In this document: positions 1 to 36,676 of the stretch, piece by piece
How positions within the stretch are numbered: the stretch's first letter is position 1
How the letters are laid out: each line of letters opens with the position of its first letter
Origin: an uncultured cyanobacterium
Lineage (GTDB): Bacteria; Cyanobacteriota; Vampirovibrionia; Gastranaerophilales; Gastranaerophilaceae
Length of the DNA stretch: 36,676 nt
Reading direction: 5' to 3'
Assembly (NCBI GenBank): GCA_945487905.1
Contig: CALYTW010000009.1
Location: 1 to 36,676 of the forward strand
The notes under the pieces: model-generated
Databases searched by the model: none
What the model was told of the DNA's origin: nothing
The model's input: only the letters and a program-made list of their open reading frames with translations
Made by a program: the position numbers and the translations under genes

Positions 1-311
1 ATAATAAAATGTATATTATTATAGGATATAACTTCCCTATTTCTCCGAAAGAAAAAGACAGAACATTTATGGTTTCTTCCAAACTCAAGGTTGTTAATAA
101 CAAAATCCAAACCTATGATGTTGCCTTTAATGAGGCTTACGGAAACCTTCCGCTCTACAAAGTCACCAATCTTGTTAATCTTTTAAATCCGCTCAATTTT
201 ACGGTAAAATTGTTTGATGATAAAAATTGCGATGTTAATATTGAAGATATAAAAATAAAAGATGATATCGTAATAGTTAATGGTAAAATGTATATTAAAG
301 GAGATAAATAA
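1..311 (+). CDS. DUF2993-like (LmeA-type) protein, C-terminal part
   Basis: The reading frame is open to the window edge. An ATG lies at position 9, but no stop precedes it and no Shine-Dalgarno (SD) sequence is visible, so this is probably the 3' end of a longer gene. The visible ~100 residues alternate short beta-strand-like stretches, with an 'LLNPLNF' segment and a final 'IVNGKMYIKGDK' strand. This resembles the C-terminal half of DUF2993/LmeA-type lipid-binding proteins, which end in a similar 'lnP...v.i.G' pattern and are found in cyanobacteria and actinobacteria. It abuts the next gene directly (stop 309-311, next ATG 312), so the two are probably co-transcribed. The family call is inference from pattern only; a plain hypothetical protein is the alternative. 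Confidence 0.4.
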   Translation, partial: NKMYIIIGYNFPISPKEKDRTFMVSSKLKVVNNKIQTYDVAFNEAYGNLPLYKVTNLVNLLNPLNFTVKLFDDKNCDVNIEDIKIKDDIVIVNGKMYIKGDK

Positions 312-917
312 ATGAATTCTTCTCAAAAATTTGGCTTATTTTTACTGATAATTATAACAGCTGCTTATGTTTATTTTGCATTTTTCTGCAAAGATTTCAA
401 ACTGCCGGAATTTAATAAAAATGATAAGTCTCAAACAGAATATTCTCCTCTGAATTATGATATCAAAAATGAAGAAAATAATGTCACGGAAACTAAAGCC
501 GAGAAGAAGAATGTAAAAATATTTGTGCTGGATAAAACAGGAAACCTCAAAGGGGTAACCAGAGAATGTGATCCGGCTGTTAATCATTCCTGCTTTGAAT
601 TTGCAATAAGCGAGCTTCTCAAATCTCCTACAAAAGTGGAAAAATCAAAAGGTTATACGTCAGAAATTCCGGCTGGAACTAAACTGCTTTCTGTCAGAGA
701 ATCTTCGAATTTTGTTATGGTTGATTTTTCATCTGATTTTGAAGCCGGTGGCGGGGCGGAAAGTACGTATATGAGAGTTAAACAGGTTATTAAAACCGTT
801 AATGCAAATTCTTCAGCTCCTACGTATTTGTATATTAACGGAAAACAGGCAAACGTAATAGGCGGAGAAGGTGTTATGCTGAAACAGCCTCTCAATGAAA
901 GGTCTTTGGATGAGTAA
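312..917 (+). CDS. GerMN-domain membrane-anchored protein
   Basis: This 201-aa protein has an N-terminal hydrophobic helix (about residues 7-26) that should act as a signal anchor. A charged, Asn/Lys-rich linker follows to about residue 70, then a GerMN-like domain (about 72-195). The domain features are the 'VKIFVLD' opening strand, a central helix 'CFEFAISELLKSPTK', 'EIPAGTKLLSVRES..VMVDFSSDF' and the closing 'PTYLYINGKQ'. GerMN is known from spore-germination GerM and from non-sporulating bacteria, including cyanobacteria, where it is often encoded beside cell-wall amidases. A role at the cell wall is therefore likely but not shown. GGAG lies eight bases before the ATG. The 3' end overlaps the next gene by 8 nt. 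Confidence 0.75.
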   Translation: MNSSQKFGLFLLIIITAAYVYFAFFCKDFKLPEFNKNDKSQTEYSPLNYDIKNEENNVTETKAEKKNVKIFVLDKTGNLKGVTRECDPAVNHSCFEFAISELLKSPTKVEKSKGYTSEIPAGTKLLSVRESSNFVMVDFSSDFEAGGGAESTYMRVKQVIKTVNANSSAPTYLYINGKQANVIGGEGVMLKQPLNERSLDE

Positions 918-1167
918 TGACAACGTAAATAAAGACTTGGATTATTATATGAATCTGGATTGGACTCTTATTGAAGGGGTCGATTTGGATTTTAACGGAA
1001 ATCCTTACCATTATATTGAGATAAAAGAAATTCCGAGCTTTGCTTTTTGTGCAAAAACGAGAGAAAAAGCACTCGAAAACTACAAGAAACAATTAAGGCT
1101 GTCTTTGATGCTTATGCTTGAAGATGGAGACCATATAACAGAACCCGGTAAAGAAACAACGATATAG
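910..1167 (+). CDS. HicB-like antitoxin-fold protein (no toxin partner seen)
   Basis: This 85-aa protein follows the HicB pattern: 'YYMNLDWTLIEGVDLDFNGNPYHYIEIKEIP' (strand, Asp-rich turn, strand, then the 'elPg' position), 'AFCAKTREKALENYKKQLRL' (the 'a.G.T.eEAl.n' helix) and an acidic end with 'ITEPGKE'. HicB proteins normally bind and silence a HicA mRNA interferase, but no HicA-like ORF is next to it. No C-terminal DNA-binding segment is present, so it may be a solo HicB-fold protein. The ATG at 910 is preferred over one at 895, because GAAAGG precedes 910 at seven bases and nothing precedes 895. It overlaps the GerMN gene by 8 nt, consistent with translational coupling. Confidence 0.55.
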   Translation: MSNDNVNKDLDYYMNLDWTLIEGVDLDFNGNPYHYIEIKEIPSFAFCAKTREKALENYKKQLRLSLMLMLEDGDHITEPGKETTI

Positions 1168-1180
1168 ATTGGAAAAATAT

Positions 1181-1717
1181 ATGCCCGTAAATACAGATTT
1201 TCAAATTTTTATATCAAATATGACCGTTGATGATATCGAAAATGTTGTTCAAATCGAAGCCGATGCATACGGACAGCATCATTGGTCAAAGTCTTCCTTT
1301 TACGATGAGATGAACAACAATCTTGCCAGATATTATTGCGCAAAAACTCAAAATAATAAACTCGTTGCTTACGCAGGAATTTGGAATATTATTGATGAAG
1401 CGCACATTACTACAATAGCGGTCAAACCCGAATTTATGAGAAAACACATAGGAGAAGCTCTAATCGTAAAAATATTGGAAGATTGTTATAATAACAAAAT
1501 AAAATACTTGACGCTGGAAGTAAGAGAATCAAATGTTCCTGCAATAGAATTGTACAAAAAATACGGTTTTTCTTCATTAGGGACAAGAAAAGGATATTAT
1601 CAGGATAACAATGAAAATGCCTTAATAATGTGGACTGAAAATATTTTTTACGAAAAATTTAAAACAAGATTTGAGCAAAACAGAGAAAATTTGAAAAAAT
1701 TTATTGAAATCAAATGA
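1181..1717 (+). CDS. rimI: Ribosomal protein S18-alanine N-acetyltransferase (GNAT)
   Basis: This 178-aa GNAT-family acetyltransferase has the RimI pattern: 'MTVDDIENVVQIEADAYGQHHWSKSSFYDEM' at the start, the acetyl-CoA loop 'TIAVKPEFMRKHIGEALI' (Q/RxxGxG/A type) and 'LEVRESNVPAIELYKKYGFSSLGTRKGYY', which is the RimI signature 'LEVR.SN..A..LY.k.GF...g.R..YY'. RimI acetylates the N-terminal Ala of S18, and its substrate gene rpsR lies at 2723-2956 on the other strand. An upstream TTG at 1169 would add four residues; ATG 1181 is chosen because a GGA stands about seven bases before it. About 25 C-terminal residues beyond the core are Lys/Glu-rich. The stop overlaps bioY (ATGA). Confidence 0.85.
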   Translation: MPVNTDFQIFISNMTVDDIENVVQIEADAYGQHHWSKSSFYDEMNNNLARYYCAKTQNNKLVAYAGIWNIIDEAHITTIAVKPEFMRKHIGEALIVKILEDCYNNKIKYLTLEVRESNVPAIELYKKYGFSSLGTRKGYYQDNNENALIMWTENIFYEKFKTRFEQNRENLKKFIEIK

Positions 1718-2391
1718 CAAAAAGACTGGAAAAACAACTTAATAGTTTTAAATACAATGGAGAACCGATAAGAATTACTCTCGGTACGCTCATTATGACG
1801 TGTTTGTCAGTCCTTTTTCTCATTGTTGCCACTTTTACTCAGCTTACGCTTAATCATCCGTTTATACCGTCTGATGCTATCGCATTTTTGTCTCAAGATC
1901 CTACGCATACACAAATTGTACATCATTTTACCAAGACTTACCGGTATATTCCTCAAATACCGATGGTGTTTTTCATAGTCGCTCTTTTGGGAAGAAAGTT
2001 TGGTATAATATCAATTCTCGGATATATTACTCTGGGTATGTTTTTCCCCGTTTTTGCACTCGGAGGAGGCATATCCTATATGCTGGAATACGGTTTCGGA
2101 TACATTCTTGCATTTATTCCGGCAATACTTTTTACCGGTACCTTGCTGAAAGTTAAAACAGATTTTTTAAGAATTATCTTGATGGCTTCTCTCGGAGTAA
2201 TTTCAATACATATTCTCGGAAGTTTGTATATGATTTTTGTAGCAACACTAAGACACGCTCCTATGGATTTAATCTTCGGCTGGATTGTTTCTCAAAGCGG
2301 GGTTCAAATTCTTTATGACATATTTTTTACCGTTATTGCAATTTATTTGGGACGATGGACAAGGCGATTATTGTGGATTGTTATGTGCTAA
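1714..2391 (+). CDS. bioY: BioY-family biotin transporter (ECF S component)
   Basis: This 225-aa membrane protein has about six hydrophobic helices. The diagnostic segment is 'LGYITLGMFFPVFALGGGISYMLEYGFGYILAFIPAILFTG', read in two parts: the Gly-rich loop (GGGISYMLEY) and the GYILAFIPA helix. This is the BioY core motif for biotin binding. A C-terminal helix ends in 'YLGRWTRRLL'. BioY works either alone or with an energy-coupling module (EcfA/A'/T), none of which is seen here. The ~20-residue hydrophilic N-terminus is longer than usual. The start ATG shares bases with the rimI stop (ATGA overlap), and a hairpin terminator follows at once, so this gene ends the operon. Confidence 0.75.
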   Translation: MTKRLEKQLNSFKYNGEPIRITLGTLIMTCLSVLFLIVATFTQLTLNHPFIPSDAIAFLSQDPTHTQIVHHFTKTYRYIPQIPMVFFIVALLGRKFGIISILGYITLGMFFPVFALGGGISYMLEYGFGYILAFIPAILFTGTLLKVKTDFLRIILMASLGVISIHILGSLYMIFVATLRHAPMDLIFGWIVSQSGVQILYDIFFTVIAIYLGRWTRRLLWIVMC

Positions 2392-2400
2392 ATTTCGACA

Positions 2401-2439
2401 AAAAAGAACCTGCTGTATTTAATACAACAGGTTCTTTTT
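2401..2439. terminator. Bidirectional intrinsic terminator
   Basis: A 19-bp stem (one mismatch) has A5 on the left and T5 on the right and is centred at 2420. It lies between bioY (+) and the 61-aa gene ending at 2454 (-), so it can stop both transcripts. Confidence 0.9.
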
Positions 2440-2453
2440 ATAATTCATAAAAA

Positions 2454-2639
2454 TTACTTTGCATTATCTTTAATAACTATAAGATTTTTAACAATTTTCA
2501 TAACGCAAGTCGGTAACACAACCTCTGCAAGACCGTCTGCAATACTGATTATACTGCCGGCTCTCAGGGTTACATCTTCGCCTTTGTACTGAAATACATA
2601 ATCGTCTTTTCTATCAGATCTGATTGTGATTTTGTCCAT
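2454..2639 (-). CDS. Unknown 61-aa protein at the end of the rpsF-ssb-rpsR operon
   Basis: I do not recognise this 61-aa protein. It is a compact mostly-beta sequence: 'DKITIRSDRKDDYVFQYKGEDVTLRAGSII' then 'EVVLPTCVMKIVKNLIVIKD', with one Cys. It has no signal peptide or membrane segment. It follows rpsR after an 83-base gap that holds a small GGGAAC/GTTCCC hairpin, and precedes the terminator. An AAGG lies about six bases before the ATG. Its position is where many bacteria carry rplI (L9), but the sequence shows no L9 motifs. A small ribosome- or ssDNA-associated role would fit the context, but this is only inference. Confidence 0.6.
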   Translation of the reverse strand: MDKITIRSDRKDDYVFQYKGEDVTLRAGSIISIADGLAEVVLPTCVMKIVKNLIVIKDNAK

Positions 2640-2672
2640 AAGTTTTTCCTTTTCTCTTTATTTTTTAAAACA

Positions 2673-2688
2673 GGGAACGGCAGTTCCC
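2673..2688 (-). other. Small hairpin between rpsR and the 61-aa gene
   Basis: GGGAAC and GTTCCC (6 bp, loop of 4) are followed on the minus strand by TGTTTTAAAA. It could be a partial terminator or attenuator that lowers expression of the last gene. The T tract is short, so read-through is expected. Confidence 0.4.
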
Positions 2689-2722
2689 CGCCATTCCCAA
2701 AAATACTTATACCGACCTTTTA

Positions 2723-2956
2723 TTAGTCAAAAACATAACTTATTATAGCTGCTTCACGAGCCTGCTTAATAGCTTTTGCTATCATTCTCTGGTGCATTGC
2801 ACAGTTTCCTGTAACACGTCTCGGAATGATTTTTCCTGCTTCTGTTAAGTATCTTTTAAGTTTTGATGCATCTTTGTAGTCAATGTAATCTACATGATCC
2901 GCACAAAAACTGCATGTTTTGCGTTTCTTTCTGTCATTAAAGTCTTGTTTTGCCAT
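2723..2956 (-). CDS. rpsR: Small ribosomal subunit protein bS18
   Basis: This 77-aa protein is of normal length for S18. It has the conserved core 'IDYKDASKLKRYLTEAGKIIPRRVTGNCAMHQRMIAKAIKQAREAAIISYV'-type signature, including 'IPRRVTG' and 'AIKRAR'-like residues. The N-terminal part carries 'CSFCADH', with a further Cys-His pair (CAMH) downstream, so this looks like the zinc-binding (C+) form of S18. S18 binds S6 in the platform of the 30S subunit, and the S6 gene is two genes upstream in the same operon. The mature N-terminal Ala (MAK...) is the usual RimI target, and rimI lies 1 kb away on the opposite strand. Confidence 0.97.
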   Translation of the reverse strand: MAKQDFNDRKKRKTCSFCADHVDYIDYKDASKLKRYLTEAGKIIPRRVTGNCAMHQRMIAKAIKQAREAAIISYVFD

Positions 2957-3032
2957 TTTTCTCTTTGCCTTTCTAGCCTTATTTTCTCTACTTGGTAATT
3001 TGCAATCAGTATAACTATTCTTCTTTTAAATT

Positions 3033-3440
3033 CTAAAATGGTATTTCTTCTTCGCCTATCAGTTCGTTTGAAAACGCATCCTGATCAAATTTCACTACGT
3101 CTTCCGTATTCGATGACGGCACAGATGAAGAAGCGATTTTACCGCCTGCACCAATTAACTCAATGGTGTTTGCATCAATCTCAAAGATTCTTCTTTCCGT
3201 TCCGTTATCCGATTTAACAGCAGTAATCTGAAGTCTTCCTTCTACCAATACTCTGTCTCCCTGCGAGATTTCGGAAACAACTTCATCAAGAGCCTGTCTT
3301 TTTACAACAACTCTTATGAACATTTCTTCTCTTTCGCCGATATTTAGTACAAACGACGACACGGGAACATTGTTCTGTGTAAAACGCTTTTCCGGAGCTC
3401 TGTATACAGAGCCTGTTATTACCGCTTTTGCCAGTGACAT
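3033..3440 (-). CDS. ssb: Single-stranded DNA-binding protein
   Basis: This 135-aa protein has an N-terminal OB fold (about 1-100): 'AVITGSVYRAPEKRFTQNNVPVSSFVLNIGERE', then 'FIRVVVKRQALDEVVSEISQGDRVLVEGRLQ'. A short linker leads to an acidic tip ending EEEIPF, the usual C-terminal tip that binds partner proteins. The linker is only about 20 residues, so it is shorter than in the typical 170-aa SSB. It lies between rpsF and rpsR, the classical rpsF-ssb-rpsR order. GAGG stands before the ATG. Confidence 0.95.
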   Translation of the reverse strand: MSLAKAVITGSVYRAPEKRFTQNNVPVSSFVLNIGEREEMFIRVVVKRQALDEVVSEISQGDRVLVEGRLQITAVKSDNGTERRIFEIDANTIELIGAGGKIASSSVPSSNTEDVVKFDQDAFSNELIGEEEIPF

Positions 3441-3459
3441 AATTTACCTCATGTAAAAC

Positions 3460-3762
3460 TTATACAGTTTGTGTTTGTTTAGCTTCTTCCATAAACATAA
3501 ATCTGATTATGTTCTCGTTGAGTTTCAAACTTCTCTTGAAATCAACAACGCTTTCCGCAGGAAGTGCTACGCTCATTACGGTAAAATATCCGTCTCTGTA
3601 AGACTGTACGTCGTAAGCAAGTTTTTTTCTGCCCATTTTATCAACAGACTCTACTGAGCCTTTATAAGATTTAACATCGCTTGAAATCTTTTCAACTTCT
3701 TTGTCTAACTCCTCCGAGTCAAGACTGGGCTTGAAAACTGTTAATAATTCATAGTTTTTCAT
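3460..3762 (-). CDS. rpsF: Small ribosomal subunit protein bS6
   Basis: This 100-aa protein is of normal length for S6. It begins 'MKNYELLTVFKPSLDSEE' and has 'MGRKKLAYDVQSYRDGYFTVM', the standard 'G.r.LAY.I.k...G.Y' S6 motif, and 'SLKLNENIIRFMF' near the end. It is the first gene of the S6-SSB-S18-unknown operon and has a strong SD (AAGGAGAT) before its ATG. In many bacteria S6:S18 represses its own operon by binding the leader; no clear S6:S18 box with a CCG bulge was recognised in the short leader here. Confidence 0.97.
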   Translation of the reverse strand: MKNYELLTVFKPSLDSEELDKEVEKISSDVKSYKGSVESVDKMGRKKLAYDVQSYRDGYFTVMSVALPAESVVDFKRSLKLNENIIRFMFMEEAKQTQTV

Positions 3763-3786
3763 ATCTATATATCTCCTTATGACACC

Positions 3787-3814
3787 ATGCTAACACGAAC
3801 AGGGTTAATTGCAA
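3787..3814 (-). promoter_or_regulatory. Candidate rpsF promoter
   Basis: On the minus strand TTGCAA (3809-3814) and TAGCAT (3787-3792) are separated by 16 bp, about 24 bases before the rpsF start codon. Each box matches the consensus at 4 of 6 positions. The leader would be short, about 18 nt, and hold just the SD. Confidence 0.35.
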
Positions 3815-3853
3815 GGGGTAAGCGGGGAAAAATGGGAGGGGTAAAGGAGGGGG
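3815..3853 (+). other. G-rich tract with G-quadruplex potential
   Basis: Five G runs of at least three (3815-3818, 3824-3827, 3834-3836, 3838-3841, 3849-3853) have loops of 5, 6, 1 and 7 bases and satisfy the usual G3+N1-7 rule. Two further GGG runs follow (3866, 3872). This stands out in a low-GC chromosome. It lies just upstream of the candidate rpsF -35 box and downstream of the yqeG stop codon. The rest of the 250-base gap (to 4013) shows no gene. Confidence 0.6.
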
Positions 3854-4013
3854 AACATGGAATGTGGGAAAGGGAGCTATGGATGTATTGATGTATGTAG
3901 GAATGACTTTTAATTGGCAAGCCCTCTATCCCTCCAACCTTCCAGATCTAAGTTTTAATATGTATCGTTAGAGAAAGGTATGATTTTTGCGGGTATGTTA
4001 TGTTTTGCAACAA

Positions 4014-4496
4014 TTACTTTCTTATTGTGCTTCTTTCCAGCGTTCTTACAAACTTTGTCGGCAGATTTTCGTTAGGATTAATAGAACCGACAAGAATTGT
4101 TTTGCATCCTAAAAGTTTACCTGCAAGTATATCTGTCAGCGGTCTATCTCCTATCATAACAGCTTCCTCAGGATTAATATCTATCGATTCGATATATTTT
4201 CTCATAACAGCAGGATTCGGTTTGTTTGCACAACCGATAACCTTGCAAGGTGCTATTTTATTTGCATTTTCAATATAATCAGGATTTTTGTTATTGGAAA
4301 TTATTGCAACCTCAAAATCCTTATCAAAAGTTTTGAACCATTCAAGCGTTTCGGGAAGAAAACTTCCGGACTTTGAAATCATAAGTGTACTGTCCAAGTC
4401 GAACATCAGGCACTTTATCCCCTGTTTTTGAAGTTCGCTGAAATTGATTTCGTATATGTTTTTTAAATTGTAATCAGGTTTTAAGAACATGCACAC
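4014..4496 (-). CDS. YqeG-family HAD IIIA-type phosphatase
   Basis: This 160-aa HAD-superfamily protein has motif I as 'LMFDLDSTL' (nucleophile Asp33, general acid Asp35), motif II at 'IISNN' and motif III/IV as 'KPNPAVMRKYIE...EAVMIGDRPLTDILAGKLLG', the YqeG signature 'KP....R......l.p.e..miGDql.TDi..gn..G'. Related proteins act as phosphatidylglycerolphosphate phosphatases in eukaryotes and plants (PTPMT-unrelated Gep4 type). The bacterial function is unsettled, though links to ribosome biogenesis have been suggested. The start overlaps the preceding U32 gene by 16 nt; an alternative ATG two codons in (4490) is equally possible. Confidence 0.85.
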   Translation of the reverse strand: MCMFLKPDYNLKNIYEINFSELQKQGIKCLMFDLDSTLMISKSGSFLPETLEWFKTFDKDFEVAIISNNKNPDYIENANKIAPCKVIGCANKPNPAVMRKYIESIDINPEEAVMIGDRPLTDILAGKLLGCKTILVGSINPNENLPTKFVRTLERSTIRK

Positions 4497-5749
4497 CTTG
4501 CCGTTTCATTTGTTGTATTTTTAATCCCGATTGTCCGAATAAGCGCATATTCATACTCTTTCGGCGGTTTTGTAAATTTTACCCAAAGTTCGTTGTTTGT
4601 ATTTGCGACATCCAAATCAAAACCTTTACCGTCAATTATTTCAGTTACTTGAGTAACGAACTTTTCTGACGGCGTAATAATTTCAATATCTTCGTTTTTA
4701 TTAAATTTGTTTTTAGTTCGGATTTTGTATGAGTCATCTTTTTTGTCAATTATTTCGCACAAAAAATCCGCACCCGCAAGACCTTTTGAAATATTGTAGC
4801 TGTAGCCGTCAGACGGGTATTCTCCGTTTCCCAAATAGAATCCTGTCGTGTAGCCTCTGTTTCCCACCTTCAGAAGTTCTTGAAAATAGGGTTCCATATC
4901 GGCATCCGGATTTTGCATAATTGCATCAATCGCTTCTCTGTATGCTTTTGCTGCCGCAGAAACATAATATAGGCTCTTTGTTCTTCCCTCAACCTTAAAC
5001 GAATCTATTCCGGCTTCAATCATTTCTTTAAGGTGTTTTACAAGGCAAAGGTCTTTTGTGGACAAAATATGAGTACCCTTTTCGTCCTGTATAATTTCCT
5101 GATACTCGTTAGGGCGAGTTTCTTCAAGAAGTTTATAGCTCCATCTGCAAGGCTGGGAACAATTTCCGGAGTTAGCTTTACGTTCGCCTCCGGTCATATA
5201 GTCGCTCAACAAGCACCTCCCGGAAAACGATACGCATTGAGCACCGTGGATAAAACATTCCAGCTCCATATCAGGAACTTTTTTCTTGATTTCCGCAACA
5301 TCTTTTACAGGAAGTTCTCTTGCCAGAATACAGCGAACTGCACCTATATCCTGCCAGAATTTAACTGCTTCATAGTTTAATATATTAGCCTGTGTTGAAA
5401 CGTGAATCGGAGTATTCGGCATATATTTTTCAGCTAATTTCATAATTCCGGGGTCGCTTATTATAAGAGCATCAGGATTTGTTTCAACAATAGAATCCAT
5501 TGCATTTTCGAGGGCTTTAATATCACTGTTAAATGCAAATATATTCAGAGTTAAATATGCTTTTGCTCCCATCTTATGAGCCGTATCAATCGCAGTCTTA
5601 AGATTTTCGAGTGTAATTAATTCGCCCTTTCGCATTGCTCTGAGGCTGAAATCCACGACACCCAGATAAACGGCATCTGCTCCGTACTTGATTGCATACT
5701 TTAGTTTTTCAATATTGCCCGCCGGCATTAATAATTCAGGTTTGTTCAT
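4481..5749 (-). CDS. trhP: U32-family tRNA hydroxylation protein (TrhP/YrrO type)
   Basis: This 422-aa protein begins 'KPELLMPAGNIEKLKYAIKYGADAVYLG', the U32 signature. The middle region holds 'LECFIHGAQCVSFSGRC', followed by 'GNCSQPCRW' with its conserved cysteines, and 'STKDLCLVKHLKEMIEAGIDSFKVEGRTKS'. These Cys bind an Fe-S cluster in TrhP, which uses prephenate to form 5-hydroxyuridine at position 34 of tRNAs. The older label is 'peptidase U32'; no protease activity is implied. No SD precedes the ATG; instead an extended -10 sits six bases upstream (see the promoter entry). It is followed, with overlap, by yqeG. Confidence 0.85.
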   Translation of the reverse strand: MNKPELLMPAGNIEKLKYAIKYGADAVYLGVVDFSLRAMRKGELITLENLKTAIDTAHKMGAKAYLTLNIFAFNSDIKALENAMDSIVETNPDALIISDPGIMKLAEKYMPNTPIHVSTQANILNYEAVKFWQDIGAVRCILARELPVKDVAEIKKKVPDMELECFIHGAQCVSFSGRCLLSDYMTGGERKANSGNCSQPCRWSYKLLEETRPNEYQEIIQDEKGTHILSTKDLCLVKHLKEMIEAGIDSFKVEGRTKSLYYVSAAAKAYREAIDAIMQNPDADMEPYFQELLKVGNRGYTTGFYLGNGEYPSDGYSYNISKGLAGADFLCEIIDKKDDSYKIRTKNKFNKNEDIEIITPSEKFVTQVTEIIDGKGFDLDVANTNNELWVKFTKPPKEYEYALIRTIGIKNTTNETARCACS

Positions 5750-5755
5750 AAAAAT

Positions 5756-5764
5756 ATTTTAGCA
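5756..5764 (-). promoter_or_regulatory. Extended -10 placing the trhP start at +1
   Basis: On the minus strand TGCTAAAAT is followed by six bases (ATTTTT) and then the trhP ATG. With usual spacing, transcription would start at or next to the A of the ATG, giving a leaderless mRNA. No -35 match or SD is seen. Confidence 0.45.
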
Positions 5765-5875
5765 TGAATATGAATAAGATAATTAATTACGATATTGGTT
5801 GCGAGGTAATAGCGTGAGCAGAGTGAGGGCGTTTCCGAGAAAACAATTTCCCAATTTTGCCATTCGTATAATCAA

Positions 5876-7192
5876 CTACAACTTCAAATAAGCTTCTCTT
5901 ATAATATATTCTTCTAATATCTTTTTTTCCGCAGAGGATAATTTTACGTCATTTTGAATTATGCAGAAAGTATAGTTGTTTCCTTTCTTTGTTGTTAAAT
6001 ACCCTGCTATCGAGCTGATATTTACCAGCGTTCCGGTTTTAGCCCTTAAATTTTCCTTTATTGGAAGCATTCTCTGAACAAGTGTTCCCTGTCCTGGAGT
6101 AGGTAAATAAGTCATAACAGGACTTTCCGAATTTCTATAGAGAAAATCCGAAACAAAATCCGCCGTAACAAGATTGTTTTTTGAAACTCCGCTTCCGTCT
6201 GTTATTTTAATTACAGAAGAATCAAGTTTTTTTGATTCGCAGAATTCATTGAACTTTTGTATGGCTTTTTCTACGGTTCCGTTCCCGCCTGAGAGTTTAA
6301 ATACGGTTTCTGCAGACATATTGTTACTGTTTTTAAGGATATCATTCAGAGCAACATCAATTCCGTGTTCAAAACTTTCCTGAATTGTATATTCGGAAGT
6401 AAGTTTTTGGGGTAAAAAAGGTGTCTTTAAATATATTCTGTTTTCTCCGAGTGCTTGAGTTAACCTTATTTCAAAATAACGCTTGAGGTTGTTTGAAGGA
6501 ATATTAACCGTTGTCTGTCTTGCTATTGTTCCGCCAAGTTTCAATGTGTTATCCGAAACTGCGGAATCCCGTTTTATATCAAGTTTTGTTATATTAGATG
6601 TTGTTATATTATTTAGAAATACAAGCGGATATTTGCTTGGATTCGAAATTTTTGCAAACTGTCCTGATTCCGAAGGAGAAAGTATAAGTTTTATTAGGTT
6701 GCTGTCAAGGTTATACGCACCGAATCTCGGCATAAGAACGTTCATATCATCATCCCACTGCCAGCCTTCGCCCCAACAATTGTCATCAAGGACACTGTCA
6801 TCTATATATATCTGTTTAGCACCTCCTCTTACAGGCTTTGTTAAAAATTTTAAATCGTTATATCGCAAGTATGGATCGCCCGAAAGTTTTATTAAGTATA
6901 TATCCTCTCCTTTTAGATATAACTCGGTTTTAAATTTGTAATCCTCTCCTAATGCATCCAGTGCGGAAGTCATAGTCAAAACTTTTTGGATTGAAGCAGG
7001 ATTCATCATAATTTTGTCATTTAACGAATAAACAACTTTTCCGTTATCTGCATTTCTGACAGATATAGCTATTGAATCTTTGCTGATTCCGGAATCCTTT
7101 ATTATACTTGCAAAATCTCCTTTTGAACTCTTTGCCTGAACATTTAATGTAAATACAAACAGTGTTAAAAATATTGATAATAATTTTTTCAT
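5876..7192 (-). CDS. dacB: D-alanyl-D-alanine carboxypeptidase/endopeptidase, PBP4 (S13) family
   Basis: This 438-aa protein has a signal peptide (MKKLLSIFLTLFVFTLNVQA). The class C penicillin-binding motifs are in order: SIQK (Ser67-Lys70, catalytic), SNN (in 'LKNSNNMSAE') and KTG (in 'LRAKTGTLVN'). It should trim or cleave peptidoglycan peptide cross-links in the periplasm. ATG 7192 is chosen over an upstream in-frame start at 7240 because the signal peptide starts there and the ATG overlaps the nitrilase stop (ATGA). The region between SIQK and SNN is the expected inserted-domain zone. It is last in a three-gene operon with an acyltransferase and a hydrolase. The 126 bases after it contain a G/C-richer stretch (5812-5842) but no clear hairpin. 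Confidence 0.9.
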   Translation of the reverse strand: MKKLLSIFLTLFVFTLNVQAKSSKGDFASIIKDSGISKDSIAISVRNADNGKVVYSLNDKIMMNPASIQKVLTMTSALDALGEDYKFKTELYLKGEDIYLIKLSGDPYLRYNDLKFLTKPVRGGAKQIYIDDSVLDDNCWGEGWQWDDDMNVLMPRFGAYNLDSNLIKLILSPSESGQFAKISNPSKYPLVFLNNITTSNITKLDIKRDSAVSDNTLKLGGTIARQTTVNIPSNNLKRYFEIRLTQALGENRIYLKTPFLPQKLTSEYTIQESFEHGIDVALNDILKNSNNMSAETVFKLSGGNGTVEKAIQKFNEFCESKKLDSSVIKITDGSGVSKNNLVTADFVSDFLYRNSESPVMTYLPTPGQGTLVQRMLPIKENLRAKTGTLVNISSIAGYLTTKKGNNYTFCIIQNDVKLSSAEKKILEEYIIREAYLKL

Positions 7193-8010
7193 TTCAGCAA
7201 TACCTCGTAAGAATCTTTTATATCTTTTAATACAGTACATTTTTCCCGAAATTTATACATCTCATTCAAATCGATTTCGGCATAAATACCGCCTTCTGCT
7301 TCGTTTATCTCCGATAAAATGTTTCCGTTGTAATCAAGAATCATTGAATGTCCCAAATTTCGTTCATCGCCTTTCAGCCAGCCGGTCTGGGTAAGTGCAA
7401 CAAAGTACGTTTGATTTTCCACAGCTCTTGATGTTGTCATACTATCCCACGGAATTTTTTTATTTGATCCCCACGCAGCCATATTAACCAGAATATCCGC
7501 TCCGGATTTTCTGTATGCTCTGTATATTTCAGGAAATCTTATATCATAACAAATTGTAATTCCGATTTTTACGCCGTCAAGATTTACCATAACAGGACTC
7601 TCTCCGACTTTTATAATCGAACCTTCTGCACATCCGTAATATGAAAACAAATGGTTTTTATCATAGGTGCAGACAAGCTCTCCATTTCTGTTTATAACAG
7701 GACAGGTGTTTGTATATGTTTCTCCTCTTTTACAAATAAAACTTCCGCCGATAATATTGGTATTATATTTTTTTGCGATATGCCTTAGCATAACTACAGA
7801 TTCTGCATTATCAAGCGGTTCGGCACAATCTTTAAAGGAAGGGCAGTGCCAGCCTGCTGTCCAAACTTCCGGCAAAAATACAAAATCAGCATTCTTTTCT
7901 GACAATGACTTGTTCAAAAGATTACGAACATGCAGGATATTTGAACGAATATCCCCAATTTCAGAACCCATCTGGACAGCCAAAAGTTTTACTTTCTTCT
8001 TCTTCTCCAT
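7189..8010 (-). CDS. Carbon-nitrogen hydrolase (nitrilase superfamily, omega-amidase-like)
   Basis: This 273-aa protein has the nitrilase catalytic triad: Glu in 'VFLPEVWTAGW', Lys in 'YDKNHLFSY' and Cys in 'GITICYDIRFPEIYRAY'. The C-terminal part holds 'TTSRAVENQTYFVALTQTG' and 'GHSMILDYNGNILSE', typical of the omega-amidase/Nit2 branch that acts on alpha-keto acid omega-amides. N-carbamoylputrescine amidases and other amidases are alternatives. The longest frame begins with TTG at 8022; ATG 8010 (MEKKKK) is preferred. It overlaps the upstream acyltransferase gene by 22 nt and the downstream dacB by 4 nt, so all three are probably one operon. Confidence 0.85.
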   Translation of the reverse strand: MEKKKKVKLLAVQMGSEIGDIRSNILHVRNLLNKSLSEKNADFVFLPEVWTAGWHCPSFKDCAEPLDNAESVVMLRHIAKKYNTNIIGGSFICKRGETYTNTCPVINRNGELVCTYDKNHLFSYYGCAEGSIIKVGESPVMVNLDGVKIGITICYDIRFPEIYRAYRKSGADILVNMAAWGSNKKIPWDSMTTSRAVENQTYFVALTQTGWLKGDERNLGHSMILDYNGNILSEINEAEGGIYAEIDLNEMYKFREKCTVLKDIKDSYEVLLK

Positions 8011-8675
8011 AATCCGTGCCAATACACTTTCTCATATTCTTCCGGAGATTTTTCCAGAAGATCTAAAAGGCTTGCTTCCAACTCTTGTCTGTATCTTTCG
8101 TCAGATTCGTCATCGCCGTCAGCCGGAACATAGATTGGTTTTCCGTACAAATTGATAAGTCTGACATCGCATACAGGCATTTGAAGCTTGTCCCATGAAT
8201 TAAATTTTATAAGGTTAAAGTTTGTGGAATACCAAACTACAGGAACAATTGGGACGCCTGCGAGTTTGGCAATTTTAATTACTCCGTTTTTAACAACATG
8301 AACCGGCCCTTTAGGCCCGTCAACCATAATTGCTCCGCTCTCGCCGTTTTTAAGGTTTTCAATCATTTGTTTTGTAGCTTCAATCGAACCGCTCCTGCCT
8401 TTTGAACCCCTTACCGTTTTGAACCCGAATGCCCTCTCAATTGCACTTGCAACAACATCTCCGTCTTTTGATTGGCTGACCATTACACTCGTTGTACTCT
8501 TGTTTGGAAGTCCGTATACACAACACTGATGGTTATGCCACATAGCATAAACACAAGGTTCTACATCGGGAAAATTAACAGGAACAATATGTGTAAAATG
8601 TTTCTGAAAATTAAAAAATGCTGTTACCATATCGGCAATCTTGCTTACATCATCTTTTGCAACCAATCTAACCAT
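7989..8675 (-). CDS. DUF374-family lysophospholipid acyltransferase-like protein
   Basis: This 228-aa LPLAT-superfamily protein carries 'CVYAMWHNHQCCVYG' (the 'WH...' active-site region), 'VSQSKDGDVVASAIERAFGFKTVRGSKGRSG', 'GESGAIMVDGPKGPVHVVKNGVIKIAKLAGVPIVPV' and a C-terminal helix. This order is that of DUF374 proteins, which sit near Kdo transferase genes in many Gram-negatives and probably acylate a lipid A or phospholipid precursor at the inner membrane. The specific acceptor cannot be read from sequence. It is first in the operon with the nitrilase and PBP4; its start lies in a divergent region with the gene at 8733. Confidence 0.8.
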   Translation of the reverse strand: MVRLVAKDDVSKIADMVTAFFNFQKHFTHIVPVNFPDVEPCVYAMWHNHQCCVYGLPNKSTTSVMVSQSKDGDVVASAIERAFGFKTVRGSKGRSGSIEATKQMIENLKNGESGAIMVDGPKGPVHVVKNGVIKIAKLAGVPIVPVVWYSTNFNLIKFNSWDKLQMPVCDVRLINLYGKPIYVPADGDDESDERYRQELEASLLDLLEKSPEEYEKVYWHGLWRRRRK

Positions 8676-8705
8676 TCTTTGATTGTACTATAAATTTTTG
8701 ACATG

Positions 8706-8714
8706 TGCTATAAT
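8706..8714 (+). promoter_or_regulatory. Extended -10 promoter for the secreted protein at 8733
   Basis: TGCTATAAT is a perfect extended -10. Transcription would start near 8721, just before the GGAGG at 8724-8728. A TTGACA at 8698 is only 5 bp from this box and so cannot be its -35. Confidence 0.6.
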
Positions 8715-8732
8715 AAATTTCACGGAGGAAAT

Positions 8733-9335
8733 ATGAAGAAATTTTTTTGTTTAATAACAGCATTATTTATTGCTCAATGCTTGGCACAGGCTAATTACAA
8801 TGATATTCATATTGCGGATATTCAATACGACTGGATTAGGAAAACAGATGTTGAAAAAGAATCTATAATCAGCGAAGTTCACGATATTATTTTTGAAAAT
8901 GATGTTACAAAACAAAAGGGGATGAAAAAGAATTTTAAAGACCGATTGAAAGACAAAGAACATATAGAGCATTATATGGCGGCTTCTGCAGGAAGGGAAG
9001 AATACAACGACTGTAATATTTCGGCTTTTTATTTCAAAAATCAAAAAACAATATACATGTATGCAATTCAGGATAAAAAAGATGTCTCAAAATCTTACTA
9101 TTACGATGCACTTGGGCATTTAAGATATGTTGATTATATTTACGGAGAATATCCTGATTATCCTTATTATGCAATCCAATACAGTGTTTCAGGTAAGCCT
9201 GTGAGCGCAATTTATTATACATCAAAAGATAATCAATACTTGTTTGAACCTGACGGCACTTTTAAAGGAGTCTGGTACAAGCATAATTTATACGACAAGC
9301 ATTCCAAAGTTATACTTAAGAGGACAACTTATTAA
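8733..9335 (+). CDS. Secreted protein of unknown function
   Basis: I do not recognise this 200-aa protein. A signal peptide is clear (MKKFFCLITALFIAQCLAQA, cleavage near residue 20). The mature part is Tyr- and Asp-rich with a helical N-terminal third ('EKESIISEVHDIIFENDV', Lys-rich) and a strand-rich C-terminal half with 'YYDALGHLRYVDYIYGEYPDYPYYAIQYS' and 'YLFEPDGTFKGVWYKHNLY', reminiscent of repeated strand-turn units. ATG 8733 is chosen because GGAGG precedes it and the signal peptide begins there; the frame also has an ATG at 8703. It is coupled to pncC by a TAATG overlap. Confidence 0.7.
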   Translation: MKKFFCLITALFIAQCLAQANYNDIHIADIQYDWIRKTDVEKESIISEVHDIIFENDVTKQKGMKKNFKDRLKDKEHIEHYMAASAGREEYNDCNISAFYFKNQKTIYMYAIQDKKDVSKSYYYDALGHLRYVDYIYGEYPDYPYYAIQYSVSGKPVSAIYYTSKDNQYLFEPDGTFKGVWYKHNLYDKHSKVILKRTTY

Positions 9336-9811
9336 TGAATACTGCCGAAACACTTGGCAAAATTTTAATATCAAAAGGTTTAACAATATCTACAACCGAA
9401 TCATGCACAGGCGGACTTTTAAGCTCCAAACTCACGGATGTTTCAGGAAGCTCCTCGTATATAAGACTAAATTTGGTTACCTATGCAAACGAAGCTAAGC
9501 AAAAAATGCTGGGGGTAGAAAAAAATATCCTTGACACAAAAGGTGCTGTAAGCGAAGAATGCGCTTTCCAAATGGCAAAAGGTTTGTATGATTTAACAAA
9601 ATCAGACATTTGCGTTTCTACAACCGGAATTGCAGGGCCGACAGGCGGAACGAAAGATAAACCAGTAGGACTTATGTATTCCTGCATTTATACACCTGAT
9701 AAATGCAAAATATACAAGATTCTGAAACCTTCAATAACTCCGAGAATTCAGATGAAAGAGCTTTTTGCGGAAGATGTTTTGAAAAACATTCTAACATTTA
9801 TTGAAGATTAG
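9335..9811 (+). CDS. pncC: Nicotinamide-nucleotide amidase (CinA C-terminal domain family)
   Basis: This 158-aa protein matches a stand-alone CinA C-terminal domain: 'TTESCTGGLLSSKLTDVSGSSSYI', 'LVTYANEAKQKMLGV', 'GAVSEECAFQMAKGLYDLTKSDICVSTTGIAGPTGGTKDKPVGLMY', with the conserved TESCTGG and TGIAGP..G motifs. The enzyme hydrolyses nicotinamide mononucleotide to nicotinate mononucleotide and ammonia, salvaging the NMN released by bacterial DNA ligase. The N-terminal CinA (MoaB-like) domain is absent, as in E. coli PncC. The start overlaps the preceding stop by one base. Confidence 0.92.
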   Translation: MNTAETLGKILISKGLTISTTESCTGGLLSSKLTDVSGSSSYIRLNLVTYANEAKQKMLGVEKNILDTKGAVSEECAFQMAKGLYDLTKSDICVSTTGIAGPTGGTKDKPVGLMYSCIYTPDKCKIYKILKPSITPRIQMKELFAEDVLKNILTFIED

Positions 9812-10557
9812 GCATCAAGAATTGTTTTTTCACCGTATGCCGTTAGTCTGTATTCACTTGAACCGATAAGTCCGGTTAAATCAGGCAGGCATTCGATATA
9901 ATCTCTGTTTATGGCTTCCTGTAAAACGCTGTGGTCTATTATAACCGCCAAATTTTGCATTAATTTTGAATTTAGCTGTTTAAGCGTAAATCTCGGTTTT
10001 TGTTCGTATTGGGAATAATAGTATGCCGTAAACAGAAGATAATCGATTTTCTTTTCTATTTTTTGGGCGCTCATAAAGTTTATAAAAGCACTGTCTTTCT
10101 TAATTGAAGGGTTTGGTTTGAAAGACAATTCCGTTTGTGGGTTATTGATAGAATTTTCTAAAATATTATCAAAAACTCCTGTTTGAGTTGGCTCATCAGC
10201 TCTTTTCGCAACAGTCTCGCCCGCAGGAGGTGCATAAAATATATCCAAATCACTTGCCGGAGGAATCGGCTTTGTTCCGTCATCAACGAATTCTTCCTGT
10301 TTTTTTATTTCTTCTTTGTGTTCGGGTTCGGGTTCCTTTTTGCGAAGCTGAGCATCAATATTTTTTTGAGTTATAATTTCTTCAGCCTTAATTTGTGAGT
10401 TCACAATATCTCTGCCAGCTTTAGCCTTCATTTGTTTGGCATACTCGCCTGCTTCACGAACCCACTGCTCAAACTGCTCGGATAAAAGTTCTTTATCCGT
10501 TGTAATTAGCTCAAGTTGATATTTACCTTTTTTGATTGTAAATGAATAAGTTGCCAT
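9808..10557 (-). CDS. Unknown protein: N-terminal small domain, Lys/Glu/Pro linker, winged-helix-like C-terminus
   Basis: The protein is 249 aa. Residues 1-40 match the whole 39-aa protein encoded just upstream (shared Y4, F6, K9-K10-G11, E16-L17, D21, E27-Q28, W32). A Lys/Glu/Pro-rich low-complexity linker follows (about 60-160). Residues 165-249 look like a winged helix: hydrophobic helix 'KKIDYLLFTAYYY', 'FTLKQLNSKL', 'VLQEAINRDYIECL', then a wing ending 'YRLTAYGEKTI'. It has no signal peptide, so it is cytoplasmic, possibly DNA-binding; that is inference. Its stop overlaps the pncC stop by 4 nt (convergent). I do not know the family. Confidence 0.65.
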   Translation of the reverse strand: MATYSFTIKKGKYQLELITTDKELLSEQFEQWVREAGEYAKQMKAKAGRDIVNSQIKAEEIITQKNIDAQLRKKEPEPEHKEEIKKQEEFVDDGTKPIPPASDLDIFYAPPAGETVAKRADEPTQTGVFDNILENSINNPQTELSFKPNPSIKKDSAFINFMSAQKIEKKIDYLLFTAYYYSQYEQKPRFTLKQLNSKLMQNLAVIIDHSVLQEAINRDYIECLPDLTGLIGSSEYRLTAYGEKTILDA

Positions 10558-10570
10558 CTTTTAAAATCCG

Positions 10571-10690
10571 TTACTGCTGTAAAAGTTCTTCTCTCCATTT
10601 GTTAAGCTGTTCTTCAACAAATTCAAGATCGTCTGATTTTAATTCGATTTCTATATCGCCTTTTTTCATCTTAAAAACATATTCGTGCAT
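10571..10690 (-). CDS. Unknown 39-aa protein, paralogous to the N-terminus of its neighbour
   Basis: This is a small gene with a strong SD (GGAGGG, four bases before the ATG). The frame is open further upstream to 10768, but only ATG 10690 has an SD. The product 'MHEYVFKMKKGDIEIELKS' continues to 'EEQLNKWREELLQQ', with 14 of 39 residues identical to the first 39 residues of the 249-aa protein 13 bases downstream. It is predicted as a short beta-hairpin followed by a helix. Such pairs can form hetero-oligomers through the shared domain; function unknown. Confidence 0.6.
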   Translation of the reverse strand: MHEYVFKMKKGDIEIELKSDDLEFVEEQLNKWREELLQQ

Positions 10691-10731
10691 ATATCCCTCC
10701 AATACAAAAAGTTTACCATGAAACATTGTAA

Positions 10732-10760
10732 TTGTAAATTTATTTTGTACATAGTATAAT
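10732..10760 (+). promoter_or_regulatory. Promoter for the matrixin-TPR gene
   Basis: TTGTAA (10732-10737) and TATAAT (10755-10760) are separated by 17 bp. This gives a leader of about 65 nt before the ATG at 10832. Confidence 0.6.
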
Positions 10761-10831
10761 GAGCGCAAAAATAAAATTTACGTGTTTTTATATTTATGTT
10801 GGAAAATATCATAGTAAAAGGGGTCATAGAA

Positions 10832-12049
10832 ATGAAAAAATTAGTTATCGGTACCTTCCTTGTTGCGTTTGGTGTATTACCTTTCTGCGGTGTTCAAACA
10901 GCTCCGCAGGAAAACTCATTCGGACTTCAGAAAGTTGCTGCAATTACATTACGCTACGACAAGTCAATGAATGAAAAAATCATCAAAGCCGCTGTTATTG
11001 ATAGCTACTACAGACAAATTGTAAAAACAAGCAAAATTATACGATGGAACAAAAATTCTATGCCTTTAACCGTGTATATTCAGGATAGCAGAGATATTCC
11101 CGATTATTACAGAGAAGTGGTTATGAATGCCTACATTGCATGGCAGAGAGCCAGCGAAGGTATTGTGAGATTTGAGTTTGTAGAAAATCCTTCCGAAGCT
11201 GATATGAAGTGTTATTTTAAAAACGTAAATAACTCTGAATCAATAGGATTGCACGAATTTTCTGTAAACGGAAGCAGAATAACAAATTCGGTAATTACAT
11301 TTAACAAAACAGACAATAAAGGACACAGCCTTGATTCGAAACAGTTATTCTCATCAGCACTGCATGAAATCGGACATTCAATCGGTTTAACTGGAAACAG
11401 CACAAGTATTTATGACGTTATGTATCCTGTCGGAACTAAATTTAATACCGAAATCACGACAAGAGATTTAAAAACTTTGGCGCTTCTTTATGCAACAAAT
11501 CCGGATATTACAAATGTTCCGCTTAGTCAGAGCGAAAAAGCAATGCTCTTTACTCCGGCTGAAATTATTAATACGCTGAATGTTCCGGTTGACGACAATA
11601 CGAACTTGAATGAATTTGTAGGAACGGATATACCTTCTCATTTGGCACTTGCGGAACAGCTCAGAAAACGTGCACAGTATGATAAAGCTGCAAAAGAATA
11701 CCAGATAGTTGCTCAGGCAAAAAGTGATAACAGAAGCCGTTCGGAAGTATACTATGAAATTGCGGTAATGTATTTGGATGCGGAAATGTTCGATGAAGCA
11801 AGAAGTGCTGCAGAAATAGCATGGGCTACAGATGAAAATGATTTAACAATTACACTTCCGCCTTTGTTAAATTACTACATGAAACGTTCCAATACAGCGG
11901 TTCAACAGTTGGAAGAATTGTTGAAGGATAATCCTTACAACAAGTATGCATATAAACTTCTCTGCCAGATATACAGAGATAAACACCACGAAAACCTTTT
12001 GAATTCTACTATCAGAAGATACGGAAAAACAGCTGGTGAGGTCGAATAA
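10832..12049 (+). CDS. Secreted matrixin-like (M10) metalloprotease with C-terminal TPR region
   Basis: This 405-aa protein has a signal peptide (residues 1 to about 24). The metzincin-like domain (about 75-230) has 'MPLTVYIQD', 'VMNAYIAWQRASEGIVRFEFVENPSEADM' and the zinc site 'LHEIGHSIGLTGNS' (His178, Glu179, His182) with Met-turn 'DVMYP'. Cyanobacterial relatives usually read G-H-S after the second loop Gly; here that His is Asn189, so the third zinc ligand seems lost. From about residue 265 come helix pairs resembling TPRs ('HLALAEQLRKRAQYDKAAKEYQIVAQA', 'EVYYEIAVMYLDAEMFDEARSAAEIAW'). ATG 10832 is preferred over 10796, because AAGGGG lies about ten bases before it and the signal peptide starts there. 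A terminator follows. Confidence 0.8.
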   Translation: MKKLVIGTFLVAFGVLPFCGVQTAPQENSFGLQKVAAITLRYDKSMNEKIIKAAVIDSYYRQIVKTSKIIRWNKNSMPLTVYIQDSRDIPDYYREVVMNAYIAWQRASEGIVRFEFVENPSEADMKCYFKNVNNSESIGLHEFSVNGSRITNSVITFNKTDNKGHSLDSKQLFSSALHEIGHSIGLTGNSTSIYDVMYPVGTKFNTEITTRDLKTLALLYATNPDITNVPLSQSEKAMLFTPAEIINTLNVPVDDNTNLNEFVGTDIPSHLALAEQLRKRAQYDKAAKEYQIVAQAKSDNRSRSEVYYEIAVMYLDAEMFDEARSAAEIAWATDENDLTITLPPLLNYYMKRSNTAVQQLEELLKDNPYNKYAYKLLCQIYRDKHHENLLNSTIRRYGKTAGEVE

Positions 12050-12065
12050 GTTAATAGGAATACTT

Positions 12066-12096
12066 AAAAAAGATACCTTTCGGGGTATCTTTTTTT
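12066..12096 (+). terminator. Intrinsic terminator after the matrixin gene
   Basis: A 12-bp stem (AAAAAAGATACC with GGTATCTTTTTT, loop TTTCGG) is followed by a T tract. It ends the matrixin transcript before the XRE gene. Confidence 0.9.
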
Positions 12097-12144
12097 CTTT
12101 CTATCTTGATTCAAAAATTTATTTATCAAAGCCAATTATATTAT

Positions 12145-12399
12145 ATGGAAAATTTAAAACCACTGGACGATAATGCAGATATGGAAACGAAGAATAGACT
12201 AAAAAATATTGGAATTAATATAAAAAATGAACGCTTGAAACGTGGTATTTCACAGGAAGTATTAGCGGAAAGGTGTGATATATCAAGGAATTCAGTTTCT
12301 TTAATAGAAACAGGAAAAATTAACCCCACAATTTTGCGGGTTATTGACATCGCTAAAGTGCTTAAAACAGATGTTGATGTCCTCATTAAAGGTGCGTAA
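12145..12399 (+). CDS. XRE-family helix-turn-helix regulator
   Basis: This 84-aa protein holds a single Cro/C1-type HTH: 'IGINIKNERLKRGISQEVLAERCDISRNSVSLIETGKINPTILRVIDIAKVLKTDVDVLI', with the recognition helix around 'SRNSVSLIE'. It has little beyond the HTH except a short acidic N-terminus, so it is a minimal DNA-binding protein. The start is uncertain: ATG 12145 or 12181, neither with an SD; an upstream TTG (12106) is also in frame but lies close to the terminator. It lies directly upstream of the SLH protein gene, so control of that gene or itself is possible, but no operator was identified. Confidence 0.85.
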   Translation: MENLKPLDDNADMETKNRLKNIGINIKNERLKRGISQEVLAERCDISRNSVSLIETGKINPTILRVIDIAKVLKTDVDVLIKGA

Positions 12400-12538
12400 T
12401 TATAGTTAACTGTACAAATCACGGACTGTTTTGTGTTTTAAAACATTCTGTTAATGTCGTTATGTGAGCAAAATATTTGCCCATTTTATTGAATTACCCG
12501 ACCGGACTCTCTTTTTTGGTAATGTTTTTAAATAATAA

Positions 12539-12600
12539 AACCTCCATAATTTATTTTGAGATAGGTAAAGAATCTACTCGACTCGTTTATAAAGGAGGTT
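12539..12600 (+). promoter_or_regulatory. Possible SD-sequestering hairpin before the SLH gene
   Basis: AACCTCC (12539-12545) plus ATAA can pair with TTAT plus GGAGGTT (12587-12600), with an AAA bulge. The right arm is the perfect SD (AAGGAGGT) of the SLH gene. If transcribed, this stem would hide the ribosome binding site. A CATAAT at 12545-12550 could instead be a -10 box, in which case the left arm would not be in the mRNA. No full promoter was resolved in the 200-base gap. Confidence 0.4.
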
Positions 12601-12603
12601 AAA

Positions 12604-14559
12604 ATGACGATTAGAAAACTTACTGTGGCAGCTGCAATTGCCGTTGGTATAGCATCATGCTCTTTTAATACGGCAGTTTTTGCTGCATGCCCTTGCGACC
12701 AGCGCCCTATTGTTACCGGAAGAGCTTGTCCTTGTGAAGAATTGCCTGTTGTAACAGGTGCGGCTTGCCCTTGTGAACAGCCAAAAGTTGAACCGTGCGG
12801 ATGTGGTCAAACCCCGCAATGCGAGCCTGACCCTGTTCCTTCATGTGCATTATGTCCGAGTACAAAAGACTTGAGCAGAGAAAATATGAAACAGGTATAC
12901 GCTTATCCTAACGGTATCTATGGCTACAACAATTATGTGGGAACTCAGGCTGATTCTGTTTACTCGGCAGAAGGTTTTAGTATTACAAGAGACAACTCAA
13001 AATTGAGTGCAGGTACAATGGGTACTACCGTTGCTACTGATGGTTCAATTACCGGTGCTGCTGCGGATATTCCATGTATTAACGGTTTGACCGAAAGAAA
13101 CGGCGTTCCTATTATCAGAGATGAAGCTCGTATGGACGGAATGGGCTGTCCTATTCAAATGGGAACGGCTAACTCAATTCAGGCTGTCAAGAAAACTCTT
13201 GTACCGTTTGATTTAACACCGTTCGGCGAAATGAGTACAGGTGCAGCCGCAAGCTTGCAAATGTTTCCTGATGTACCTAACGGTTACTGGGCTTCGTGTC
13301 CTATTGACAAATTGGCAACAAATGATATCGTTGTCGGTTATCCTGACAGAATGTTCAAGCCGTCAAAAAACATTTCGAGAGCAGAATTTGCAACCATGCT
13401 TGTAAAAGGTTTCAACCACAGCATGTATTCCTGTGCTCCGGAAAAAATATTCTCTGATGTACCAACCAATCATTGGGCTAATTCTGCAATTACCGCAGCT
13501 GTTCATCAGGACATGTTAAAGGGGTATCCGAACGGCACATTTATGCCAAATCACAATGTAACAAGAGCAGAAGCACTTTGTGCATTGTCTAAAGGTTTAA
13601 AATGCACACAAGTTGATAAATGTAAAGCACAAGAAATTTTATCACAATACGCAGACGGAAATACTGTTCCTGAGTGGGCGCAAATTCCTATCGCAACTGC
13701 TTTAGAAAAAGGCGCTCTGGATAATTCTCCATGCCCGAAAACAATTGCTCCGTTTAAAGATGCTACAAGAGCTGATATTGCATCTATGCTTCAAAACATT
13801 CGTGTAAGCGCAGGTATTGATAAGAACCCGCAAACCGCAAATAACAATTGTCCTATGTGTCCTGTGGACAAAAAGGCCTTTGTTCAGGAAGAAGAAATTG
13901 TACAAATTCCTACATTACAGTTGGAATTTAAAGATCAAGTTACAGCAAAATCTTCTCATGTAGGTCAAAGATTTGCCGCAAAGACTCTTGAAGACGTAAC
14001 AATTAACGGTCAATTGTATCCTGCTGGATCAAATGTACACGGCAAAGTTGTTGAAGTTATTCGTCCTTCAGGATGCCAGAAAGGTGCTTTAAAACTTGCA
14101 TTTACCGAAATTGAAAATTGCGGAAACAAGGCAACACTTCCGAGACAAATTTTAACGGCTCAAATCGACAAATCAAATACACCAAACATTCTTTCAAGAA
14201 TAGTTACTGCACCGTTTACCTGGGCAGGTTCGATTGTCGGTATTGTAGGCCGTACAACCGGTGGTATGTTAACATCACTCGGTAATGCTGTTGAAGACGT
14301 ATCTTCAGGTACAGGTATTGCATTGGGTGAAGTATTCCAGGGTCAATTACCGGCTGCAGGAAGAAGTGCAATGGATGTTGTTAAAGACACAGTTAAGGCT
14401 CCTGTAGATTTAACAAGAACTGCTTTGTCAGGTACAATGGGCTTATTCCAAACTACCGGCGACGAAGTTGCATATATGGTTGATGCAAAGGGTTATAAAA
14501 TCTCTGCAATCAATCCGAAAGAACACGTTACCATTGCTTTTGGCTGTCAAGGCGAGTAA
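12604..14559 (+). CDS. Large SLH-domain surface protein with Cys-rich N-terminal repeats
   Basis: The protein is 651 aa. Signal peptide 1-27 (ends AVFA). Residues 28 to about 85 hold three copies of a 13-residue repeat (ACPC-[DE]-[QE]-x-P-[IV]-VTG-[RA]) plus further CGC and CxxC motifs, 11 Cys in all. Three SLH domains follow: about 220-270 ('FPDVPNGYWASCPIDKLATN', 'FKPSKNISRAEFATMLVKGF'), 280-334 and a weaker 345-400. SLH domains anchor envelope proteins to wall polysaccharide. A beta-rich domain (about 437-530, 'GQLYPAGSNVHGKVVEVIRPS') and a Gly/Ala-rich amphipathic tail complete it. There is no porin barrel. The perfect SD and strong terminator suggest high expression. Confidence 0.85.
   Translation: MTIRKLTVAAAIAVGIASCSFNTAVFAACPCDQRPIVTGRACPCEELPVVTGAACPCEQPKVEPCGCGQTPQCEPDPVPSCALCPSTKDLSRENMKQVYAYPNGIYGYNNYVGTQADSVYSAEGFSITRDNSKLSAGTMGTTVATDGSITGAAADIPCINGLTERNGVPIIRDEARMDGMGCPIQMGTANSIQAVKKTLVPFDLTPFGEMSTGAAASLQMFPDVPNGYWASCPIDKLATNDIVVGYPDRMFKPSKNISRAEFATMLVKGFNHSMYSCAPEKIFSDVPTNHWANSAITAAVHQDMLKGYPNGTFMPNHNVTRAEALCALSKGLKCTQVDKCKAQEILSQYADGNTVPEWAQIPIATALEKGALDNSPCPKTIAPFKDATRADIASMLQNIRVSAGIDKNPQTANNNCPMCPVDKKAFVQEEEIVQIPTLQLEFKDQVTAKSSHVGQRFAAKTLEDVTINGQLYPAGSNVHGKVVEVIRPSGCQKGALKLAFTEIENCGNKATLPRQILTAQIDKSNTPNILSRIVTAPFTWAGSIVGIVGRTTGGMLTSLGNAVEDVSSGTGIALGEVFQGQLPAAGRSAMDVVKDTVKAPVDLTRTALSGTMGLFQTTGDEVAYMVDAKGYKISAINPKEHVTIAFGCQGE
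12679..12784 (+). repeat. Tandem ACPC repeat coding region
   Basis: Three in-frame repeats of about 39 bases encode ACPC-D/E-Q/E-x-P-[IV]-VTG-type units; the third is truncated after ACPCEQPK. They differ at many synonymous positions, so the repeat is kept at protein level and is not a recent duplication. Confidence 0.7.
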
Positions 14560-14592
14560 TAAATATTTTGCGGTATATATTTTACCGCTTAT

Positions 14593-14633
14593 ACCGAAAC
14601 TGTCGGGAAATTTTATTTCCCGACAGTTTCGGT
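14593..14633 (+). terminator. Strong hairpin terminator after the SLH gene
   Basis: A perfect 18-bp stem with a TTTTA loop is followed by TTGTAAGTTTGTG. A smaller GCGGTA/TACCGC hairpin (14570-14588) precedes it. Confidence 0.85.
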
Positions 14634-14672
14634 TTGTAAGTTTGTGTAGTAAGTAATTTTTTTGATGAAAGG

Positions 14673-14975
14673 TTAATCTGCTTTTGATGCAGCCTCATCT
14701 GCGGCTTGAAGCTGTTTTGACTTGTAGTTGTGAATCACTGCATCCACAAGTAAGTCATATGAAGAACTTTTCTCAATATTCGGAAATTCTTCCTTTAATT
14801 GTTGTCTGACCATTGCTTCCAGCCTTTGTTCGTCAGCCTTTATTTTAAGCTCTGTTCCCGACAGAGACTTGATGTAATCCTCTGTAACCGATTTTTGACT
14901 TTCAGAAAAAGCCAATAAATCAGCTTTGGGATTCATTGCATTTTTTAATGATTTTAGAAACTTTAGGTTAAACAT
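14673..14975 (-). CDS. Unknown 100-aa, mostly helical protein
   Basis: I do not recognise this 100-aa protein. It is predicted mostly helical with heptad-like spacing in 'ELKIKADEQRLEAMVRQQLKEEFPNIEK', begins 'MFNLKFLKSLKNAMNPKADLL' (amphipathic, basic) and ends Ala/Asp-rich 'AADEAASKAD'. There is no signal peptide, no Cys and no Trp. An AGGA precedes the ATG at four bases. It lies downstream of glyS on the same strand with a 129-base gap containing a TTCACTT direct repeat (14992 and 15003), so it probably has its own promoter. The family is unknown. Confidence 0.6.
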   Translation of the reverse strand: MFNLKFLKSLKNAMNPKADLLAFSESQKSVTEDYIKSLSGTELKIKADEQRLEAMVRQQLKEEFPNIEKSSSYDLLVDAVIHNYKSKQLQAADEAASKAD

Positions 14976-15104
14976 AATGTCCTGCCTTTTCCTTCACTTT
15001 AACTTCACTTGTACTCATATAAAGTCACCTGAAACAAAAAATTGACTAAAATTGCTCAAGTTGTTACAAATGTTTATAAAAATCCTGTAAACCCTCTCTA
15101 TGTA

Positions 15105-17096
15105 TTAAATTTTTGAAAAATCTGTTAACATTATATACTTATTTTTGAGTTCGTTCAATAGTGCAATACGATTGTTTTTAATTTTTTCGTCTTTATCCAT
15201 GACTAACACATCTTCAAAGAATTTTGTAACCGCAGAATTCAAGTTTGACAACTGTTTTAGGTAGTTTTCATAATCTCCTTCAAACTTAACTTTTTCTATT
15301 GAGGAATAGAGTTCTTTTTCTGCATCAAATGTAAATAATGCAGGGTTTACACCGCTATTTACACTTTCTTTTAGTATTCTCAAAACTCTGTTTGCATTTT
15401 CAACAAGTTTTTCGTCATTCATGCCTGAAACAGCTTTTACTCTTTCAAGATAATCACATAAGTCATGGCATGGATTTTTTATTCCATTTACTCCTGCACA
15501 TGCTTCAAGAATTTCCTTTTTATAATTATCGCTCAAGAAAATTATTAATCTTTGAATGAAGAATTCTTCAATTTCGGATTTTACATCATTTTGAACAGGA
15601 AGAAGATTGAGAGTGTCATCAATGAGTTTTGATAAATCAAGTTTCAGTCCATGCTCCAAAATTGTTTTGATAATACCCAGTGCGGAACGTCTTACACCCA
15701 ACGGATCTGAAGAACCGGTCGGTTTTTTGCCTGCAACAAAAACAGCACAAATTGTATCAATTTTATCCGCAATACCTACAGCTTGACCCTCAGGAGTTTT
15801 AGCTGTTTCTCTGTCAGCATTAAGCGGGAAGTAGTGTTCCTTAATGCCTTCGCAAACTTGTGGTTTTTCGCCGGAAACTCTTGCGTAATCAGCACCGATA
15901 AATCCTTGTAATTCAGTAAATTCAAAAACGAGATTTGTTGCTAAATCTGCTTTGCAAAGCTCTGCTGTTCTTTTTACAGTTTCATTCGGATTAATTTTTT
16001 GAGCCAATTTGATAATTCTTTGAGTTTTGTCGTAAACAGAACCCATACCCTTCTGGAAAGTTATGCCTTTCAAGTTTTCAATATAACTTTCAAGCGGTTT
16101 TTTGGTGTCTTCTTTAAAGAAAAATACGGCATCATCAAGGCGAGCCTTGATGACTCTTAAATTTCCGGCTTTAATATTTTCAAATTCCGAACCGATATAA
16201 TTTGTAATTGTTACAAATTTGTTTATCAATTTTCCGGAATCTTTTTTGTAGAGTGCAAAATATCTTTGATGAGTTTCCATAACGGTTACCGCAACTTCTT
16301 GCGGAATAGTTAAGAATTCTTCGTCAAAACTGCAAACAACTGCGACAGGATATTCAACGATAAATGTAACTTCTTCCAATAAATCATCAGAAATTTTGGT
16401 AACCGCACCGAGATTTTCAGCCTCTTTGTTTGTAAGTTCAATAATCTTCGCCTGTCTTTCATTTTGGTCGACAATAACATGAGCTTGTCTTAATTTATCA
16501 ACATATTCGTCAGGATTATTGATGACTATATTCTGAGTTGAAAACCTGTGACCATTTGTTATATTAGAAGATTCTTTGTCAATAATTTTAATTTTAACTT
16601 CTTCGGAATCAAGGATTGAAAGCACCCAGCGGATTGGACGTGAAAATTTTACATCATTCTCTCCCCATCTCATAAAATGAGGTCCTTGAAGCTTTGAAAA
16701 TATCACAGGTACATTTTCTTGGAGCATCTCTTTTGTATTTTTTCCTTTAACGACGATTTTTGCGTAAAGGTAATTGTCCTCAATAAATAAGTCTTTCGGT
16801 TCAACATTGTTCTTTTTTGCAAAACCTAAACCTGCAGGAGTCAGGTTTTTATTTTCGTCATAGGCAACGGTTGCAATAGGGCCTTTTACAACCTTTTCTA
16901 CATCAGGTTGAAATTCAGATAAACCGTCAACCATAACAGCCAACCTTCTTGGTGTTGCCATGATTTTTACATCTTTATATGCAATGTTGTTGTCATTAAA
17001 AAATGTCTTAAAACCGCTTTCCAATTGTGAAATTGCCATTGGAATAAATTTATAAGGCAGTTCTTCAACTCCGACTTCTAACAAATATTTGCTCAT
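15105..17096 (-). CDS. glyS: Glycine--tRNA ligase beta subunit
   Basis: This 663-aa protein is close to the family length of about 690. It starts '[17 protein letters not shown]' and contains '[13 protein letters not shown]', '[25 protein letters not shown]', '[11 protein letters not shown]' and '[22 protein letters not shown]', all GlyS signatures, with an anticodon-binding-like C-terminal domain. It needs the alpha subunit (GlyQ), which is not in this window, so the two genes are unlinked here. ATG 17096 is chosen over an in-frame start 14 codons upstream because GGAG precedes it and GlyS proteins begin at this point. Confidence 0.96.
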
Positions 17097-17126
17097 CTTA
17101 ATTTCTCCATACTTAACTTTAAAATT

Positions 17127-17132
17127 ATTATA
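17127..17132 (-). promoter_or_regulatory. -10 box of the glyS promoter
   Basis: A perfect TATAAT on the minus strand lies 30 bases before the glyS ATG. The -35 is weak (TTCCGA, 18-bp spacer). The leader would be only about 24 nt, leaving no room for a T-box. Confidence 0.5.
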
Positions 17133-17219
17133 ACCCAAAAGTATTTTACTTCGGAACTTTTTTTGAGAAATCCAGTCTTAGTTTTAAGAAAAAGATTTGA
17201 TGAAGGGAGTATAAACAGC

Positions 17220-18149
17220 ATGGAAGTAAGAGATTTTTATGATGAGACGGAGTTTATTGATGAACTTCAGGATAAAAATGAGCCGAGAACTTTCAGCACG
17301 ATTATAAACAACGATGATATTCTGCAAATGTATCTGAAACAAATCGGGAAAAAGAAAATGCTGACAAAGGATGAGGAACGTGACCTCGGAAAATTAATAA
17401 AGGAAGGAACTCCGGAAGAAAAAGAAAAAGCAACGGACAAACTTGTTCAGGCAAATTTGAGACTTGTAGTCAGTATTGCTAAAAAATATATAGGACAGGG
17501 AGTTCTCTTTATGGATTTGGTTCAGGAAGGATCATTAGGATTAATCAAAGCTGCCGAAAAGTTTGATTATACGAGAAATTTAAAATTTTCAACTTATGCT
17601 ACCTGGTGGATTAAGCAAACAATTATAAGAGCAATTTCAAATCATTCGAGGACAATAAGAATCCCCGTTCATATGCTTGAAAAAATACGCAGGTATAAAA
17701 GAGCTTGCAATGAAATTTGCAGAAACAGCAATCTTCAGGGGGGCGAAGAAACAATTTCCAAACTTTCCGGATTGGATACGAAAAAAATAGAGGAGGTTAA
17801 ACATGCGCTGAAGACCGAGCCTATAAGTCTTGATACTCTCGTAACCGAGGATTTGTGTATACAGGATTATGTGGAAGATACAACTTATGTTTCTCCGGAA
17901 AACAATACTCAAAACATATTACAGGAGGAGGATGTCATAAAACTCATAAGCGTTCTGGATAAAAGAGAACAGGAAATTATAAAACGCAGATTCGGTATAA
18001 ATCACGAAGAACCAAAGACATTAGAACAAATAGGAAATGTTATGGGATTTTCAAAAGAACGAATCCGCCAGATAGAAAATCTTGCAATTCAAAAACTCAG
18101 AAAGGTCAATAATATCGACAATTATAAGGCGTATTTGGAAGTCGGATAA
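17220..18149 (+). CDS. Sigma-70 family RNA polymerase sigma factor (primary-like, no region 1.1)
   Basis: The protein is 309 aa. Region 1.2 is '[25 protein letters not shown]'; region 2 is '[62 protein letters not shown]', including the -10-melting YATWWI; region 3 is '[14 protein letters not shown]'; and region 4 is '[15 protein letters not shown]', ending with the -35-binding helix '[19 protein letters not shown]'. The lack of region 1.1 and short N-terminus fit a cyanobacterial group 2-type factor, though a primary sigma cannot be excluded. ATG 17220 (after AAGGGAG) is preferred to a TTG at 17163. It is monocistronic, with a terminator after it. Confidence 0.9.
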
Positions 18150-18150
18150 C

Positions 18151-18189
18151 AACAAAAAAAGAGATGGTATAGCCATCTCTTTTTTTGTT
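18151..18189. terminator. Bidirectional intrinsic terminator
   Basis: A 17-bp perfect stem with a TATAG loop has an A7 tract on the left and a T7 tract on the right. It separates the sigma gene (+) from metK (-). Confidence 0.92.
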
Positions 18190-18202
18190 TTGCGTAAAGC
18201 AC

Positions 18203-19474
18203 TTAGCAAATACTGCTAAATGCTTCCAATGACTTTTTTAGTGAGTCAACCTTATCAAGCTTCTCCCACGGAACATTAATGTCTGTTCTTCCCAAATGTC
18301 CGTATGAAGCTAATTTTTGATAAAATTTACCGCCATTCTTAGCCGGAAGATTTCTTAAATCAAAGTTTTTGATTATTGCAGACGGTCTTAAATCAAAATT
18401 AGAACGAATCAAGCTTGAAATTTCGTCATCAGAAATTCTTCCCGTACCGAATGTATCTACAAATATTGAAACTGGTTCTGCAACTCCGATTGCATACGCA
18501 AGCTCGATTTCGCATTTTTCAGCCAAACCTGATGCAACAATATTTTTTGCAACATATCTTGCCGCATAAGCCGCAGAACGGTCAACTTTCGTCGGGTCTT
18601 TGCCTGAAAAAGCACCACCTCCGTGGCGTGAATAACCGCCGTAAGTATCTACTATAATTTTTCTTCCGGTTAAACCTGAATCGCCTTGAGGCCCGCCGAC
18701 TACAAATCTTCCTGATGGATTAATCAGAATTGTTGTATCAGAATCCGGTTTAATTGATTCTGTTTCAAATACATAGTCTATAACGTGCTTTTTTAAATCA
18801 TTGTATATAATTGATTGAACTTTTGAGTTATCGCTGATGCCGTTAATTTCAGGAGCGTGTTGAGTTGAAAGAAGAACGGTATCAATCCTTGAAGGCCTAC
18901 CGTCAGTATATTCAACCGTTACCTGAGATTTTCCGTCCGGTCTTAAGTAGTTTAAAATACCTTCTTTTCTGATTTGAGCCAATCTGTATGAAAGTTTATG
19001 AGCTAAGCTTATCGGCAAAGGCATAAGTTCAGGCGTTTCGTTGCAAGCATATCCGAACATTATACCCTGATCGCCGGCACCGATGTTTTCGGTTTCGGAT
19101 GAAGAAGTATCGGAGTTTTCGCTTCTTGATTCGTAAGCTTTATTAACACCGCCTGCGATATCACATGATTGTTCATCAATACTCGTTAAAACCGCACAGG
19201 TATTTGCATCAAAACCGCCTCCTGATGAACCTTCATACCCGATATTCTTAATTGTATTTCTTACAACCTGCGGAATGTCTACATAGCAGTTTGATGTAAT
19301 TTCTCCGCATACAAGCACCATACCGGTTGTGGCAGTAGTTTCAGCTGCTACTCTTGAATACGGATCTTTTGTTAAGAATTCGTCTAAAATAGCATCCGAA
19401 ATTTGGTCGCAAACTTTGTCAGGGTGTCCCTCTGTAACAGATTCAGAGGTAAACAAAAATGTCTTTGATGTCAT
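18203..19474 (-). CDS. metK: S-adenosylmethionine synthase
   Basis: The protein is 423 aa. Motifs are '[22 protein letters not shown]' (ATP/Met binding), '[24 protein letters not shown]' (family signature 1) and '[19 protein letters not shown]' (signature 2, P-loop-like). It makes SAM from methionine and ATP, feeding the four radical SAM enzymes in this window among others. A short Ser/Glu-rich insertion (about residues 115-130, '[15 protein letters not shown]') precedes signature 1; insertions here are common in cyanobacterial-type enzymes. AAGGAG precedes the ATG. Confidence 0.97.
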
Positions 19475-19549
19475 TTTCTTTTCTCCTTAATTTATATTAC
19501 TCTGCCGGTAAGGTTTTTAATTCCGACCCGGCTACTACATATCAGCAAC

Positions 19550-19578
19550 ATTCTAATATTAATACAACAAAAAAGCAA
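19550..19578 (-). promoter_or_regulatory. metK promoter
   Basis: On the minus strand TTGCTT (19573-19578), a 17-bp spacer and TAGAAT (19550-19555) give a transcript start near 19543 and a leader of about 70 nt. That leader can form a GCCGG/CCGGC hairpin (19503-19532). I could not match it to a known SAM riboswitch class. Confidence 0.5.
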
Positions 19579-19597
19579 TAAAATATATATTTTGTTG

Positions 19598-19603
19598 TAA
19601 AAT
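19598..19603 (+). promoter_or_regulatory. -10 box placing the holA start at +1
   Basis: TAAAAT is followed by six bases (AGTTTT) and the holA ATG. No SD is seen. Normal spacing would start transcription at or beside the ATG, giving a leaderless mRNA. Confidence 0.4.
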
Positions 19604-19609
19604 AGTTTT

Positions 19610-20572
19610 ATGGCAGTATATTTCTATTATGGGGATGAAGACTTTTTAATTGATTCGCAAATTGAAACAATGCGGTCAAAGCTTAATCCGGATTTTTTAT
19701 CTATGAGCTTCAAAACTTTTGATAATCCGGAATATTCAGAATTGATTAATATTTTAAGAACTTCGCCTATGATGTTTGGAGAAACTTTGTTTGTAATTAA
19801 TTCTGATAAATACTTTTCTTCTCAAAAAAACTTTTTTGATGACAAAGAACTTGAGGATATAGAGGATGCTTTGAAAAATAATCCGGAATCCTTGAATGTG
19901 GTTTTTGTTGTAAAACTCCCTCGTGAAGAGGGCAAACAACTTGATACAAGAAGAAAACTTTATAAAATATTGAGCAAGTTTAATTCCGAAGAATTTCAGG
20001 CATTTAAAACATATAAAACCGCAGAGATTTCTGATTGGATTAGAAGACGGTCAAAAACTAAAGATTTGATAATTAAAGATGATGCGGTTAATCTTTTGAT
20101 AGAACTTTTGGGGAATAATCTCAGACAGTTTGATACAGAACTCGATAAACTAAAATTAATAGTTTATCCCGAAAAAACCGTTACCAAAAAGGCTGTTGAA
20201 GAAATCGCTGTTTCTAATCAGGATTTGTTCAATATTACAGAGCTTATTATGAAAAATAACAAAGACAAGGCTCTTTTGGAATTTAAAAAACTTACTGACA
20301 AAAAACATCCTTTGGAAATTCTTTCGGCAATTCAGACTATGCTTAGAAAGTGGATACTTCTAAAAACAAATTCAAATCATTCATCTGTTGAACTGTCAAA
20401 ACTAGTTGGAATGCACGAATTTGTCATTAAACAAACACTGCAAAAACTTAAAAATACGCCTGCCTCAGAACTTGTTAAATTAAAACAAAATCTTTTCAAT
20501 GCGGAAATCAGGATAAAATCAGGAGAAGCTCTTGATGTAAATTCGGAGGTGGAAATTGCTCTTATCAGATAA
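19610..20572 (+). CDS. holA: DNA polymerase III subunit delta
   Basis: This 320-aa protein matches HolA: 'VYFYYGDEDFLIDSQIETMRSKL' at the start, 'LRTSPMMFGETLFVINSDKYF', 'VVFVVKLPREEGKQLDTRRKLYKIL', 'LGNNLRQFDTELDKLKLI' and 'HPLEILSAIQTMLRKWILLK'. Delta opens the beta clamp as part of the clamp loader. There is no intact Walker A, as expected for delta. It is directly linked to holB, a less common arrangement that suggests coordinated clamp-loader synthesis. No SD is present; see the -10 box entry. Confidence 0.9.
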   Translation: MAVYFYYGDEDFLIDSQIETMRSKLNPDFLSMSFKTFDNPEYSELINILRTSPMMFGETLFVINSDKYFSSQKNFFDDKELEDIEDALKNNPESLNVVFVVKLPREEGKQLDTRRKLYKILSKFNSEEFQAFKTYKTAEISDWIRRRSKTKDLIIKDDAVNLLIELLGNNLRQFDTELDKLKLIVYPEKTVTKKAVEEIAVSNQDLFNITELIMKNNKDKALLEFKKLTDKKHPLEILSAIQTMLRKWILLKTNSNHSSVELSKLVGMHEFVIKQTLQKLKNTPASELVKLKQNLFNAEIRIKSGEALDVNSEVEIALIR

Positions 20573-21410
20573 ATATCCTTTTTTAACAAATTATTTTACA
20601 ACAGCGCTTTCATCTGTTTCGCATCCGCTTCCTCAAAGCATTTTGTTCTACGGTAACGATTTGAATTCGCAGTATATTATTGCAAAAGAAATTGCAAGGT
20701 TTTTGAACTGTAAAAACGACAAATCTGATAATTGCGAATGCCTTAATTGCAAATGGATTAGGGATAATTCTCATCCTGAAATTTTGACAATTTCCAAAGT
20801 TGACAACAAACCTGAAGACGATGATTCTAAAACGGTAATTTCCATAAAACAGTCTTCAATGATAAAAGAACGCTTAATGACAGCATCCGAATTTCACAGA
20901 GTTTTTATTTTTTGTGACAGAGATGATGAAGGTAATATTGCAGGCTTAAATCCGCTGAATTTTCAGGCTGATACGGCAAATTCGCTTTTGAAAATAATTG
21001 AAGAACCTCAAAGCGGAGTTACTTTTATATTTTTAACAAGATATATTGAAGATGTTCTGCCTACAATAATTTCACGCTCTCAGTGTTTCTTTGTGCCGTC
21101 TTTGACAAATGTCGATTATGACTATTCGGATATATCAGGAATCTTTGAAAATTATTGGACATTTAAAAGAAATGACGTTTTTGAAGTATCTCAAAAATTG
21201 GCGGACAAATCCAAAGAATCTTCCGTAAGCAGTGTTTTATCCGGAATCCAAAATTATATTCTTCATGTATTAAAAAATAATCCGAAAAATATTGAATTTG
21301 TAAATCATATTAAAATTATTGAAGATGCTCGGACTCAAGCAAGAATGGGGATAAAACCTCAAAATATATTCGATGATATTTGTCTTAAACTTATACAACC
21401 AAACAAATAA
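20556..21410 (+). CDS. holB: DNA polymerase III subunit delta-prime
   Basis: This 284-aa clamp-loader AAA+ protein has 'PLPQSILFYGNDLNSQYIIAKEIARFLNC', where the Walker A Lys is missing (delta-prime does not bind ATP), a four-Cys zinc site 'CKNDKSDNCECLNC', 'ANSLLKIIEEPQSGVTFIFLT' and the SRC-like 'IISRSQC' that acts as arginine finger. The start is a TTG, strongly supported by GGAGGT five bases upstream. It overlaps holA by 17 nt, so translation is probably coupled. A terminator follows at once. Confidence 0.88.
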   Translation: MLLSDKYPFLTNYFTTALSSVSHPLPQSILFYGNDLNSQYIIAKEIARFLNCKNDKSDNCECLNCKWIRDNSHPEILTISKVDNKPEDDDSKTVISIKQSSMIKERLMTASEFHRVFIFCDRDDEGNIAGLNPLNFQADTANSLLKIIEEPQSGVTFIFLTRYIEDVLPTIISRSQCFFVPSLTNVDYDYSDISGIFENYWTFKRNDVFEVSQKLADKSKESSVSSVLSGIQNYILHVLKNNPKNIEFVNHIKIIEDARTQARMGIKPQNIFDDICLKLIQPNK

Positions 21411-21439
21411 AAAACCCTTCTTAAAAGAAGGGTTTTTTT
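21409..21439. terminator. Bidirectional intrinsic terminator
   Basis: AAAAAACCCTTCTT pairs with AAGAAGGGTTTTTT around a short A-rich loop, with A and T tracts on either side. It lies between holB (+) and the Cys-rich peptide gene (-). Confidence 0.9.
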
Positions 21440-21450
21440 AAATCAACACG

Positions 21451-21753
21451 CTATTTGTTCATGTTTTGCAATTGCTCGCAAGGATCGCAATTCTCTCTGA
21501 CCTTCTGGCATGGTTCACATGGTTTTGCTTGCGGTTGTTGAACTTTGCAAGGACAATTTTTCTTCTTCTTTGCACAGGGATCACAAGGTGCTGCATAACC
21601 TGTATCACATGGGTCGCATTTCTTTTCGCATTTATTGCAATGTCCCCAGTTTGCAGGATTCCAGTTTGAACGTGACCAGCTGAATGCCTCAGCCTGCGGA
21701 ATGGACAGTGCGATAAGACCTAATAATGCTACTAATGACAATGTTTTTTTCAT
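21451..21753 (-). CDS. Secreted Cys-rich protein with CDPC/CEPC motifs
   Basis: This 100-aa protein has a clear signal peptide (MKKTLSLVALLGLIALSIPQAEA, about 23 residues). The 77-residue mature part has 12 Cys: CNKC, CDPC three times, CEPC once, one CPC and a lone Cys in 'KKC', separated by Lys/Gln-rich spacers. It resembles no family I can name. The pattern suits disulfide cross-linking or metal binding in the periplasm. It shares the Cys-Pro-Cys style with the N-terminus of the SLH protein at 12604. AAGGAG precedes the ATG. Upstream lies proS and its terminator, so a separate promoter inside 21810-21855 is expected. Confidence 0.75.
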   Translation of the reverse strand: MKKTLSLVALLGLIALSIPQAEAFSWSRSNWNPANWGHCNKCEKKCDPCDTGYAAPCDPCAKKKKNCPCKVQQPQAKPCEPCQKVRENCDPCEQLQNMNK

Positions 21754-21772
21754 AAATTAACTCCTTTTCTTC

Positions 21773-21809
21773 AAAAAAATGAATGTGTTTTTTTGCACAC
21801 ATTCATTTT
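21773..21809 (-). terminator. Intrinsic terminator of proS
   Basis: On the minus strand, a 13-bp stem (AAAATGAATGTGT with ACACATTCATTTT) ends in T7. It lies 20 bases before the Cys-rich gene start, so any promoter for that gene upstream of the hairpin would read through it. Confidence 0.85.
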
Positions 21810-21855
21810 AAATAATTCAAGGTTTTAAACCATTGCCTGTTTGGGCAGTATGTCA

Positions 21856-23607
21856 TCATTCGCACAGTTGAAGCTTTGTTATCGCCGTAATAACTATTTC
21901 AGCTGCTTCTTCCGGTTTAATTTCCGATTTTTCATTATTTTCACGTGTTTTAAACTCAACCAGCCCTTCTGTTATGCCTTTACCAACTGTAATTATATAA
22001 GGAAATCCGATTAATTCGGCATCTTTAAACTTAACTCCGACACGCTCATCTCGGTCATCAATAACAGCTTCCACGCCATGTTTAACCAGTGTTTTATATA
22101 TGTCTTCGGCAACATTCATTTGGAGTTCGTCTTTTGTACTGACAGGAATTACAATTGCATGATATGGTGCAATCGATAGAGGCCACTTGATACCGAACTC
22201 GTCATGATGTGCTTCCACAGCAGCAGCCGCAGTTCTGGAAATGCCGATTCCGTAACATCCCATTATATAAGGTTTTGTTTTGCCGTCAATATCCGTATAA
22301 ACAGCATTCATCGGTGCGGAATATTTTGTGCCGAGCTGGAAAATGTTTCCAACCTCAATCCCTCTCGTAACTTTTAATGCTTTTCCGCATTCAGGACATA
22401 ACTCGCCTGCTTCAACAAGACGAATATCTGCTATATTTGAAGGTAATTCGACATCCGTTTCCCAATTCCCGCCAACTAAGTGCTTATCCTTGATATTGAT
22501 TCCGATTACAAAATTCTTCATATCAACAACCGTCTTGTCGGCAACAAACCTGATAGGTTTGCCGTTATATTCTTTTAAGCCTTTTGGACCGATAAATCCT
22601 TTATCAGCGTTAAATCCGTTTACAGCCATTATGTCTTCAATTTCACCTGCTGCAGCTATTCTTATTTCCTGACCGCCAACCGCATTGAGAAGTTTTGTTT
22701 CTTCAACATTTTTATCTGCTCTGATTAGTGCAATTACAGGGTCTTTGTCAACAATATAGACAAGTGATTTAACAATAACGGTTGGTTCAATTTTTAAGAA
22801 ATCACAAAGTTCTTCTATTGAATGCGTTTCCGGAGTATCAACGATTTCGGCCTTTGTCCAATCTCCAACAATCTTTGCCGGAGTTAAATTTGATATTGCA
22901 TGGTTTGAGTTTGCTGCATAACCGCAATCGCAATAGAATACATCGTTCTCTCCCGCATCGGTATCCGTTATAACCATGAATTCATGGCTTACGCTTCCGC
23001 CGATTGCTCCTGAATCAGACTGAACCGCCTTTGTTTCAAGCCCGCATCGTTTGAATATTTTTGTATAAGCATTCCACATATTTTTATATTCTTTATCCAA
23101 ACCTTCTTGTGTTGTATCAAATGAATAAGCATCCTTCATGATAAATTCACGCCCCCTGAGAAGTCCGAAACGAGGACGTCTTTCGTCTCTGAATTTTGAT
23201 TGAATCTGATACAAGTTTACAGGCAGTTGTTTATATGATTTCAGCCCGTCTCTCGCTATAGAAGTGATAATTTCTTCGTGTGTAGGCCCTAGGCACATTT
23301 CTCTGCCATGCCTGTCCTGTAAACGCATTAATTCGGCCCCGTAAGCGCCCCAGCGCCCAGATTCTTCCCAGAGTTCTTTTGGCTGAACAAACGGCATTAG
23401 AAGTTCCTGCGCACCGGCTCTGTCCATTTCTTCACGAACAATATTTTCTACTTTCTTCAGAACTCTCCACATAAGAGGTAAATAATTATATACCCCCATT
23501 GTCAGTTTCCTTATAAACCCTGCTCTTACAAGTAATTTATGAGAAATGACCTCCGCATCCGAAGGAAACTCTCTCAATGTTTGAACAAATAATTTTGACA
23601 TTCTCAT
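21856..23607 (-). CDS. proS: Proline--tRNA ligase
   Basis: This 583-aa protein is of the prokaryote-type length. N-terminal 'SKLFVQTLREFPSDAEVISHKLLVRAGFIRKL' and 'LMPFVQPKELWEESGRW'; class II motif 2 'RFGLLRGREFIMKDAYSF'; motif 3 'GCYGIGISRTAAAAVE'. An insertion (about 225-405), with 'DADKGFIGPKGL'-like sequence, corresponds to the cis-editing INS domain that removes mischarged Ala. The C-terminal anticodon-binding domain ends 'AAEIVITAITKLQL'. GGGG lies about eleven bases before the first ATG; a second ATG lies two codons later. It is followed by a terminator. Confidence 0.97.
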   Translation of the reverse strand: MRMSKLFVQTLREFPSDAEVISHKLLVRAGFIRKLTMGVYNYLPLMWRVLKKVENIVREEMDRAGAQELLMPFVQPKELWEESGRWGAYGAELMRLQDRHGREMCLGPTHEEIITSIARDGLKSYKQLPVNLYQIQSKFRDERRPRFGLLRGREFIMKDAYSFDTTQEGLDKEYKNMWNAYTKIFKRCGLETKAVQSDSGAIGGSVSHEFMVITDTDAGENDVFYCDCGYAANSNHAISNLTPAKIVGDWTKAEIVDTPETHSIEELCDFLKIEPTVIVKSLVYIVDKDPVIALIRADKNVEETKLLNAVGGQEIRIAAAGEIEDIMAVNGFNADKGFIGPKGLKEYNGKPIRFVADKTVVDMKNFVIGINIKDKHLVGGNWETDVELPSNIADIRLVEAGELCPECGKALKVTRGIEVGNIFQLGTKYSAPMNAVYTDIDGKTKPYIMGCYGIGISRTAAAAVEAHHDEFGIKWPLSIAPYHAIVIPVSTKDELQMNVAEDIYKTLVKHGVEAVIDDRDERVGVKFKDAELIGFPYIITVGKGITEGLVEFKTRENNEKSEIKPEEAAEIVITAITKLQLCE

Positions 23608-23665
23608 AAGTAAAAATCCCCTTTTCCATATTTTATCACAAAGGTTTTTATAGTATTCTTAATAT

Positions 23666-24598
23666 ATGTTAGACAGAAGATACAATGCTTTTAGCGATTA
23701 TTTAAGAGAAAAATTCAAAGCTAAGGTTTATAAGATTACTATTGATGCGGGTTTTTCATGCCCGAATCGTGACGGAACTCTCTCGGATAAGGGCTGTCTT
23801 TTCTGTGATGAAAGCGGGAGTTTCTCTCAAACACATTCCGGTTTAATGACAATTCCGGAACAAATTGAATCTGAAATGGAATTCCTTTCAAGGCGGTTTA
23901 AAGCAGAAAAATATATGTCGTATTTTCAAGCCTATTCAAATACATATAAACCAGTTAATGAGCTGGAAAAAATTTATAAACAATCTCTGGAACATCCTGA
24001 CATTGTTGGAATTTCAATAGGAACACGACCTGATTGTATAGATGACGAAAAGTTATCCCTCATAAATTCATTTTCCAACGATTATTACACTTGGATTGAA
24101 TATGGTTTGCAAACAGCAAACGATAAAACCCTTAAAAAAATCAATAGAGGACATGATTACAATTGCTTTTTAAAAGCTTACGAAAAAACCCGAAATTATG
24201 ACGGCATAAATATTTGTGTTCATGTTATTATGAACCTTTTTGAAACCTATGATGAAATGATGTACACAGCTCAAAAGGTTGCGGAACTTGAACCTGACGG
24301 AGTAAAAATCCACATGCTCTGCGTTCTTGAAAATACTAAACTCGAAAAAATCTATAATCAGGGTAAATTGAATCTAATGACAGAGGATGAATATGTAAGT
24401 GTAGTGTGTGATTTCTTAGAATATTTACCATCTAAAACCACTATCCACCGTCTTGCGGGCAACGGACTCAGAACAAAACTCGTCGAACCACGCTGGATTG
24501 GAAGAAAACTTGATACAATGAATCGTGTCACATGGGAACTTGAACGCAGAGGAACAAAACAAGGAGCAAAATTTAATCTAATCTCCTCTCATAATTGA
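23666..24598 (+). CDS. TIGR01212-family radical SAM protein (YhcC type)
   Basis: This 310-aa protein has the atypical Cys spacing of this family, C-x11-C-x2-C (Cys32, Cys44, Cys47), in 'FSCPNRDGTLSDKGCLFC'. It also has 'YFQAYSNTYKPVNELEKIY', 'GISIGTRPDCID', 'WIEYGLQTANDKTLKKINRGHD' and 'HIHMLCVLENTKL'-like segments that define YhcC. The reaction is not established; several reports link YhcC-type proteins to RNA modification. No SD stands before the ATG. The 3' end overlaps the opposite-strand gene by 21 bp. Confidence 0.9.
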   Translation: MLDRRYNAFSDYLREKFKAKVYKITIDAGFSCPNRDGTLSDKGCLFCDESGSFSQTHSGLMTIPEQIESEMEFLSRRFKAEKYMSYFQAYSNTYKPVNELEKIYKQSLEHPDIVGISIGTRPDCIDDEKLSLINSFSNDYYTWIEYGLQTANDKTLKKINRGHDYNCFLKAYEKTRNYDGINICVHVIMNLFETYDEMMYTAQKVAELEPDGVKIHMLCVLENTKLEKIYNQGKLNLMTEDEYVSVVCDFLEYLPSKTTIHRLAGNGLRTKLVEPRWIGRKLDTMNRVTWELERRGTKQGAKFNLISSHN

Positions 24599-25159
24599 AT
24601 TCAAAAGCTCATTTATTGAGTCTGAAGTTTCAATAGTCCTTCCTTTAACCATTGTTTTTTTGAATGTTTCGGTTTCCTGTTCATTTTCAACCATAGACCA
24701 GATTAGCGGAAGTAAATGCTTAGGAGCATCTTTTGCTTTAGCTTTTATAATATTTTGAGAAATATTGTACGAAAGTTTGAATCGTTTTAAAAAGTTCATT
24801 TTATAAAAATGATCTTCCATATATTTTTTTAAATACTTTAATAAATTTAAGCAATCCTCATTCCCAGTAACTACATGAATTACGTCATCTTTAGAATTAT
24901 TAAGACTGATTCCGTTAGCTTCCGCATTCATACGCACCCATTCTTCGGAAGATTTTTCAGTGTGGGCAACTGCTTTAAGCCCCATTGCTATGAAAGCGTT
25001 TTGAAACGGATTCATACCGATAAACATTGTTATAGGTTGCTTTCTAAGGGTTCGATATACAGGAATAACTTCTTTTTCAATTCTTTTAATGTTTTCCGGA
25101 GTATTTTTTATTCTATATATACCATCAAACGATGTGCTGTTAATATTTTTAATTTCCAT
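24578..25159 (-). CDS. Unknown protein with INST-x-F N-terminal motif
   Basis: I do not recognise this 193-aa protein. It begins 'MEIKNINSTSFDGIYRI', and a similar short motif starts the protein at 29334. The rest is mostly helical: 'NIKRIEKEVIPVYRTL', a hydrophobic 'ITMFIGMNPFQNAFIAMGL', 'CLNLLKYLKKYMEDHFY' and a Lys-rich end. There is no classical signal peptide. The INST-x-F start may be a lineage-specific tag or export signal; that is inference. Its end runs 21 bp into the radical SAM gene on the other strand, so the two transcripts are antisense there. Confidence 0.6.
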   Translation of the reverse strand: MEIKNINSTSFDGIYRIKNTPENIKRIEKEVIPVYRTLRKQPITMFIGMNPFQNAFIAMGLKAVAHTEKSSEEWVRMNAEANGISLNNSKDDVIHVVTGNEDCLNLLKYLKKYMEDHFYKMNFLKRFKLSYNISQNIIKAKAKDAPKHLLPLIWSMVENEQETETFKKTMVKGRTIETSDSINELLNSIMRGD

Positions 25160-25230
25160 TTTTATTCCCCATTTTGTTATATCAAACCCCGTAAAAATAT
25201 TTTGTGCGTTTTTTGTTAAGAAATATGTAG

Positions 25231-25236
25231 TATAAT
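25231..25236 (+). promoter_or_regulatory. -10 box placing the uvrB start at +1
   Basis: A perfect TATAAT is followed by TTTGTT and then ATG 25243. No SD and no -35 at 16-18 bp are seen, so the mRNA is probably leaderless. Confidence 0.55.
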
Positions 25237-25242
25237 TTTGTT

Positions 25243-27228
25243 ATGTCAGAACAAAAATTCAAAATATCTTCTAAATATAAACCGGCAGGCGATCAGCCAA
25301 AAGCTATAGAACAGCTTGTAGAGGGGGTAAATAAGGGGTATAATACCCAAACTTTGCTAGGTATAACAGGTTCGGGTAAAACTTTTACTATTGCAAATGT
25401 TATCGAACAAATACAAAAACCTACCCTGATTATTGCTCATAATAAAACTCTTGCAGCACAATTATATAACGAATTTAAAGAACTTTTTCCGGAGAATGCG
25501 GTTGAGTATTTTATATCTTATTATGACTATTATCAGCCTGAAGCTTATATTCCCAGAACTGATACTTATATTGAAAAATCTGCCAGTATAAATGACGAAA
25601 TTGACCGTTTGAGACATAATACGACGAGAAGTTTATATGAAAGAAATGATGTAATTATTGTGGCTTCAGTAAGCTGTATTTACGGTTTAGGCTTGCCTGA
25701 AAGCTATTTTAAAGGAACAATAAAAATTGAAATCGGTCAACAATTGGAGAGAAATGATTTAATAAAACACCTCGTTATGACTCAATATACCCGAAACGAC
25801 GTTGAGCTTGAGCGTTCAACCTTTCGTGCAAGAGGGGATATTTTGGAAATAATGCCGGCTTACGAAAAAATTATTACAAGGATTTATTTCTTTGGGGACG
25901 AAATAGAAAAAATCGTTAAAATTGATTATTTGACGGGTGAAATATTGGAAGCTCCTGAAAGTGTTGTTATATACCCCGCAGTTCATTATATTGCTTATGA
26001 CGAAAACGAAGAAGAAACGATTGCAATGATTCGGCAGGAACTGAAAAATCGTGTTGCGGAATTGGAAAGTCAGAATAAGATACTTGAATCTCAAAGACTT
26101 CAACAGAGGGTAAAATATGATATAGAAATGATTAAAGAAATGGGGTATTGCTCGGGAATTGAAAATTATTCCAGAATAATTGAACGCAGACCTGTCGGCT
26201 CTGCTCCGGCAACTTTACTTGATTATTTCAGAGGAGATTTCTTAACCGTTATCGACGAATCTCACGTTACTATTCCTCAATTGAACGGAATGTACCACGG
26301 AGATGCTTCAAGAAAAAATACGCTTGTTGAATACGGATTCAGACTTCCTTGTGCAAAGGATAACAGACCGTTAAAAAGTAAAGAGTTTTTTGATAAAGTC
26401 GGGCAGAAAATCTATATTTCTGCAACACCTGCAGATTTTGAAAAAGAAACCTCTCAGCAGATTGTAGAACAAATAATTCGTCCTACAGGGCTTGTGGACC
26501 CGAAAATCCATATTCGTCCTATTGAAACACAAATACCTGATTTGAAAGCGGAAATAAAAAAACGTGCCGATAAAAATGAGCGGGTTTTGATTACAACTCT
26601 TACAAAGCGTATGGCAGAAGATTTGACGGACTTTTTCCTGCAAGACGGAATCAGAGTAAGATATCTGCATAGTGATATCAAATCAATCGAGCGTGTTGAA
26701 ATTCTAAGAGATCTACGTTTGGGTGAATTTGACGTTTTAATCGGCGTAAATCTTCTTAGAGAAGGGCTTGATATCCCTGAAGTTTCGCTTGTCGCAATTA
26801 TGGATGCTGATAAAGAAGGATTTTTACGTTCGGATACGAGTTTAATTCAGACAATCGGCCGAGCGGCAAGAAATGCCTGCGGAGAGGTTATTATGTATGC
26901 AGATAAGATAACCGATTCAATGCAAAGAGCAATTAACGAAACAAACCGTAGACGTGAAATCCAAATGGAACACAATAAAAAATACGGAATTATTCCTCAA
27001 ACAATTAAAAAACCGATTGAAAACAATCTGCTTTCTCTCGTTGAAAGCTACCGCAGCTTTGAAGATATCGTTGCGGAAGAAATGGTTGATATGGGCATTG
27101 ATAAAAAAGACTTGCCCAATCTTATTACAAAACTTGAAAAAGATATGCATAAAGCTGCGAAAATCCTTGATTTTGAGCGTGCGGCAGAAATAAGAGATCA
27201 GTTGAAAAAATTAAGAGAGATGTTATAG
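25243..27228 (+). CDS. uvrB: UvrABC excinuclease subunit B
   Basis: This 661-aa protein is of normal length. '[18 protein letters not shown]' is Walker A; the beta-hairpin '[33 protein letters not shown]' inserts behind DNA damage; 'LTVIDESHV' is Walker B; '[15 protein letters not shown]' and 'QTIGRAARN' are helicase motifs V-VI. The C-terminal UVR domain ('[27 protein letters not shown]') binds UvrC. The start has a -10 box six bases upstream and no SD. A GC-rich palindrome follows the stop. Confidence 0.97.
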
Positions 27229-27233
27229 AAAGC

Positions 27234-27265
27234 GAGAGGCGGCGAGCTTAAGCTCGCCGCCTCTC
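27234..27265. repeat. 32-bp perfect GC-rich palindrome after uvrB
   Basis: GAGAGGCGGCGAGCTT is followed by its exact reverse complement. As RNA it would form a 14-bp stem with a TTAA loop. No good T tract follows on either strand, so it is a weak candidate terminator for uvrB or a palindromic repeat unit. Right after it are two direct copies of ATTTATTTACC (27270-27280, 27282-27292). Confidence 0.75.
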
Positions 27266-27301
27266 AAAAATTTATTTACCCATTTATTTACCACTTGACT
27301 C

Positions 27302-27754
27302 CTATTTGATTTCAAGTTTCTTTGTTGTAACTTTCTCTGCATTTACTTTTGGGGCTTCAATTCTTAAAATACCATGTTCAAGTTTTGCGGTTGTTTTTTC
27401 AATATCAATTTCATCAGGAAAGTAAACAGTTCTTGAAAATTCACCGTACTTAAATTCGGATTTTCTGAACCCTTTTCTATCTTCTTTGTGTTCTTCCTCT
27501 TTTTTCGCACTTATTGTAAGACGATTTTTCTCCAAATCTATATCAAGATCTTCTTTTTTTACTCCCGGAAGCTCTGCTTTTACACAATATTCTTTGTCCT
27601 TTTCATCAATTTCAACAGGCATTCCGCATTTGTACTCATCATTGTAAATGTACTCAGGGAAAAAGCTGTCAAAATTACGGTTCAAAATTGAACTGATTTC
27701 GTCGTTGACTGATTGAATAAAATTGTCAGGTGTTTTTTTAATAAGAAATTTCAT
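27302..27754 (-). CDS. Small heat shock protein (Hsp20/alpha-crystallin)
   Basis: This 150-aa protein contains an alpha-crystallin domain (about 45-140): 'MPVEIDEKDKEYCVKAELPGVKKEDLDIDLEKNRLTISAKK', 'EFKYGEFSRTVYFPDEIDIEKTTAKLEHGILRIEAPK'. 'A.LPGV...d......n.L.i.a' and 'GvL.i..Pk' are the family marks. A C-terminal 'LEI' replaces the usual IxI/V. It acts as an ATP-independent holdase. ATG 27754 with GGGAGG six bases upstream is preferred over an in-frame ATG seven codons earlier. A 17-bp palindrome sits just upstream of the SD. Confidence 0.92.
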   Translation of the reverse strand: MKFLIKKTPDNFIQSVNDEISSILNRNFDSFFPEYIYNDEYKCGMPVEIDEKDKEYCVKAELPGVKKEDLDIDLEKNRLTISAKKEEEHKEDRKGFRKSEFKYGEFSRTVYFPDEIDIEKTTAKLEHGILRIEAPKVNAEKVTTKKLEIK

Positions 27755-27767
27755 AATCTGCCTCCCG

Positions 27768-27784
27768 AAGTGCATATTGCACTT
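27768..27784 (-). promoter_or_regulatory. Palindrome beside the hsp20 ribosome binding site
   Basis: AAGTGCA-TAT-TGCACTT (7-bp arms) lies one base from the GGGAGG SD of hsp20. It could be a repressor operator or a leader hairpin. It is not the CIRCE element. The promoter itself was not resolved in the remaining gap to 27968. Confidence 0.45.
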
Positions 27785-27968
27785 ACTTTAATTCGTTTCT
27801 TAACTATTACCTTTAGCTTTGTAGTTTGTTTGTTCGGAGGGAATTACATTTACCCCGCCTACATTCATGTTATAACTCTTTTTCCATGAAAAATTCCCCA
27901 AATTAACCAAATTTTAACAATTTAATTTTAGTTAATTCAGGGAATAAATTTTAAGCATATATAAATTC

Positions 27969-28607
27969 TTAGTATGTAGCAGCTTTTGCTAAATCTGCGT
28001 TCCTGTCGGTCAGGCTATCAGTATTTTCAAGATAAACTCTTGTTAAATTATCTGCATAAGTGACTTCGCCGTTGGCATTTATTCTTAACTGAAAGTTTCG
28101 AGGTTTTTTACATGTATTCTTGTTATAAACACAAGTCTCCCTTGCCGGATTACCGGTATCCAATATTACAAGATAATCTGGATTGTTTGAGTCAGTATTA
28201 TTAGCGTATATAGTCCAATTTAAGCCGTCAACTGTTGCAAAATCATAGGCAGACTGGGATTTGTTATAACTTCTTGACAGTGTTAAATTATCGCTGAGAA
28301 GGTGCGGATATTTATCTGCGCCGGAATAACCCGTTTCGTGTTCCCCATCCACAGGTTTCGAAGTGCATGCCATAATTGCGGTACAATCCGTATTCGTTCC
28401 TTCTATTCTTGTATTTAGCATATACAAACCGGGATCATTCAATATATTGCTGTTAATTTCGGTAATAGTTTTGTAAGCTTTCAATACCATACCTTTTTCT
28501 TTGTCAGGAATCAGCCTATGAATTATAGGTAGTGTTACTGCCGTTACTACACCTAGTATAGCCACTGCAATTAAAACCTCAGCTAAAGTAAATCCGAATT
28601 TTTTCAT
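27969..28607 (-). CDS. Type IV prepilin-like protein
   Basis: This 212-aa protein starts with a class III signal: 'MKKFGFTLAEVLIAVAILGVVTA', with prepilin peptidase cleavage expected after Gly5 and the conserved Glu at mature position 5. A ~25-residue hydrophobic helix follows, then a globular part with four Cys in 'NTDCTAIMACTSKPVD' and 'ETCVYNKNTCKKPRNF', which may form disulfides. It could be a minor pilin or a type II secretion pseudopilin; no assembly genes are nearby. AAAGGGAG precedes the ATG. Confidence 0.88.
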   Translation of the reverse strand: MKKFGFTLAEVLIAVAILGVVTAVTLPIIHRLIPDKEKGMVLKAYKTITEINSNILNDPGLYMLNTRIEGTNTDCTAIMACTSKPVDGEHETGYSGADKYPHLLSDNLTLSRSYNKSQSAYDFATVDGLNWTIYANNTDSNNPDYLVILDTGNPARETCVYNKNTCKKPRNFQLRINANGEVTYADNLTRVYLENTDSLTDRNADLAKAATY

Positions 28608-28628
28608 GAAAACTCCCTTTCTGTTACT

Positions 28629-28657
28629 TTGATTATAGCATAATATTGTGATATTAT
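28629..28657 (+). promoter_or_regulatory. Promoter for the TatD-linked radical SAM gene
   Basis: TTGATT (28629-28634) and TATTAT (28652-28657) are separated by 17 bp. Transcription near 28664 would leave out the ATG at 28662, which supports ATG 28680 as the true start. Confidence 0.55.
28632..28640 (-). promoter_or_regulatory. Extended -10 of the prepilin gene
   Basis: TGCTATAAT on the minus strand is a perfect extended -10, 24 bases before the prepilin ATG. It overlaps the promoter of the divergent radical SAM gene, so the two may compete. Confidence 0.6.
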
Positions 28658-28679
28658 AAATATGATTAGAGGTCAGGAT

Positions 28680-29309
28680 ATGTACACACTGGTTTATTCA
28701 ATAAGTAACGAAAAAAATCCGGAAACGGTTTATGTCAATTTGACAAATGCCTGTACAAACGACTGCGTTTTTTGCCTGCGGAATGAAAAAGATGATGTCT
28801 GCGGTTCTGAAATGTGGCATGATGATAATTATACTCTTGAAGATATAATTGAGCAGTTTGAAAACTATAAACCGACTCCTAAGCAGGTAGTTTTTTGCGG
28901 ATACGGAGAACCTTTCCTGAAAAAAGAAATGATGAAAAAATTTGCCAAATATTTACGCAAAAATTATCCTGAAATTAAAATAAGAGTTAATACAAACGGT
29001 CATGCCAGCGCAGTTTACAAAACAAATGTTGCGGAAGAATTTAAAGGCTTGCTGGATGAGGCTTCAATAAGCTTAAATTCGGATAATGCCGATGAATATG
29101 ATGAAATAAGCAGACCAAAAATCGATAATGCGTATGAAGCCGTAAAAGATTTTATTAAATCATGCAATAATGCTGGGATAAAAACTTATGCGAGTATTGT
29201 TACCGGTTTTGATAAAAAACACAATATAAATGTAAAAAATTGCGAAAAAATAGCACAAGAATTAGGTGCAGAATTCAGAAATCGTGAATTTATTACAAAT
29301 GGCTACTAG
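28680..29309 (+). CDS. TatD-linked radical SAM protein (TIGR04038 type)
   Basis: This 209-aa protein has 'YTLVYSI' at the start, then the radical SAM site C-x3-C-x2-C (Cys25, Cys29, Cys32) in 'VNLTNACTNDCVFC', followed by 'VVFCGYGEPFLKKEMM' (GGEP-like), 'IRVNTNGHAS' and 'EASISLNSDNADEYDEISRPK'. This matches the short radical SAM proteins found next to or fused to TatD nucleases, but no tatD is seen here. The reaction is unknown. ATG 28680 with GAGG seven bases before it is chosen over ATG 28662, which lies at or before the expected transcript start. Confidence 0.82.
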   Translation: MYTLVYSISNEKNPETVYVNLTNACTNDCVFCLRNEKDDVCGSEMWHDDNYTLEDIIEQFENYKPTPKQVVFCGYGEPFLKKEMMKKFAKYLRKNYPEIKIRVNTNGHASAVYKTNVAEEFKGLLDEASISLNSDNADEYDEISRPKIDNAYEAVKDFIKSCNNAGIKTYASIVTGFDKKHNINVKNCEKIAQELGAEFRNREFITNGY

Positions 29310-29333
29310 AAAGATGGAAATAACGGGGCAAAT

Positions 29334-29777
29334 ATGCAAGTATCACAAATCAACAGTACAAATTTTTGTTCAAAATCAAAATTTTTGACCAAAGAAGGGC
29401 TTGAGCATTTTAACGAAATAAAAAAGAAAATGGGCGACTGGTCAGTAGTAACAGGTCCTGAATTTTTTGTACGCACAAAATTAGGTTGTATTGAAGCAGA
29501 TGGTGTTTTGCTTACAAATTTAACTCTGACAAAAGTTATGATTGGCAAAAGCGAGCTTACTATTTCACATGATGGTAAAGTTACGATAGATAAAAAACCG
29601 TTTTTAAAATCGAAATTAATCTTGATGAATAAGTTGGAAGACTATCTTGCGTTTTTTAATAACAATTTTAACAACAAAGAAAGGGTTGAGAAAAGATGTA
29701 TCCGAGAGCATGGTTATGTGGATGAAATCGATGGCAACGCATATGTAATAAAACACGAGTGGTTTACGGCAGGTTAA
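29334..29777 (+). CDS. Unknown protein with INST-x-F N-terminal motif
   Basis: I do not recognise this 147-aa protein. It starts 'MQVSQINSTNFCSKSKF', like the 24578 protein over the first ten residues and unlike it afterwards. The rest has strand-rich 'WSVVTGPEFFVRTKLGCIEADGVLLTNLTLTKVMIGKSELTI' and a helical end with 'KLEDYLAFFNNNFNNKERVEKR'. It has no membrane segment. It is 24 bases after the radical SAM gene and one base before maf, so it is probably in that operon. Confidence 0.6.
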   Translation: MQVSQINSTNFCSKSKFLTKEGLEHFNEIKKKMGDWSVVTGPEFFVRTKLGCIEADGVLLTNLTLTKVMIGKSELTISHDGKVTIDKKPFLKSKLILMNKLEDYLAFFNNNFNNKERVEKRCIREHGYVDEIDGNAYVIKHEWFTAG

Positions 29778-29778
29778 T

Positions 29779-30378
29779 ATGGTTCAAATAATTCTAGCAT
29801 CAAATTCGCCAAGAAGAAAAAAGATAATGACCGATTTGGGTCTTGATTTTGAAATCATACCTTCAAAGTATGATGAAAAATTGGAAACTGACGAATTTTC
29901 TTATGATTTGATAGAAGATTTAGCAACTCAAAAAGCATTGGATGTGGTAAGACGTGTCGATAACGATAAAATTGTTCTCGGTGCGGATACTGTGGTTGTT
30001 TTGCATAACAAAATTCTAGGTAAACCACATAACAAAGAGAATGCTTTTAAAATGCTTAAAGCCTTGTCCGGTAATACACACAGTGTTGTAACTTCTTTGT
30101 GCGGGATTAATACTCATACAAACAGAGCATCGCTTATTTCAACAACCAGCTATGTAAGATTTACCGAATGGTCTGATGAGATGATTTATAATTATATAGA
30201 TAATTTTTCCCCGCTTGATAAAGCAGGAAGCTACGGCATCCAAGAACTCCCTAAAGGTTATCTCGATAAATACGAAGGAAGTTTTGAAAATATTGTGGGA
30301 CTCGATACGAATGCCGTTAAACAAGTTTTGGAGCAATTGGGATATAAACAACAGGTCAGCAATGTATTGAAAACTTAA
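29779..30378 (+). CDS. maf: Maf-family nucleoside triphosphate pyrophosphatase (YhdE-like)
   Basis: This 199-aa protein has 'IILASNSPRRKKIMTDLGLDFEIIPSKYDE', 'ALDVVRRVDNDKIVLGADTVVVLHNKILGKPHNKENAFKMLKALSGNTHSVVTSL' and 'DKAGSYGIQE', the Maf signatures in order. Maf enzymes hydrolyse dTTP, UTP or modified nucleotides to monophosphates, preventing misincorporation. The 'DKAGSYGIQ' segment fits the YhdE (dTTP/UTP) branch better than the YceF branch. AGG precedes the ATG. Confidence 0.93.
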   Translation: MVQIILASNSPRRKKIMTDLGLDFEIIPSKYDEKLETDEFSYDLIEDLATQKALDVVRRVDNDKIVLGADTVVVLHNKILGKPHNKENAFKMLKALSGNTHSVVTSLCGINTHTNRASLISTTSYVRFTEWSDEMIYNYIDNFSPLDKAGSYGIQELPKGYLDKYEGSFENIVGLDTNAVKQVLEQLGYKQQVSNVLKT

Positions 30379-30394
30379 AGCAAGTGTAGCTACG

Positions 30395-30416
30395 GCAACA
30401 TGTTGCATTTGCAACA
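30395..30416. promoter_or_regulatory. Overlapping palindromes across the emrB start codon
   Basis: GCAACATGTTGC (30395-30406, perfect, ATG at its centre) overlaps TGTTGCA-TT-TGCAACA (30401-30416). Three half-sites are therefore phased. It could be a repressor operator or a hairpin that blocks translation initiation. Confidence 0.5.
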
Positions 30417-32001
30417 GAGTTGTGGTTTAATTAAATTTGTGGAAGATACAGCTGAAAAATGGGAATTTAAAATAAATCCTTGGATAACAATGATACCAGT
30501 TATGTTATCCATATTTATGTTTGCCTTGGATGAGACAATTTCCAATGTTGCACTTCCTTATATGGCTGGAACTTTTTCCGTAAGCCATAATGAATCAACA
30601 TGGATTATTACAAGCTATCTTGTAGCAAGTGGTGTAATTATACCAATGGTTGACTTTTTCAGCAAATTAATCGGCAGAAAACAGTATTTTATATTGAGTA
30701 TAATAATATTTACGATTGCATCAATTTTGTGCGGTTTTGCAAATTCTATGCCAATGATGTTGTTTTCCCGAATAATTCAGGGTATCGGCGGTGGCGGCAT
30801 TATGCCAATTTCGCAGGCTGTTATATTTGAGATTTTCCCGAAAGAAAAACTTCCGCAAGCTATGGCAGTATTCGGCTTAGGTGTAATTATGGCGCCGATT
30901 TTGGGGCCGGCTGTCGGCGGATGGATTACGGAAAATTGGTCATGGCCGTTTATTTATTTTATTAATATACCGTTCGGCATTGTATGTATGTATTTAACAA
31001 AATTGTACGTTGAAGAACCACCGTATTCAAGAAAACAACAGGATGTAAAAATGGATTTTTCAGGGTTTTTCTTTCTTGCAGTTTGGCTTTTGACCCTGCA
31101 GATAGTTCTTGATAAGGGTAATGACGCAGATTGGTTTGGTTCGGCATGGATTTGTCAACTCTCTATAATTTCTTTGATTTCATTTATTGCATTTATTTAC
31201 ATACAGAGAAAAAAGAGCAAAACTGGCGAAAGCTTAATCAATCTTTCAATTTTTAAAAATCACAATTTTTTAATCGGAACAGGAGGGCAAATTGTACTGA
31301 TGATGATTTTAATGTCATCTGCGGCGATTTTACCTTCAATGCTTCAATCTTTATTGGGCTACACCGCCTTTCTAAGCGGGTTATCAATGATACCGAGAGG
31401 TTTAGGCTGTTTTCTGGCTTCATTTTTAAGCGGAATACTCGTTATAAGATTCGGCATAAAACCTGTTTGCACGTTCGGATTAATAACCCTTGCTGCCGGC
31501 GGGCTGCTGTTTGGAGAAATTAACACCAATATATCACTTGCCAATATTGCACTTCCAAACTTTGTATTTGGCGCAGGCATGATACTTTCTATGGTTACAT
31601 TTGCTAACATATCCTGTGCAACTCTTCCGAACGAGATGCAGACGAATGCTTCAGGTGTACAAAATTTATTCAAGAATGTAGGTGCGGCAATCGGTACATC
31701 TATTGCAACAACTATGATAGCAAGATTTTCGCAGGCACATCAAATGATGATGATAAAATCATTAACCGATACAAATCAGGTTTATACGGAAAGAGTGCAG
31801 GCACTCAGTTCTGCTTTTATCTCAAATGTTGATCCCTCTACTGCAATACACATGGCACAGGCACAAATATACGATATACTTCATCAACAGTCTGCTTTGT
31901 GGGGATATGTTGAAACATTCAGATATTATGCAGTTGCTGTTATGATTGTACTTCCGTTTGTGTATCTCTTGAAAGATAATATAAGAAAAAAAGAGATTTA
32001 G
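30400..32001 (+). CDS. DHA2-family MFS multidrug efflux transporter (EmrB/QacA type)
   Basis: This 533-aa protein has about 14 hydrophobic helices, as in the DHA2 family. 'MFALDETISNVALPYMAG' (motif D1), 'GRKQYFILSI' (motif A), 'SRIIQGIGGGGIMPISQAVIFEIFP' (motif B) and 'GLGVIMAPILGPAVGGWITENWSWPFIYFINIPFG' (motif C) are all present. It exports drugs or other hydrophobic compounds using the proton gradient. No EmrA-type membrane-fusion gene or regulator is adjacent. The start has no SD and sits inside a palindrome, so it is uncertain; a GTG at 30439 is also possible. It follows maf by 21 bases. Confidence 0.88.
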   Translation: MLHLQQSCGLIKFVEDTAEKWEFKINPWITMIPVMLSIFMFALDETISNVALPYMAGTFSVSHNESTWIITSYLVASGVIIPMVDFFSKLIGRKQYFILSIIIFTIASILCGFANSMPMMLFSRIIQGIGGGGIMPISQAVIFEIFPKEKLPQAMAVFGLGVIMAPILGPAVGGWITENWSWPFIYFINIPFGIVCMYLTKLYVEEPPYSRKQQDVKMDFSGFFFLAVWLLTLQIVLDKGNDADWFGSAWICQLSIISLISFIAFIYIQRKKSKTGESLINLSIFKNHNFLIGTGGQIVLMMILMSSAAILPSMLQSLLGYTAFLSGLSMIPRGLGCFLASFLSGILVIRFGIKPVCTFGLITLAAGGLLFGEINTNISLANIALPNFVFGAGMILSMVTFANISCATLPNEMQTNASGVQNLFKNVGAAIGTSIATTMIARFSQAHQMMMIKSLTDTNQVYTERVQALSSAFISNVDPSTAIHMAQAQIYDILHQQSALWGYVETFRYYAVAVMIVLPFVYLLKDNIRKKEI

Positions 32002-32045
32002 AACTAAACAGCTCCTATGCCACTCAATAAATACACATAAAAAAA

Positions 32046-32116
32046 CTCCCGGAGATGGATTCGAACCACCGTTGGAAGAGCCAGAATCTTCAGTCCTGCC
32101 GCTAGACGATCCGGGA
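32046..32116 (-). tRNA. tRNA-Gln (anticodon CTG)
   Basis: The 71-nt tRNA folds fully. The acceptor stem is TCCCGGA with TCCGGGA and discriminator G73, as in tRNA-Gln. The D-arm is GTCTAGCGGCAGGAC. The anticodon stem is GAAGA/TCTTC with loop TTCTGGC, giving anticodon CTG. The variable loop is CAAC, and the T-arm is GGTGG-TTCGAAT-CCATC. The 3' CCA is not encoded; a T7 tract follows and may help termination. Confidence 0.93.
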
Positions 32117-32162
32117 ATATATTTGAGATTCTAACACCAACAAAACAATTAGTAAAGGTGTT

Positions 32163-32831
32163 TTATTTGATATTTAACAATCTGTGAACCTGAGGAATCA
32201 AACGCACTTTTTTGTACTTTTCCAAAAATCGGTCAAGTACTTTTTGTGCAAATTCTATATCAAAATTAGTATTATCTTTATCGAATTTGGGCTGTAAAAT
32301 AAGCTCAATGTTGTGACTTGCACCTATTTTAACTGAGTGTTGGATTTCGTCTTCCGTAATATTTTCATCAAAAACTATTTTCGCAAAAACCTCTTTGTGC
32401 TTAATTTTTGATAAAAACGCATCATGCTCATTCCAAAAAGCATTCTCTCCTGTACAGCTTGGCAGTTTAATATCCGCCGAAATATAATCTATATAGTCAA
32501 TAACATCTTCCAATTCTCCAGCAAGTGTCGCATTTGTTTCAAGATAAACAGGCAGAGGACAGTGGGGAAGAAATTCTTTCAAAAATCCGGCATGCAATAA
32601 AGGTTCTCCGCCTGTCAATACAACAGAATGACATCCCGAATATTTCTTTACCTCATTAGCCAGTTCTTCAACAGCGTACGTCGTGCTGTTTTCTTTTGAA
32701 TGATCCGTATCGCAGAAACTGCATTCAAGATTGCAGCCGCAAAATCTTATAAAAACCTGTTTAACTCCAACATACGGACCTTCTCCTTGTATAGAAGAAA
32801 AGACCTCTTTAATTTTAATCTTGTCGGTCAT
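32163..32831 (-). CDS. queE: 7-carboxy-7-deazaguanine synthase
   Basis: This 222-aa radical SAM protein has 'EVFSSIQGEGPYVGVKQVFIRF' (the QueE-specific opening), then C-x3-C-x2-C (Cys33, Cys37, Cys40) in 'CNLECSFCDTDHSK', 'VVLTGGEPLL', 'YLETNAT' and 'YISADIKLPS'. It forms 7-carboxy-7-deazaguanine on the path to queuosine. No other que genes are nearby. It overlaps the dnaJ-like gene by 17 nt and is the last gene before the tRNA. Confidence 0.92.
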   Translation of the reverse strand: MTDKIKIKEVFSSIQGEGPYVGVKQVFIRFCGCNLECSFCDTDHSKENSTTYAVEELANEVKKYSGCHSVVLTGGEPLLHAGFLKEFLPHCPLPVYLETNATLAGELEDVIDYIDYISADIKLPSCTGENAFWNEHDAFLSKIKHKEVFAKIVFDENITEDEIQHSVKIGASHNIELILQPKFDKDNTNFDIEFAQKVLDRFLEKYKKVRLIPQVHRLLNIK

Positions 32832-33831
32832 AAAAGTCGTCTCTTATGTTTGCTGATGAAATTTCCGCAAGCCTCTTATAAAGATTTATTTCTTCATTTG
32901 TAAGAGTTTTCGGAATCCTTATTTCTACGACTATTATTATATCACCAACAGATTCATTTTGCACTATTCCGCATCCTGAAAGACGTATTTTTTGTCCGTT
33001 TTGAGTTAGCGGAGGTATTTTTACGGAATATTTGCCCTCAAAGGTTTTTATTTCTGCTGTTGTTCCCAGAACTGCTTCGTAAGGAGTTATTGCAATTGTT
33101 TTTATAATATTTAAGCCTTCGGTTTTACAGCCGTATGGTTCTTTAATGTGAACAGTTATATATAAATCTCCGTTTTGTCCGCCGTTAATTCCTGCTCCGC
33201 CTTCGTTTGCAAGACGAATTTTTGAGTCATTTTTTATTCCGGCGGGAATTTTTACCGTAAATTTTTTATGCTTAGAGTGTTCGCCATTGCCATTGCAGTA
33301 TTGGCATAAAGTTCCGTTAACAAACTTTCTGCCACCGCATTTCGGACAAACACCAGTTTGTACTACATTTATTACTTTTTTTACTCCTTGAATTGATTCA
33401 AGAAGTGATATTTCTACTTCGGCATAAATGTTTATTCCTCTTTTGGAAATGCTTTTTTCTTTCTTTTCGTAAGTTTGTTGAGCTTGTTTTTTAGGAATAA
33501 AATCTCCCCATTTAAAAGAAAAAGATTTATTCTGCGGATTGGAGGAATAAGATTTTTCTTCAGTTTCTTTAGTTTGTTTTTTCTCATAAGAGCTTGAACC
33601 GTTCTTTGCATAGTCATAGAACATGCGGACTTTATCATATTCTTCACGCTTGTACTTATCTGAAAGAATATCATAGGCTTCATTTATTTCTTTAAACTTC
33701 AATAGGATATCAGGCGAATTTCCCGCAACATCAGGATGCCATTTTCTTGCAAGTTTACGATAAGCAGTTTTAATATTTTCGGCTGTATCAGACTCATTAA
33801 CGCCGAGTATTTTATAATAATCTTTGTCCAT
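32815..33831 (-). CDS. DnaJ-like chaperone with a reduced zinc finger
   Basis: This 338-aa protein has an N-terminal J domain with 'YYKILGV', HPD (32-34) and 'FKEINEAYDILSD'. A charged, Ser/Lys-rich linker runs to about 130. The zinc region has only one pair of CxxC motifs (Cys162/165 and Cys176/179; 'CQYCNGNG') where DnaJ has four. C-terminal domains with 'KKFTVKIPAGIKNDSKIRL' and 'LNIIKTIAITPYEAVLGTTAEIKT' follow. It would bind one zinc at most. It fits a DnaJ/CbpA intermediate co-chaperone for DnaK. The start has no clear SD. Its 3' end overlaps queE by 17 nt. Confidence 0.88.
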   Translation of the reverse strand: MDKDYYKILGVNESDTAENIKTAYRKLARKWHPDVAGNSPDILLKFKEINEAYDILSDKYKREEYDKVRMFYDYAKNGSSSYEKKQTKETEEKSYSSNPQNKSFSFKWGDFIPKKQAQQTYEKKEKSISKRGINIYAEVEISLLESIQGVKKVINVVQTGVCPKCGGRKFVNGTLCQYCNGNGEHSKHKKFTVKIPAGIKNDSKIRLANEGGAGINGGQNGDLYITVHIKEPYGCKTEGLNIIKTIAITPYEAVLGTTAEIKTFEGKYSVKIPPLTQNGQKIRLSGCGIVQNESVGDIIIVVEIRIPKTLTNEEINLYKRLAEISSANIRDDFYDRQD

Positions 33832-33885
33832 ACCAAATATTTAATGACCTCTAAAAAAAAGTCAACTAAATAAAAGGACTAAATT

Positions 33886-35736
33886 TTAAATTCCCAAAGA
33901 CGGAGCAATTTGAATAAATGTTCTTGTTAAATCCGTATCCCACTGAGTACCTGCACCTTCTTCAAGAATAGCAATTGCTTTTTCAATATTCATACCTTTT
34001 CTGTAAGGCCTGTCGCTGATTAGTGCGTGATAAGTGTCTGCTATCGCAACAATTTTAGCTGCCAGCGGGATATCTTTTCCTGCAAGATTATCAGGATAAC
34101 CTGTCCCATCAATTCGTTCATGATGGTATTTTACAATCGGAATTAAATCTCTTAACGATGCATTCGGTTGTAATACTTTGTCAACACCGATAACCGGGTG
34201 CTGTTTCATAATTTTCCATTCGTCATCGGATAACGGGCCTTCCTTTTTAAGAACATTTTCAGGAATGCCGATTTTACCTACGTCGTGCAAAAGCGCACCC
34301 AGAACAATTCTGTTAATTTCTTTTTCCGGAAGATTAATTGCTCTGGCAAGTGCTTCGGAATATTTTGAAACAGAAGTCGAATGACCTTTGGTGTATGGGT
34401 CTTTAGCATCAATTGCACTCGCAAGAGAACGTGCAATTTCCCAAATTTTATTTTCGGTCATATTATCTTCATTATGGAATTTTGAAATCAATTCGTCTTC
34501 AAAATTTATGCCCAGTTGAGCATGGCGTTTTGCAACAATTTCCGCATAAGATTTTAATGCCACATCATCCCAAAAGTTAAAATCGTGGGAGCTTATGATT
34601 GCTGACATACCGTATTTGTAGCCTTTAGCTTGCGAAATATACATAGCCTGTTCTGCAAGTATCAACAATTTTTCTTTGTCACCGGAACAGTCAGGATACG
34701 TCGCAACACCTACCGAAACTTTTATTGGTCCTATATTATCAATAAAACAGCAGGAAAGCGAATATGTTAAATATTCCGCAACATATTTAGCCTGTTCAGA
34801 AGATGTTTTAGGCAGGATAACTGCAATTTCATCTCCGCCGTATCGCCCTGCAATATCTCCTTCACGAACATTTTGACGCACTTTTTCCGCAACAAGCTTA
34901 ATAACTTCGTCGCCTTTTGCGTGACCCTGTTCCCGATTGATTTTTGTAATATTGTTTATATCCATCATTATAACGGATAATTGCTGTTTCGTAGTTTCAG
35001 CCCTCTTGATTTCATTCGAAAGGATTTCCTGAAATCCTCTGTGATTATATAAGAGAGTAAGGGCATCTGTATTTACAAAACCTTCGCTCTTTTCGGTTAA
35101 TTGAAGATTGTGTGTAACAAGTGCTATATATCTGGAAATAAGTGCATAGATAGTTGCATTTTCCTGAGCGTTAGGTTCTTCAATAATAAATACACCTATG
35201 CATTTATTTGCTGAAATTAACGGGAATATTGCAGTTGAACAATTTTTGTAATAGAAAAGTTTTAAATAATCCTGTTTGTTTACAAACATAGGCTTGCGGG
35301 AATTAAACACCTGAATAATAGGATTATCCGTGCCTTTTAAAAATATTTTGGTCGAATAAGTATTTTCCAGTTTGTCCTGTAGTCTTAAATTAATACAATT
35401 GGACTGTTCTTTATAAAGGCCGATTGCAAAGAAATTGGAATCAACATTTTCAAGAATTATGGAATATATTTTTTTGTAAAAATCGCTAAGGTCAGTAGTG
35501 TTTGATATTTCGGTTAATTTGTCTATTATATCTTTATAATTTTTGTAATTAAGATAGGTTGTTTCGCCTTTGAAAGCAGAACCTTGCACGCTTAAAACAG
35601 GGGAAATCGAAGAACTCAAAGTTAATTCGTTAACCTTTGACAGCAATTTTTCCTGAGATATAGGAGCCGTTACGGTCTTGTTTAAGAGGTTTTTCTTAGT
35701 TTTTTCTGTATTAAAAACTGTTTTTCCTTTTTTCAC
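33886..35736 (-). CDS. GAF-GGDEF-HD-GYP cyclic-di-GMP signalling protein
   Basis: This 616-aa protein has a GAF-like sensory domain (about 75-215), GGDEF (about 222-385) with GGDEI (300-304), inhibitory I-site RxxD (REGD, 291-294), and HD-GYP (about 435-610) with H484-D485-GK and 'HHERIDGTGYP' (538-548). Both the cyclase and phosphodiesterase sites look intact, so it could make and break c-di-GMP, or use GGDEF to sense GTP. The start is a GTG (35736) with AGGTGA upstream. The first 60 residues are Ser/Lys-rich and probably disordered. It is soluble (no membrane helices). Confidence 0.93.
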   Translation of the reverse strand: MKKGKTVFNTEKTKKNLLNKTVTAPISQEKLLSKVNELTLSSSISPVLSVQGSAFKGETTYLNYKNYKDIIDKLTEISNTTDLSDFYKKIYSIILENVDSNFFAIGLYKEQSNCINLRLQDKLENTYSTKIFLKGTDNPIIQVFNSRKPMFVNKQDYLKLFYYKNCSTAIFPLISANKCIGVFIIEEPNAQENATIYALISRYIALVTHNLQLTEKSEGFVNTDALTLLYNHRGFQEILSNEIKRAETTKQQLSVIMMDINNITKINREQGHAKGDEVIKLVAEKVRQNVREGDIAGRYGGDEIAVILPKTSSEQAKYVAEYLTYSLSCCFIDNIGPIKVSVGVATYPDCSGDKEKLLILAEQAMYISQAKGYKYGMSAIISSHDFNFWDDVALKSYAEIVAKRHAQLGINFEDELISKFHNEDNMTENKIWEIARSLASAIDAKDPYTKGHSTSVSKYSEALARAINLPEKEINRIVLGALLHDVGKIGIPENVLKKEGPLSDDEWKIMKQHPVIGVDKVLQPNASLRDLIPIVKYHHERIDGTGYPDNLAGKDIPLAAKIVAIADTYHALISDRPYRKGMNIEKAIAILEEGAGTQWDTDLTRTFIQIAPSLGI

Positions 35737-35923
35737 AACTTCACCTAAGATAACATAAAATATTTAAAACAATCGAAATTTTAAAATTGACTTAATTGTT
35801 ACAAAAATTCATATTTTTTAACAAAACATATCCGTATATTAACAACCACTGCCTTATAAACATGTTAACATTTTTTTTGAATAATTCCAGTCTAAAAACT
35901 TTTTTTATTAATATTTGTAAAGC

Positions 35924-36676
35924 TTAAATCTTAACAACATTTTTCCATAATTGACTGCGTAAAGGTTTTTGACATTGTAAAACCTTTTTTGCACAAAAGT
36001 CGTTCAGTGAAAACATAAGTATGTTTTTGTCTTTGTATCTTTTTATTTTTATATATCCATTGTGTGAATCTATAATTTTTTTGAATAAATACATTTTCAT
36101 ACCGTGTCCTACGGTTGAAAAACAGGATGATTTTTCATTCATTCTTGATAATTCTTCATCTGATAATGGAATGCCTGTGTATGATACAGATATTTCAAGT
36201 TTATTGTTGTTTTTAATTTTTGAAATCAGTATATTTGTACCGGATTTGGAACGGCTGATAACAACCGCAAACAGTAACATTAAAGCTTTTGTAATATAAT
36301 ATTTGTCGGCATAAGCATAGAATAAATTCGATTCTGTATAAATATTTACGCTTTTCTCTTTGATTAAGGGTTCAAGCTTTAAAATAAGTTTATTTATAAT
36401 ATTTGATAATTCAACAACACCTTGGCTCAGAATATTTTTGTCGTTTTCCAGTTTATAAGTTTCCATAAGCGTTGTAATCATATCAAGATCATTTTCAGAG
36501 GCAGATTTTATCTCCTCGAGTATTTCCGGCGAAAAATTACTGCGTATCAATTCCAGAGCCCTGATTCTGGCAATTACGGATACTCTGAAATCATGCCCCA
36601 ATGTATTTATAAAATATTCTCTTTGTTTTTTTATAAACATTTTAAATTGCAGAATACTAAAAAAATAAAAACAGGA
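35924..36676 (-). CDS. Histidine kinase with degenerate ATPase, 5' end outside the window
   Basis: The frame is open to the window edge; an ATG at 36640 has no SD, so the N-terminus is probably missing. The visible part has a DHp helix with 'YFINTLGHDFRVSVIARIRALELI' (phosphoacceptor His in HDFR) and 'ENDLDMITTLMETYKLE', resembling cyanobacterial kinases. In the ATPase domain, the N-box Asn is replaced ('LFAVVISRSKSG') and the DxGxG of the G1 box is 'VSYTGIPLS' (no Asp), though a G2-like 'HGMKMYLFKKIID' remains. ATP binding is therefore doubtful. It lies 187 bases upstream of the c-di-GMP gene, on the same strand. Confidence 0.75.
   Translation of the reverse strand, partial: SCFYFFSILQFKMFIKKQREYFINTLGHDFRVSVIARIRALELIRSNFSPEILEEIKSASENDLDMITTLMETYKLENDKNILSQGVVELSNIINKLILKLEPLIKEKSVNIYTESNLFYAYADKYYITKALMLLFAVVISRSKSGTNILISKIKNNNKLEISVSYTGIPLSDEELSRMNEKSSCFSTVGHGMKMYLFKKIIDSHNGYIKIKRYKDKNILMFSLNDFCAKKVLQCQKPLRSQLWKNVVKI

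Follow-up and report, generated by a model that had tools for sequence, protein, structure and literature searches.

The Gastranaerophilaceae, gut relatives of cyanobacteria, appear to have an unusual main SLH protein in their envelope. Most likely, this protein is a periplasmic tether between the peptidoglycan and the outer membrane, whose N-termini would be joined by disulfides. We would give this reading a probability of about one half. The architecture of the protein is well supported: A signal peptide is followed by a disordered, cysteine-rich N-terminus, an SLH trimer of the type which recognizes pyruvylated polymers, and finally a domain which resembles the VirB10 CTD and contains a helical insertion (Table 1). 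Tethering and the cysteine chemistry are what we infer. The gene is found in a window of 36,676 nucleotides, the whole stretch of DNA that we have analyzed. The window belongs to a draft genome of 1.66 Mb. Among the relatives of this genome, those which have a name are Candidatus Gastranaerophilales, found in gut and rumen.

Table 1. Position of the gene and of the features found in it. Residue numbers refer to the 651 amino acid product.
Feature	Position	Strand	Basis
Gene of the 651 amino acid SLH/VirB10-like envelope protein	12604..14559	+	ORF, coordinates and length exact
Shine-Dalgarno sequence AAAGGAGG, near-perfect, start codon 5 nt downstream	12591..12598	+	Sequence
Putative signal peptide, residues 1–27, expected cleavage TAVFA / ACPC	12604..12684	+	By eye, alignment
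Codons 7–18, synonymous sites nearly frozen	12622..12657	+	Fourfold-site identity
Cys/Pro-rich segment, residues 28–84, 11 Cys (CPC three times, CGC, CALC)	12685..12855	+	Sequence
Repeat unit 1, ACPCDQRPIVTGR, from residue 28	12685..12723	+	Sequence
Repeat unit 2, ACPCEELPVVTGA, from residue 41	12724..12762	+	Sequence
Repeat unit 3, ACPCEQPKVEPCG, from residue 54, without VTG	12763..12801	+	Sequence
SLH module 1 (YWA, GYPD, SRAE)	13264..13392	+	Pfam PF00395
SLH module 2 (HWA, GYPN, TRAE)	13450..13575	+	Pfam PF00395
SLH module 3 (EWA, TRAD), divergent, without GYPD	13639..13776	+	AlphaFold, Foldseek to the SpaA SLH trimer, motif
VirB10/TrbI C-terminal-domain-like beta domain, residues ~435–648, helical part inserted	13906..14547	+	Models, structure and profile searches
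Gly/Ala-rich helical hairpin, residues ~524–623, at the position of the VirB10 antenna	14173..14472	+	Low-confidence models, composition, TrbI by eye

Distribution and genomic context

In a sample covering the whole class, a full-length ortholog is present in 71 of the 74 genomes of the own family. Orthologs from the own genus are about 70–91% identical over their whole length, and those from five families elsewhere in the order (f2, f3, f4, f6, f7) have an overall identity of 34–45%. Beyond the order, matches in this sample are limited to the SLH part and to part of the domain which follows it. In one draft genome (G003), the gene is present as two complete copies which differ from each other, on contigs C109 (L035) and C124 (L008); they may correspond to a duplication or to mixed strains.

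The gene stands alone. In the loci compared, none of the neighbouring genes is conserved: Both flanks are common only to the closest genome and neighbours are shared with the closest relatives only, and no conserved operon is seen. Just upstream, at 10796–12049, the window codes for a metalloprotease of the matrixin type (Peptidase_M10), which is exported and contains TPR repeats; it is not a conserved neighbour either. A protein with a Germane (spore-germination) domain is coded at 312–917, in a lineage which is not known to sporulate.

The cysteine-rich segment

The sequence ACPC recurs with an exact period of 13 residues (it starts at 28, 41 and 54), and the three units are followed by CGC, a single C and CALC, in this order. 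The original prediction described three ACPC-x-P-VTG repeats. The three ACPC units are there, but VTG is found only in the first two (at residues 37 and 50), so this description was slightly overstated. It also placed 11 cysteines right after the signal peptide and considered such an N-terminus unusual, and on both points it was right: The binomial probability of this number of cysteines is about 5e-10, taking as reference the 30 other ORFs of the window. These have 1.44% Cys, and none of their 57 amino acid stretches contains more than 5.

Close relatives retain the repeats, and neither a loss of the repeats there nor a lack of Cys conservation, which the original prediction had named as evidence against it, is observed. 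In 38 sequences at the genus level, the 11 Cys columns are 97% conserved, compared with 62% for the other residues of the segment (permutation p about 2e-4), and each of these columns uses both TGC and TGT. The Cys columns are kept while their codons are interchanged and their surroundings drift, so selection maintains the cysteines.

The five other families have a Pro-rich segment at the same place. It exceeds the segment of the own genus in length, with several hundred residues at most, and is in most cases rich in Cys, with the patterns CPC, CGC, CDPC and CPKC. A TG[AG]A motif, possibly a processing or modification site, is found before the SLH modules in these families, in up to nine copies (e.g., L028, L029, L034). 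The cysteines are not necessary for anchoring, since a 470 amino acid paralog in the same genome shares the SLH modules and the C-terminal domain but lacks these cysteines, and the ortholog L028 has only 12 of them in 568 residues.

Disulfides can be made, as had been proposed: VKOR and DsbA domains are fused in a single reading frame of 407 amino acids in the own genome, and VKOR-DsbA is found in 16 of 19 genomes. We have considered an even number of cysteines as a sign of full pairing within the molecule, and no clear signal is found: With a rough cleavage rule, the Cys total is even in 72 and odd in 54 of 126 sequences. In these 54, pairing of all cysteines within the chain is impossible. 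CxC is enriched (374, compared with 247 ± 13 in shuffles), with CPC and CGC as the dominant forms, CxxC is mildly enriched, and CC is almost absent (10, compared with 249 in shuffles).

The main alternative takes the Cys-rich N-terminus as a segment which binds metal (Zn, Cu or Fe), or as a CxC/CxxC redox segment, instead of a disulfide cross-linker, with the rest of the protein as its anchor. Judging from the sequences, it has a real chance of being correct, although we do not favour it. The enrichment in CxC, together with the scarcity of CC, would fit metal binding, which also favours the CxC spacing, but the same spacing would be expected from disulfides which join partners of the CxC or CxxC type. 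Other genera have CPKCxKxxPDCxC stretches which resemble zinc sites; nevertheless, His is very scarce (0.34 per segment), and the number of motifs and the length of the segment vary strongly among families. Finally, odd Cys totals are common, as this alternative would allow, but an oxidising enzyme, VKOR-DsbA, is encoded.

Chlamydial OmcB is a Cys-rich protein of the outer-membrane complex, possibly cross-linked by disulfides. The likeness would be that of a Cys-rich envelope protein with possible disulfide cross-links, and proteins of the OmcB type are not known to have an SLH or a VirB10-like domain.

SLH modules and wall polymer

The SLH anchor of the original prediction is supported by three modules at residues 221–391 (Pfam SLH, E 3.1e-28). 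AlphaFold models the trimer confidently, and Foldseek matches it to the SpaA-SLH structure bound to 4,6-pyruvyl-ManNAc (E 3e-7). The protein agrees with the SLH proteins of pyruvylated polymers in having three modules with the W, GYPD and [ST]RAE motifs, except that GYPD is missing in the third one. A CsaB-type pyruvyltransferase (PF04230) is found in 19 of 19 genomes, with a value of 6e-40 in the own genome. From motif, fold and CsaB, we infer that the trimer grips a pyruvylated wall polymer made by this enzyme. Outside the SLH modules, no Pfam family matches the protein.

The C-terminal domain

Residues 437–651, which the original prediction had singled out, do contain a real domain, whose VirB10/TrbI-like fold had been missed. 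In the AlphaFold model, a beta domain is confident at residues ~426–522 and 624–648, around a helical insertion of low confidence (524–623). Foldseek with the C-terminal model alone gives CagY, from the Helicobacter Cag outer-membrane complex, as best match (E 1.1e-3, probability 1.00). In a second structural alignment, the best 14 rows are all VirB10 homologues, with Z from 9.3 to 6.4, and unrelated folds come next, at 4.6. Several of these rows are different entries of the same protein, so they amount to seven or eight independent proteins. The VirB10-homologue chains matched are TraF of pKM101, CagY, Xanthomonas VirB10, TrwE, ComB10, DotG and TraB of F-type plasmids.

Profile comparisons give a link through intermediates. 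With the profile of the domain, a match is obtained to TrbI-like proteins which are free-standing and come from the same class (97.6%, E 4.5e-12, 85 columns). These match the TrbI of type IV secretion systems (73%, E 3e-5) and, in SLH proteins from sister families, the TrbI-like domain (100%), and reversed controls do not exceed 1%. Several intermediates are above the Pfam TrbI cut-off, including an SLH protein from a sister family (G086, E 2.9e-9), the best of the Pfam TrbI matches among the SLH paralogs of sister families. Other searches gave little or nothing: Pfam TrbI (PF03743) has no match in the 651 amino acid protein, aligning the domain directly with T4SS TrbI by hhalign gives nothing (0.2%), the same is true when its profile is searched against PDB sequences, and tblastn against plasmids gives only chance matches. 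Pfam TraM, a VirB10-like family, matches 7 of 51 members weakly, with a best E of 0.049.

On the evidence of the models, the domain is VirB10/TrbI-like in fold. Fold and profile intermediates indicate that it is probably also related to VirB10/TrbI by descent. A helical stretch is found by eye at the same place, ahead of the last strands, in T4SS TrbI and in our protein. The hairpin formed by this stretch has a pLDDT of ~30 and is only mildly hydrophobic, so its insertion in a membrane would be a guess.

We should also note that the free-standing proteins mentioned above are found in many genomes of the class, often several in each (L192–L209). They are exported, have 240–450 amino acids and contain a TrbI-like domain with a Gly-rich helical insertion, and are not known to have a role.

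Our protein shares the fold and the place of the helical insertion with the C-terminal domains of VirB10, TrbI, CagY and DotG, from the outer-membrane core complexes of type IV secretion. On the other hand, the VirB10 of type IV secretion has an inner-membrane N-terminal helix, while our protein has a signal peptide and then the Cys-rich segment, with the SLH trimer replacing that helix. T4SS neighbours are absent and the sequences are barely related. It is unlikely that the protein belongs to a pore for secretion or export, in which VirB10-like outer-membrane rings would be fixed to the wall by the SLH modules. VirB10 forms outer-membrane rings in type IV secretion, as established for pKM101, and the fold and the antenna-like insertion would suit this role, but we are dealing with a single standalone gene without conserved neighbours in the loci compared, in a genome which contains no TrbI match and where no VirB7/9 partner has been seen.

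The start of the gene

Of the high expression suggested by the original prediction, the near-perfect Shine-Dalgarno sequence is the only sign. AGGAGG is kept 5' of the orthologs inspected. Residues 1–27 look like a Sec signal peptide; in the alignment, read by eye, relatives have VMA in place of TAVFA at the expected cleavage site. In 75 orthologs, the identity at fourfold sites is 0.80 for codons 1–20, compared with 0.38–0.61 for every other block of 20 codons. Such frozen synonymous sites in the codons of the signal peptide point to a DNA- or RNA-level element within the start of the SLH gene. Several draft genomes (G002, G003, G004, G007, G010, G019, G021) have contigs which break close to the gene, some tens of bases or less from its start or its end, and overlap only briefly; loci L005, L006, L008, L011–L013 and L036–L040 lie at such contig ends. 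Perhaps contigs break here because co-occurring species share the frozen start of the gene.

It is rather improbable that the protein is a lipoprotein, with a lipid on C19 (in IASC) and its N-terminus seated in the membrane. This cysteine is found in 38 of 38 sequences at the genus level, with both codons in use, but the constraint at the DNA level on codons 7–18 may help preserve the sequence beside it. The IASC of the source species fits a lipobox; however, most relatives have IATC, and Thr before Cys makes a poor one. In the other families C19 is absent and an AxA-type site is kept.

The envelope of the family

Omp85 is found in 19 of 19 genomes, so an outer membrane is present and the organism is diderm. 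An SLH trimer bound to the wall polymer, with an outer membrane above it, would make the protein periplasmic: The surface location given by the original prediction is unlikely. Hardly any weight can be given to a surface lattice, although S-layers have been inferred from an S-layer-like gene (Di Rienzi et al. 2013, PMC3787301) or, more generally, from SLH/S-layer-like genes of the group (PMC3787301, PMC4451040) and SLH modules are present, since the SLH-bound polymer of a diderm lies beneath the outer membrane, the protein has a VirB10-like C-terminal domain, and no S-layer is visible in images of Vampirovibrio, according to PMC4451040.

The own genome has three detectable SLH proteins, with 651, 470 and 378 amino acids. 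By sequence, the two paralogs end in a beta domain of the same general kind, and none of the three is long enough for a porin barrel. For the 651 amino acid protein an SLH-porin is ruled out, in agreement with the earlier claim that there is no barrel: Neither fold nor family searches give one, and the C-terminal domain has the VirB10-CTD fold. The SomB family NF033921 matches only the SLH part of this protein, with 24.5 bits (the cut-off is 100). In the own family, 61 genomes contain no match above this cut-off, which is passed in 14 from other families of the class, and OprB is found in none of 20 genomes of the genus. Soo et al. 2014 claimed somA and somB homologues for all Melainabacteria (PMC4040986); in the own family, the likeness to somA/somB seems to be confined to the SLH modules.

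We have found no OmpA/Pal-type tether in the own genome. Its three OmpA-domain proteins read as MotB/ZorB-like inner-membrane proteins, and have been discarded as rival tethers. The tether search covered OmpA and SLH domains, and the absences reported here apply to the families searched and to draft genomes. Two loci of the own genome (L215 and L216, on C2 and C49) contain MotA/MotB-like pairs with OmpA domains, which resemble ZorA/ZorB of the Zorya anti-phage system.

The SLH-porins OmpM and SlpA (Veillonella OmpM1, Deinococcus SlpA, cyanobacterial SomA/B) have in common with our protein an SLH anchor to the wall polymer in a diderm and, probably, the role of holding the outer membrane. Unlike in OmpM and SomA/SomB, the SLH modules are central (221–391, after the Cys-rich segment) and not N-terminal, there is no coiled-coil stalk, the beta domain comes directly after SLH, a VirB10-like domain takes the place of the porin barrel, and a Cys-rich N-terminus is added. 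Omp-alpha of Thermotoga is also an SLH protein which reaches the outer membrane without a barrel (PMC9388160), but it does so with an extended coiled coil and a single transmembrane helix at the C-terminus, and has no VirB10-like domain.

Proposed role and significance

In the tether that we propose, with the SLH trimer on the wall polymer, the VirB10-like domain would pack against the outer membrane from the inside, possibly in the form of a ring. Its hairpin of helices may insert into this membrane, like the VirB10 antenna. This arrangement is suggested by the fold and by the lack of any other detectable tether. Disulfides from the VKOR-DsbA enzyme would connect the free N-termini among themselves or with partners, as Cys conservation and the presence of this enzyme suggest. 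The protein would do the same job as the SLH-porins OmpM/SlpA of other Terrabacteria, by a different fold.

SLH proteins, VirB10 domains and Cys-rich envelope proteins are each already known. In a literature search, with most subscription journals outside it, we have found neither the combination of SLH, a VirB10-like domain and a Cys-rich N-terminus nor any work which joins VirB10 and S-layer homology. An undescribed envelope component, as originally predicted, is plausible, and there is a reasonable chance that it represents a new class of tether. A more specific form of this idea is tentative: a barrel-less tether with a VirB10-type domain outside secretion, SLH anchors and a disulfide mesh of Cys-rich N-termini, which would have replaced OmpM/SomA in gut relatives of cyanobacteria.

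How the outer membrane is held in diderm Terrabacteria is an open question, and OmpM, with SLH and a porin, has been proposed as the ancestral answer. Here, a gut family has an outer membrane, the enzyme for the SLH ligand and SLH proteins, while OmpM, OmpA and Pal are undetected and the main SLH protein has a VirB10-like end. Two readings of the SLH genes of this family in the literature, as S-layer and as SomA/B porins, are questioned: Neither fits the proteins that we have seen. If the 651 amino acid protein is the tether, a different fold would have taken over from OmpM, and domains of the VirB10 type would exist outside secretion too.
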